A stretch of 64,000 bases of DNA from Aphrocallistes beatrix. Lineage: Eukaryota; Porifera; Hexactinellida; Sceptrulophora; Aphrocallistidae. Positions 1 through 64,000 of this stretch are shown piece after piece. The notes beneath the pieces are model-generated. The model was not told the DNA's origin. It was given only the letters and a program-made list of their open reading frames with translations, and did no database searches. A program made the position numbers and the translations under genes. The stretch's first letter is position 1; each line of letters starts with the position of its first letter. Location: the NCBI GenBank assembly GCA_963281255.1, contig OY725488.1:8343524-8407523 (forward strand), in the 5' to 3' direction.

Positions 1-26
1 GACAACATTTTAAAAAATCTGATTAG

Positions 27-303
27 GTCTAAAAGAAGTGTACCGTTAAGCGTTGTTTCTCCTTCACACATGATCAACTATGAAGATCATCTTGACAGTC
101 TCATATTCTCTAACGCCACTTACTCCTTCCAAATGGGAGAAGGGACACACATCCACTATAACTTCAGTGGTATTCAGAATGACTTCGGTACAAGATTTAT
201 GTCCTCTAAACCCACAATAACACTAGAAACATTAGACACAGAGTATCCAGAACAGATTTCTATGGTTGATTATTTCAAAAGACTCAAACTGAAAATTCCT
301 CAA
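27..303 (+). CDS. copy A exon, C-terminal domain
   Basis: Acceptor after GATTAG at 21-26, donor GTCGGT at 304; 277 nt, entering in phase 2. Nearly identical to 47468-47744 of copy B. Confidence 0.8.
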
Positions 304-2416
304 GTCGGTTCAGTTAAATTTACATGTTTATATAGTATCATATAAAGTTATGTTTCATTTTAACTTGTTTAGGAAGAATTACCAGATTGGGATACGATTA
401 AAGAAGAAGTGATGAATCCTGTTGAAATATCTGAAGTTATTTCTCTGATTGAGATGGTTCTTAATTTTGCATATTCTGCAGATGGATGTTCCCCAAACAC
501 GAGAATCATATTATATTTACATGAAGTACTCAGATACCCGGAGAATAAAAATTTAATCAGCAAAAGAGTGAGTATTTGGAAATTTTGAATTCTCTAATAT
601 TTTTAACTTAAATAGATCTTATCTTTACACATATATGCTATAGGCGAACGAAATCTGCTGTCTTAAACACTTATCATCACTGTGGCACCATTTGTCTATC
701 CACAGAGCAAAACGATTAGCACTTCTTTGTCAGGTAATTCACGCAGGGGGTGGTAATATGATAGAGTGAGGGTGGTTGACAAGACTTCTTTATATAATAA
801 AATGCAAGCGCGCTTTGCCACTTGCGTAACGCGGGTAGTGAGCACTTTGTGTTCGCACAGTTGCCCTACAGGCACCTGGGAATGTCATCAAATTCAGAAT
901 CTCCTAAGGGTGCTAAATATTAATACTTTCACCATTTCAAATTTGTTTACTTTATGAATTTATTGTAGACAAAATAATCAATATAAAATCGAAAATAAGA
1001 TATTTTAAATCTACACCCCAAAAACTGATGTCAACCGTTGAAAGCTAGTCTCTAATCTATTTTTGGATTTGTTTGCTTTATGTAACTATTGTAAACAAAA
1101 GTAAACAATTAATTTATCATATGGATTTGAAAATATGATATTTGATATCACACCCCTAAAAACCGTATAAGTACAGGATTGGTCAAAAATCGTCAAACAG
1201 CCAAGATATACCTTAAGAATGTATTGGCTGCCTATATAAACATGGTATCGAGGTATGCATATAACAAATAACCAATTAAATATGTTGATTGTCCTAAATA
1301 TATCTGAAAGCGTTCGAATTTAGAGTTACAAAATGTATTGTGAACTAATAGAAAGTAGCCTATTGATAGGCAACAGGCTACTTTTATTAGTTCACAATAA
1401 ATCTAATTGAAATGTCTAACGACTAGCCCCAAATGGCAAAAATGCGTTTCCATAGCAATGCACAACATTCCATTGAATGTTTTCAAAATTTTCGGATCAA
1501 CCAGTCCAAATCTTGACTTTGTCTGAAGATTTTATATTAACAACGCTTAAAAGTGTGCTTCAGAAAATCGGTAAAAATACTGTGGCGCAACGACATGATG
1601 ATTTATCACAATTTTGAAAACGGACATGTGTACTTCGATACCCATTTTATAAATGCTGGTAATATTTTCTTGAGGTATATCCTGCAGGTTTGACGATTTT
1701 GGGTTAATCCTGTATTTACTCTATGGACTTCGGAATTATTCATGATCCATATTTTTGAATCTGTGGATTGGCCTTATACAACGAAGGTCACGCCTACCGT
1801 AATTTCTAGATTACTTTTTTAGTCTCCATTTCCTTCTATACCCCGTGACTATCTGGAGGATGTGAAGTCATCAGATATCCCGAGGCTACTGAAGGGTATT
1901 ACTAAGAAAAATGTAGATGGAATTCTAGCCATGATACACGATTTCATCCTTTTCAACTTGAATCTACTTGTATCAGATAATGCAGCTATACCAAACAGCA
2001 AGTAAGAAGTTATACGTAGTTTTCGAGTTATTATTATGAACACAACACCAAGTATACTACATGCACACGTTTATTTTAAAAAATTATGACAATATCATTT
2101 AATTTAATTTTCATTGCTCAGACGAGGTCACAGTAATCTACAATGTCATTCCGTACTCAGTGGAAATTTATTCATCAGAGAAGTAATCCATCTGTGACCT
2201 AACTGCCTGATCGCTTTTACCGTTCTGCTCAATTTATTGGTATTTTTGTCTAGGTTGCGTGAGAGTCTAGTTGATTTCTCCAAAGTTATAAATATTTTTG
2301 TTTCTTCGAAAGAAGAGCCTGATTTTGAAATAATTCCAGATGATCTCCTCGTCTCCCAGACCATCAGTGTCTGGATTTGTTTATCAATGCATTCTGAAAA
2401 GAGGCTTCCTCAATGA
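27..2416 (+). CDS. RNF213-like giant AAA+ protein, copy A (C-terminal end only)
   Basis: Five exons at 27-303, 373-567, 644-733, 1823-2001 and 2254-2416 form the 3' end of a gene that begins before the window. All splice sites are GT-AG and phases close. The encoded stretch (starting SKRSVPLS, then INYEDHLDSLIFSNATYSF, LKHLSSLWHHLSIHRAKRL, DGILAMIHDFILF, SQTISVW) follows in order the extreme C-terminal domain of vertebrate RNF213, an AAA+ ubiquitin ligase of lipid droplets and antimicrobial defence. The stop is TGA at 2414-2416. Exon lengths equal those of copy B except in the last two exons, so A and B are tandem paralogs. Family assignment comes from recalled similarity to RNF213; the function of this paralog is inferred. 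Confidence 0.85.
373..567 (+). CDS. copy A exon, C-terminal domain
   Basis: Acceptor TTGTTTAG, donor GTGAGT; 195 nt. Codes EELPDWDTIKEEVMNPVEIS and onward, equal in length to 48595-48789 of copy B. The preceding intron is only about 70 nt here; in copy B the same intron is about 850 nt because a mariner-like element sits in it. Confidence 0.85.
644..733 (+). CDS. copy A exon, C-terminal domain
   Basis: Acceptor CTATAG, donor GTAATT; 90 nt, phase 0 at both ends. Codes CCLKHLSSLWHHLSIHRAKR, matching the conserved LKHT-LWQFLSAHKSEQL region of vertebrate RNF213. Confidence 0.85.
805..1200 (-). mobile_element. diverged Helitron-like element (family 2) in copy A intron
   Basis: Begins with CAAGCGCGCTT, the reversed terminus of the Helitron-like elements of this window. 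It then carries reversed, diverged copies of the roughly 125-bp internal repeat seen at 25750-26340 (motifs TTTGTTTACTTTATG and ACACCCC-AAAA). The right limit is uncertain. It is absent from the corresponding short intron of copy B (48957-49142). Confidence 0.55.
1335..1397. repeat. perfect long hairpin in copy A intron
   Basis: TGTGAACTAATA...AGTAGCCT is followed after about 13 nt by its inverse AGGCTACT...TTAGTTCACA. The stem is about 23 bp with one mismatch. It may be a small palindromic MITE or its remnant. Confidence 0.7.
1823..2001 (+). CDS. copy A exon, C-terminal domain
   Basis: Acceptor TTTTTTAG, donor GTAAGA; 179 nt starting SPFPSIPRDYLEDV. It is two codons longer than its copy B counterpart (49143-49315). 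Confidence 0.85.
2254..2416 (+). CDS. copy A terminal exon
   Basis: Acceptor TTTGTCTAG; ends in TGA at 2414-2416. Codes the final helix region with SQTISVWICLSM, aligned with the ASCVSVWKTA motif near the end of vertebrate RNF213. Confidence 0.85.
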
Positions 2417-2918
2417 TATTCTGTTGAGTGGTTGGATTTACATTTTTTATGATAAATTATGAATATTGATAATTAATATGTTTTCAGCACTAATTTTGTG
2501 ATTTTCTTGAATTTATTGTTGCTTTTAACTTGAAATGTGTATATTTTTAATTTGGAGAATTTATATACGTGTATATAAATATATAATATATTATGGTGCT
2601 TTGAATTTTATGTTGTTTTCAAATCGTCTTTTTGAAATATAGCTCTTGGTTAATTAAGATTTTCCACTAACTTAATCCGATTCCAACCCGTTAGATGCTT
2701 CTTGATCAGGGGGCGGGAGGGTAAAACAGTCTGACAGAAACCAGAGTGAACCTCAAATCTATGAAGTTCTAAAACTGTTTCAGTTTACTCTGACGCCAAT
2801 TTATGATCACAATTTGCACTATGATGGTTCGTGAACGTCACTTGTCAGTTTGAATAGAGCACTGCACTTACTTGACATCATTCAGTGTGACACATTATTT
2901 GAGATGTGGGCATGAAGG
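2417..2918. other. 3' flank of copy A, no gene seen
   Basis: AT-rich sequence after the copy A stop. No coding potential or recognised repeat. It does not resemble the 3' flank of copy B beyond the stop codon region. Confidence 0.6.
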
Positions 2919-3615
2919 CCACCTGTTTAACCTCCTCACTACGCCACTGACTTCCAGCTAGTAACTCGTATCTCATCTACCAACTTTGGTTATAACTTGA
3001 TTCTGTTTACTTTTATCAAACGATTCAATTTGATAGTTAATTATCTACCGAACTTTGTTACTAAGATGCCTCTTATACAAATCCCTCTATACTTATCAAT
3101 AACATGTTGTTTCCTGCTCTCTAGTTCAATATTGAGTTTAAGATGGTTTACTTTCAAATCATATTATGTAAGATTAATAGTGTTTGAATGAGTTGAACTA
3201 GTGATGCCTACACCACTTTATCATCAATTGCTTCGTAGAAATAAAGTTCATACATTTGCAAACCCCGGAATCTATACTGACATGTTCTCGGGGATTTACA
3301 ATCTGGGTGCTAAACCTACTGGTAGTTGCAGAGTGGGGTATGCTGCATGTGTGTATGTATATGATGGCTGTGTCAAGGCCGGAGGAGCCGTCCGGCTTTA
3401 GCCGCAACAATAGATTCAGTCGATCTAAACTTTTACTAAACTTTCACTATAATATATTTTTCAAAACATTGTGTTGTCTGTATTGATGATGTAGATTCAA
3501 TTTTATTTTTACAGGACAAAATTAATTAATTGATTGAGTGATACATATATACAAGTACATATTGACCCTCTGTGCATATCAAACATGATTCATTGTATCT
3601 TGCTAATATCCTAAG

Positions 3616-3929
3616 CATAGGCGCCAAGTGTGGGTACCTGGGGGGCAGCCCCCCAGGTTTGGAGCCTGTGGAGGGCCGTGGTGCTGGGCAATGGAGCAGT
3701 GGAGGAAGCTGTGGTATGGCAGGACCTGAAATTATGTTAATTGAGTCTAAATATAGATCCCAATTACATTTATCTTCCACTATAGTCCGAGATTTTCTTT
3801 TCCTTAGGTAACAACAATAGCTGTATATCGATATTTGAGCATCTAAGATTCCCCCCCTTACCGTCGCTCACTTCGCTCGCTCTTGACCTCCCCAGGTTTT
3901 ATTCTATTTTCCAAAACTTGGTGCCTATG
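3616..3929. mobile_element. MITE with CATAGGCGCC ends and 8-bp TSD
   Basis: Termini CATAGGCGCCAAG and CTTGGTGCCTATG are inverted repeats. The flanks 3608-3615 and 3930-3937 are both ATCCTAAG, a perfect 8-bp target duplication typical of hAT-type elements. A second copy at 57545-57860 shares flanks because the whole spacer is duplicated. Confidence 0.85.
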
Positions 3930-4404
3930 ATCCTAAGTACCAACAGAGATTCTAAGTAAAATTGGTAGATATGTAGATCGAGGTTGGCGGACCAATAAAA
4001 ATTTGCTTCCGCCGGGCCTGGTGCGTATGCATATGATAGCGCGTTTTACAGAGAAAACTCGGCTATCAGTAGCCAAGAAAGATCCTAACTCTACCTTTAA
4101 ACGAGATCATCCTTAGTGCTTTCAGCTCACTAAGGTTCTGTAAGAGTGGAAGCTCAGATTACAGAATAGAAGTAATGTAACTGAGAGCTTTATTATTATT
4201 ATGCACACCAATGCGTTTTAAAATCAGCTATCATATCATAATTTGAATTCAGTATTACGGAGCTACAAAGTAACAGAGGTTGGTAAATTTGTAAATTACA
4301 AATTCATCGCTTTTCTATGAATTTTATTAACGGTCAATATGATGTTAGCAACAAGGTTAGATCTACTTACACTCATACTCTGGCCTACCGAGCAGTTTTA
4401 TCAC

Positions 4405-4986
4405 CAGAGTTGCCGTGGGAATGGAATTTCAATACCCATCCCCATCCCATTCCCACAGGATTTCTGTGGGAATACCCACAAAAACCCACAGAACCCACAG
4501 GAAACCTCACAAAAAACCCACAAGAAAACGGGCTTGCCTAATTTCCGGGACGGGACCGTCCCGGAAAATCTAGATACCTAATTTCCGGAACGGGACGGCA
4601 TCCCGTCCCGGGAATTAGGTATCTTACCCGTCCCGTCCGGGAAATTAGGCATCTTAACCCGTCCCGTCCCGGAAATTAGGTATCTTACCCGTCCCGTCCG
4701 GGAAATTAGGCATCTTAACCCGTCCCGTCCCGGAAATTAGGTACCTTTTCTGTCCCGTCCCGGAGATTAGTCATTTTGACTCGTCCCGTCCCGGAAATTA
4801 GGTACCTGATGGTTCTGTCCCGTCCCGGAAATTAGGCATGCCCCAAGAAAACCCACAGGAAAACCCACAAAAACCCACAGAACCCACATGTGGGAATACC
4901 CATAGGCTTAAAGTCATTCCCATTCCCATCCCATATGGGAATACCCATGGGAAAACCCACAGATTCCCATTCCCACGGCAACCCTG
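4405..4986. mobile_element. non-autonomous hAT element with internal satellite
   Basis: Ends CAGAGTTGCCGTGGGAATGG and CCATTCCCACGGCAACCCTG are inverted repeats starting with the hAT signature CAGRG. The target duplication TTTATCAC (4397-4404 and 4987-4994) is 8 bp. The duplicate spacer keeps the empty site (TTTATCACCAAACTG near 58325), so the insertion is younger than the segmental duplication. The interior holds about eight units of a roughly 30-bp repeat containing CCCGTCCCGGAAATTAGG and many CCCACA motifs. No coding capacity. Confidence 0.92.
4540..4840. repeat. GC-rich minisatellite inside hAT element
   Basis: Tandem units of about 28-32 bp built around GTCCCGGAAATTAGGTA alternate with near copies (GGCATCTTAACC, GGTACCTT). 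They are much more GC-rich than the surroundings. Confidence 0.8.
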
Positions 4987-5122
4987 TTTATCACCAAACT
5001 GAGTGAATAAATACTTTATTCTCAATGGATTAAGCATCAATTAGATCAGGCTTATCTAACATTTTTCTAAACAAGCCAATTAAGAACTAACTACTTGTGG
5101 GCCAGAGGCCAGGTGTGACCCC

Positions 5123-5183
5123 AGGTGCCCAAAGGGCGCCTCTGGTCGACACAAAGTGTCCGCTAGCAAGCGAAGTGAGCTTG
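5123..5183 (+). mobile_element. old 3' end of a Helitron-like element
   Basis: AGGTGCCCAAAGGGCGCCT, then ACACAAAGTGT, then CTAGCAAGCGAAGTGAGCTTG match in diverged form the three terminal hairpins of the Helitron-like family. Also present at 58471-58531, so it is older than the segmental duplication. Confidence 0.6.
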
Positions 5184-5972
5184 TAATATAATAACTCAAA
5201 GGAACAGAATCTCTCAGTACATATATTGAATCACACGTATGTACTACTTGATTTGGTTACTTATCAATTTCCAATTATATTACACTATTTTAGATTAGAA
5301 AAATCAGAAATACCTGAATATATATTCTAGAAAAAAATTCAACTCATTAAATCAATGTTGGCAGGAGAGGGTGGGGCTAAATCGGGCACAGGCACTAGGC
5401 CCAGAAGAATCTGAGTGTCTCAATACTTATATGGAACTGACATTTGTTTTGATAAAAATTTGTTTAGATTGAGTATTACGAAGCAATTTTTCATCGTGGG
5501 AGGGCGTAATGATATTTTCCCATCTTAACCTTCTACGTTCCTTGGAGCTCGACAGTGCGAAGACGATCCAAAATCCACTGTGAAAAGGAAAGGATCAAAA
5601 AGGTCACAGCCTAATTGAAGTGGGAGCGATTTTCGTCACTGAATGAGATATCTGACATTATTTTGTTGTGCAAATGTACAGTTAGTTGATGCATATGTCG
5701 CAGTCAGAATGGTGGCTGTCAATTCTAGTCTTGGACTTGGTTCCTTTGTGTAATGACATTATTATTGATATCTCGTAATTCGTTCAAGTTGGCATCGGAA
5801 ATGTATTATTATTAAAAGGAAGTAATATTTTTGTGCTAACTTAGCTCAAATATTTGTGGAATTATGTAGTTTTTGCACCTTTTCCACATAATCTCCAAAT
5901 CTCGAATTCAGTTCGAGTTCGACATAAGAAATTTATTATTTTTGAATAAGAAATCTTCCATTATAAAGATGA
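5184..5972. other. spacer without gene
   Basis: No reading frame of note and no recognised repeat. Conserved with 58532-59395 of the other spacer, which has small indels. Confidence 0.5.
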
Positions 5973-6512
5973 CAAGCGCGCTTCGCGCTTGCTTGCGCTG
6001 CGCGGCTGGCGGACACTTTGTGTCCGCCGGAGGCTCCCTTCGGTCGCCTGGAGTCACATTGGTTAATTATAAGGGAGATAACATCTCTTATGTCTGTTCT
6101 ACTGTGCTAATCGATATCACTCGAAAAATCACCAAATTTGTCAATTTTAAAATTTTTGATGCGTAATGATGACGTCATAACAAAGTGATGAGTCATCATT
6201 TTTTGATGAAAGTCGCATCATATGTGAGGTATGTTAGTATACAGATTCTATTAAAATTTCAGCCTTCTATCTCCTATAATGGCTGAGTTATGCCCGAATA
6301 ACTGTGTTGCTTAACTTTTAAAAATGTGACAATGACGTCATAATTCCATGATGAGTCGACATTTTGCTCTGAACTCAGAACTTACTGGAGCCATAGCCAA
6401 AAGACTCCCACATGCCAAAAATCAGCCTTCTGCGCCCGGCAGTTTCTTCAATCAATTCGTTACAGATATATATATATATATATATACAATCATCGAGTTT
6501 TAATAGTAAGGA
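5973..6512 (-). mobile_element. Helitron-like element, family 1, with exact empty site
   Basis: In its own orientation it starts TCCTTACTATTAAAACTCG, followed by a TA microsatellite and TGTAACGAATTGATTGAAGA. It ends with a hairpin CAAGCGCG-AAG-CGCGCTTG. The duplicate spacer has the unoccupied site at 59395/59396 (AAGATGA joined to TATAGG), which shows insertion between A and T with no target duplication. No coding capacity; about 540 bp. The autonomous partner is not in the window. Confidence 0.9.
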
Positions 6513-6734
6513 TATATGCCAGTGATTCTCAACGGGAGATCTACCGCTCCTGAGGAGGTATACTTCAGGTTAGTGCACAGCTTTCCTTATTTCTATTGTA
6601 GAGATACTATCAGTCTGTCGTTTGACTTTCTTAATGCGACGAATGTTCCATTTTTTGCGACTTTTTGGGCCGAGTTCTCCAGGTACCTCAAAGAGGGGTA
6701 CCTATTAAATATAATATCTCAAAAAACCTGATCT

Positions 6735-6912
6735 TCTTATACTTATTAACATTATTAGCCAATCTAATAATCTTGTTTTGCTAAAATATGGCACAATTTT
6801 GTGGAGATTTAAAGTGTGTAAGTTCTACGACACCTTTCCTGATGGTAATAAATTCCCGTTTTGTCCCTATTGCACGAAACCATTGGTTGCTAAAAGGCCT
6901 CTCCCTGAATGC
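6735..6912 (+). pseudogene. truncated duplicate of the gene's 5' start region
   Basis: Shares with 8217-8400 the leader AGCCAATCTAAT-A-CTTGTTTT, the start codon and MAQFCGDLKC, then TFPDG-KFPFCPYCTKPLVA, but out of frame because a GT dinucleotide is duplicated after the tenth codon. Homology ends after the second cysteine pair. The matching fragment upstream of copy C (59610-59745) keeps the frame longer. It is either a dead fragment or an alternative first exon and promoter; the sequence cannot decide. Confidence 0.7.
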
Positions 6913-8216
6913 AAATCGATCCAGTACTCTTGATAAATACTGTCAAGTTCCATGTGTTTTTTTCTCAACCTTATGATCAAAGTTAAGATAACCTTTCTCA
7001 CAGGATTTGTTATACCCATTCCCACGGTAACTCTTAAATACTCTATCAATTAGCCAATCTTTTAGCTAAATTCTTTTTAAAAAATCGTTCGCTACCACCC
7101 TCTCCTTCATTCAATAGCATACCTGCCAACCGTCCAGGGGTCTAAGGATTTTTTAGCTATTTCGATGAAAAATGTTCACTCGTTGATTAATCGTATCCAC
7201 AATTATTTAAATTGTATTTGGACAACCTAAATTGGTACTTTATCAATGAATCTCTGGATGCGCTTATTTTTTCATTATTGTGACAGTTTTCTTAGATTAT
7301 CCGTATTAAAAGCAAAATGAACGTTTGGTAGGTAAGAGAATCATACGAAACAAGATAGGGCCTTTTAAAAACATTTTTTAGGTATGCAATAGAGTAAACA
7401 AAAGCGAAAATTTCACTTTACTCTTCCTATTTCCACGAAATTACTATCTTTGACAAGCACAATCAAAGTCCGTAACAGTTAAACAAATTTCACTGAAGTT
7501 CTTGACTTCCGGACTCAATCATACGTGATGATCAACAAGTCTACGCGTCACTGTCAATGTACTCGTTATTCTTAGTAGTGGCAGTGAACATTACTAATTA
7601 AATGCTGTCATGGAGACTGTATGTTTTTTACATCCTTAAAACTCGCTAAACCGCTTCATCATTCCTAATTAGATCTGTATCTCGCGAATAAGATTATATA
7701 TGATTGATGAAATGTTTATTACAGAGGTCTCAGGTCACTGCCGGGATATTATTAACCATATGGCAATAGGGGCATATGCCGGAGGGCCCCGCGCTTGCAA
7801 TTTATGTTCTACACTTCATTCCTAAAACCACCCTTTCATTCATAATAGTTTTTTGATTTATCATGACTAATATGCAATTTCTTTTTAACATTTTATCATT
7901 GCGAGAGCATTGAGTTACTTAAATTTATTTATCAAGTCGGTTGTTTGATCTTTCGCAAATTCGAAGTATATAGTGGAACACGGATATAACGAATCATTTT
8001 GGACTGAGGATTTTTTCAAAATTTCTAGCTTCATATCTAAAATTATTTTCTAGTCCATTTTAATCCATTTCCACATTAAATTGGAGAATTAGAAACAAGT
8101 AGCTATTCCGAGGATGGCAAATACTACTTTAATTTTATCATTTGAGAGGTTAAGACAAACCGAACAAAAAAATTTGTTTACTAATCAATTATCTCACAAT
8201 TTTTTTATACCGTATC
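6913..8216. other. upstream region of copy B, no gene seen
   Basis: AT-rich and conserved with 59746-61050. Presumed promoter and 5' flank of copy B, but no clear TATA box or initiator was identified. Confidence 0.4.
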
Positions 8217-8270
8217 TGATTTTCTACTTATTCATTACTAGCCAATCTAATGAACTTGTTTTATTAAAAT

Positions 8271-11200
8271 ATGGCACAATTTTGTGGAGATATAAAGTGT
8301 GAATTTTATGACACTTTTCCTGATGGTTTTAAATTCGCATTTTGTCCCTTTTGCACGAAACCATTAGTTGCTGAGAAGCCTTCTCTCCCTGAGGTTACTG
8401 ATCCTCAACTTGTAGACCAGACCATTGAAAAAGAGGAATCATTCGTGGAAATAGAATCCTGTCCAAATGTTGTAAGCAATCAATTCATTACACCTATTTA
8501 TAATTGGGGAGCTACCAGGGAAAAAAATCTAGAGTCAAGATATGATATCAGATTTGAAGATGTTATTGTTACATTCTCTACTGCCGTCTTAAAGAAACAT
8601 TATTTAATCAAATGGTTGCATTTCTCTCAGATTCAAGTCTTCATCCATTGGGAAATTCAAATTCGAGCGAATAGAATTCAAAGGCTTTACACAAGTGAAT
8701 TATGAAGGAAATGAGTTTGTGTTACTCAAAGAAACGATAAAGATTAACAAGAGCATACTTGTTGATATGAAAGATTGTGAACAGCTCCTTATTCCCTACA
8801 AGTATTACTTCTCTGATAGTGAAGAGAAAGTCTACCTGAAAAAAAGTTATTGCTATCGGAACTTAATTATTGGTCAGTATAATTTTATTGAGTTGAACGC
8901 CATTCAAAAATTTGACATGATTGTTTTACCAGAAGAACTTGCAAATGAAGATTATTATTTAAAACATATCGACACCCGTCTGAGAATTACTTTCAATATT
9001 TATGTACCTGGAGAGAAGAGATTATTGCTCCTTCCAATTAGCAACATTGAAGATGAAGTTCAAACCATTCTCTTCTCTCTCTGTAATGGATACTACAGTA
9101 AAATATCTTTATGGAAAAAGAGAAAGAACTTCCAAGTTTATGATTCAACAGAACAAATCCATGAAGTATCTTCTAACCTATTCAATATTTGGTTGAAAGA
9201 TTTAATAAACACTTCTTTACCTTTTAATTCTAAATTTTTAATTCTCTTCTATTCATTCGAGAATGATTCAACCACATTCTACTGAACTTTTCATTCTTCT
9301 ATTTCAAGGAGTGAATAGCGATCTTATTCTTTCGCTTATCAATTCTCGATGTGATGCATTCTCTGATTATATATCTGAGATTAAATCACGTCCGTACTTA
9401 CTCCATCATGCTATGCAGGGTATTTCTAGTAAGGATTTCTCTCAATTAGTTAAGTTTCTTCCTCTCTATCATTTCCTGTTTGATTCAAAAGAGAATTTCA
9501 GCATTGCTCAGTCTAATAATGCATTCCTTGATAATGCTTATTGGGGTCTCCCATCTAATGTGAAATTTCAATATTATGACGATGTAGACATATCAGTTAT
9601 TAGAGATGCAATGTCCATTTTCCACACTACAGATCCTCTCCTACCTTATTCTATTATCCTCCTAGCTCTAAGATCTGAAATATTCCTAGATCTTCTAGAG
9701 ATCCGTTCGATTCCATATCTGCCCTTTTTCAGTGTTTTACTCTATCGTGTCAAAACATGGTCATTGATACAACAAGACTGTAAACTCCGTGAACTTGTAT
9801 TCACCACTTTTCTGGAAAAATCTGAACAAACTCCAGGTTTTATGAATGAAGATCACATTTGTCAAGCGTGTGATGTTATTTTCAGAATGCTAGATGTTAT
9901 TAAGGATAGTCCAGTCACATTTCTTGATAAACTTAATTTAGAACAAGCAAAAGGTATATTACATGTGTTAGCTAAACTCTTGGAACTTTTAAATTATTCC
10001 ACATTTTTATTATCCATCACTTTGAAACCTGTGACTATTTTCAATGCAATAGGAAAGTGCCTCCACGAGAATATTTTACAACCAAACTATCAATTTAAAT
10101 GCAAACTTTTCGAAGAGATTACGAATGTATGGAATGCACTATGTTGCATACCATTTCCAAGAACATTCAACTGGACTTCTGAAGTTAGCAAGCAATTGAG
10201 TAGACGATTATCCAAACAGACTCTAGGAATTATTATGCTTACTTTTGTTGAGATATGTAACAACTATAACGAGTTGAACATTAATGATTCAATTATCAGC
10301 TGTTTCCGTAATGAAATTTTGGAGATATTGAATACATCCCAAACAATTGAGAAAGACCAAGAAACAACAGTGGAGCATATTGTTCAAGTTTCCAAAGAGC
10401 AGTTCAATTTAGTCGCCGATATCATTGCAGCTATTCTAGCTTCTAACTCAAGCAAACTTAATGAGAATCCAGTGAAACATATCCTTACTCTTCCTTGGTG
10501 GTCCCGTGTAGTCAAGTTTTGTAAACCAAATGAATTTACAGAATCACATCCTGATGCAGAAAATATAATGGAATTGGTTAAGAGTACTTTTTCCAATATT
10601 TCTCTACAATATCACATCCTGACAATAAAAACGAAAAATTTAACTCTAATAATTGATAACCAGGATAATTATTTTTCAATGTTACAATCGATGCCTGAAG
10701 GAGATCCTCGCATCCTTAAACAGCTGGATAGAGTTTTCTTTAACGATTCTATACAACACCGTAAAATGCTTAGAGATGCTTTCATGGAATTTCGTGTACT
10801 CATGACGATTTAAAGAAATTGTTAGATTCCACAAACTCCCAGATTCGTTCTCAGGAGCTCTCACGTTTTTTAAATTTTGATTTTAAGAACGCTTCAATCT
10901 CAACTCTCTCTCGTATCTCTGAAGATGAGAAGATATGTATAATGCCTGATTGGGAACATTCAGAAATTATAAATAATTCTATGTTTAATTTAATGCTCAG
11001 AACTTTGCAAGATCTTCTCAAATCTCAGTATTTTCTGTCTACATTTAAACAAAAAGTAGAGAGATTAGAAGAATTTCGAAAAAGTCTAAACGAACTGTAT
11101 ATTCTTTGCATTGAAGCGTTTAATACTGTTCGAAACACGATAAGAGATCTTTTTGAAATGAAAATTCTCATTTCAACAGTGTACACACACTTTTACAATG

Positions 11201-14200
11201 ACACTGTTCTAGATTCGGATTTATTTGATAGAGAAATAGACCATCTCGTGTCTGCTATTAAAATCTTAGATCGACAAACTTGCACCGGAAGAAGTTTACT
11301 GAAACTATTGTTGAGGTGAAAGACAAGTTCTTTATGAATGGTAATTTTGATGAAATTCACATCTTAAATACATTAAGTGATGAAAAAATGAACCTACAAT
11401 CACTTACACAGGAAATGTTTGATATTTCAAACCAACTATTTCAGTTTACCGCTTTAGAGCAACGAATTCTGAATAGCCTTCTAATTTGCGCCGAACTTTT
11501 CCTATGGGCAAATAGAATACTGAAAAACGAAACTGATCTAGATAACCTCAGAGAATTAGCACTAAATTCGAGCGATGGTTCTCCATTTGAAATTAATTGT
11601 ATATCTTCATTCTACACCTTATGCCAGCTCTACAGTCCTTTCATCTATGGATTTAACCAAGAAAGTTTCCTGAACAAACTATCTGCAGTCCATTGCAATA
11701 TTGAGTCACATGGAGATGTTCGATATAAACTACCAGAAATCTATAAAGACAGTGCATCAGAGCCAAATATTGAATTCTGGAAAACTCTTGAAATAAAACA
11801 CACCTCAACTGGTGGTGACACAATTTCTCAAATTAATCAAATAATGTTAGAGGGTATATTTTTATTGAATGTTGAAGAATCATCTTGCAGTGTTGAAGAT
11901 ATTATCTCTGTACAAATTACTCAAGATTATATGGTTATAACCTATTCTCTAAATGAACTGAAGGAGATGCAGAGTGAAACTGTTCTGATTTCTCCTGAAA
12001 TGCATCAAGGTTCAGTCGGTGCGAGGTTCCAACATTTGTTGAAACTGATTCTTAGTCTTTCTGAAATCGTTTTGAAGTTCCATAAATCTGGAGATGTGCT
12101 GTTTCGAAACAAAAAACTAGCTTACTCTTGTGATTCGACTGATATTTTGTCAGAAGATATTAGTTTCTTGAAAGGGAAGTACAATTTTTTTATTATTACG
12201 CTTGAACAAGCACGTCAAAAGCATTATTATCTAAACTTTTTTACTTCTTCACAGATTCTAACAATTCAGATAGAATTAGAGAGGTTACGGAGATTTCCTT
12301 CTAAAATAATAGAAAAGCAAGTTTTTTATTTGTTAACCTTCTTATCAGAAAACTTAAGCGAGGAAGATGTTCGTGGTGCATTCAACAGAGTTAATAGAGG
12401 ATCTTCATTATCTGGCTACAGTCCGATTAGTAGCATAGGTTCAGTTGCACCCGACGAAATTGAATCATCCACTAGAATATCTCAGCAATCCAGGTTAGAA
12501 ACTTCACTCATACATGTACCTACATCAAAACCTACTAATGATAAACAAATTAATGAGCCATTATCCCTCATGGTCTCTCCACAGAATAAATATGAATTAG
12601 ATGAGACTCTTATCAAACATACATTTGAATCACGACTGATTAAAATGTATCAAAATCAACCTGAGTATATGTGTTTGAGTAAACTAGAGAAACTTTTTAG
12701 AATTTTAAGTTCAAAAAATTATCAAGAGAAACGAAATTTTTCTTTAACATCAAGTGAACCCAATCTTATCTTTGTTCCCAGTCATCTCATCATGGATTCC
12801 ATCTTATCTCTCTATTACCCTTCAAAACAGCTCCCATACCCCCACGAAGTTCTCATCTGTTCTGAAAAGACTACTCTAGAGGAAATAGAAATATTCTGGA
12901 GAAGATCTCTCAACAATGCTTCTAATGCTTTTATTTTCTGTTTAGCTTCAATTGAGAAGTTGAACTATGATGTTGCAGTGAAGAATGTATCTTCTCTTAA
13001 AGGTTTTCTCAACTCTGCAAGTTCTGACAAATCAGAATTTCGATTAGTGTTGATATGCTCTGAAGAACACAAACATTCTAGTTACATGGCATCAGCTCTT
13101 GTCAGATATGAACGAATCTTATCAGAAATCCAGAGCCTAGAAAATCTCAAATATTTTGTTTTTGATAACACTTCTTCTTGCACCAATCGTTCATTAAAGA
13201 AAACTGAACATTTTCCAATGAAATCAGCTTCGACTGTCGATCCAGGTGAATGTTATGTAAGAATTGTATCATCTGAATCACATGGAAATGGAAAATCTCT
13301 CGCGATAAAGCGATGGGTTGAGGCTTTAAAAAATTTATCAAAAACTGTGGATCCCCATTTAACTCCTTGTACAATCGTATCTCTCTATGAGAGTAAAGGT
13401 TGTGAAGATAAAGCTACTGACAAACTCCTCGCTTCACCAGTATCAGCAGGTGAATATGGACGAATTTATCATTTTGACATTATTTGTTCATCAGATAAAC
13501 AGCTTCGCTCATTTCTATTCAAGTTGCTCATTATGAGGACAATTTGTGACCGTTCAGGTCGTATTTATCGCTGTAGCAAGAATAACTACTATGTCATTGA
13601 AGCTAACATGTCTACACTCACTCCAGAACTGATGCATTTCTTTGAATTATTTCCTGTTTGGAATTGTTTGGGACCAAATGAAATATTAAGAAATGAAAAA
13701 GGAAGAAAATTCTCGGAAATCGAGGGAATAACTTTGCGCGACCCTATCGAATTTCAATCTGAACCATTCCAGAGGGTTTTTGCATATCTATCCAAATTAG
13801 AGTCTCGAGCGAACATAGACGGGTACATATACACAAATTGTCCAATTCAGAAATGCGAAAATCGATTAGATCTTCTTCTGAAATACTATGATCAAGATAA
13901 TCCATCTTGGAGTGAAGTAAAACATTTTATTTCATTTTTCAACAAACAGCTGATTGCTTGTGAAGAAAATATTTATTGTCAATCATTTAAAATAGAAAAA
14001 GCTTGGGGTGGATTAAAGAAGTTTTAGTGGATTGTATGGTTCTGATGTCAAAAGATTTTACAACTCCCTCACTCAGGAATTCATTACAGTCTCCGCCTCC
14101 AGATGCAGTTGCTGGATATGGCATAGACGAGAATAGGAAGTGGGGACATAAAAACTATCCTAACATTTTCATAAATGAAGATTTTCAGTCAATGACTTTC

Positions 14201-17200
14201 TTTGGAATATCAATCTCTCAAGATCTAAGTAAGTTAGATAATTTTGATTCAAACAAAATAATTGCCAAGAAGGTTATTCCTAAACAGCTGTACAATCTAC
14301 TCAAAAAGAATGAAGTTAATTTAGAAGAAGATTTTCACAATTGGGATCGCCATAAGATGCTTTCAATATTAGTGAATGTACTGGGTGTTCCATCTAATTC
14401 CTCAGATGCTCCTCCTGATCCAGATCCTAATTACGTACTGACTGTTGACAATGTTAAGAAAATACTGGCCATTCATATGCGTTTTCGTTCTAACATTCCT
14501 GTTATCTTAATGGGAGACACGGGATGTGGTAAAACGCGGTTAATTCAATTCATGTGTAAACTTCAAGCGAGGAATCCTGATCTACACAACTTAGTTATTC
14601 TCAAGGTACATGGTGAAATCACAGAAAATGATATCAAAGACTCTTACAGAAATGCTTTAGAATTAGCTGAACGGAATTCTTCAAACAATATCGATACAAT
14701 TCTTTTCTTTGATAATGCAAACACAAGCTACTCGATTGGATTGATAAAAGAAATGCTTTGTGACAGAAGAGTTGATGGAGTGTTCATTCCAAATCGTCTA
14801 CGATTACAGTTCGTAGTGGCTTGCAATCCTTATCAGAGACACTCAGACAAGATGTTAACCAAGCTGACTTCTGCTGGTCTCGGAATGCTAGCTTCCAATG
14901 ATCAGGTGAGAGAACACTTCATGGATATCCCTCTGAGGGAGCTGGTATACAGGGTGCTTCCTCTCCCCAACAGCCTTCTGCCTCTGGTGTGGGATTTTGG
15001 AAACTTAACTCCTGAAAGTGAAAAATCTTACATCTACAACATTGTTGATGCTAATCTGAATCACGATACTTCTGAACAACTAGTATCATATAGTAGAGTT
15101 ATTTCAGAGACGTTATATCACTCCCAAATGTATATGAGAAAGAGGAGAGATGAATGTTCCTTCGTTAGTTTACGAGATGTTGAGAGAACTGTTCGTGTTA
15201 TGTTGTGGTTCTACAAATGGCTGCCAAATCTTCAGATCTCTAACATGACACTTGACCTAATAACGTACAGTCTCATCTTAGCTTTAGCTGTGTGCTATCG
15301 AGCTAAACTGAGAGAAAGGAAGGAATTCGATGAATATGTCATATCTAATGTTGAGCATCTTCGAAATCGGATAACCGAGATTTCTCTAGTAGTTAGAGAG
15401 ATAGATAAGTTTCAAGATGTTGTAGTCAGCATGATGAATATTGGAGAACACATTGCTATAAATAGAGCACTGAAGGAGAACTTATTCATGATGTTCGTGT
15501 GCATTCAGTTGAAAATTCCTTTGTTCATCATTGGTAAACCTGGAACTTCCAAGTCATTAGCCAAGTATATCATCAGTCATTCGATGAATGGTGATCTCAA
15601 CATTCACGGGAAGAAGGTTGCTGGTATTCAGTTCACACAAGTTAGCATGGAATCTTATCAATGCAGTCAGCTGACTACTTCAGAAGAGATCAAGTCTCTA
15701 TTCAGGAAGTGTGAGACTATTCAAGCTCAGAATGATCCTTCTTGTGTGGCATGTGTCGTGTTAGATGAAGTGGGACTAGCAGAAGATTCCCCAAACTTAC
15801 CTCTGAAGATCCTGCACTCCCTCCTTGAAGATGGAATGGATTCAGAGGGTCAGGGACCAGGTGTCGCCTTTATCGGTCTTTCAAACTGGGCGCTCGATCC
15901 CGCTAAGATGAATCGGGGCATCATGCTGCATCTGGAAGATCCAACTGCTGAAGAATTAGTTAACACTGCACACTCCATTATCAAACCTTGTGGAGAGAAA
16001 CACGACAGTTATTCACAGACACTCAGTCCTTACATTAAGAGTTTGGCTGAAGGATATTTGAAATTAGTAGAAATGCAATTATTGAAGAAAAGACATTCAA
16101 AAGATTATTTTGGACTCCGTGATTTCTATCATCTCATAAAGATGTTATACTTCCTCTCTAAAAAGTTTAATGTACTTAACAAACGGATAATAATTTATGC
16201 AATTGAAAAAAATTTCAGTGGAATTCCTGATATCAATGCAGTTGTGATATTCAATCAATACCTCAATATTCCAGATTCTGAAGATGATATTGTTCTTCTT
16301 TCTGATCCTCTATCCTTAATAACTTCTTCTTTAGAGTCCACATCTCATGAAGATCCATACTTAAGATCTAGGTACCTTCTCCTCTTGACAGATGGTTACG
16401 TAGCACTGGACATCTTGTTTAACTCGCATATTCTGAATGAAGACACTAAAGTGATGTTTGGGAGCAGCTTTCCTCTTGACCAGGAGTACTTCAGCATATG
16501 TCACAATCTGAACAAGATCAAGATATTCATGGAGATAGGGAAGACAATGGTTCTGACGAATCTATCCAATGTCTATGAAAGCCTTTACGAGATGCTTAAC
16601 CAGTTTTACGTGGAATTGTTCGGGAGGAGTTGGGTGGATATCGGGATTGGATCTCGTCGCATTAAGTGTGCAGTGCACCCTGACTTTCGACTGATAGTGC
16701 TCGCTGACAAAAGCACAGTTTTCGAGAAGTTCCCTCCTCCTTTAATCAACAGACTGGAAAAGCATATCTTGACCATTTCTACCATAATTGAGGACGATGT
16801 AGTGATGATTAATATTGTTTCCAAACTAACGGAATGGCTCCAGCATTTCAATACAGTTCACATTAATGTACAGAATGACACACTTCCTTTTATGGTCTAC
16901 TCTACAATTAATAAGTTAGGGTTGAAAGGAAGAGAATTGGAATGGGAAGAACATATTTTGAAATTTGTAAAATTTGAACTCCTGAAGATAGTTACTCCCA
17001 TTTCTATTCTTCGATTATTAAAGTCAGATTTAACTAGTGAAGTTACTGCTATTTATCAGAATTGCTGTAAGATTAAACTTTATAGTCTCGTCGATTATTT
17101 GCAGGAAATACCAAATATTAAAAGATATTTCAATGAACAATATCGAAGTATTACTGGCAGAAAATTTATTAAGGATAGTCTGAATTATGTCTTTCATTCA

Positions 17201-17737
17201 GACTTTAACTCCAGTACAAACGAATATATTCCATTTCTATCGTTTGTCACAACTCACTCAGTCCTCTTGACAGAATCTGACATCTCAGAAATAGCCAACA
17301 ATCTAACCGCACACTTTGAAATGAAGCCCAACATCTCCCTAATGAATCTGTCTCAGTTCCGAGCAGAAAAAGAATTTATCTTTTCTATCAACCAGGACAT
17401 CTCAATTAAATTGAATGAGAATGAGAAAAAGATGATCATAATTCAGTGTGAAGAAAATAGTAAAAATTCAGATCTTATTTCGTGTGCTAAGTATCGATTG
17501 GTTGAAATTATTATGGAGAATAATTGTAATTTAAATTCGAACTTCTACTTTATCTTGATCATCAAACTGGTACTGACAGAACCTGGTTCTGGTTGTTCTA
17601 GTTTCTGTGGTGAGCCTTGGGACAGTGTGTATATTGATGAACTCAGAAAATCTTATCTTTATCTTCTTCCTCCATTTGATCAAATCACTCAACTCTCTGT
17701 TGCTCAAATATTCGACTATCATTATCAAGATATATCG
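8271..17737 (+). CDS. copy B exon 1: N-terminal arm and AAA+ core, frameshifted
   Basis: Starts MAQFCGDIKC; C5, C10, C25 and C28 form a zinc-ribbon-like set. Open segments lie at 8271 to about 8608, 8695-9285, 9263-10813, 10819-11319, 11280-14027 and 14003-17737, joined only by shifting frame. Key sites are an AAA2-like P-loop SHGNGKS (about 13270-13300), AAA3 Walker A GDTGCGKT (14513-14539) with FFDNAN in place of FFDEAN (14705-14722), CNPYQRHS (about 14823), AAA4 Walker A GKPGTSKS (15533-15560) and Walker B VVLDEVGLAEDSP (about 15755-15792). NWALDPAKMNRG and PPPLINRLEKH follow. The donor is GTTTGT at 17738, after DIS. Confidence 0.88.
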
Positions 17738-19904
17738 GTTTGTTCCCCTGTTATAATCTAATAATTTATTTACTCATTGATAACGATTTAATTTAATTAA
17801 TAGAACCTGACATCTATCTCTTCACATGGAGACAAGTATTACTTTAAGAAGCGGAGATTGCTCCGTTGCGTGCAGAAAGCTGTCTCCAGATTATTTGACC
17901 CTTCTGAAAATACCAATAACAGAACTGCGCTGAGGATTTCTAGACTTGCTCAATTTCTATCTCATCATGGTAACACCTATGTTCAATGAACATCAAAAAT
18001 ATATTTTTAGTATACGTTTATAACACCTTTGCATAATCAAATTATGTTTTATTTTGTACCTTAATTAACCTCCTTTTTAAAAATGTATCCTAGTTTCCTC
18101 AATGACCATTAACAGCACTACTATTTGTACTATTTTGCTTCCAACTCAGTGATTATTTTGAATAAGTAAACAATAAATTTTACTCAACTTATGCTACGAT
18201 AGGCCATGATAGGATTCTATAAGAATTCAACAATTAAACGGAACTTAGCCAAAATTAGAGAACAAAATGGTTTGCACTGTTCCATCAAATAATTTATTCC
18301 AGAAGTCCTCATTATTTGTAATTAATCCATTAATGCCCTAGAAAATCCTCTTAGATTTGCCACTTTCAATGCTGTGCATTTTGTCTGCGGGTACCTTCTC
18401 GTTTGATTTTAAGCTCATGTACTATATATATTACGTATATACATATATATTACGTATATACTCGACCTTTTTATACTGTTAATTTAATAAAATGGAAATA
18501 GAATGTTAATTGTGCTATTTTAAGGGGAAATAAAATGAAATTTCGCAAGAGGGTAATATAGTGAAAAGTAAGAACCTATGCCTTAGAAACCAGCATAAAC
18601 TCTAATAGTTCAATTTGAAACTTCTTAATTGTCTGATCTGTTAGGTAACTTGTGGTTGTGGCGGTCTTACTAGTTTAGAACCTAGTCGCTGAAAATATTC
18701 AATTTTATTCTTTAACCAATTTTACACCTTATCGATGTTGTATGGGGACTTGTACCTTTATTAACGAAATGATTTACTTATCTAGAATTAGCTGACCTAA
18801 CGTGTGATAAGATTTCCAATCTCTTGAGTCAGATCACCTCTACAAAGTACAGTGCAGAATGGGCCTACATCAAAGCTCTAGAACCTGACTGCTCCACCTG
18901 CTGTGTTAATTTCATGAAGACTTTGTCTTTATATATTGATGATCTCATCGTACCACTGCTGGTAGGTATCTTGGCTATCCTAGACACTCACAACAATTTG
19001 GATTTACCATTTCATAAAGAAGAAAATATTAGAGAACTCTGGGGAATGTTTTATCGAGATGAGAATATAATTAATTTGAGTTCTTTGATTACAGAGCGAT
19101 CTTTGAATTCTCCTTACTCAATTCTAAATCACTCAAGAAAGATAAAACTGGTAAAAAACTGTTTTCCTTTTTTTCAGAATATCTACCAGCAGGTCAACCA
19201 TCTTTTTAATCAAATGTGCACAAATCTTGGTAAGTTGATTGATTTCTGAAATATTTATGACATTATTCATTCTCATAGGCGTAACTCCAAGGGTGGCAGG
19301 GGTAGAGTGCTAACCCGTCACGAAAGATTATGTTGACTTGGGGTGGCGTGCCATCCCAAGTAAATTTTTAAATATATCATCAATAAGCATGTCAGCTTGC
19401 TTGGGTAGAACTGGAGGAGAGCTGGGATGGGTACATTCGAGCCTGATAATCTTTTTCCGAGAAGTGATGACCCCGTCCTCAAGGTGATCGCTTTCAGGGC
19501 CAGACAGATCACCCTCGATCACAATAGAGTAGTCATTATCATCAAATTCGTTCGAGGAATCAATGTCTGCGCCAGCGCCAGCTAGACTAGTTGTTTGATG
19601 GTTGTCCGGGTGGGTGAATGTAAATATGAGAGGTTGAACGCTTATCTTAAGCTGGAGAAGGTAGTTTATTCAGGCTAATGAGGCACAAAATGTTAAAATA
19701 AATTTGTCCAGGGCGCCAGGGAGTGACCTGCCCTCCTTTACCTCCACTAATTAGTATTTCTAGTTAAATCACATTTAAACCCCGTCGGAACACAATTAGT
19801 CGAATCTTTTTGATATATATTCAAAAATCTCGCCACCCCAGCTAATCATGAAAAAATCTAAATAGTTACGCCTATGTTCATTCTATTTCTGGCGCGTTTA
19901 AAAC

Positions 19905-19950
<46 letters not shown>

Positions 19951-21256
19951 GTGTATAGTATATATACACACACACACCTTAATCGAGTTTTAATAGTATG
20001 GATTCCAGGTTCCATGTGCCATGATTTAGAACTGAATATGATTAGTCCAGACACGAGCCCTCAATGCTGAAAGTGTTATTTGATCTCTCATTACTTCGCT
20101 AGATTATTATTTCCAGCCTCTAGGTATATCCGATCTGGAAGGCTCCTTTTAATGTCTTTTTAAATGCATGTTGTCTCTATAGGCATTAATGAGACCTTTG
20201 AAAGATTTGAAGATAGTTTCAATCAATCATCAATCGGTAGAGCAGTGTCTACAGTGAATGACAGGAATACTAAGAACTCTCTTTCTATTCAAGAAGCATA
20301 CCTATGGGACTTTTCTAAATATCACATGTCATCTGTGGATGGACAATTATTCCGAGTAATTTTTAATATAAAAATTTAGTTTTACTTTATAACAATTTAG
20401 TTAGCTGTAGAATGCCCAGCATTTATATTTATATGGCTTCAGTACCATAGAAAATGGCTGGGAGACATCCGCGATGTATGTATGTATGTATGCCCGTACG
20501 CGCGCTACTTCCAAATCAAACAGTCCGCCTTTTACCAAATTTCGCATGTAGGATCTCATTATGCTGTAGATGTGCACCATCAACATTTTTTCGCAAAATA
20601 TCATCACTTCCGGTTTTTATAAGTACAAGCGCGCTTCGCTTGCTTGCGCTGCGCGGCTGGCGGACACTTCGTGTCCGCCGGAGGCTCCCTTCGGTCGCCT
20701 GGAGGTGACATTGGTTAATTATAAGGGAGATATCATCTCTAAATATGTCCATCTTAGTTTTAAAATCGTTCTCACTCGAAAAATCACCAAATTTGTCATT
20801 TTTTAAATTTTGATGAGTAATGATGACGTCACGACAAAGTGATGAGTCATCAATTTTTGACGATAGTCGTATACAGATTCTATTAAAATTTCAGCCTTCT
20901 ATCTCCTATAATGGCTGAGTTATGCCCGAATAACTGTGTTGCTTAACTTTTAAAAATGTGACAATGACGTCATAATTCCATGATGAGTCGACATTTTGCT
21001 CTGAACTCAGAACTTACTGGAGCCATAGCCAAAAGACTCCCACATGCCAAAAATCAGCCTTCTGCGCCCGGCAGTTTCTTCAATCAATTCGTTACAGATA
21101 TATATATATATATATATATATACAATCATCGAGTTTTAATAGTAAGGATATATTCATATTTTAACTTTTTTATTAGCATATATACATATCCTTACTATTA
21201 AAACTCGATTAATGTTTGTGTATACACAAACATTAATCGAGTTTTAATAGTATACA

Positions 21257-21298
<42 letters not shown>

Positions 21299-24200
21299 AC
21301 GAATTGATTGAAGAAACTGCCGGGCGGAGAAAGCTGATTTTTGGCATGTGGGAGTCTTTTGGCTATGGCTCCAGTAAGTTCTGAGCTCAGACGAAAATGT
21401 CGACTCATCATGGAATTATGACGTCATTGTCACATTTTTAAAAAGTTATGCAATACAGTTATTCGAGCATAACTCAGCCATTATAGGAGATAGAAGGCTG
21501 AAATCTTAATAGAATGTGTATACTAACATGCCTCACATATTATGCAACTATCATCAAAAAAGATGACTCATCACTTTGTAATGACGTCGTCATTACTCAT
21601 CAAAATTTTAAAAATTGATAATTTTGGTAATTCCCCATATAATTAATCAATGGTAACCACAGGCGCCCAAAGGGCGCCTCCGGCGGACACAAAGTGTCCG
21701 CCAGCTGCGCAGCGCAAGCAAGCGAAGCGCGCTTGTATATACATATTTTCACACCTATTTTTTAAAAATCTTTATTTGAGCTAAAAGCGAGCTGTCAACT
21801 GCTTTTCTCGGGTATTTTAGTATGTAGAATCCTAATTTCACACTTAGAATGCCCTAAAATGTGTATTTCCCAATATATTCCGATATTCGCATTTCATGTT
21901 CCTTGGAGTCACTTCCTAGAGCTGCACTATCGATCTGTCGACCGACATTTTTAAAATTTTAATTTTTTTTTTAGACTATATACATCATGTTGTCCGTTGC
22001 TGCTTCTAAACACAAAACAAGAATGGATAGAAGTGTCACTGACTATGTATGCCCTGATAAACTACCAGAAATAACGATTCCTAGTATACACATAGCTTAT
22101 CATCTGATACGGAGAAGAATTGTATTTGTTAATGAAGTGTATAATCTCGGGATTCGGTTTCCTCGTGATCATATTATTAATCTTGGAGTTTGGTACCAAA
22201 ACCCGAAATTTTTTTTTGACTTAAAAGATGTTGACTTTATTATCTTTAAAATTGCGATTGGTAGTTGTCTAGAGAAAATACAGCATTTGAAAATGGATGT
22301 ACATCCTGAAGAATTTTATAGAAATGTTGTCCAGTATCGTAATTTTGTTGATATTGTTTCAACCTACAGCTGTTTGATAGAAGAAAATTGGGATCTGTTC
22401 CAGAATGACTTTAGTGATAATATGGATTCTCTGAGGTAAATCTAATGATATCTTTGTTTATTTTATGCATTTATATCCTTTACCCTGGGATGTGTTTGTA
22501 AATTTTAGACGTAAATTAAAACGCTAGGGGTTTTTGTTTTTTGTTTGTTCGAATTGATTGAAAAACTGACTCTCTCTTTGGAGGATATGAAAATTATCAT
22601 ATAAGTGTTAGATAAACTAGTCTACGAAATATTTGAAAATATTCAAGGACAATGTAGGCAATGTAATCTGAACCTATACTCTTGCAGAAAGCACTAAGGA
22701 TGTCATCTCGTTTAAAGGTAAAGTTAGGTGCTTTCTTTTTTGCCTACTGATAGCCGAGTTTTTCTCTGTAAAACGCGCTATCATATGCACACACATGCTC
22801 ATGCACCCCACTCTGCAAATATCAGTAGGTTTAGCACCTCACCAATATTGTAAATCCCTCGACAACATGGATTCGGGGATATATAAATCTATGAACTTTA
22901 CTTTACTTTATCTGTACAGTGCAGTAAATGTCCTAAAATCAGCAAATTTGGAAATTTGATAGTACCATGGTTTGGTGATGTTTTGCTGGATGGCTTAGAG
23001 CATACAATTACAATAGATACAGAAAGTAAACCAATTTGAAAAATATTTTAGTGACTAGTTTTCAAACGGTTGATCTAGGGTTTTTACTGGTTTAGATCCT
23101 GAATATTGTTTTTCGAAATCGTATCAATAGTTTATTTGTTTTTCGTTCTCAGTGATTTGATAAAGTTAAAGAATCCCCTCACAAGCGGAATAAAAGTGTG
23201 CTTCCAACTTATTGTGAAAAATACACGTGAAATATTATGCTATTTAGTCACTGTACCCCATTTTAGATTTTTGTTGACTCATCATGGTGACGTTCGCATA
23301 ATATTGTAAAAACATTCCTACTAAATATTTCATGAAACATATGTTCACTTGTATCTCATTATATTCTCGAGATATGATTCTTATTAGAAAATAATGACTT
23401 AGATTTTCTCTTATTTTCTGCTAAGTCATCATAATATTATCATGACGAATTCAACATATATTTTAGAAAGATCAATACTAATCATTTTATTAACTACACG
23501 TTTTAAATGAAATCTAGCACCCTTCTTGCATAGAAATGAGCTGAACTCATTACGCAAAGACATTTCTTATAAAAATGTAAACAAAGTTTTTGCATAATAG
23601 TAATTGTAATTGCAATTGAAATTCTAAGGACACCATAATTGTGATTGAATTGAAAAACTTCTTTATGGAGGCATTATTCTAGGCCAACTATTTTTCGAGT
23701 ATTTACGATATTTCAATATTATATAATGTATTAACATATTTACCCTTCACATCCCTCTAATTATTTACTGAATACGATGTTCTAGTATCGATTGACATTT
23801 TAGGTATTTGTACTTTTACATTTTTTAATTTCTTATTTAATCGTATGCCTTTATTTTTTATTGTTTAGGTCAAAATGGGAAGGTACTAAATGCCTGGAAA
23901 TATTTTTCACTCACTTTTTTAGCGAAAAATTGTTTGAAGAAGAAATCAGTTTGAAGCTGAAATCAACAATAATCTTGCAAAAAGCGCTTAACAGAATTTA
24001 TAATGTAATTACTTGTAAATACTATATTTTAACTCAATTAATGTTGAACTTCATATATAGAACATTTTTAGGATATATCTTTGTGTATATATATATACAA
24101 GCGCGCTTCGCTTGCTTGCGCTGCGCGGCTGGCGGACACTTTGTGTTCGCCGGAGCCGCCCTTCGGGCGCCTGTGGTCACCATTGATTAATTATATGTGA

Positions 24201-27200
24201 GACAACATCTCTAAATACGTCTGTCCTACAGTTTTAATCGATATTGCACGAAAAATCACCAAATTTATCAATTTTTAAAATTTTTGATGAGTAATGATGA
24301 CGTCATAACAAAGTGATGAGTCTTTATTTTTTGATGATAGTTGCATCATATGTGAGGTATGTTAGTATACATATTTTATTAAAATTTCAGCCTTCTATCT
24401 CCTATAATGGCTGAGTTATGCTCGAATAACTGTATTGCTTAACATTTAAAAAATGTGACAATGACGTCATAATTCCATGATGAGTCGCCATTTTGCTCTG
24501 AACTCAGAAATTAGAGCCATAGCCAAAAGACTCCCACATGCCAAACATCAGCTTTCTACGCCTGGCAGTGTCTCCAATCAATTCGTTACATATATATCTT
24601 ATATATTAAAACTCCAGGATTTTTTTTTTTTTTTTGTTTTGTTTGTTTGTTTGTTTGTCCGAATTGATTGAAGAATTGGCAAGTCGTAGAGATACGAAAA
24701 TTGGCATGTAGGTGTCAAATGGTGAATCTAGGATTAAGTTCGAAGATCTAAGCGAAATGTTCACACCTCGCCGAGATAGGTGACAAAATGTGCTGACCAA
24801 TTAAATTCGATTATTTTATAATGCAAATACATTGGAACAAAATAGTAGTGACTTATGCATACAATCAAAAGAACTAATTGTGATTGAAATTCATTGGTTT
24901 ATGTGAACCAATCAATTATCAGCCTTTTATAATGCCATTCACACGGTTCTATTTCATATAAATGATTGAATATTGCTATTTTGAGTCTATAATTTGATTG
25001 TTAACAACAATTAAAGTGTGTTATACGCTACGATCAATCAATTCGATCATAAAATAACTTTTAACGACATGGACTGGAATTGATTATTCAAGTATAATAA
25101 TCTTTAGCAATGTGAACTTTGTGTATTCAAATTGAGCTTACATTCAGATTAGTTGACTTAATACGAAGTAAATTATATTTATCACGAAACATTTTCTGCT
25201 ACAGTTCTGATTTCATCAACGTAGACAAATGACAATTCAGCGTACTAAGTATAAAACAAGAAAGCGACGTATTCTTTCTCTAATATCCGCAAGCGCCCAC
25301 TGGGTAAATCTGCGGACACGCAGTGTCCGCAAGCCGCGCAGCGCAAGCAAGCGAAGCGCGCTTGTCTTATATTAAAATGCTAGGATTTTTGTTTGTTTGT
25401 TTGTTTGTTTGTCCGAATTGATTGAAGAATTGGCAAGTCGTAGAAATACGAAAATTGGCATGTAGGTGTCAAATGATGAATCTAGGATTAAGTTCGCAAA
25501 TCTAAGCGAAATTTCCACACCTCTGCAAAAAAAATGGAAACAATTTTTCACACCTTTTCTATACAAAACATATGACTACACTATCACAATAGAAATCATT
25601 GTACAAGTACGACACTACAATAAATAGATCGTCATTGTTATTAATACTTCAAAGCCACAACTTATGTTTGATATCTTAAATGTATTATAGTGTGATGGCA
25701 ATAAAAAAGATTATGTGCATATTTTCACACTTTTATATACATATTTTCACACCATTTGATGAATTTTGAAAATAATGCTAGAGACTAGCTTCCAACGGGT
25801 GACATGGGGTTTTCAGGGGTGTAGATTTCGAATATCATATTTTCAGATTTATATGATAAATTATTTGTTTACTTTTGTTTGCAATAGATACATAAAGTAA
25901 ACAAATCTCAAAAATATGCTGGAAACTTGCTTTCAACGGTTGACATGGGGTTTTCAGGGGTGTAGATTTCGAATATCATATTTTCGAGTAAATTTGACGA
26001 TCAATTTGTTTACTTTTTTAAAAATAGATACATAAAGTAACAAATCTCAAAAATATGGTATAAACTTGCTTTCAATGGTTGACATGGGGTTTTCAGGGGT
26101 GTTGATTTCGAATATCACATTTTCGAGTAAAATTGATGATCAATTTGTTTACCTTTGTTTACAATAGATACACAAAGTAAACATATTACAAAAATGGGTT
26201 AGAGACTAGCTTCCAATGGTTGACATGGGATTTATAGTGCTCTAGATTTCGAATATTATATTTTCGGATCCATATGAGAAATTATTCGTTGACCTTTGTT
26301 TACGATATTTATATAAAGGAAAAATTCCCAAAATATGCTAGATTGAGTAACTCCAGGCGCCCGCAGGGCGACTCTGCGGACACGCAGTGTCCGCAAGCCG
26401 CCCAGCGCAAGCAAGCGAAGCGTGCTTGTATATATATATATATATGTTAGGACAAATTTGCGAAATCAAAAATTATGCATAATTGTCGACAAATATGTAA
26501 AATCGTTCATCTAATATGACAATTATGAATAATTGTTGTGAAATGAACAGTTTTACATAATTGTTTAAAATGAAAGCAACAATTATGCAAAATTGTTAAT
26601 GGTGCTGTCACGAAAATTTTGATCCAGGGGACCAATTTTTTTCATGGAAAATTGGTCCTATGCTGAATGTTTTGATCCTGCATGGACAAATATTCCATGG
26701 AATATTGGTCCGGGGACCATTTTTTTCACAGTTAACCCGATTTCTCCAATTGAGGATGTATGCATTGTATAAAAAAATTAGATAAGCTAAACATGTAGTA
26801 TATCTAATTAGATGATGGTCAATGAGAAACTCAGAATACACATTCTGTTGATTTTCGATATTACTGGTAACATCTTCACCCAGGAGTTTTGGGTCTAAAT
26901 GAATTTTAACCCTAGCATTTAGACCTGAATCTTCCTATAAGGATTTATAAAATAATTTGAAGAACTTGGTTGGTAGAACAGTTTTCACTCATTTTGTGGA
27001 ATATATTCGACGAACACACACACTGTCCTAGAACTAATAATAAACTAGAGGGATGGCATAATAAATTAAAAAGAATGGCTCGAAAAGTGCAGTAAATATC
27101 TACGAAATTGTAAAAATATGCATAATTGTCGCATTAGATGAACAATTTTGCATAATTGTTGTGAAATGAACAATTATGCATAATTGTCGTATTAAATGAA

Positions 27201-30200
27201 CAATTATGCATAATTATTGATTTTGCAAATTTGTCCTAATATATATATATACATTAATCGAGTTTTAATAGTAAGGATATATATATATATTTATTTATTT
27301 ATTTCAGATAGTAACTCAGGAAAATGTGAATTTCAAATCTTTATTAACAGTCGAATCTATCTTAGACGCACTGAAAATATTCACGTGAGTAATTTTTCGA
27401 TGTATGTAATACATATTTGCATTCTGACAAAAGCATTGGTATAATTTATTACAAGCGCACACTTGTGTAGTCTGGCTAGCGAAGATCTTCGTGGGTGTCT
27501 GGGAATATCGACGAATTCAGAAGCCCCTACGAGTGCCAAATATTGATTATGTTCACTGCCATATTTCAAATTTTCATATTTTGTGAATCTATTGTAAATA
27601 TAAACCCTGGCTATGCCCCCAGCGGCGCAACATAAAATGTCATGTTACTAATGCAGAAGCATACTTCCATTCATAGGTGTAACTAAAGGGTTGCTAGATG
27701 TTGCTGGCAACCCCAAACGAGAAGTGCTAGTTATGCCTTAGCTTCCATTCCGCATATGTTCCTATGGCGTGTTTTATTTAAAATATTTTATCCATGCTGC
27801 AAAAAATAAGGGTGCGCCATTGTCCTAGTGTGTAGAACGTCTATGCTTAAATAGTACAATAACATGTTGGCTACTATTGGTGGACTGATACATATATATT
27901 TTCTCTATTCATTTTGTATTCTTAGATCGGTTAAAACAGAAGATATCATCCACGTGTGTAATCTTAAAAATCAGAGTAAAAAACTGTCTTTTATCCTCTT
28001 CGAAACTTGCAGGTGCGTATTTGCTAGATTTCTAGAGAACTCGTTATTTCATTACTTCCAATCTGTTAATTCGTAATGTTGCAAAAATTTGTAGTTGCCA
28101 GCTTAAGATGTTGGATTTCTTCCAAGATCTTTCTTCCCGGTTCTTCTTGCAGATGCTTTTGAATATCACTTTTATAAAAGGACTTACCTCAATTCGAGAA
28201 GATCTCAGAAATTTTCTGATTGAATTTTTGATTAAAAATCAAATTCCAAAAAAACAGGGGACAGATACACTAGCCCCTCTTTATCTATTCAAAGACAAAG
28301 AAATGAATCCTTCTCCAGCTCTTCGTTGTATTCTTTTAGAAGTTCTATTGAGAGACAGGTAGGAATCCTTATCAATTCAGATATTTTATTTTCTTCTTTA
28401 GGGAAGATAGAACTGTAGTTTTAGAGATCTACTTTTAAAATCTAATTACTCTTCTGTGGCGGACAAATCGATCAAACCAATCAGGGCATGGTCTGACTCT
28501 GACCACTTTTATAATACTCTCTTCATATCTATATTTCATCTGAATTCATGTGAATGAACTAAATTTTTATAATTTTAGAAATGAATCAATCCAGAATCAA
28601 ATAAGAGAAAACTTAAACGCGAACTGCTTGATGTTGGGACAAGAAGAGCGCACTTATGGAGACAATCTGGCATGGATATATCTTCAAAGTTTAGAGGTAA
28701 TATCTTTATATTATAACACTATTATTTCTGTTTTGAGTTGGAAATGTCATGTTAAATATCAAATGGTGAGTCTAGAAAATGTTTAAATTTCTTTGAAAAT
28801 CCCTATGCATTCCTAAGGCTCGCAAGTCGCAACACAAACTAGCGAAGCGTACTATATTCGCCTAGATTTACCAGGAAATTTTGCGTAATTTCCGGATTAA
28901 GCCATTATCCTTGGGCAAGCCATAAAATTGGTGTCCAGATATTATAAATAGCAAATCCCAGTTTAAGTTAATAATATACAGTGTTCTGTAGCATTTATGA
29001 ATCGCAAGGCCAAATTTCTACAACCGAAATCTGTGCCTGCCACAAAAATAGGGCATAATTTTAATAAATCAATAACTAATTTGTAGCTTTACAACTTATT
29101 GGGTATAAATATTATGATTTTAAAATGCCTGATAGCTCTAGTCTATATTGTAGAAACTACATACAAGAAATTAACTAGGATACTCGTCTACTTAGAGTCA
29201 AACAAAATATTCTATATCTGTTACAGTTAAAACGTCGAATCAGTTATTTATTAAATACTCGAAAATGTCAAAAGGGGAGCTACGATTACGAAACACCGAT
29301 GAAATAGAATCGTCAAAGGATGCCTACACCCAAGCGTTTTCCTAACGAATTGATAAGATTAGACATAATTTACATAAATATGCAAAATTGCGACTGTGCA
29401 TTCTATTATTTGATTACTCATATTCACATATTATTTGCAGCATATATTGTATACACAAGTTTATAATTATATACCTTTGTATATATCACAGGATTCGTAT
29501 CATCAAAACCTTTCAAAAAACAAAGAGAATATTAGTAACGCTTTATCGAAATTTGACACTTTACTCTGTCCCATCTCGTCCTCGAAAGCTTTCACTTATG
29601 AAATCATCGAATCAGTAGCTGCAATACGCTTTGCTATACACTGGATTGTAAAATGGAAGACTGCCTTCCATTTACGAAGAAAGTACCTTAGGAGTCAGAA
29701 AGGAGGTTTTGTGTCAGAGAACATTTCTCAGAATCAAGACATTCCAGTAAATAACGAAGAATTGAAGCAATTGATAATAGATCTCGAAAGATTTGTGAAG
29801 GAAGATCCAAATATCCAACTATTCTTATCAAAGACGTTTTACTTTCATGTTGGTTATGGTGAAATGTTAAAATACAAGAAACATGATGATATGAAGTGTT
29901 TTTTTCCAAAAAATTACGGAGCAATCCAAGAATCAAAGGTTAGTAAATTTATAAATCCAGTGGCGGGGCTAGTGCACCGTCACTGATGGGACTAAGTCCG
30001 GCTAAATTGTATATGACGGTGGTGGCGCAACACTGCAATTAGGCATTGCAACTTGTTGATCATTCAAATACTTGTATTAGATAATAATTTACCTTTTTTC
30101 CCCGAATAAATACTGGGGGCTTGAAGCTCCGAAGGTTTCAATAGTATGAAAAAAGCGACGGAGCATGAATAAGCGGAGGTTTGAATAAGCACCGGAGCTA

Positions 30201-33200
30201 ATGTCCATGATCTTTCCATGATCTTAATCCATGAACTTAATGTCCATGATCTACCTAAGTGTATTTTCATTTTAGAAGTGGTATCTTGATCTATTCTATG
30301 GCATTGATGCTACATACATGACAATAAAGGATTTACTCAGAACAAGCTCTACTAAAACCCTGAATCGATCAACTCAGAAGGAGGTTACTTTTTAAAACTT
30401 GTATTTTCTATGCTTTATATTAGTTTTTTATCTACCAACACGCTATGCGCACTTGCGCTGCGAGACTGGCAAACACTTCGTATCCGCATGAGGTGCCGGC
30501 GCTTATTAATATTGCTTTTTTTCACTAATACATGCACAAGTTAAAATCACAATGAATGAAAGGTAATTGTGAAATCATAGTCATTATGAGTAAGCATTTC
30601 TACTGACTTGAATTATAAACTTTAGTGGAATAACAAAAATGTCAGTCGATAGACCGATAATGCAGCTCCATTAAGTGATTCATACACGTAGGACACGAAA
30701 TGTAAATATTCTAAAAACCTTAAATATTTATTTTGAGCTTTCTAAATGATATTTGAAAGCTGTGAACATTTTGAAGAATTGCAACCCAGGTTCAAATCTC
30801 CGCCATATAAGGAATAATATATGGCCAAATTTGGTATTTGGCCATTTTGGTGCAATTTGGTCCAATAGAATTTCCAGGAGCGAGCCTATGGAGGTACGGA
30901 CGTTACACGCCGATCATGACAAAAGTAAATATTTATGGTGGGTAGGGCCAAAAAACTGATCCAAAAGGTTCTCAAAATTCTGATCTAAAATAATATATTC
31001 TACAAATTTAGAGTGTTCGAGGAAAATGTGTGAACTAATTTTTCCATTTGAAGACTCTGGAAAGATAATTTGAAAAGCAGTTAGACTCAAAAAATCTCTT
31101 AAAATCATTGGAAATATTCGAATTACAATCTCTATAATAACCAAAATAACCAGAGACCATAATAACCAAGACTGTTCAAGTTTTAGAAATTTTATATCCA
31201 ATAGAGTAACAGAACTTCTTTGTCACCCTCTAGTGTCAAATGAATATATTTGAAATTAAGATTGTGAAAAAATACATTATAGAAAATCTGTAACTGCAGA
31301 AAACGTTAATATTTTCGCATGTACCTTATGTAACCAAAATTTGATGATTTTGCCATCATGAATTCCGTGTTTAACATCTTATCTGAATCTTCAAAGATAT
31401 CCCATTTTGTAATTTGGTTTCGGATCAAAAATCTTATAGTAACTTCGTCTGCCCATGAAGAATATACACCTATCTAAATTTCATTAATTAAATTTCATTC
31501 TCGCAATTGGTATTCCCGAAAAATCAATTATGGAGAAAACATATCATAGGGAGGCACTCAATTCAGAAGTTGGCTGCTATACATAGTATAGTCGGCAAAC
31601 TAAAAATTAAGGCGTGTAAACAAAAATATTAATTTTACAACCCCGCTATACACAGTTTATTAAATATCTCAGCTTCGGGTCCTCGAAAACAAACAAATTA
31701 TTAGCACCAGTTGGATATTCTTTGCTGTTTGAACAATTTGTAATTAAGGAGAGTAATTTGCTGTTAATGTTGTTTGGCTGGCTGCATATGTTTTTTCTGG
31801 CGGGCCGGAGCCGGAGACCCCTGCAATATACGAAATAACTTTCAATGTTCATTATAATGCCTACATAGTATATAATCCATCCCTCTTCCATGATCATGAA
31901 ATATTTCAACACTTTACTTAGTTTTCACACCTCTCTCTTCCCGGTTGAGCGTGACAGCATTACCTTTTGTTTAAGTTGACTATTTGACGAATCCATTCCA
32001 TCTACTCCTTAATCAAAAAGCGAGTTCTCATTTCTCAACTACTAATATAGGGTATTTCAATATGTAGATCCCGAATTTCACGTTTAGAATGCTCTAAAAT
32101 GAATATTTCCCAATGCATTCAAATATTCACATTTCATGTTCCTTCGAGTCACTTCCTGGAGCTGCACTATCGGTCTGTCGATCGACATTTTTTTCCTTGT
32201 ATTTTCAATCCATATTTCATTTCTTAATTTATTTTCAATTCCTAAATATATTTTATTCTCACATTTTGTTTTATTTTTCTTTCTTCATAAAGCAGCGATT
32301 AAGCTAATCGGGCTAACGAAAGCATGCAAATAAACTTGAACCTAATGTCGATTTTGAAATTTGGACTATCTGAGAATGGAGTTGCCATTATTTGCCGCAC
32401 AAATAATTTCAGTTCTGTTGTATCTCGATAACCTGTGGTCAATCCATATTTATGTATGTTCCACATCGCTTGTGTAGAGTACGATAGAACCACATTATGA
32501 TATATTAATATTTTATTAACAACTATTTGTGAATGGTATTCTTGAAAGAATTCAAATTTGGGCTGACGACAACATCCAAATTAATTTGGACTAGTGCCGA
32601 TTTTGAAATTTGGACTAATGCCAACATGTCGAATTTGGACAAATGCATGCGCCTCTCTAGCACACACATCGAGTTTTATATCTAAGATCTGCAATTTTAT
32701 AGATGGGTGTGAAGAGGTTCCAACAGAACATCATATTCGCTATCTTTAGTGAGTTTGTGCCTTATCACCTGGAATCTTCAATTCGAGAACTAACTTCAGA
32801 GAAAGTAAGGATATAATTAGAGAACTAGATAAATCTATTCTAGTAAATTAACTCTCTTTCTTACGTTAAATTGTTTTTTGGATAAACGAAGTTTTGTAGT
32901 TTGTGGTTCAAACGAGACTATGGAACGTGTTTGACAATAGAGGCATTCCATATCATTTCACCCACCCTAAATATTATTTCCTCCGAATCGTTCACAAATT
33001 TCAACATTGAAATTTTTGGCGCTGAAACCCTTCTGGAAGCCAAATTATAGCACGTACAAAATTCGACTTTTGAGTGTCGGACTCATTTGGTCCCAATCGA
33101 CTTTCCACTTAAATTTCAAAACTATTGTCTCGTAGTAAAGTATTTTAATGATATTTATAACTTTCTAGGTATAATTTACCTCGTAGAATTCAAATTCGGC

Positions 33201-36200
33201 ACTAAAAAATACCCCAAAGTGGCAAATTACTGGTCAATTTTTGCTTTTAATGTAAAAATCCGACATTTTCATCCTAAATCTTCTTCAGGTCGAAAAAAAA
33301 TCTTTCAAAAAAGTTTTGTCTGATACTTACAGAAAACCTAGCAAATAGATTGTTATTTAATCCTTACTATTAAAACTCGATTGTTATTTGTGTATATATA
33401 TATATATCTGTAACGAATTGATTGAAGAAACTGCCGGGCTCAGAAAGCTGATTTTTGGCATGTGGGAGTCTTTTGGCTATGGCTCCAGTAAGTTCTGAGT
33501 TCAGAGCAAAATGTCGACTCATCATGGAATTATGACGTCATTGTCACATTTTTAAAAGTTAAGCAACACAGTTATTCGAGCATAACTCAGCCATTATAGG
33601 AGATAGAAGGCTGAAATTTTAATAGAATCTGTACACTAACATGTCTCACATATGATGCAACTATCATCAAAAAATGATGACTCATCACTTTGTTATGACG
33701 TCATCATTACGCATCAAAAAATTTTAAATTCACAAATTTGGTGATTTTTCGAGTGATATCGATTAGCACAGTAGGACAGACATATTTAGAGATGTTATCT
33801 CCCTTATAATTAACCAATGTGACTCCAGGCGACCGAAGGGAGCCTCCGGCGGACACAAAGTGTCCGCCAGCCGCGCAGCGCAAGCAAGCGCGAAGCGCGC
33901 TTGTATATATTAAAACTAGAGAGGTATTTTTTCTTATTTACAAAATACATTACCATTCGTAAGTTATGCTAATGAATTGGAAAAATGCTGATAAGTTGTT
34001 TGTTAGCCGCAAGAATTATGATAGAATTGATTTTTATTTACTTTTAAATCACTTTTTAAAGTTTTTAAATCATTATCCTTCATTCTATTCCAAAATATGC
34101 GAATAAATTGAAATTACAAAAATCGATGGTATTATTAATTACTTTGTCTCTATCCTACATTTTCATCAGTGATATTGTATACAGCATGGCAACACAAAAA
34201 GAACAATTGGTATGCACTCCAGGTAAGATGAATTAGAAACCACAAATAATTGTGTCCTCACCCCTGAAATATAATATTATTCTACACAAGTAAGTGTGTT
34301 GTGAAGATTCATAATTAGTTAAATACATTCAGATCACCATGGTAACATAAAATACGATAGTTATTTATATCCTATTTTCGAAGACTCAGCTAACTCCAGT
34401 ATATGGGGATTTGATTAATTTCACAGCAACATGAAGGTTTGATCAACAACAATCGTATTACAACAAAGATTTTAATTCTCCACCACACCGAAAGGGGAAA
34501 TCAACTCATTTATTTAGTTGTTCGAACAAAACCTCAGGTGAGTTTTTAGAACCCTGTTAAATACACGGTTCAAAAATGGGTTCACACAATTGATAATTAT
34601 CCTTACTATTAAAACTCGATTAATATATGTAATATACATAGGGCATTCCAAAAGTTCTCGTCCCAAATCTGTATTTCAAATGAGAGTGAAAATAGGATAT
34701 TTTCAATTTGTCCATTGTATTCCTTAGGGGATCAGCTTCCAATTTATATATTGGTTTATATTAAAAGGACAATTATTGTGGTTCCTATATTAGATTTTTG
34801 TGCATCGATTTAGGGCACTGCCTTTGAACGTGATTTTGGGGTTCCCTTTGATATATTTCAGTTCTGAGCAGATTTAGATTTAAACTGATCCCGCCATCCA
34901 ATTCTACGCATCAACTAACATATAGATTGAATTCTCTGAAGTATTATAGTTTGAGGCTGAGGGAATAATTGTGTTTTGAAGTGGTTTACTACCATTTTTG
35001 TCCCACTTTTTGAGTGGCGAAAATTGACAAAAAATCCACTAAAAGTGGCATGATATTTTTTCAACACGAGCAATACTATTGAACACCTCCCGATTACTTT
35101 TTCACATTGGTTCTTAATTATTTCACCTTTTAATGACCTTATTCTACGATTTTCTACTTAAAAACTTTTATTCTCCAAATTTAGTTTTAAGCCATTTTCA
35201 ATGGGAAGATTCCAACTTTTCGACACTACCCTAAACCGATGCATAAAAATCTAATATAGGAACCACAATAATTGTCCTCTTAAAATAAACCAATATACAA
35301 ATTGGAAGCTGATCCCTTAAGTTAACCCTGCAATGCCTTTGGGGTCAAAGGTATAAATAGAAAGACCCCATTTTCATTTTCACTTTCAGTTCACTTTCAA
35401 TTTACTTTCACTTTCGCTATGGGCATGCAAGTGTTAAGGAAAACAATAGACAAATCGAAAATATCCTATTTTCACTCTCATTTGAGATACAGATTTGGGA
35501 CGAGAACTTTTGGAATGCCCTATATATATATATATCTGTAACGAATTGATTGAAGAAACTGCCGGTCATAGAAAGCTAATTTTTGGCATGTGGGAGTCTT
35601 TTGGCTATGGCTCCAGTAAGTTCTGAGGTCAGAGCAAAATGTCGACTCATCATGGAATTATGACGTCATTGTCACATTTTTAAAAGTTAAGCAACAAAGT
35701 TATTCGAGCATAACAGCCATTATAGGAGATAGAAGGCTGAAATTTTAATAGACTATGTATATATTATACCTCACATATGATGCAACTATCATCAAAAAAT
35801 GATGACTCATCACTTTGTTATGACGTCATCATTACGCATCAAAAATTTTAAAATTGACAAATTTGGTGATTTTCCGAGTGATATCGATTATCACAGTAGG
35901 ACAGACATATTTAGAGATGCTATCTCACTTATATTTAACCAATGTGAACCCAGGCGACCGAAGGGAGCATCCGGTGGACACTTTGTGTCCGCCAGCCGCG
36001 GCAGCGCAAGCAAGCGAAGCGCGCTTGTATCTTAGTAAGTATTGATCACTGTTGTTTTTTCATTCATCAGGTCATCTTGACTTAAATTTTTGGATAATTA
36101 AATTATATCTGCTGTAGGAAGTATATATTGACGGCTAGATGCTGAGGTTGTTAATGGTGCATTTATCTTGCACAGAATATTAGTGATTGGGATCAAACAT

Positions 36201-39200
36201 ACATCCTCCCTGCTAGGCCACTTAAATGTTCTCGTTCGAGGGTTAAAATGCATTAGTTTTATTTCTGTGTCCCCTTCTTCATCAAACACCTGCTCAATAA
36301 TGTCAAACCACCAATTGTTGTCATAGACACAAGCCACATAATTTCCAATTGAGGCTAAGGGAAACTCTTGCGCCTCTTTTTCAAAATCGAATCTGAGTGA
36401 AAAATTTTCTTGATCACTTGTTCGCATAATATCGAGCACAGACGAATTCAATGGTCTGAATCGGTGAAAACTTCTTGTTCCTGGGATTGTCTTGGCACTC
36501 GCAAATCTAGCTTGTAGAAACTTTCGTTCCGTATCCACGTCGCTTTTGGACATATAAAATAAGGTTATGTCCCTACTATGTACTTACAGAAATTAAACAT
36601 TCCTTCAGGAGTTATAATTTGGTTATTATGCGTTCTCTTCAGACTTTCGATTGCTGTAATACGTTTAACAGTTCCTCCTATGCCATCACAAGGAGACTTC
36701 CCATGTGCAGTAGCAAAAAAATTCCACTTGGCATCCAATCCAAAGTCGTCCTTATGTTTACACAAATTAATGAAATTGTACTTATTTTTGTACTGAGCTG
36801 CACATCCGTCTGAAAAATATTCAATTTTACTGATCTTGGGAATATACTTTTTGACGTAGCTGAGGAGCATTTTTTGAATTAAATAAACCATTGAAGTATC
36901 GTGGTGCATATCATCAGAAATAAAGCAGAATTATTGGTGCTTCAACAGATTGTGAACTTTGAAATAAATTACAATTGGGTGAAGGTTGCTTGCTGCTTGG
37001 ACCAGTGATAGCTTTGGATTTCATCTTGTATAACGAAGGTAAAGTTTTCGGCGAAGTCACCAAGACAAATGAGTGAATTTTCATCAAGATTTTCCATACG
37101 CATTTTAAGATATTTCGATTGTGCTTTTGCAGTATAGGAGTGTGTTGTGAGGGTGTCAATTGAACTGACAATCATATCTATTAAGTGATGGAGAGAAGTT
37201 GAGTCAGATATGAGTGTAGTTCGATCTGTACCATTCCATTGTTGATAGACAATATCAGAATCAGCCTGAGTTTCGAGAGAATCGCAAAGATGATCTCTAA
37301 GTTTGTCAATCCCAGGACACTTCTCACACCTGAAAATTATATATTTGTATACATACGATTTTCCCCATATTTTCTGCATAATTCCAAAAGTAATATGATT
37401 AAATTTAATCATTACAGAAAGTTTATTAACACTACCTGTGTATCATGCAATCTCTGTTTTCTTGTGCACACACAGCGTAATTCATCAAGTCTGAGTAATT
37501 TTCTTTAGTTTGGATTGCATCAACTAACAACTTTACATTTTGATGAATGGCACAAACACATACTGAATGAGTCCCACTTGCACCTGGTAAAATGCACCAT
37601 TTAGGGCGTAGAGAGCAAAATTTAGAGAATCCGATTTTAACCTAAAAAGACTTGAAATGACTACAGAGATTTTATATTTTAGAATCTTGTAATTAAATAA
37701 TATAATATAACGTATGTATGATGTTAAATACAGTCGACTCGATAATGCGAACTTTACAAGGCAAAGGCAAACTAATTACCTCAGGCTGTTTCTGAAACTT
37801 CTGCAAAAACTGTTGGTATAGTTCTTTTAAGCTAAGTAGCATTAGACGTTTTTGTTTATACTGCTTTCTCCCGACACTGACAACATCCTTTTGACCAAAA
37901 TGTAGTAAAAAATTGGTTAAGTAAATAATATAACGAGATATGTTGAATTACTAATTGTACAGTCACACCCCACATAAATGCATGAACATGAGAATATGCT
38001 AATTTGTAAGGCGCCTAAAACACTCTCTACGCCCCTTCACGTGCCAATACAAAAATTCAAGGGAACTCTCCACGAGTTGCAAATAAGTTTTTTAGACAAA
38101 AACAAATAAACAGTAAATACTGCTACTAACCAGGCATCTCACGCGAATATTCATCATCCTCAATAAAATACGCGTAGAGTGATGTCTTTGATTTCCTTAG
38201 ATAGTGCTTTTCCCTTCTTGGGTTGTGGAAATGATAGAATGCCTTTTTCGTGAAATAGCATCTTAGCTTGTTTTACCTGATATTCTGTTACCTATACGAA
38301 AATAAATAATGTTAGGGACTCGACACAATCGCACAACTAAACAAGGCACTTATACCGTCTATAAAATGCCATAATGACTAAATTCATTTTTTCTAGCCTG
38401 CGTTTTAATAGCTCTCTAAAATAGTATTTTCATATTCGGAAAAAACTCTGCACACTCAGGGAACAAATAATTTTGCTCCTTATTACACAAATGCATTTCA
38501 AATATAGCTATCCAAAAGGACAATATTTGTTTGATGAAAGTCTATCTTTAGGTTTAGAAATACGTACGATAATTTAGAATTTATTAAATGTTTACTCTAT
38601 CAAACAATTACCTCGAAATATTCTTGAATTTTTGGACCAGTTGCTTGGCGGGAGAGTTAACAAATGAATTATAGTTCTTTTATCTTCTGATTCGTGTATT
38701 TTAGCTTTAACCATTGCCATTAAGCTATCAAAGTTGGCTGCTTTTTCAATAATGTCACTATCCGGAAATGAAGGGTCATATAGTTTAAAATTTGTGTCTC
38801 TACCAGTATGTTCGATGTTTGAATCTTCTCTAAAATTGAAAATACATACCATTATAAACTCAAAAAATAGATTCCATTATAAACTCATTTACAACTCATC
38901 TAAAAACTTTTATCCTTAAATACCTTGGTGATTTAGATACAAGTGCTGAATCAAATAGTTCCAGCTCGAGAGGTGCATTGGATGTTGCTAGGTGTACTTG
39001 TTTAGTGAACTTTTTTTCGATACGTTTAAGTTCAATATCTGGGGAATCGAACCCCGGGCCTGTATATTTTGTTTCTTCCTCTTCAACTTTGTCCTCGTCA
39101 AAATTCCGCAACGTTTCAAACATTTGAATCTTGCACCGGACGCACAATCTTTTTCCAGGGATCACGGTAACATTCAGAGTTTCGCTCAACTTTAGAAATT

Positions 39201-42200
39201 CGCCTAATCGTATTTCTCTTCCTTGCCCTAAACATTTATAGTTACAGGTTAGTCACGATTTCCAACTTTTAATTAAGCAGCCTATTAAAACGAATTAGAG
39301 GAATATCTATGAATACAAATTTTGTTGAGACACTGCTTACCTTTGGATAAATAGAAGACTTTTATGTGGAATCCGAAAGGATTTGCGCAGGATCTTTGCA
39401 ACTGCACATAAGAAGTTAAATACATAGCGAAGTGATGGCCACAAATATTATCAAGGGTGGTTAACTTTAAGCTTGTGCGTAGCACAATTAGCTGTTGATC
39501 GTTTTGATCGAGGTCACCAAACATCATGAGCTTATCTTGTTTGATATAATAGGATTTTAAATGGCAAGGAGTTTCCAGAAGGATGCCAACTGTGCAATTT
39601 GGGAGTAGAGACTCAATAGAGAATGAAGCCATCTTATAATAATAGTTGATTGAAGTTAGAGCAACGATTGATATGAAATAGAATTAATTGTTTTACAGGT
39701 CTATTATATTATATTATATATAGTAATATGTTGCTGAGTCTTCGAAAATAGGATATAAATAACTATCGTATTTTATGTTACCATGGTGATCTGAATGTAT
39801 TTAACTAATTATGAATCTTCACAACACACTTACTTGTGTAGAATAATATTATATTTCAGGGGTGAGTACACAATTATTTGTGGTTTCTAATTCATCTTAC
39901 CTGGAGTGCATACCAATTGTTCTTTTTGTGTTGCCATGCTGTATACAATATCACTGATGAAAATGTAGGATAGAGACAAAGTAATTAATCATACCATCGA
40001 TTTTTGTAATTTCAATTTATTCGCATATTTTGGAATAGAATGAAGGATAATGATTTAAAAACTTTAAAAAGTGATTTAAAAGTAAATAAAAATCAATTCT
40101 ATCATAATTCTTGCGGCTAACAAACAACTTATCAGCATTTTTCCAATTCATTAGCATAACTTACGAATGGTAATGTATTTTGTAAATAAGAAAAAATACC
40201 TCTCCAGTTTTAATATATATTAAATAACAATCTATTTGCTAGGTTTTCTGTAAATATCAGACAAAACTTTTTTGAAAGATTTTTTTCGACCTGAAGAAGA
40301 TTTAGGATGAAAATGTCGGATTTTTACATTAAAAGCAAAAATTGACCAGTAATTTGCCACTTTGGGGTATTTTTTAGTGCCGAATTTGAATTCTACGAGG
40401 TAAATTATACCTAGAAAGTTATAAATATCATTAAAATACTTTACTACGAGACAATAGTTTTGAAATTTAAGTGGAAAGTCGATTGGGACCAAATGAGTCC
40501 GACACTCAAAAGTCGAATTTTGTACGTGCTATAATTTGGCTTCCAGAAGGATTTCAGCGCCAAAAATTTCAGGTTATCCTTACCTTATATTGTTGTTTCA
40601 ATGTTGAAATTTTTGAACGATTCGGAGGAAATAATATTTAGGGTGGGTGAAATGATATGGAATGCCTCAATATGGAAACTATTGCTTTCAGCAGGGGCGC
40701 CGAACTTTTCGAAATCTATGAGAAATTTTGGAGTTCTAGGGGGGTGCTCAGCACTAAAATTTGTATTGCATCTATGCATCTCCGAATCCAGGGGGGGGCT
40801 CGAGTCCCCCAGCCCCCCAGGGCTCGGCGCCTATGCTTTCGAGTACGATACTCGTATATTTACTAAAATTATTTTTTTAAAAATATTACAGTTCTGAAGC
40901 ATAAATTACATACCAACTTTGGTTGAAACACTTAGTAGGGCTGTTTGGTTTTTGCAGCATTGTGCATACTGACGGGAGTGGAACACTTCCATTCCATAAG
41001 TGCATTTCCCCATTAATACTTTAGATGTTTTTTAGGAAAAGCAATTGAGAGAATGCATCTACAATATTCTGCCTAAAGAACCCATCGACTTACAAACATT
41101 AGCTACTGACATCATGGGAAATAAACTCTTCAACTTACCTCAGTTAAGGATATCACGAGACACACATCTAAATACAGTTTTCATAGCAGGTGTATTGTGT
41201 CACATCGGTGTTTTTCTGCAGCTGACACGTGGAAACAAATTCTTTAAGCCTCTCACACTAATTCACTTCAATCCAACTGAGCTTCATAATCATTTTTTTC
41301 CCGCAATTTCTGAGGAAGAGTATACATCAACCAAGACTAAAACCTTAACAATCAAACATCTTGCTGATCCTTCTGAATCAAATGGAAATGTAATGAACTT
41401 TGACTGTCGACTCTAATGACTAATATTCGCATGGGCGTAAATTTTCTCATTTTTCACTGAAAATGATAGGAGCCAAGAACGACGGAATGACGGCGAGGGA
41501 GTCTGGGGAGACCAGCTCCCCAGACCTTTTGTTGAACCTTAGACACTCAGACATAGATTTACATCAAGCTTTACGCCTATCAATATACACATGCGTTTTA
41601 TTTTTGGGATATCTCTGGTCAACGATTATAGCATAAATCAATTTGGACTGCTGATCAGCGGAATAGAAAATAATAATCTGATATTGTCTGTAGAGAACAA
41701 GCAAGACCAAGTCTTGCTCAGATGAGTCTACATCAAATGTCAGATCTCAGACCGGATTGGAGGAATCAAAAATGGACAGTTATTCAGCTCCCATACACCC
41801 ACATGTTCTCGGAGATCCATTTGGTAGATCAACTTCGCTAGCTGGGATTAGGTATGTATGTCTGATATATTGCATGGCAGTGTTGCCAGATATCTCCAGC
41901 ATCAGAAGGCCAAATTGCTCACTAAAATAGGCCAAATTATTCCGAAATCCTCCAAATTCCCCAAATGTTAAATTATAGTCTTATCAGAATATACAGTGTT
42001 GTATCTAGGACTCGGGGTGCTCAGGGGCCAGTGGCGTAACGTAACCAGAATCATTTGCTCTAACCTTATTAAATATTGAATAATTGTAATGAATTTGGGT
42101 GTTTACATCTAAATTCCCCCTCCGGATCTCCGGATACCCCACCGCTAAACTATCTAATGATAGTTTAGTTTCGATGATAATCTACACAAATTTTGAGAAA

Positions 42201-45200
42201 TTTCTATCTGAATATACTAAAGTGTTCATTTTCTAGTCATATAACTGTAATGCTTTAGATATTAAGACTAACAATTTGCATAAATCTTATTGCATTGATT
42301 TACAAGCAATGTTAAGCAACTCTCTATGAAACAACCCGGATAAAAGTATAAAATAAGACGAAAGAATGGAGTTCAAGTTTCTGAAGGCGAAATGGCAACC
42401 CTGTTACATGATGAAAGTGTGTCTTGTATGTTCTTTTAGGAATTTGGCGCCTATATCAGTAGCTCTCATCCGCACGTTAATGCACAGCATATTCATTTGG
42501 ACTCTACAGTCGAAGCACAAGGAGCATCCTTCTGAAATCATAAAGCTGGTTGAACCTATTTCACCTAGAAACACCTACTTAGAATATTTCTATCTCCACC
42601 TAGTCCAGGATATCATAGATATAACCACCATCAGTAACAACACATTTGAAGAAGCTATTCTGCACGTACACTTGCTAATAGATCTGATAATTCATCAGGA
42701 ATTAGAGCCTAAACACGACGATCCACGTACGTACTATATAATTATCGAATTAAAAAAATGAAATTTATTTACTATTCTTTGACCTATGCTCCATTATATT
42801 TATACAAAAACCCCCAACTTTGTATGGCTCCTCAGCCTAAATGAATCAGAAGTGAGCAGCAAATTATTCCATATATTTAAATAATATTTATAAACTCACA
42901 AAATTTATTTTCCCACTATTGAATGAAATACGTACTGTCATTAATGAATGAATTTTATATAGTTCGGATCCCCACATATTTATTGACCTCAACTGATCGA
43001 GATGAATGGGAATACTTTTTTGAAAATACTTTTAGTAACCAATTTGAAAAATCTAGTGAAATGCTACTTAGAGAAATAATGCTGATTGTTATTTCAAAGT
43101 CGGACAACTGTGACATTCCTTTATTGAGGTAAGTCTTATACAATCGCATATATGGTAAATATATCTAGGTATAAAATATGCGACATTCTAAAGAAGTGGG
43201 AAATTTTGAAAAATTTTCTACCTCGATTCTTTCAAACATGCACAAATCTGAAACTGTTGAAGATTGAGGATTTGGTCTCATTTGAAGAAATCGATTAAGC
43301 AAGATTTTCCACTTCTAAAGAATGACACAAACAGCTCATTTTGGAAATTATTGAAAAATACTCACCAGTTTTTGTACTTTTGGAAGTAAAACTAATTTGA
43401 ATCTCTTTTTGCCCGAATCCTAGGCTACTAAAGATATCTTTAGTAGGCTATTCCCGAATATGTTATTTTACAATTTAAAAAATAGACATTTTAGTGCTCT
43501 AAAGATACATACAGTCAGGTTCGCTTATTATGAACCCGCTTAATATGAACATTCTTTTATTATGAACTAATTCTCTGGTCCCAATTGAACAGGTTCCATA
43601 GGATTTGTATTAGGTCCAGTTCGCGTAATATGAAGTCTCTCTATTATGAACATACTTTTTGGTCCCAAAGGTGTTCATAATAAGCGACCCTGACTGTATT
43701 TATCTTATTCGTCGAAATCAATTTGGATAGGATATTTTAGTATGAACTATCGATTAAAACCAGGGGCGGTCCCAGGGGGGCATTTGCCCCGAGTTTGATT
43801 TTGTGGCCCCGGATTTCATTGAACAGATCTAAGCCAAATCATAGTAAGGACCCGGATTTTTTCTTTTGGCCCCGCCTTGCCCTGGGCTTGGTAAATTCCT
43901 GCGACTTCCTCTGATTAAAACCGTTTACCTTTTGTTGCGATTGACAGAAATTTTAAAATTCAAGCATTTATGTCAATATTTTGAATAGAATTGGTACCGA
44001 ATATATGGCAATTTAAAAGTGTTTTTAATTTATCAAAGATGGAGACTCTTTTTGCGATTAACACTTGTATTCTTAGTTACCAATATGCTGTTTATCTAAT
44101 TCTGAAATAGCACAGAAAATCAGTCCTACCACACAGTTGCAGTAATACCATACATCAAATAATTTTTTTGAGATATCATAATAATTCCATGGTGGAATGT
44201 GTAGTAACCAACATTTTTTCTAATGGCGCCATTTCCTATTGTAGTATAATGATAATAGCAAAGAAATCTTATGTATTTTTTGTAAATCACAATATAGGCT
44301 TCAAAGAAAATCTCTAAAGTTTATTTGAGTGAAATATGGTGTGGTTTCTGGAATTCATATACAGTGAACTTTGGATTTAATGACATCGGCTTTAGTGACA
44401 GTTCACTAGTAATGACTTTTTTCTCTTGCCTGTACATCCACAAAAGTATTTTGTACACAGCATACTTCGGGTATAAGAGCTGTCAGATAACGACATGTTT
44501 TCTATGCCCGCTACCTCCAAATTCCATCGGATATTACGACTTTAGTGTAGTCTGTACTGTGTACTGCAAAAAAGCTTACCGTACATGCCTGCAGCTCCTG
44601 GCTAGATTAGTCTAATTAGTCAATAATTAGGTTTTGATCATCTATTTTTTAACCAAGTAAAAATTATCCTGTTTTGAATAAACAGCTGGCTTCTTACCAC
44701 AATGAAAACAGTCCGTCTGCGAGCTCCTAGACTTCTTGGCAGACCGACTGCAGAGTCTACTGCAGCAGTCCTCAATTACAAACTTCTTCCAGTCTGTTGA
44801 CAAACAATGAGGTCTATCTATCAGTTTTACTAGTACATTATGTGTATTGGCTTTGTGCTCACAATAATGCTGGACCATATCAAAAATGAATAAATTTAGG
44901 GTCCATCAAGGTGTATAATACATATTTGGAGCTACTTCGGATTCAGTTACATATCGGATAGAGTGACCTTTTTGCTCGCCCAAACAAGTGTCGCTAAATC
45001 CGAAGTTCACTGTATGCGTAAATATCATGCGATATCAGTCAACCATTCGAACTGTATTGTTATCATAGTTTAATTAATACTATCTTCAACATCACTCTTG
45101 TACTTCATTCCCCATTTCCAATCTACAATTTAGACTATTTTCCCTCAAGTTCACATTCACCCCCGTTGAGAACCACTTGTTTAGATTATCTGTGAACGAT

Positions 45201-48200
45201 AGCTTCTCTGATCAGTCTCAAACTATCAACATCCTTACTATTAAAACTCGATTAATGTGTGTGTATATATATCTATATATCTGTAACAAATTGATTGAAG
45301 AATCTGCCAGGCGTAGAAAGCTGATTTTTGGCATGTGGGAGTCTTTTGGCTATGGCTCCAGTAAGTTCTGAGGTCAGAGCAAAATGTCGACTCATCATGG
45401 AATTATGACGTCATTGTCACATTTTTAAAAGTTAAGCAACACAGTTATTCGTGTATAACTCAGCCATTATAGGAGATAGAAGGCTGAAATTTTAATAGAA
45501 TCTGTATACTAACACGTCTCACATATGATGCAACTATCATCAAAAATGATGACTCATCACTTTGCTATGACGTCATCATTACTAATCAAAAATTTTAAAA
45601 ATTGACAAATTTGGTGTTTTTTCGAGTGATATCGATTTTAAAACTAAGATGGACATATTTAGAGATGATATCTCCCTTCTAATTAACCAATGTCACCTCC
45701 AGGCGACCGAAGGGAGCCTCCGGCGGACACGAAGTGTCCGCCAGCCGCGCAGCGCAAGCAAGCGAAGCGCGCTTGTTATATCTAATATGACAATTGCATT
45801 GATTATTTTAATCGTTTCTCTTCATTTTTGAAACTCTTTAGGAGTTATGTAGCTATATTGTTGATACTGTTACCCTTAAATAATATTAAAATGATTTAGA
45901 ACTTTCTACGAAGATGAAAGGGAAACAAATCGAAATTCAATGCTGTGGAGACATAGAAGTATCATAGGCTATGAACATCTCTCACAAGTCTTTAATTACC
46001 AGAGTTTACATACTAGAGCCAAATATCCACTATTAGAAAAGTTTCTCAAAGAAGAAACTCGCTTATCTGCCACAAAGTACCTGCCTGATCTCGTGAATCT
46101 GAGGTTTCAACTCATTCAGAAGAGCATGGAGTATTGCAGCGAGAGGAGAATATCAGAGTTATCTGTTTCTGAATTTATTGAATTTATCAAGAAAAGTATG
46201 TGTTATGGTTCTGAACAGTTTTGTTATACGTTTTAAGTTTTAAAGGTTGAGTATCTGGTTGCGTACTTGAAGACTCAAACCGCTAGCTCGGCGCCACTGG
46301 TGGGGCACAGCTTATTTGTGGTTGGGCACACATTTCTTGAAAATATTTTTTGATAGCTGTTGTCTTTTTACGGTGGACTTTGGATAGTTTTCGTCTTATA
46401 GCAAAAAGGGAATGACAGCTGAAAAACCTTTGACGATTTGTCATTATATGTTCTTATGTTGTTTTGAATTTGAGTGTCCCCCACTGCGGGTGGGACACAC
46501 TCCAATTCTCCTGGGGCTTGTACCCCATCTGGCCTCACCCTCGAGCTGCTGCTGACTCAAAATGTTGTAATTCTTGTAATTTTAATAACTAGGAATCTTT
46601 CTAATGTTAGCTGGAATCTATTTCCTGTGATTTATTGGCAGAAAATATCTTCGCTTCGGTCATTCTGAAATACCAATGAATGCAATATCCTCCATCATTT
46701 TGTTATTTTTTAACGTTGGCAAATCTTAGCTTTATGCATGTTGATTATTAGTGCCATTATTAAACATTCTTGTCAAGTATGATTCAATTTTCTTTTTAGT
46801 GGAAACTACTCACTCAGCAGATGAATATAAACAAGTCTTCAATACTTTTCAAATGATCTGGAGTGAACTCAACGAGCACAAATCCATCGTTGAATGCAGT
46901 AATATGCAGATCGGTGATTTGGTTGGAGTTGGAAATAATGGAGGCCTGCTGACGAAGCTGATCTCTAGCCTGGTTGATATTCACAACGGTTTTATATCTC
47001 AATACAATAAGTCGTTTTGTACACCTTCAAGGTAATTATCGTTTTGTGAAATAAACAATATTATTATTATTATTGCATTAGCATAAACAGGCGCCAAAAA
47101 ATCCGAACACGAAGTGCTGTCGGATTTATAGAATGTAATTTAGTCCTAATTAAGCATATTTATTTAAGTGCTTTGTATTAGCTTCTATGTATTTGCATGA
47201 TTCTGTTCAAAAAAAAAAAATCCTATTGATCTTTAATAATATAGGCCTACTAAGAGAGTCCACAATATTTCAAGAGTTAATCGTAAATTACATTGTTTAT
47301 TTGAGAACTCTTAATCTTTCCGGATCAAAATATAGAGATCCGATGTGACCCGATCAAGCAGAGTCAGCTGTATTCAAATTTTTGCCAGTACTTTAAACGC
47401 TTAGTAAACATATTTCGTGTTTTTTTTAAATGTGCTAAATGTCGACAACATTAATATATCTGATTAGGTCTAAAAGAAGTGTACCGCTGAGTCTTGTTTC
47501 TCCTTCACACATGATCAACTATGAAGATCATCTTGACAGTCTCATATTCTCTAACGCCACTTACTCCTTCCAAATGGGAGAAGGGACACACATCCACTAT
47601 AACTTCAGTAATATTCAGAAGGACTTTGCCACAAGATTTATGTCCTCTAAACCCACAATAACACTAGAAACATTAGACACAGAGTATCCAGAACAGATTT
47701 CTATGGTTGATTATTTCAAAAGACTCAAACTGAAAATTCCTCAAGTCAGTTCAGTTGAATTTACATGTGTATATAAAGTACAGGGTGGCTCATAAGTTCT
47801 GTGACAAGCTTCGTTAGGTATAAAATTTCTTATACTCAAACAATCTTAGTTATTATGGTCTTTAGAGATTGTAATTCGAATATTTTCAATGATTTTAAAA
47901 GATCTTTCGAGTCTAAGACCTGGAAATATTTTTTGTATGGTGATTTTTATGGGGAAAAATTGTGTCCTAATGCAGCGAAAATCAAGAATCAGGGCCCAAT
48001 GCTTTTCAAATGATCTTTCTAGCGTCTTCAAATTCTGGGAAAAATTGGCTCTTACATTTTTCTCTAACACTCTAAATTTGTAGAAATATAGGATGTTTAT
48101 ATCAGTGCATATTGAGAACCATTTGGATCAGATTTTTGGTGATGTGAAAAAAAAGTGCAATTTTGGGTGATTTTGCAAAATGTACCAAATTTGATCTCGT

Positions 48201-49738
48201 GAAATAATAGCTTTCTTTCGTTTCTGATAATGAATTCAATGGATTTATGAAATATTTCCATGGTGAATGAAAGGTATGTGGTGCTAAATCGTCATAGAAC
48301 ATCGATTATGAGGATATTTTTTACAAAAGCAGTGACCTTGATTCTCGATTTTCGCTGGGTGCCAGGACACATTTTTCCCCATAAAATTCACCATACAAAA
48401 CACAGCTCCAGGTCTTAGGCTCGAAAAATCTTTTAAAATCATTGAAAATATTCGAATTACGATCTCTAAAGACAATAATGCTAAGATTGTTTGAGTTTAA
48501 GAAATTTTATACCTAACGAAGCTTGTATTAGAACTTATGAGCCACCCTGTAACATATGAAGTTAATGTTTCATTTTAACATGTAACTTGTTTAGGAAGAA
48601 TTACCAGATTGGGATACGATTAGAGAAGAAGTGATGAATCCTGTTGAAATATCTGAAGTTATTTCTCTTATTGAGATGGTTCTTAAGTTTGTATCTTCTA
48701 TGGATGGCTTTTCTCCAAAGATGAAAATGAAATTTTATTTACACGAAGTACTCGGATACCCGAAAAAGAAAAATCTAATCAGCGAGAGAGTTAGTATTTA
48801 GAATTTTGAACCTTATTTATAAGTATTTTAAACTAAGATATCACATACTATATACATACATCTTAGGCAAACGAAGTGTGCTGTCTTAAACACTTATCAT
48901 CGCTGTGGCACAATTTATCCATCCACAGAGCCAAGCAATTAGTGCTTCTTCATCAGGTAATTAAAATAAGTGATTTACATGCTGCCATTGCAAAAGTTAT
49001 TTAAATTATTATAGATGTATTAGATTACAAATAGTAATTGGGTTTGGAACCGATTATTTATGATTTAATTTAGAACTTTGTATCTATTTTTTACAATCTT
49101 TAAATCATTTAATTTATTTTAGCATTATATCTCTATTTCTAGTCTCCATTTCCCTCCATATCTCACATTTATTTGGAGAATTTGAAGCCAGTAGATATTC
49201 TGAAGTTAATGCAAGACATTAATGTGACAAATGTAGATGGGATTCTCGCACTGATACACGATTTTATCTTGTTTAATCTGAATGTATCAGATCTGGCAGT
49301 TTATTCAGCTAACAGGTGAGTAGTACTTAGGCTAGAAATATTTTAATATTGTAAATAAGTTCATTTCATTTTTATGTAGAACACGTTGCCTCCTCAATAT
49401 ATTGAATCTCTATCTAAATGAAATTACGTAGGTACTCTGTAGAGATGGTTGATTTGTCCTGTTGCATACAGGATCCTCTACATTTCATATATACAATGTA
49501 GAGGATTCCGTATGCTACAGGATAATAATGTAATCAATTATTTATCATTATTTACATTTCCCGTTTAGTTTGCAAGAGAGTCTCGATCATTTTTCTAAAG
49601 GAGAAACAATTTTCATATCATCTAAAGGAACACCTGACTGTAGCATTATTCCAAAATATATCTCTGTCTCCCAAACCATTAGTGTTTGGACTTATATCGT
49701 CCAGGAGGCAGGAAGAAGGTTTATTTGATTTTTTTAAA
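8271..49738 (+). CDS. RNF213-like giant AAA+ protein, copy B (complete span, first exon frameshifted)
   Basis: Twenty-three exons sum to about 14.3 kb (about 4,760 codons; vertebrate RNF213 about 5,200). RNF213 is a cytosolic AAA+ ATPase and ubiquitin ligase. Order seen: zinc-ribbon-like N-terminus, CBM20-like stretch, long N-terminal arm, AAA2-like P-loop, AAA3 and AAA4 with clear Walker motifs, later AAA units, E3-shell helices and the C-terminal domain. The first exon (8271-17737) is intronless but broken by five indels. The AAA3 Walker B Glu is Asn. No RING or RZ zinc finger was found. Exons after the first are open and mostly phase-consistent; one junction (41389 to 42440) does not close. 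It may be a decaying gene, a neofunctionalised AAA+ protein, or a gene with assembly errors. Confidence 0.85.
8608..8612 (+). other. frameshift 1 in copy B exon 1 (2-bp loss)
   Basis: Copy B reads ATTATTTAATCAAATGG where copy C reads ATTATTTACAATCAAATGG. Two bases are missing, and copy C remains open across the site. Confidence 0.85.
9258..9268 (+). other. frameshift 2 in copy B exon 1 (about 5-bp loss)
   Basis: Copy B GAGAATGATTCAACC corresponds to copy C GAAAAAGAACTAATTCAACC; copy B lost about 5 bp. Too long for a simple homopolymer read error. Confidence 0.8.
10800..10806 (+). other. frameshift 3 in copy B exon 1 (1-bp loss)
   Basis: Copy B CTCATGACGATTTAAAG versus copy C CTCATGCACGATTTAAAG. 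One C is missing and a stop (TAA) follows at once. Confidence 0.85.
11278..11283 (+). other. frameshift 4 in copy B exon 1 (1-bp)
   Basis: DRQT and then LHRKKFTETIVEVKDKF lie in different frames. One extra T in CAAACTTGC would join them. Beyond the copy C overlap that could be tested. Confidence 0.7.
14020..14026 (+). other. frameshift 5 in copy B exon 1 (1-bp, T run)
   Basis: GLKKF is followed by TAG in one frame while the next frame reads on as LVDCMVLMSKDFTTPSL, matching RNF213 (KKFVVTF...RDFATPSL). A T run one base short explains it, so an assembly error is also possible here. Confidence 0.75.
17804..17969 (+). CDS. copy B exon 2
   Basis: Intron 17738-17803 is 66 nt (GTTTGT...AATTAATAG). 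The exon codes NLTSISSHGDKYYFKKRRLL and onward, with a donor GTAACA at 17970. It links the AAA+ core to the E3 module. Confidence 0.8.
18786..19229 (+). CDS. copy B exon 3, E3-shell region
   Basis: Acceptor TTATCTAG, donor GTAAGT. Codes ELADLTCDKISNLLSQ, then CVNFMKTLSLYIDDLIVPLL and LWGMFYRDENIINL. These match the helical region before the RING in RNF213 (the vertebrate counterpart reads TPLLASMISFIDRDGNLELL). Confidence 0.85.
19274..19876. mobile_element. MITE with CATAGGCGTAACT ends and 8-bp TSD
   Basis: Termini CATAGGCGTAACT and AGTTACGCCTATG are inverted. The target duplication TTCATTCT lies at 19266-19273 and 19877-19884. Same terminal core (CATAGGCG) and TSD length as the element at 3616-3929, so probably the same hAT-type group. 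Lies in the intron after exon 3. Confidence 0.85.
19979..20002 (-). mobile_element. solo 5' terminus of Helitron-like family 1
   Basis: TTAATCGAGTTTTAATAGTA next to a long TA/CA microsatellite (about 19905-19978). Only the start of an element is kept. Confidence 0.6.
20183..20355 (+). CDS. copy B exon 4
   Basis: Acceptor TCTCTATAG, donor GTAATT; codes GINETFERFEDSFNQSSIGR and onward to DGQLFR. Confidence 0.75.
20401..20625. repeat. interspersed repeat also found at 51120-51330
   Basis: The sequence from TACGCGCGCTACT to ACTTCCGGTTTTTATAAGTA is the reverse of 51165-51300 (CTTATAAAAACCGGAAGTGATGAGA...AGTAGCGCGCGTACG). Each copy touches a Helitron-like element and carries a (TACA/TATG)n tract. 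Confidence 0.7.
20626..21148 (-). mobile_element. Helitron-like element, family 1
   Basis: Reverse-oriented copy from CAAGCGCGCTTCGC to TAATAGTAAGGA. All family landmarks are present: the 3' hairpin GGCGGACACTTCGTGTCCGCC, two TGACGTCA palindromes and a TA microsatellite near the 5' end. Confidence 0.88.
21189..21735 (+). mobile_element. Helitron-like element, family 1, with palindromic 5' end
   Basis: TCCTTACTATTAAAACTCGA to GAAGCGCGCTTG. Forty base pairs separate it from the previous, oppositely oriented copy (5' ends facing). The first 60 bp form a near-perfect palindrome around TGTGTATACACA, as though the 5' terminus were duplicated in inverse. Confidence 0.88.
21975..22435 (+). CDS. copy B exon 5, E3-shell region
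   Basis: Acceptor TTTTTTTTTAG, donor GTAAAT. Codes TIYIMLSVAASKHKT, then IPSIHIAYHLIRRRIVFVNE (compare LPWVHLAYQRFRSRLQNFS of vertebrate RNF213) and a helical stretch ending FSDNMDSLR. Confidence 0.85.
22515..23110 (+). mobile_element. diverged Helitron-like family 2 element with nested repeat
   Basis: TTTGTTTGTTCGAATTGATTGAA at the left matches the family 2 5' region (compare 25390-25430). ACAATAGATACAGAAAGTAAAC and TTCAAACGGTTGA near 23000-23090 match its internal 125-bp repeat. Between them, 22690-22905 is a separate dispersed repeat. Confidence 0.5.
22690..22905 (-). repeat. dispersed repeat shared with both spacers
   Basis: Contains GATAGCCGAGTTTTTCTCTG, AACGCGCTATCATATGC and ACCCCACTCTGCAA, the reverse of pieces at 3240-3350 and 4025-4130 (and of 57175-57290 and 57950-58070). 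In the spacers this repeat is split by about 650 bp of other sequence; here it is continuous, so it shows the uninterrupted form. Confidence 0.65.
23869..24004 (+). CDS. copy B exon 6
   Basis: Acceptor TTGTTTAG, donor GTAATT. Reads SKWEGTKCLEIFFTHFFSEK and onward; phase 2 entry agrees with exon 5. Confidence 0.8.
24098..24596 (-). mobile_element. Helitron-like element, family 1, 5'-truncated
   Basis: CAAGCGCGCTTCGC to ATTCGTTACATATATA. The 5' terminus TCCTTAC... is missing and a family 2 element starts exactly at the break. Confidence 0.8.
24597..25364 (+). mobile_element. Helitron-like element, family 2, first of a tandem pair
   Basis: Starts TCTTATATATTAAAACTCCA, then poly-T and (TTTG)n, then GTCCGAATTGATTGAAGAAT. 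Ends CGCGCAGCGCAAGCAAGCG...GCGCGCTTG like family 1. The interior differs from the next copy. Confidence 0.8.
25365..26428 (+). mobile_element. Helitron-like element, family 2, second of a tandem pair
   Basis: TCTTATATTAAAATGCTAGG begins at the base directly after the previous element's CTTG end, so the two are joined head to tail without spacer. It ends CGAAGCGTGCTTG. The 3' hairpin is GCGGACACGCAGTGTCCGC. The middle (25750-26340) is a tandem repeat. Confidence 0.82.
25750..26340. repeat. roughly 125-bp tandem repeat inside family 2 element
   Basis: About five units, each with TAGAGACTAGCTTCCAA-GG-TGACATGGG, TTTTCAGGGGTGTAGATTTCGA, TTGTTTACTTTTGTTT and AATAGATACATAAAGTAAAC. Scattered diverged units occur at 900-1190 and 27545-27600 (reversed) and 22990-23100. 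Confidence 0.85.
26449..27238. mobile_element. MITE with TAGGACAAATTTGC ends
   Basis: TAGGACAAATTTGCGAAATC at the left is inverted at the right as GATTTTGCAAATTTGTCCTA. Both arms hold repeated AACAATTATGCATAATTGT palindromes. An inner inverted repeat (GGGACCAATTTTTTTCATGG) lies at about 26625-26735. The TSD is not clear in the TA-rich flanks. No coding capacity. Confidence 0.72.
27252..27277 (-). mobile_element. solo 5' terminus of Helitron-like family 1
   Basis: CATTAATCGAGTTTTAATAG plus TAAGGA between TA tracts; nothing else of the element remains. Confidence 0.6.
27308..27384 (+). CDS. copy B exon 7
   Basis: Acceptor TTATTTCAG, donor GTGAGT; 77 nt coding IVTQENVNFKSLLTVESILD and onward. 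Confidence 0.75.
27452..27600 (-). mobile_element. diverged Helitron-like 3' end
   Basis: CAAGCGCACACTTG then CTAGCGAAGAT, followed by reversed family 2 repeat (CATATTTTGTGAATCTATTG). It is close to the 805-1200 fragment in structure. Confidence 0.45.
27926..28012 (+). CDS. copy B exon 8, position where RING would be expected
   Basis: Acceptor ATTCTTAG, donor GTGCGT; codes SVKTEDIIHVCNLKNQSKKL then SFILFETC. The next exon starts SCQLKMLDFFQDL, which aligns with the segment directly after the RING in RNF213 (ARFRQMCNSFFVDL). The RING cysteine/histidine set is not encoded here or in the flanking exons. Confidence 0.75.
28095..28358 (+). CDS. copy B exon 9, post-RING helices
   Basis: Acceptor TTTGTAG after an 82-nt intron; donor GTAGGA. 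PLYLFKDKEMNPSPALRCIL corresponds to SPFNDVVDKTPVIRSVILKLLL of vertebrate RNF213. Confidence 0.85.
28579..28696 (+). CDS. copy B exon 10
   Basis: Acceptor AATTTTAG, donor GTAATA; codes NESIQNQIRENLNANCLMLG and onward. Confidence 0.8.
28697..29491. other. intron of copy B, no gene seen
   Basis: AT-rich. A faint Helitron-like 3' end remnant (CTAGCGAAGCGTACT) lies near 28845; nothing else is recognised. Confidence 0.4.
29492..29938 (+). CDS. copy B exon 11
   Basis: Acceptor TATCACAG, donor GTTAGT; 149 codons. AAIRFAIHWIVKWKTAFHLR and FVKEDPNIQLFLSKTFYFHV correspond to the RNF213 region LYLVRKLSSQRGMEFVQ (helical, after the RING); KCFFPKNYGA corresponds to HQWVFPKDVV. Confidence 0.85.
30276..30383 (+). 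CDS. copy B exon 12
   Basis: Acceptor CATTTTAG, donor GTTACT; 108 nt coding KWYLDLFYGIDATYMTIKDL, matching the MDRYLVYGDEYKALRDAV stretch of RNF213. Confidence 0.8.
30430..30515 (-). mobile_element. remnant of Helitron-like 3' end
   Basis: CTATGCGCACTTGCGCTGCGAGACTGGCAAACACTTCGTATCCGC resembles the reversed family terminus in short stretches (TTGCGCTGCG, ACACTTCGT). Strongly diverged. Confidence 0.4.
30950..31235. mobile_element. diverged arm of a mariner-like MITE
   Basis: TCTTAAAATCATTGGAAATA then TTCGAATTACAATCTCTATA and TTTTAGAAATTTTATATCCA match the inner arm of the element at 47781-48549; the terminus is degraded (CACCCTCTAGTG). Confidence 0.45.
31236..32702. other. intron sequence of copy B, no gene seen
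   Basis: AT-rich. 32050-32190 resembles 21810-21950 (AGAATGCTCTAAAATGAATA, CATGTTCCTTCGAGTCACTT), so it is another dispersed repeat. No coding region recognised. Confidence 0.45.
32703..32804 (+). CDS. copy B exon 13
   Basis: Acceptor TTTTATAG, donor GTAAGG; 102 nt coding GVKRFQQNIIFAIFSEFVPY and onward. The next intron (32805-41035) hosts the 7.7-kb transposon. Confidence 0.75.
33361..33903 (+). mobile_element. Helitron-like element, family 1, nested in transposon arm, with empty site
   Basis: TCCTTACTATTAAAACTCGA to CGAAGCGCGCTTG inside the left inverted arm. The right arm keeps the empty site at 40219/40220 (GTTATTTAA joined to TATATATTAAAAC when read in reverse). This again shows A/T insertion without target duplication and fixes both element ends to the base. 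Confidence 0.93.
34600..36027 (+). mobile_element. Helitron-like element, family 1, carrying a nested mariner-like MITE
   Basis: TCCTTACTATTAAAACTCGA at the left, GAAGCGCGCTTG at the right. The TA microsatellite is interrupted by 34641-35520. The 3' hairpin is GGTGGACAC-TTT-GTGTCCGCC with one G-T pair. Confidence 0.88.
34641..35520. mobile_element. mariner-like MITE with long inverted repeats
   Basis: GGGCATTCCAAAAGTTCTCG and its inverse at the ends, flanked by TA on both sides (34639-34640, 35521-35522). The inverted arms extend about 180 bp or more. The centre (35335-35440) has CACTTTCA repeats. No transposase frame. Confidence 0.8.
36098..39632 (-). pseudogene. transposase-like gene of the 7.7-kb transposon, broken
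   Basis: Minus-strand exons run from 39632 to 36098. The start is MASFSIESLLPN with DNICGHHFAMY; then VIPGKRLCVRCKIQM (38896-39225), 38592-38852, SLRPKWCILPGASGTHSVCV (37440-37625), GDFAENFTFVIQDEIQSYHW (36969-37329) and YFSDGCAAQYKNKYNF with HGKSPCDGIGGTVKR (36565-36909), ending in 36098-36553. The Asp, Cys and His motifs recall a widespread family of uncharacterised invertebrate transposon proteins with a presumed DDE-type nuclease; I do not know its formal name. A frameshift near 36980 and an in-frame stop at 36931-36933 break it. Confidence 0.75.
36565..36909 (-). pseudogene. putative catalytic region of the transposase-like gene
   Basis: MHHDTSMVYLIQKMLLSYV, then the conserved YFSDGCAAQYKN block and FFATAHGKSPCDG. 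The sequence before it is separated by the stop at 36931-36933, although FISDDMHHDT reads through in the same frame after that stop. Confidence 0.75.
40690..40840. mobile_element. short GC-rich MITE remnant
   Basis: GGGGCGCCGAAC at the left and CTCGGCGCCTATG at the right are imperfect inverted ends, related to the CATAGGCGCC group; the interior has G and C runs (GGGGGGGCTCGAGTCCCCC). No TSD identified. Confidence 0.45.
41036..41389 (+). CDS. copy B exon 14
   Basis: Acceptor TGTTTTTTAG, donor GTAATG. NTVFIAGVLCHIGVFLQL and TLIHFNPTELHNHFFPAISE match the vertebrate region ending MAHAFLPTMPED, just before the RZ zinc finger. Ends in phase 0, but exon 15 needs phase 2 with its best acceptor, so a small exon may be missing or the gene may be damaged here. 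Confidence 0.82.
41390..42439. other. intron where the RZ finger would be expected
   Basis: No W-x-x-C-P-N-G-H type motif or cysteine cluster was found in the forward frames. A MITE-like pair GGGCGTAAA...TTTACGCC lies at about 41433-41580. The open stretch 42366-42439 (KWQPCYMMKVCLVCSF) joins exon 15 in frame but lacks a good acceptor. Confidence 0.5.
42440..42726 (+). CDS. copy B exon 15, post-RZ region
   Basis: Acceptor TTCTTTTAG, donor GTACGT. NLAPISVALIRTLMHSIFIW corresponds to GLPPVVFLLIRLLTHLALLL of vertebrate RNF213, immediately after its RZ finger. Confidence 0.82.
42963..43128 (+). CDS. copy B exon 16
   Basis: Acceptor TTATATAG, donor GTAAGT; reads LRIPTYLLTSTDRDEWEYFF in the phase left by exon 15. 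DRDEWEYFF aligns with MRNNWEKEI of RNF213. Confidence 0.82.
43512..43696. mobile_element. pogo/Tigger-like MITE
   Basis: CAGTCAGGTTCGCTTATTAT and its inverse (ending CCTGACTG), flanked by TA (43510-43511, 43697-43698). 185 bp, no coding. Confidence 0.82.
44362..45012. mobile_element. pogo/Tigger-like non-autonomous element
   Basis: CAGTGAACTTTGGATTTAAT at the left; TAAATCCGAAGTTCACTG at the right; TA duplications at 44360-44361 and 45013-45014. A short minus-strand frame (44642-44878) contains cysteines but is not recognised. Confidence 0.8.
45232..45775 (+). mobile_element. Helitron-like element, family 1
   Basis: TCCTTACTATTAAAACTCGA to GAAGCGCGCTTG, next base T. 3' hairpin GGCGGACAC-GAA-GTGTCCGCC. 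Confidence 0.88.
45900..46195 (+). CDS. copy B exon 17
   Basis: Acceptor ATGATTTAG, donor GTATGT. LHTRAKYPLLEKFLKEETRL and KYLPDLVNLRFQLIQKSM align with VPILWHFLQKEAELRLVKFLPEIL of RNF213. Confidence 0.85.
46196..46799. other. intron of copy B, no gene seen
   Basis: Contains GGTGGGGCACAG and CGGGTGGGACACAC pieces of a probable degraded repeat; no reading frame of note. Confidence 0.4.
46800..47031 (+). CDS. copy B exon 18
   Basis: Acceptor CTTTTTAG, donor GTAATT. GGLLTKLISSLVDIHNGFIS matches LGLCATALVSYLIRLHNEIV of vertebrate RNF213. Confidence 0.87.
47468..47744 (+). CDS. copy B exon 19
   Basis: Acceptor CTGATTAG, donor GTCAGT; 277 nt, same as 27-303 of copy A. Reading RSKRSVPLSLVSPSHMINYE continues exon 18 in phase 2. 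Confidence 0.87.
47781..48549. mobile_element. mariner-like MITE in copy B intron
   Basis: CAGGGTGGCTCATAAGTTCT at the left and its inverse at the right, flanked by TA. The arms stay complementary for about 200 bp (TCTTTAGAGATTGTAATTCG). The copy A intron lacks it, so it entered after the copies separated or was lost from A. No transposase frame. Confidence 0.85.
48595..48789 (+). CDS. copy B exon 20
   Basis: Acceptor TTGTTTAG, donor GTTAGT; 195 nt, counterpart of 373-567. Confidence 0.87.
48867..48956 (+). CDS. copy B exon 21
   Basis: Acceptor CATCTTAG, donor GTAATT; 90 nt coding CCLKHLSSLWHNLSIHRAKQ, counterpart of 644-733. Confidence 0.87.
49143..49315 (+). CDS. copy B exon 22
   Basis: Acceptor ATTTCTAG, donor GTGAGT; begins SPFPSISHIYLENLKP, counterpart of 1823-2001. 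Confidence 0.87.
49569..49738 (+). CDS. copy B terminal exon
   Basis: Acceptor CCGTTTAG; SVSQTISVWTYIVQEAGRRF then TGA at 49736-49738. The C-terminal tail differs from that of copy A. Confidence 0.87.
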
Positions 49739-50180
49739 CGGATTAATCTTACTTTTTATGTGAAAATATTATCTTTTAATATAATCCTATTGTCTTGCTT
49801 TTGAATTGAATTGTGAATACGTATTATGATTTTGATTAATTGCCAATGTTGATGTATATAATTGCTATATAAGGTGTACCAATGTATTTGTATCTTCCTC
49901 AAATTATTAACTTAAACGATATTATTAACAGGTCTCTCAAGGCCAATGTATATGTTGTGGTCCACCCGGTTATCCATTTTTTGAATAAGCATTACAAGTT
50001 ATTAATAAAACGTACGGCGAAGACATAAACTCTAAATACAGGAGTTCATGCACATAGGCGATTTGAGCAAATTATTGGGGGGGGGGGGGGCGAGATTTTT
50101 TTCATCATCAGAGATAACATAATTAATTCACTATCATTATAGTAGTATATCAAATAACATATTAATTTATTAATGTATAT
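49739..50180. other. 3' flank of copy B, no gene seen
   Basis: AT-rich. A CATAGGCGAT terminus and a run of 14 G (50077-50090) suggest the start of a degraded CATAGGCG-type MITE at 50053. Confidence 0.4.
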
Positions 50181-50697
50181 AAGCGCGCTTCGCTTGCTTG
50201 CGCTGCGCGGCTGGCGGACACTTTTTGTCCGCCGGAGGCTCCCTTCGGTCGCCTGGAGTCACATTGGTTAATTATAAGGGAGATATCATCTCTAAATATG
50301 TCTGTCCTACTGTTATAATCGAAATCAGTCAAATCACTCGAAAAATCACCAAAATTGTCAATAATAAAATTTTTTGATGAGTAATGATGACGTCATAACA
50401 AAGCGATGAGTCATCTTTTTTGATGATAGTTGCATCATATGTGAGGTATGTTAGTATACATATTCTATTAAAATTTCAGCCTTCTATCCCTATAATGGCT
50501 GAGTTATGCTCGAATAACTGTATTGCTTAACTTTTAAAAATGTGACAATGACGTCATAATTTCATGATGAGTCGACATTTTGCTCTGAGCTCAGAACTTA
50601 CTGGAGACATAGCCAAAATACTCCCACATGCCAAAAATTAGCTTTCTATGACCGGCAGTTTCTTCAATCAATTCGTTACATATATATATATATATAT
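50181..50697 (-). mobile_element. Helitron-like element, family 1, 5' end cut
   Basis: AAGCGCGCTTCGC (terminal C lost) to ATTCGTTACATATATA. The next element starts within its TA tract. Confidence 0.82.
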
Positions 50698-50918
50698 CCT
50701 TACTATTAAAACTCGATTAATGTATATACCGGTATATATATACGTATAAATATATATCTGTAACGAATTGATTGAAGAAACTGCCAGGCACAGATGCATT
50801 TAGAGATGTTATCTCCCATATAATTAATCACTGGTGACCACAGGCGCCCAAAGGGCGCCTCCGGCGGACACAAAGTGTCCGCCAGCCGCGCGCAGCCCAA
50901 GCAAGCGAAGCGCGCTTG
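50698..50918 (+). mobile_element. Helitron-like element, family 1, internally deleted
   Basis: TCCTTACTATTAAAACTCGA to AGCGCGCTTG in only 221 bp; the middle, including both TGACGTCA sites, is missing. Confidence 0.82.
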
Positions 50919-50930
50919 TATATAAATAAA

Positions 50931-50960
50931 TCCTTACTATTAAAACTCGATTAATGTGTA

Positions 50961-51004
<44 letters not shown>

Positions 51005-51639
51005 ACGAATTGATTGAAGAAACTGCCAGTTATAGAAAGCTAATATTACTTTCTAAGCGGGAAAATCAGATCCTACATGGTGAAATACCCTACATTAGTC
51101 GTTGAGATCTTGCTTATATCTTTAAACAAAGCTTTGCAGTGGAGGTGTTAAAATATGAATATATACTTATAAAAACCGGAAGTGATGAGATTTTGCGAAA
51201 AAATGTTGACAGTGCACATCTACACCATAAAGAGATCCTACATGCGAAATTTGGTAAATATCGGACTGTTAGATTTCGCAGTAGCGCGCGTACGGACATA
51301 CATACATACATACATACATACATACATACATACATACATACATACGGACGGACGAGATACTCCGTCCATGCCATAAGGGCATCTCTCTATAGGAGCTGCA
51401 CTAAAAAATGATGACTCATCACTTTGTTATGACGTCATCATTACGCATCAAAAATTTTAAAATTGACAAATTTGGTGATTTTTCGAGTGATATCGATTAT
51501 CACAGTAGGACAGACATATTTAGAGATCCTATCTCCCTTATAATTAACCAATGTGACCCCAGGCGACCGAAGGGAGCCTCCGGTGGACACTTTGTGTCCA
51601 CCAGTCGCGCAGCGCAAGCAAGCAAGCGAAGCGCGCTTG
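50931..51639 (+). mobile_element. Helitron-like element, family 1, with foreign insert
   Basis: TCCTTACTATTAAAACTCGA to GCGCGCTTG. About 51045-51400 is replaced by the repeat shared with 20401-20625 plus a (TACA)n tract. 3' hairpin GGTGGACAC-TTT-GTGTCCACC at 51582-51602 carries a paired change. Confidence 0.82.
51296..51350. repeat. (ACAT)n microsatellite
   Basis: About 12 units of TACA ending CGGACGGACGAGATAC. Confidence 0.9.
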
Positions 51640-51652
51640 TAAATAAATATAT

Positions 51653-51677
51653 ATTAATCGAGGTTTAATAGTAAGGA
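51653..51677 (-). mobile_element. solo 5' terminus of Helitron-like family 1
   Basis: ATTAATCGAGGTTTAATAGT plus AAGGA, inverted and 13 bp after the preceding element. Confidence 0.55.
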
Positions 51678-51679
51678 TT

Positions 51680-52020
51680 GGTAGCTAGAAATATAGCAAG
51701 GTCCAGATATGAAGTATTTTAACTCTATATCGAAGTTTCAAATATATTTTGTCTCACTACATTTCGACTTATAAATTCCTTCAATAATTTCTTCATATTA
51801 AGGAGATCAAGTTCTTTATATGTTGATAAAGTCAACAGCGATTAATTTTTTGAAACCATATAATAAAAGTTTATAGTGAACACCAATAATATAATAATAG
51901 TGTGCATTACTTAAAAGCCATGTTCATTCTACAATTTATTATATAAGGAGCACATCCATATTAATTGACATTACTGAGTTTAAAATTTATTTCTGTTAAT
52001 CTGATATTTGTTCTCATGGT
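51680..52020. other. AT-rich stretch, nothing recognised
   Basis: No coding frame or repeat match seen. Confidence 0.4.
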
Positions 52021-52023
52021 TAT

Positions 52024-53490
52024 CTAGTTAATCGGTTATCTAGTTAATCGGCATCTCCCAGCAATTGAGGAGTTCAGTCAGTTGCCTCTGTCCAGCGCAA
52101 CCCTTCAGCGTTTATTCTTCGAGATGAAGACGAAGAAAGCAACTCTTTTTGCTGCTTGTAGCTCCGTCGCTGACGAGATAATGTCTTTTTGGGCTCGTAC
52201 AAACATCTTAACAACCGAGAAACCTCATATTGTCAGCAAACTCAAGGTTCTCTCCATCAGCAGTACTTCCGAGTTGCTAGGAATAAGCATCGTAAGAGTG
52301 CCACAGCAGAAGTTATATACTCAATTTACGATGCAACTCTGTATGCTGTTTGATATCCCCATGCAGACTGGCAGAAAGCGACCAAAGTACTCGTTGACCG
52401 CCAATTCCTTGTTGATCAACGTGGGCCCGGAAGATGGCAATGTCTACTGAGGACACCAACTTCAGACGAGTTACTGAGAAATGCCATAAACGCGAGCTGT
52501 CAGAGCAACAACGTCTGATAACTGAATCAGAGCCTTGCATTTCCAGTCAATCCAATTGGACATATTACATAGCGAGTGACAGCGAGTCTTCCATCACTGA
52601 CAATGACTATACTCCAACAGTGGATACATTACGTAACATAAAATTGTTGTCCCGGCGCTTGCTACAGCAGGACTGAACGTCAACCAGCTCACAATGTCTC
52701 GCTCCACTACTATGAAGCTCGTAAATAGTAGCGTGGGTTGATGCCTGCGAGCGTGAGGCAGAATTTCCAGCCAATGGTCCCACTGATTGCACATTTCGAC
52801 GGAAAGCTTTTGCCAAATCGAGAAGGGATGAAGAGGGATCATCTGATAATTATGTCTGGTCTGGATACCAGTACTCGACAAAATCAAAATATGGTGGTGG
52901 CTATCTTAGCCACCATTTTACTTTCCTAGCTGCTTTTAGCCACCAAATTCTAAATACGTGCTACAAATAGGCCAGTACTTCATAAAATTTGGTGGCTTAT
53001 CGTTAAATTTTAGTGGCTTTCGCCACCAAACCACCAGATTTGTCGAGCACTGCTGGATACGGAGAAACTGCTGGGCATCCCTATCTTAACTAGTGGAAGT
53101 GGACAGGTGATGGAGTTCCTACACGAATGGTCAGGAGTCGAAGATAATCTGGCATGCGTTTGCTTTGACACAACAGCGAGCAACATGAGAGTACACACAG
53201 GAGCGATCACAATCGTTCAGGAATTCTTCAGACGCAGACTGTTATTCCTTCCGTGCCGACATCACACGCTGGAGCTGTACGCAGCTGCAGTCTTCGACAC
53301 CTTTACTTCGTCGGGACTAGAGATAGAGTGGAACCTGCTGAGATGACTTGGCTTGAATCACATCGGGACGAGGTCGTGGAGAAACTTAACTATCATTTGG
53401 ATGACTATAAAGAATTCGCTTATCTGACTTTTCGCTTGTTGGGGAAAAAATTGATGTCAAATTTTCTGCACCGGAGGCTTATCATCTGAG
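52024..53490 (+). pseudogene. degenerate transposon protein (FDTTASN / CRHH family)
   Basis: Broken plus-strand frames. LPLSSATLQRLFFEMKTKKA (52082 on), LCMLFDIP then in another frame VDRQFLVDQRGPGRWQC, HFDGKLLPNREGMKRDHL (near 52790), and LLGIPILTSGSGQ with CVCFDTTASNMRVHTGA and LFLPCRHHTLELYAAAVF (53060-53330). I recall this motif series from repetitive invertebrate proteins, likely transposase-derived with an RNase H-like fold. Multiple stops and frameshifts, plus a MITE inserted at 52869-53052, show it is dead. Confidence 0.65.
52869..53052. mobile_element. 184-bp hAT-type MITE inside dead transposon gene
   Basis: CAGTACTCGACAAAATC and GATTTGTCGAGCACTG are inverted ends; the target duplication CTGGATAC (52861-52868 and 53053-53060) is 8 bp. 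Removing one duplicate rejoins the host frame between MSGLDT and LLGIPIL. Confidence 0.88.
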
Positions 53491-53744
53491 AATGAAAATA
53501 AATCAAATTGTCATGGAAATACTCTTATGCCATTTCCAAAAATTGGATAATCAGAAGTTGACAAGGAGATTTGTCTAAATAAAAAAGTTCTATTATTATG
53601 AAATACAGGTACTCTATTGGTTCTTATCAAATAAAACACAGTTCATTCCGACATGTACTCCATTATTTAGAAAAATTGGATAATCGGACTGACTAGTACA
53701 GACATAATGACCTTGAGACCTGTTAATAATGTCAGTTTTAGCTA

Positions 53745-55489
53745 CTAATTTGAGGGAGTTAGTTTAGTATATAGGTCCAACTTTTGAGAGGCGAATATCC
53801 CTGTCTCTAGACGACACATTTGCTTGTGCAAACCAGTAGCAGTATTGCAAACGTTTCCCTTCTCATTCCTATCTTCTGCAATTTCGTTCAGTACCTCCAT
53901 TATCACTCTATACCCTTTGAACACTCTGCGTGGGCTGACCAACGGATGTTGATTAATCTTTTTGGTACTGGCAGTTTCTTCTCAGCTAACTTGGTGTTGA
54001 GAAGTTCATAACGCGAAGTGGATGTAGTGAAAAATGTATAAAGCTCTTGTACAAAATCGAAAAATGCAACAGCAGATCAACAGGAATCCACTGCAGCCTG
54101 ACCCACTAAATTCAGCGAGTGGCTGAAACATGGAATAAAAACAGCTAGGCTGTTTCTCTCTCGTAATATTGCTTGCATTCCGTTATATCTACCACTCATA
54201 TTCGACGCATTATCGTAAGATTGACCACGACAATCACCAAAATTTATTCCGTTCTCCGCCAGTACGTTCAGAAGCGAATCGGCCATTCTCTGCCCTGTGT
54301 GACCACGTTTATCAAGAAACGTTATGAATCGTTCAACTGACTCGTCGACTTCAATGTAACGCAATATGACTGTCAGTTGATCAACATGAGCGATATCAGG
54401 TGTAGAATCTACTGAAACAGAATAATACTTGCTGCGTTTGACACAATCTACTATGACCTTCAATGTCGCTTTCCCCATGATTTCTATTAATTATTCATAT
54501 ACAGTTGATTACAGATAGTTGGTGTGACCACTGCCTTTGTTCGCATGTAAACTGATATGTTCCGCTTAAAACTTGTCATACTCAGTGATCAGTTCTAAAA
54601 TACCCACAGGAAATTTCCGTTTGTTGATGATCCAACAATTTCATCTGCTCCACGAAATGCTAAGCCACGCTCAGCAATTAGTCTTGTCACGCTGACACAC
54701 CTCTTCAGGATATCCTGCCAGTAGTTGCACCTATCTTCTAAATGTTTCTGTTGTTCAACATCGATCCTATCTAGGACATTCCCCCTCTGAATCAGACTAA
54801 TTGTGTTTGCAGTATGACGTAGTGACAGTTCGTGTTTAGCAAGACGTTCACCAGCATGTTGTGCTATTCTCCCGCCTTGGTCGTGTATAATGTTACATAT
54901 GCAAGCTCATGGCTGGAGATGAGCAACAACTGACTAAAAATTGCCTTAGTACATCGTCTTATTTCGTTTTTATGTCCTGATGTCAACTGAATTTCTGACT
55001 TATCGAATTCACCCTCATAATTCTGTAATTTCAATATTTCTTCACTCGACCTGATTGCCCAATAATCGATCATCATGTTCGTTGCTTTACCTGGCCATAA
55101 TCCAATATCATATCCAAATCCATCAAAAGGAGCGACTCTAATCACACCAACAGAATCTGCCGAATTGGCGATATCACCAATACTTAGATCGTTCAGTGGT
55201 GGCAGGATAAGCAGATCCTTTTTTTGTGAAGAAAAATTGATGTGATGCATTTATTTTTCTTCTGTTCAGCTTCCTGTCGTATCGATTTCTCCCTGGCGGC
55301 TTTCCGTTTTGATGCCCTGTTTTGACAGAAATGGTCCGGGGGGACCATTTCTGACAAATATCCATGGTTCATGACAGAAATTGTCCCCTCTGCAGATTTG
55401 GTCCCCCCTCTTTTGCTATATTGTCGAGTCATCCCTGCTAGCATGATAGTCTTTATTTGATTATTACGCTTTATTGTCGAGTCATCCAT
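53745..55489 (-). pseudogene. hAT transposase remnant (ZMYM1/DUF4371-like)
   Basis: Minus-strand pieces in order: KRKAAREKSIRQEAEQKK (about 55290), GYDIGLWPGKATNMMIDYWA (54864-55250), LAERGLAFRGADEIVGSSTN (about 54650), SVSVDSTPDIAHVDQL through CRGQSYDNASNMSGRYNGMQ and CFSHSLNLVGQAAVDSC (54077-54478), then RWSAHAE and TGLHKQMCRLETGIF (53745-54010). This is the order of hAT transposases of the ZMYM1/DUF4371 type. Frames change several times and stops intervene. The dimerisation domain at the C-terminus was not seen. Confidence 0.8.
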
Positions 55490-55621
55490 GCTAGCATGAT
55501 AATATTTCTTTGGCTGTTACGCAATTACTCTATCGTTTTAACTTGCTATTAATTAAGTGAATTTTGGGAAAATAATGTTCGTCTTTCGACAGAACTACAC
55601 AGAGAATAAAATAATGAGCAA

Positions 55622-56891
55622 CTAAGAACTTTGAGAAGAACGAGAAGATAACACATAGACAATGCAATTTATCCGTCCAAGCGAAGGCCCAGTAGGATTT
55701 GATTCTACTCTCTTGAGTTTCGGGCGTTCTATACCATCGTATGCATACCAATCATCTTGTAGTTTGGTTCTTAGTGAGAAATGTAAGCCATGATGTATAG
55801 TGTACCCCAGTAGTGAGTAATGTAAGATATCTTTATCGTGAGGAACGTAGATCTGATTTTCAATGTTGATTTCACGAATCAGAGAAGCATCAGTAAGATG
55901 ACCAACCTCAAGAATGATAAGAGGGGAAACTTGAACATATTCCTGGGTAATGGATTCTAAATTGGCATTTGAATCGCGACATTTCAAGCATTTAAAGCTT
56001 GATTGTATTTGGTTATCAATAGTATTTTGACAATTTCCTTCAAATCTTAACACAGATGTCAAGTTAAGTTTCTTCTCCGATTGACAGCAGCAACTCCAGC
56101 ACTGGAAAATGACTTTGTAGCAATCGGAGCTGAGGGAGAGTTTAGTCAACAGTTGAACCACGGCCCCCTCGTAGCCAAGAAAGTCATATCGCATGTTACA
56201 TTTTGAACTCCCAGTTGAGGTGCTAGCCATATCCTCAATTCGTCGAATATTCACGGTGTTTAATATGAGATAACATAGTTTGCAAACTGGTTGTTGGAGA
56301 AACATCAGATAAGCGAAGAGCTTCAGATATGTGATAATAATGTAAACATAGCAGAGTTATGAATTTATCAACAGGACAAGTGTTGATTAATTCAATTCCT
56401 TCGAATTGACCACCCCAAGTTACACATAGATCTTCTAGGTCAGTTGAAGCAGGCGTAGGTAGCATAATACAATCACTTTTGGACAAAGTGTGTGAGGTAA
56501 ATAGCAGCTGTTGAACCACAGGGAGCAGAATCTTGGTAGAATAATCCATGCTCTCCCTTGCCCAGTGAGAAGAAAACTGGAAATCTTCATCTGTGTATTG
56601 GTGTTCTGGTATTTTTACTTCAAAACTATCTAAATACCACTGAGCCAACAAATTAGACATTTCGTAGGAGGTTTCTAACTGACTGTCATTACTATTAACT
56701 GGATAGGTGGATGGGTAATGGTCAGTTCGCCAATTGAATAAGTCAATGAATTTCATATCTCGTCGCAAGTTGAGCTCTCGATGGAGATCAGAGAGCGGGA
56801 CATTCGTTCGGATTGAGTGCATAATGCATAAGTCCACCTGTCTACCCTCCTCACTACGCCACTGACTTCCAGCTAGTAATTCGTATCTCAT
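55622..56891 (-). pseudogene. USP-like cysteine-protease gene of transposon origin, frameshifted
   Basis: The first frame (56891-56235) begins MRYELLAGSQWRSEEG and contains LINTCPVDKFITLL, like the catalytic Cys box of ubiquitin-specific proteases. The second frame (56305-55622) contains paired cysteines CWSCC and CLKC, then YTIHHGLHFSLRTK and DDWYAYDG, like the His box. A frameshift at about 56250-56300 splits them. Such USP-like proteins with NTCPVD motifs are frequent in invertebrate transposons; this is recalled and not proven here. The segmental duplication limit cuts this gene: only its first 15 to 19 codons are in the left spacer. Confidence 0.6.
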
Positions 56892-57544
56892 CTACCAACT
56901 TTGGTTATGACTTGATTCTGTTTACTTTTATCAAACGATTCAATTTGATAGTTTATTATCTAACGAACTTTGTTACTAAGATGCCTCTTATACAAATCCC
57001 TCTATACTTATCAATAACATGTTGTTTCCTGCTCTTTAGTTCAATATTGAGTTGTAAGATAGTTTTACTGACAAATCATATGTACTAATATTAGAAGTGT
57101 TAGAAAGAGTTGATACAATCACACGACACAACTACTAGTGCCTACACCACGTTATCATCAATTGCTTCGTAGAAGTAAAATTCGTACATTTGCAAACCCC
57201 GGAATCTATACTGATTGTTCTCGGGGGTTTACAATCTGAGTGCAAAACCTACTGGTAGTTGCAGAGTGGGGTGTATGCTGCATGTGTGTATGTATATGAT
57301 GGCTGTGTCAAGGCCAGAGGAGCCGCCCGGCTTTAGCCGCAACAATATATTCAGTCGATCTAAACTTTTACTAACTTTTAAGATATTTTTCAAAACATTG
57401 TGTTGTCTATATTGATGATGTAGATTCAATTTTAGTTCTACAGGACAAAATTAATTAGTTGATTGAGTCATACATATATACAAGTACATATTGACCCTCT
57501 GTGCATATCAAACATGGTTCATTGTATCTTGCTAATATCCTAAG

Positions 57545-57860
57545 CATAGGCGCCAAGTGTGGGTACCTGGGGGGGCAGTCCCCCAGGTTTGGAACCTGTG
57601 GAGGGCCGTGGTGCTGGGCAATGGAGCAGTGGAGGAAGCTGTGGTATGGCAGGACCTGAAATTATGTTAATTGAGTCTAAATATAGATCCCAATTACATT
57701 TATCTTCCACTATAGTCCGAGATTTTCTTTTCCTTAGGTAACAACAATAGCTGTATATCGATATTTGAGCATCTAAGATTCCCCCCCCTTACCGTCGCTC
57801 GCTTCGCTCGCTCTTGACCTCCCCAGGTTTTATTCTATTTTCCAAAACTTTGCGCCTATG
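57545..57860. mobile_element. MITE with CATAGGCGCC ends, second copy
   Basis: Same element as 3616-3929, carried by the segmental duplication; the flanking ATCCTAAG duplication is preserved on both sides. Confidence 0.83.
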
Positions 57861-58470
57861 ATCCTAAGTACCAACAGAGATTCTAAGTAAAATTGGTAGA
57901 TATGTCGATCGAGGTTGGCGGACTAATAAAAATTTGCTTCCGCCGGGCCTGGTGCGTATGCATATGATAGCGCGTTTTACAGAGAAAACTCGGCTATCAG
58001 TAGCCAAGAAAGATCCTAACTCTACCTTTAAACGAGATCATCCTTAGTGCTTTCAGCTCACTAAGGTTCTGCAAGAGTGTAGGCTCAGATTACAGAACAG
58101 AAGTAATGTAACTGAGAGTTTTATTATTATGCGCACCATTGCGTTCTAAAATGAGCTATTATTTCATAATTTGAATTCAGTATTACGGAGCTACGAAGTA
58201 GCAGAGGTAGGTAAATTTGTAAATTACAAATTCATCGCTTTTCTATGAATTTTATTAACGGTCAATATGATGTTAGCAACAAGGTTAGATCTACTTATAC
58301 TCGTACTCTGGCCTACCGAGCAGTTTTATCACCAAACTGAGTGAATAAATATTTTATTCTCAATGGATTAAGCATCATTTAGATCAGGCTTATCTAGCAT
58401 TTTTCTAAACAAGCAAATTAAGAACTCTTAACTACTTGTGGGCCAGAGGCCAGGTGCCATGTGTGACCCC

Positions 58471-58531
58471 AGGTGCCCAAAGGGCGTCTCTGGTTGACAC
58501 AAAGTGTCCGCTAGCAAGCGAAGTGCGCCTG
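58471..58531 (+). mobile_element. old Helitron-like 3' end, second copy
   Basis: AGGTGCCCAAAGGGCG to AAGTGCGCCTG; counterpart of 5123-5183. Confidence 0.55.
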
Positions 58532-59609
58532 TAATATAATAACTCAAAGGAACAGAATCTCTCAGTACATATATTCCAATCTGAATCACACGTTTGTACT
58601 ACTTGATTTGGTTACTTATCAATTTCCAATTATATTACACTATTTTAGGTTAGAAAAATCAGAAATACCTGAATATTTAATTCTAGAAAAAAGTAAACTC
58701 TAATTAAATCAATGTTGGCAGGAGAGGATGGGGCTAAATCGGGCACAAGCGCTAGGCCCCAGAAGAATCTGAGCGTGTCCACCTCTGGTAGGGTTCACTC
58801 AAAATTTCACACAACTAAATAACATGACAGCAATACCAAAGAAATACTTATATGAAACTGACATTTGTTTTGATAAAAAAATTGTTTAGAATGAGTATTA
58901 CGAAGCAATTTTTCATCGTGGGAGGGCGTAATGATATTTTCCCATCTAACCTTCTACGTTCCTTGGAGCTCGACAGTACGAAGACGATCCAAAATCCACT
59001 GTGAAAAGGAAAGGATCAAAAGGGTCACAGCCTAATTGAAGTGGGAGCGATTTCCGTCACTGAATGAGATATCTGACATTATTTTGTTTGTGCAAATGTA
59101 CAGTTAGTTGATGCATATGTCGCAGTCAGAATGGTGGCTGTCAATTCTAGTCTTGGACTTGGTTCCTTTGTGTAATGACATTATTATTGATATCTCGTAA
59201 TTCGTTCAAGTTTGACATCGGAAATGTATTATTATTAAAAGGAAGTTATATTTTTGTGCTAACTTATCTCAAATATTTGTGGAATTATGTGGTTTTTGTA
59301 CCTTTTCCACATAATCTCTAAATCTCGAATTCAGTTCGAGTTCGACATCAGAAATTTATTATTTTTGAATAAGAAATATTCCATTATAAAGATGATATAG
59401 GCCAGTGATTCTCAACGGGAGATCTACCGCTCCTGAGGAGGTATACTTCAGGTTAGCGCACATCTTTTCTTATTTCTATTGTAGAGATACTATCAGTCTG
59501 TCGTTTGACTTTCTTAATGCGACGAATGTTCCATTTTTGCGACTTTTTGGGCCGAGTTCTCCAGGTACCTCAAAAAGAGGTACCTATTAAATATAATATC
59601 TCAAAAAAC

Positions 59610-59745
59610 TTCTTATACTTATTTACATTATTAGCCAATCTAATAATCTTGTTTTGCTAAAATATGGTACAATTTTGTGGAGATTTAAAGTGTAAGTTCT
59701 ACGACACCTTTCCTGATGGTAATAAATTCTCGTTTTCCCTGAAGG
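59610..59745 (+). pseudogene. truncated duplicate of the gene's 5' start region, upstream of copy C
   Basis: ATG at 59664 reads VQFCGDLKCKFYDTFPDGNK in frame, like the true N-terminus, then diverges (the second cysteine pair is deleted). Stop at about 59885. Counterpart of 6735-6912. Confidence 0.7.
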
Positions 59746-61094
59746 CAAATCGATCCAGTACTCTTGAAAAATACTGTCAAGTACCATGTGTTTTTTCTCA
59801 ACCTATGATCAAAGTTAAGATAACCTCTCTCACAGGATTTGTTATACCCATTCCCACGGTAACTCTTAAATACTCTATCAATTAGCCAAACTAAATTCTT
59901 TTTAAATAATCGTTCGCTACCACCCTCTCCTTCATCCAATAGCATACCTGCCAACCGTCCAAGGGTCTAAGGATTTTTTGTTGAGCTATTTCGATGAAAA
60001 ATGTTCACTCGTTGATTATTCGTATCCACAATTATTTAAATTGTATTTGGACAACCCAAATTGGTACTTTATCAATGAATCTCTGGATGCGCTTATTTTT
60101 TCATTATTGTGACAGTTTTCTTAGATTATCCGTATTAAAAGCAAAATGAACGTTTGGTAGGTAAGAGAATCATACGAACCAAGATAGGGCCTTTTATAAA
60201 CATTTTTAGGTATGCAATAGAGTAAACATAAGCGAAAATTTCACTTTACTCTTCCTATTTCCACGAAATTACTATCTTTGACAAGCACAATCAAAGTCCG
60301 TAACAGTTAAACAAATTTCACTGAAGTTCTTGACTTCCGGACTCAATCATATGTGATGATCAACAAGCCTACGCGTCACTGTCAATGTACTCGTTATTCT
60401 TAGTAGTGGCAGTGAACATTACTTATTAAATGCTGTCATGAAGACTGTATGTTTTTTACATCCTTAAAACTCGCTAAACCGCTTCATCATTTCCTAATTA
60501 GATCTGTATCTCGCGAATAAGATTATATATGATTGATGAAATGTTTAGTATAGAGGTCTCAGGTCACTGCCGGGATATTATTAACCATATGGCAAAAGGG
60601 GCATATGCCGGAGGGCCCCGGGCTTGCAATTTATGTTCTACACTTCATTCCTAAAACCACCCTTGCATTCATAATAGTTTTTTGATTTATCATGACTAAT
60701 ATGCAATTTCTTTTTAACATTTTATCATTGCAAGAGCATTGAGTTACTTAAATTTATTTATCAAGTCAGTTGTTTGATCTTTCCCAAATTTGAAGTATAT
60801 AGTGGAACACGGATATAACGAATCATTTTGGACTGAGGATTTTTTCAAAATTTCTAGCTTCATATCTAAAATTATTTTCTAGTCCATTTTAATCCATTTC
60901 CACATTAAATTGGAGAATTAGAAACAAGTAGCTATTCCGAGGATGGCAAATACTACTTTAATTTTATCATTTGAAAGGTTAAGACAAACCGAACAAAAAA
61001 ATTTGTTTACTAATCAATTATCTCACAATTTTTTTATATCTGATTTTCTACTTATTCATTACTAGCCAATCTAATGAACTTGTTTTATTAAAAT
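59746..61094. other. upstream region of copy C
   Basis: Conserved with 6913-8270; no gene or core promoter motif identified. Confidence 0.4.
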
Positions 61095-64000
61095 ATGGCA
61101 CAATTTTGTGGAGATATAAAGTGTGAATTTTATGACACCTTTCCTGATGGTCTTAAATTCAAGTTTTGTCCCAGTTGCGCGAAACCATTAGTTGCTGAGA
61201 AGCCTTCTCTTCCTGAAGTTACTGATCTTCAACCTGTAGACCAGACCATTGAAAGAGAGGAATCATTCGTGGAAATAGAATCCTGTCCAAATGTTGTAAG
61301 CAATCAATTCATTACACCTATTTATAATTGGGGAGCTACCGGGCGAGAAAAAAATCTAGAGTCAAGACATGATATCAGATTTGAAGATGTTATTGTTACA
61401 TTTTCTTCTTCCGTCTTAAAGAAACATTATTTACAATCAAATGGTTGCATTTCTCTCAGATTCAAGTCTTCATCCATTGGAGAATTCAAGTTTGAGCGAA
61501 TAGAATTCAAAGGCTTTAGACAAGTGAATTACGAAGGGAATGAGTTTATATTACTCGAAGAAACGATCAAGATTAACAAGAGCATACTTGCTGATATGAA
61601 AGATTCTGAACAGCTCCTTATTCCCTACAAGTATTACTTCTCTGATAGTGAAGAGGAGCTCTACCTGAAAAAAGGTGATTGCTATCGAAACTTAATTATT
61701 GGTCAGTATAATTTTATCGAGTTGAACACCATTCAGAAATTTGACATGGTTGTTTTACCAGAACTTGAAAATGAATATTATTGTTTAAAACAAATCGACA
61801 CCCGTCTGAGTATTATTTTCAATATTTATGTGCCTGGAGAAAAGAGATTATTGCTTCTCCCAATTAGCACCATTAAAGATGAAGTTCAGACCATTCTCTT
61901 CTCACTCTGTAATGGGTATTATACCAAGATATCAAGGAAGTTATGGAAAAAGAGAAAGAACTTTCAAGTTTATGATTCAACAGAACAAATCAATAGTGTA
62001 TTGCGTTACATATTCTATATTTGGTTGAAAGGTTTAATGAACGCTTCTTTACCTTTCCATTCCAAAATATTACTTTCCTTTTTTACATTTGAAAAAGAAC
62101 TAATTCAACCACATTCTACTGAATTTTTCATTCTTCTATTTCAAGGAGTGAATAACGATTTTATTCTTTCTCTTATCAATTCTCGATGTGATGCATTCTC
62201 TGATTATATATCTGAGATTAAATCACGTCCGTACTTACTCCATCATGCTATGCAGGGTATTTCTAGTAAGGATTTCTCTCAATTAGTTAAGTTTCTTCCT
62301 CTCTATCATTTCCTGTTTGATTCAAAAGAGAATTTCAGCATTGCTCAGTCTAATAATGCATTCCTTGATAATGCTTATTGGGGTCTCCCATCTAATGTGA
62401 AATTTCAATATTATGACGATGTAGATATATCAGTTATTAGAGATGCAATGTCCATTTTCCACACTACAGATCCTCTCCTACCTTATTCTATTATCCTCCT
62501 CGCTCTAAGATCTGACATATTCCTAGATCTTTTAGAGATCCGTTCGATTCCATATCTGCCCTTTTTCAGCGTTTTACTCTATCGTGTCAAAACATGGTCA
62601 TTGATACAACAAGACTGTGAACTCCGTGAACTTGTATTCACCACTTTTCTTGAAAAATCTGAACAAACTCCAGGTTTAATGAATGAAGATCACATCTGTC
62701 AAGCGTGTGATGTTATTTTCAGAATGCTAGATGTTATTAAGGATAGTCCAGTCACACTTCTTGATAAACTTAATTTAGAACAAGCAAAAAGTATATTACA
62801 TGTGTTAGCTAAACTTCTGGAATTATTTATTGAAAAGCATCCTACCATTTTACCTTTACAGTACTTTCATCGTGCCGAATCGATTATTATAAGTCTGAAG
62901 ACTGCTCCAGTTCTTCTCACGACGATAAGAAGCTGTCTCTGTGAAGATGTTTTACAATCAAACTTTCAATCTGAATGCACACTTTTCGAAGAAATTACGA
63001 ATGTCTGGGATGCTCTGTGTTGCATACCATTCCCACTGGGGTACGACTGGACTTCTGAAGTTTGCAAACATTTAAGTAAACGGTTATCTGAACAAACTCT
63101 TGAGAGTATTTTAATTACTTTTGTTGAGATATGTAATCACTATAACAAGTTGAACATTAATGATTCAATTATGAGCTGTTTCCGTAATGAAATATTAGGG
63201 AAATTAAGGATGTCAGAAATAACTAAGAAAGATCAACAAACAACTGTTGAGCATATTGTTCAAGTTTCTAAAGAACAGTTCAATTTAGTCGCCGATATTA
63301 TTGCAGCTATTTTAGCTTCTAACTCAAGCAAACTTAATGAGAATCCTGTGAATCATATTCTTACTCTTCCTTGGTGGTCCCGTTTAGTCAAGTTTTGTAA
63401 ACCGGATGAATTTACGCAATCACATCCTGATGCAGAAAATATAATGGAATTGGTTAGGAGTACCTTTTCCAATCTTTCTTTACAATATCACATCCTGACA
63501 ATAAAAACAAAAGACTTAACTCTAATTATTGATAACCAGGATAATTATTTTTCAATGTTACAATCAATGCCTGAAGGAGATCCTCGCATCCTTAAACAGT
63601 TGGATAGAGTTATCTTTAACAATTCTATACAACACCGTAAAATGCTTAGGGATGCTTTCGGAGAGTTTCGTGCACTCATGCACGATTTAAAGAAATTGTT
63701 AGATTCCACAAACTCCCAGATTCGTTCTCAAGAACTCTCGCAGTTTTTAGATTTTGATTTTGAGAACTCTTCAATCTCTACTCTCTCTCGTATCTCTGAA
63801 GATGAGAAGATATGTATAATGCCAGATTGGGAACATTCAGAAATTATAAATAATTCTATGTTTAATTTAATGCTCAGAACTTTGCAAGATCTTCTCAAAT
63901 CTCAGTATTTTTTATCCACATTTAAACAAAAGGTGGAGAGTTTAGAAGAATTTCGAAAAAGTATAAAGGAATTGTATATTCTTTGCATTGGAGCGGTTGG
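61095..64000 (+). CDS. RNF213-like giant AAA+ protein, copy C (N-terminal part, intact)
   Basis: ATG at 61095, then one uninterrupted frame of about 968 codons to the window end. MAQFCGDIKCEFYDTFPDG carries the zinc-ribbon-like cysteines (C5, C10, and C25/C28 in FCPSC). ISLRFKSSS to LLIPYKYYFSDSEEE resembles the CBM20 region of RNF213 (YIPYKYVIYNGESF). The N-terminal arm then follows. Copy B's frameshifts at about 8608, 9263 and 10803 are absent here. Most of it closely matches copy B, except about 62820-63110. The AAA+ and ligase parts lie outside the window. Confidence 0.9.
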   Translation, partial: MAQFCGDIKCEFYDTFPDGLKFKFCPSCAKPLVAEKPSLPEVTDLQPVDQTIEREESFVEIESCPNVVSNQFITPIYNWGATGREKNLESRHDIRFEDVIVTFSSSVLKKHYLQSNGCISLRFKSSSIGEFKFERIEFKGFRQVNYEGNEFILLEETIKINKSILADMKDSEQLLIPYKYYFSDSEEELYLKKGDCYRNLIIGQYNFIELNTIQKFDMVVLPELENEYYCLKQIDTRLSIIFNIYVPGEKRLLLLPISTIKDEVQTILFSLCNGYYTKISRKLWKKRKNFQVYDSTEQINSVLRYIFYIWLKGLMNASLPFHSKILLSFFTFEKELIQPHSTEFFILLFQGVNNDFILSLINSRCDAFSDYISEIKSRPYLLHHAMQGISSKDFSQLVKFLPLYHFLFDSKENFSIAQSNNAFLDNAYWGLPSNVKFQYYDDVDISVIRDAMSIFHTTDPLLPYSIILLALRSDIFLDLLEIRSIPYLPFFSVLLYRVKTWSLIQQDCELRELVFTTFLEKSEQTPGLMNEDHICQACDVIFRMLDVIKDSPVTLLDKLNLEQAKSILHVLAKLLELFIEKHPTILPLQYFHRAESIIISLKTAPVLLTTIRSCLCEDVLQSNFQSECTLFEEITNVWDALCCIPFPLGYDWTSEVCKHLSKRLSEQTLESILITFVEICNHYNKLNINDSIMSCFRNEILGKLRMSEITKKDQQTTVEHIVQVSKEQFNLVADIIAAILASNSSKLNENPVNHILTLPWWSRLVKFCKPDEFTQSHPDAENIMELVRSTFSNLSLQYHILTIKTKDLTLIIDNQDNYFSMLQSMPEGDPRILKQLDRVIFNNSIQHRKMLRDAFGEFRALMHDLKKLLDSTNSQIRSQELSQFLDFDFENSSISTLSRISEDEKICIMPDWEHSEIINNSMFNLMLRTLQDLLKSQYFLSTFKQKVESLEEFRKSIKELYILCIGAV

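Follow-up and report, generated by a model that had tools for sequence, protein, structure and literature searches.

An expanded clade of RNF213-like genes in the glass sponge Aphrocallistes beatrix in which the RZ finger appears to have been eroded within retained exons

A locus of the glass sponge Aphrocallistes beatrix raises the question of whether RNF213-like AAA+ proteins serve a function when they lack ligase activity; it is one of a set of RZ-less paralogues that would test this directly. Work on RNF213 treats it as a ubiquitin ligase whose chemistry resides in the RZ finger, and a natural, expanded and mostly intact set of paralogues lacking this finger would separate ATPase or coat function from ubiquitin transfer. 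RZ mutants are reported to leave both bacteria and vacuoles without ubiquitin; in the case of H4509A and C4516S, ubiquitylation is lost though T. gondii vacuoles are still coated (PMC11549300). Human C4516 is the predicted transthiolation cysteine (PMC11549300). As the ligand numbers of the two species differ by a fixed offset, it was equated with mouse C4462, the transthiolation cysteine in mouse, where the C4462S protein kept autoubiquitination (PMC12075652). Such engineered mutants (H4509A, C4516S and delta-RZ) share with the genes described here the want of a working RZ, with loss of ubiquitylation as the reported phenotype, but are laboratory alleles, whereas the sponge genes form a natural clade of 15 loci. 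Among the best open-access matches, judged by title and the opening of the abstract, none describes an RZ-lacking RNF213 clade, which does not imply absence from print.

The locus lies in a window of 64,000 nucleotides on one contig (C1) of a genome searched as 100.5 Mb in 28 contigs, of which C1, C4, C6, C7, C16 and C19 are cited below. An ORF at 13991-17758 (+ strand) aligns over 1235 residues with human and mouse RNF213 (PDB 8s24, 6tax and 7oim; E about 3e-231), spanning the dynein-like AAA+ core with its two P-loop sites, and by this alignment the window gene is an RNF213 paralogue. Both Walker A motifs are present. In the first P-loop AAA+ domain of the ORF, an intact Walker A, GDTGCGKT (14513-14536, + strand), is followed by the Walker B FFDNANT (14705-14725, + strand), where human RNF213 has FFDEANT; the Glu has become Asn, so that the motif reads DN rather than DE. 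The second domain is intact from its Walker A, GKPGTSKSLAK, to its Walker B, VVLDEVG (15533-15775, + strand). The effect of the first Walker B Asn could go either way, because mouse and human Walker B mutants differ: mouse E2449Q and E2806Q left autoubiquitination unaffected, whereas human E2488A and E2845A are reported to give no Listeria coating (PMC11549300).

The E3 shell around the RZ position gave a weaker match to the vertebrate proteins. Exon 15 alone and the segment 29414-29983 alone gave no RNF213 match when compared by phmmer with PDB sequences, and a profile was required; that of the RZ-less proteins matched RNF213 weakly (whole-sequence E 0.0086), RNF213 chains accounting for five of the six matches, and it was through this profile that exon 15 was aligned with PDB RNF213. 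By contrast, a profile of five of the 15 RZ-less proteins matched one of four of the ten RZ-bearing paralogues from the same genome over 232 columns, finger region included, with an E of 8e-34. The E3-shell segments on either side of the RZ position are thus shared with RNF213, weakly by profile, and exons 14 and 15 do flank that position, as an earlier note on this DNA had claimed. Exon 14 (41036-41389, + strand, within the ORF 41036-41416) encodes the E3-shell segment as far as FFPAISEEE, then a tail replacing the first half of the RZ finger, and ends in the phase 0 donor AAT/GTAATG, with AATGTAA at the same place in all ten C1 copies. Exon 15 (42440-42726, + strand, within the ORF 42357-42761), beginning NLAPISVALIRTLMH..., encodes the E3-shell segment past the RZ position and is entered in phase 2 through the acceptor ttttag/G.

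The earlier note also held that the RZ exon has gone from the intron between these two. Instead, a conserved exon, termed 14b (41694-41851, + strand), sits there and is, on the basis of a conserved intron block, splice sites and phases, an eroded counterpart of the exon encoding the second half of the finger. It runs for 158 nt from the acceptor CTGTAG/AGA to the donor ATTAG/GTATGT, passes from phase 0 to phase 2 and encodes RTSKTKSCSDESTSNVRSQTGLEESKMDSYSAPIHPHVLGDPFGRSTSLAGI(R), the tail HVLGDPFGRS..IR being kept. The frame is open once exon 14b sits between exons 14 and 15; the three can be spliced in frame, and presumably are in vivo. Exon 14b was found by comparing loci from codon 94 of the exon 14 query (window position 41315) to exon 15. 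In five distant C1 copies (L039, L042, L043, L046 and L047) the alignment consists of one internal intron block and the exon 14 tail, the latter not in L047; close copies align more widely than distant ones, and a short part of the exon 14b block is common to four of the five C6 copies. The exon is present in all 15 RZ-less loci, 149-164 nt in length and 2 mod 3 in each. Its ends were set by script, the 5' end as the nearest upstream in-frame stop and the 3' end as AG/GT; in 15 of 15 loci that stop is an acceptor-like TAG, and the lengths are consistent. The exon 14 donors of the C6 copies were likewise scripted, as the first in-phase GTA[TA]. A start of exon 14b at CTCAG/ACC was considered and dropped, TAG/AGA suiting all C1 copies as well as the acceptors of the RZ-bearing genes.

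Ten RZ-bearing loci (L053-L062, on C4, C6, C16 and C19) show what this part of the gene looks like when the finger is kept, and in these it is split by an intron. In L058, with boundaries drawn by eye, exon A ends CPNGHPYFIGN/gtaagt in phase 0, exon B, which ends in phase 2, carries the remaining finger, CGG..CPDCG...GYLLGAP...GE, and exon C begins SLSPAS. The RZ-bearing paralogues share exon layout, phases and post-finger tail with the window gene, from which the finger itself is missing. Exon 14b is identified as the counterpart of the second-half exon because it has the same place, the same phases (0 to 2), a similar length and a similar tail, HVLGDPFGRS pairing in the profile alignment with HLLGNPLERQ of the RZ-bearing proteins. 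The first Cys and the CxxC of the finger are present in ten of ten RZ-bearing loci and the His in nine (L057 has Asp), the Cys and His positions being invariant among four aligned proteins. The catalytic position, located by alignment with human RNF213, is the first codon of exon B, and is Cys in all ten.

The window lacks the finger by several measures. Searching the whole genome with PF20173, though not exhaustively, gave 16 matches. A 2031-residue open frame on C7 accounts for one of them and loci on C4, C6, C16 and C19 for the other 15; none falls in the window or the C1 cluster. Half-fingers of 18-29 residues make up 12 of the 16, and half-finger exons are thus detectable, although not all of them: at E 0.001 the search overlooked L053 in both halves of its finger, and it also passed over the second half in each of the two C16 genes. 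A looser pattern, C-x3-[HD]-x-Y, which finds the RZ first half in all ten RZ-bearing loci, is absent from the + strand of 41036-42726; to this extent the earlier note was right that the intron holds no RZ motif. Two of the 15 RZ-less proteins, joined and searched with Pfam, gave no PF20173 match, and two of the ten RZ-bearing proteins, as controls, gave E values of 9.3e-13 and 5e-21. Matches to MA3 and SNX-FERM on RZ-less proteins fell below the cut-off and were taken as chance, as were two patterns on the + strand: a CxxC at 42420, which shares the frame of exon 15 but precedes its acceptor, and a CxxxH at 41191, which is out of frame with exon 14.

Residue by residue, the zinc-site CxxxH at the end of exon 14 and the CxxC of exon 14b are each found in none of the 15 RZ-less segments, and both occur in three of three RZ-bearing controls. 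The three Cys and one His ligands of an RZ-type finger are therefore wanting in the window, unlike in human and mouse RNF213, and so is the catalytic Cys of an RZ transthiolating E3 (human C4516, mouse C4462), exon 14b codon 1 being Arg. This codon encodes Arg in four, Gly in three, Ile in three, Ser in two (L039 and L046, both without zinc ligands), Asn in one and Cys in one of the other 14 RZ-less loci; the last, L043, retains the Cys yet has neither CxxxH nor CxxC. The Pfam searches with their positive controls, this residue comparison and the tree described below all support the view that the RZ zinc site has been lost and, in the window, the Cys at the catalytic position as well. As a working module the RZ is missing, then, much as had been claimed, but the exon itself is kept and would have been eroded by substitution. 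The distance from FPAI or FPTM to exon 15 is 80 residues in the window and 82-91 in three RZ-bearing examples; at 63 residues in L047 and 52-54 in the C6 copies, this measure indicates that some length has been lost there.

A genome search with exons 14 and 15 gave 45 matches at no fewer than 25 loci, a lower bound, as only the best candidates are scored: ten on C1 (8.10-8.47 Mb, window included), five on C6 (0.54-1.20 Mb) and ten on C4, C6, C16 and C19. The 15 RZ-less loci are the ten in tandem on C1 and the five on C6. Expansion of the RNF213 family has been reported elsewhere, for instance as six genes in Atlantic salmon (PMC12234341) and in symbiotic bivalves (PMC9993606). A midpoint-rooted tree of exons 14 and 15, minus the finger region, was built from 24 of the 25 loci, leaving out L057, for which the stretch examined around the locus held no exon 15. 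The 15 RZ-less loci form one clade (support 100/99) among nine RZ-bearing rows, adjoining the C16 pair. When human RNF213 was added to nine of the 15 RZ-less and six of the ten RZ-bearing rows the picture was the same, with the midpoint root on the human branch. Both trees have fewer than 190 columns and some long branches, which drew a warning from the tool; a single loss of the RZ is the simplest history they suggest.

The window gene is thus very probably an RNF213-family member whose RZ was eroded by substitution inside retained exons in the ancestor of its clade. The transthiolation finger would have been worn away residue by residue, most simply once, before the clade expanded to at least 15 loci in this genome. 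Exons 14, 14b and 15 would now encode a linker in the E3 shell that roughly matches the finger in length in most C1 copies and falls short of it in those on C6. Lacking zinc ligands throughout and the catalytic-position Cys at 14 of the 15 loci, the protein should not accept ubiquitin from an E2 in the manner of RNF213; it would be expected to lack RZ-type ligase activity because RZ mutants are reported to fail to ubiquitylate (PMC11549300). It may instead depend on ATP to act as a scaffold or to form coats, as an RNF213 with no RZ chemistry of its own, or alternatively may partner or regulate the RZ-bearing paralogues.

A more ambitious version of this proposal can be offered only tentatively. 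Having lost both ligase modules, the members of the clade (at least 15 loci, ten of them in tandem) might be ATP-driven pseudo-E3s in which the finger now forms a linker, constrained and mostly polar, while the first AAA+ site binds ATP without hydrolysing it, and which serve as components of pathogen coats, as decoys or as regulators of ligase-competent paralogues.

Ligase activity could also be supplied by another module, either a RING or a new catalytic site, or by a partner E3; that the protein has itself kept such activity seems unlikely. Vertebrate RNF213 carries a RING too, and in isolation this is reported to function in vitro (PMC11549300), which would favour such a source. However, RING inactivation is reported to have left Salmonella and Listeria ubiquitylation unaffected and to have lowered ubiquitylation of the T. 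gondii vacuole only in part (PMC11549300). No C3HC4 consensus was found on either strand of 10-52 kb by regular expression, a scan run without a positive control and one that an intron-split RING would escape; similarly, Pfam at E 1 matched none of the ten ORFs scanned, again without a positive control in RZ-bearing paralogues. RING loss is compatible with these scans, and the earlier note's picture of an AAA+ machine devoid of zinc ligase modules is, as a whole, plausible. A pattern of two CxxC motifs is present at 37802-37864.

That the gene is a decaying pseudogene, with RZ loss as part of the decay, is improbable. A TAG stop interrupts exon 14 of the C1 copy L046, and the Glu missing from one Walker B would also fit decay; in the window, however, no stop interrupts exon 14, exon 14b, exon 15 or the long AAA+ ORFs, and the constant 2 mod 3 length of exon 14b across the clade speaks against it. 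Pooled pairwise dN/dS, for which the pairs are non-independent and the intervals rough, is 0.39 (95% 0.24-0.64) for exon 14b in seven divergent C1 copies and 0.42 in all ten, compared with 0.29 (95% 0.17-0.46) for the C1 exon 14 body, 0.51 (95% 0.25-1.08) for the exon 14 tail and 0.42 for C1 exon 15. These ratios indicate that in the C1 lineage purifying selection constrains the former finger exon as coding sequence. On C6, exon 15 stands at 0.20, and exon 14b, at 0.93 (95% 0.61-1.45), looks relaxed; purifying selection was not detected in this exon in the five C6 copies, where it may be only tolerated.

Least probable of all is the junction drawn in the earlier note, in which the RZ exon has disappeared altogether and exon 14 is joined directly to exon 15, as the absence of an RZ motif from the intron might suggest: the conserved donor is in phase 0 but the acceptor in phase 2, so that the joined frame runs into several stops, while exon 14b is conserved and, on C1, under purifying selection. 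A weak in-frame donor within exon 14, GA/GTATAC, could permit exon 14b to be skipped, but its GT is absent in three of the ten C1 copies.

Among the ten tandem RZ-less RNF213 loci of the C1 cluster, which include the window gene, exon 15 is far less diverged than exon 14b (window 41694-41851), the eroded counterpart of the second-half RZ exon lying between exons 14 and 15. Mean dS between copies is 0.08 for exon 15 compared with 0.47 for exon 14b, as if the former had been homogenised across the cluster by gene conversion. One copy, L046 (C1:8431500-8437000), has an in-frame TAG in its exon 14 homolog, and may therefore be a pseudogene or contain an assembly error.

In the window gene itself, alignment to human RNF213 identified a substitution in one of the AAA+ Walker B motifs, which reads FFDNANT (window 14705-14725) rather than FFDEANT, such that the catalytic glutamate is replaced by asparagine. 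Elsewhere in the window, short ORFs on both strands between 52028 and 54906 were judged, by eye from the ORF list, to be candidate remnants of a hAT-type transposase.

The top RZ match genome-wide, L001 (G000:C7:4962256-4962390), falls within a single open frame of 2031 residues, which may represent ZNFX1. L057 (C4:1470000-1475000), an otherwise RZ-bearing RNF213 paralog, has CPNGD at 1450-1464 where CPNGH is expected, thereby exchanging a zinc-ligand histidine for aspartate.
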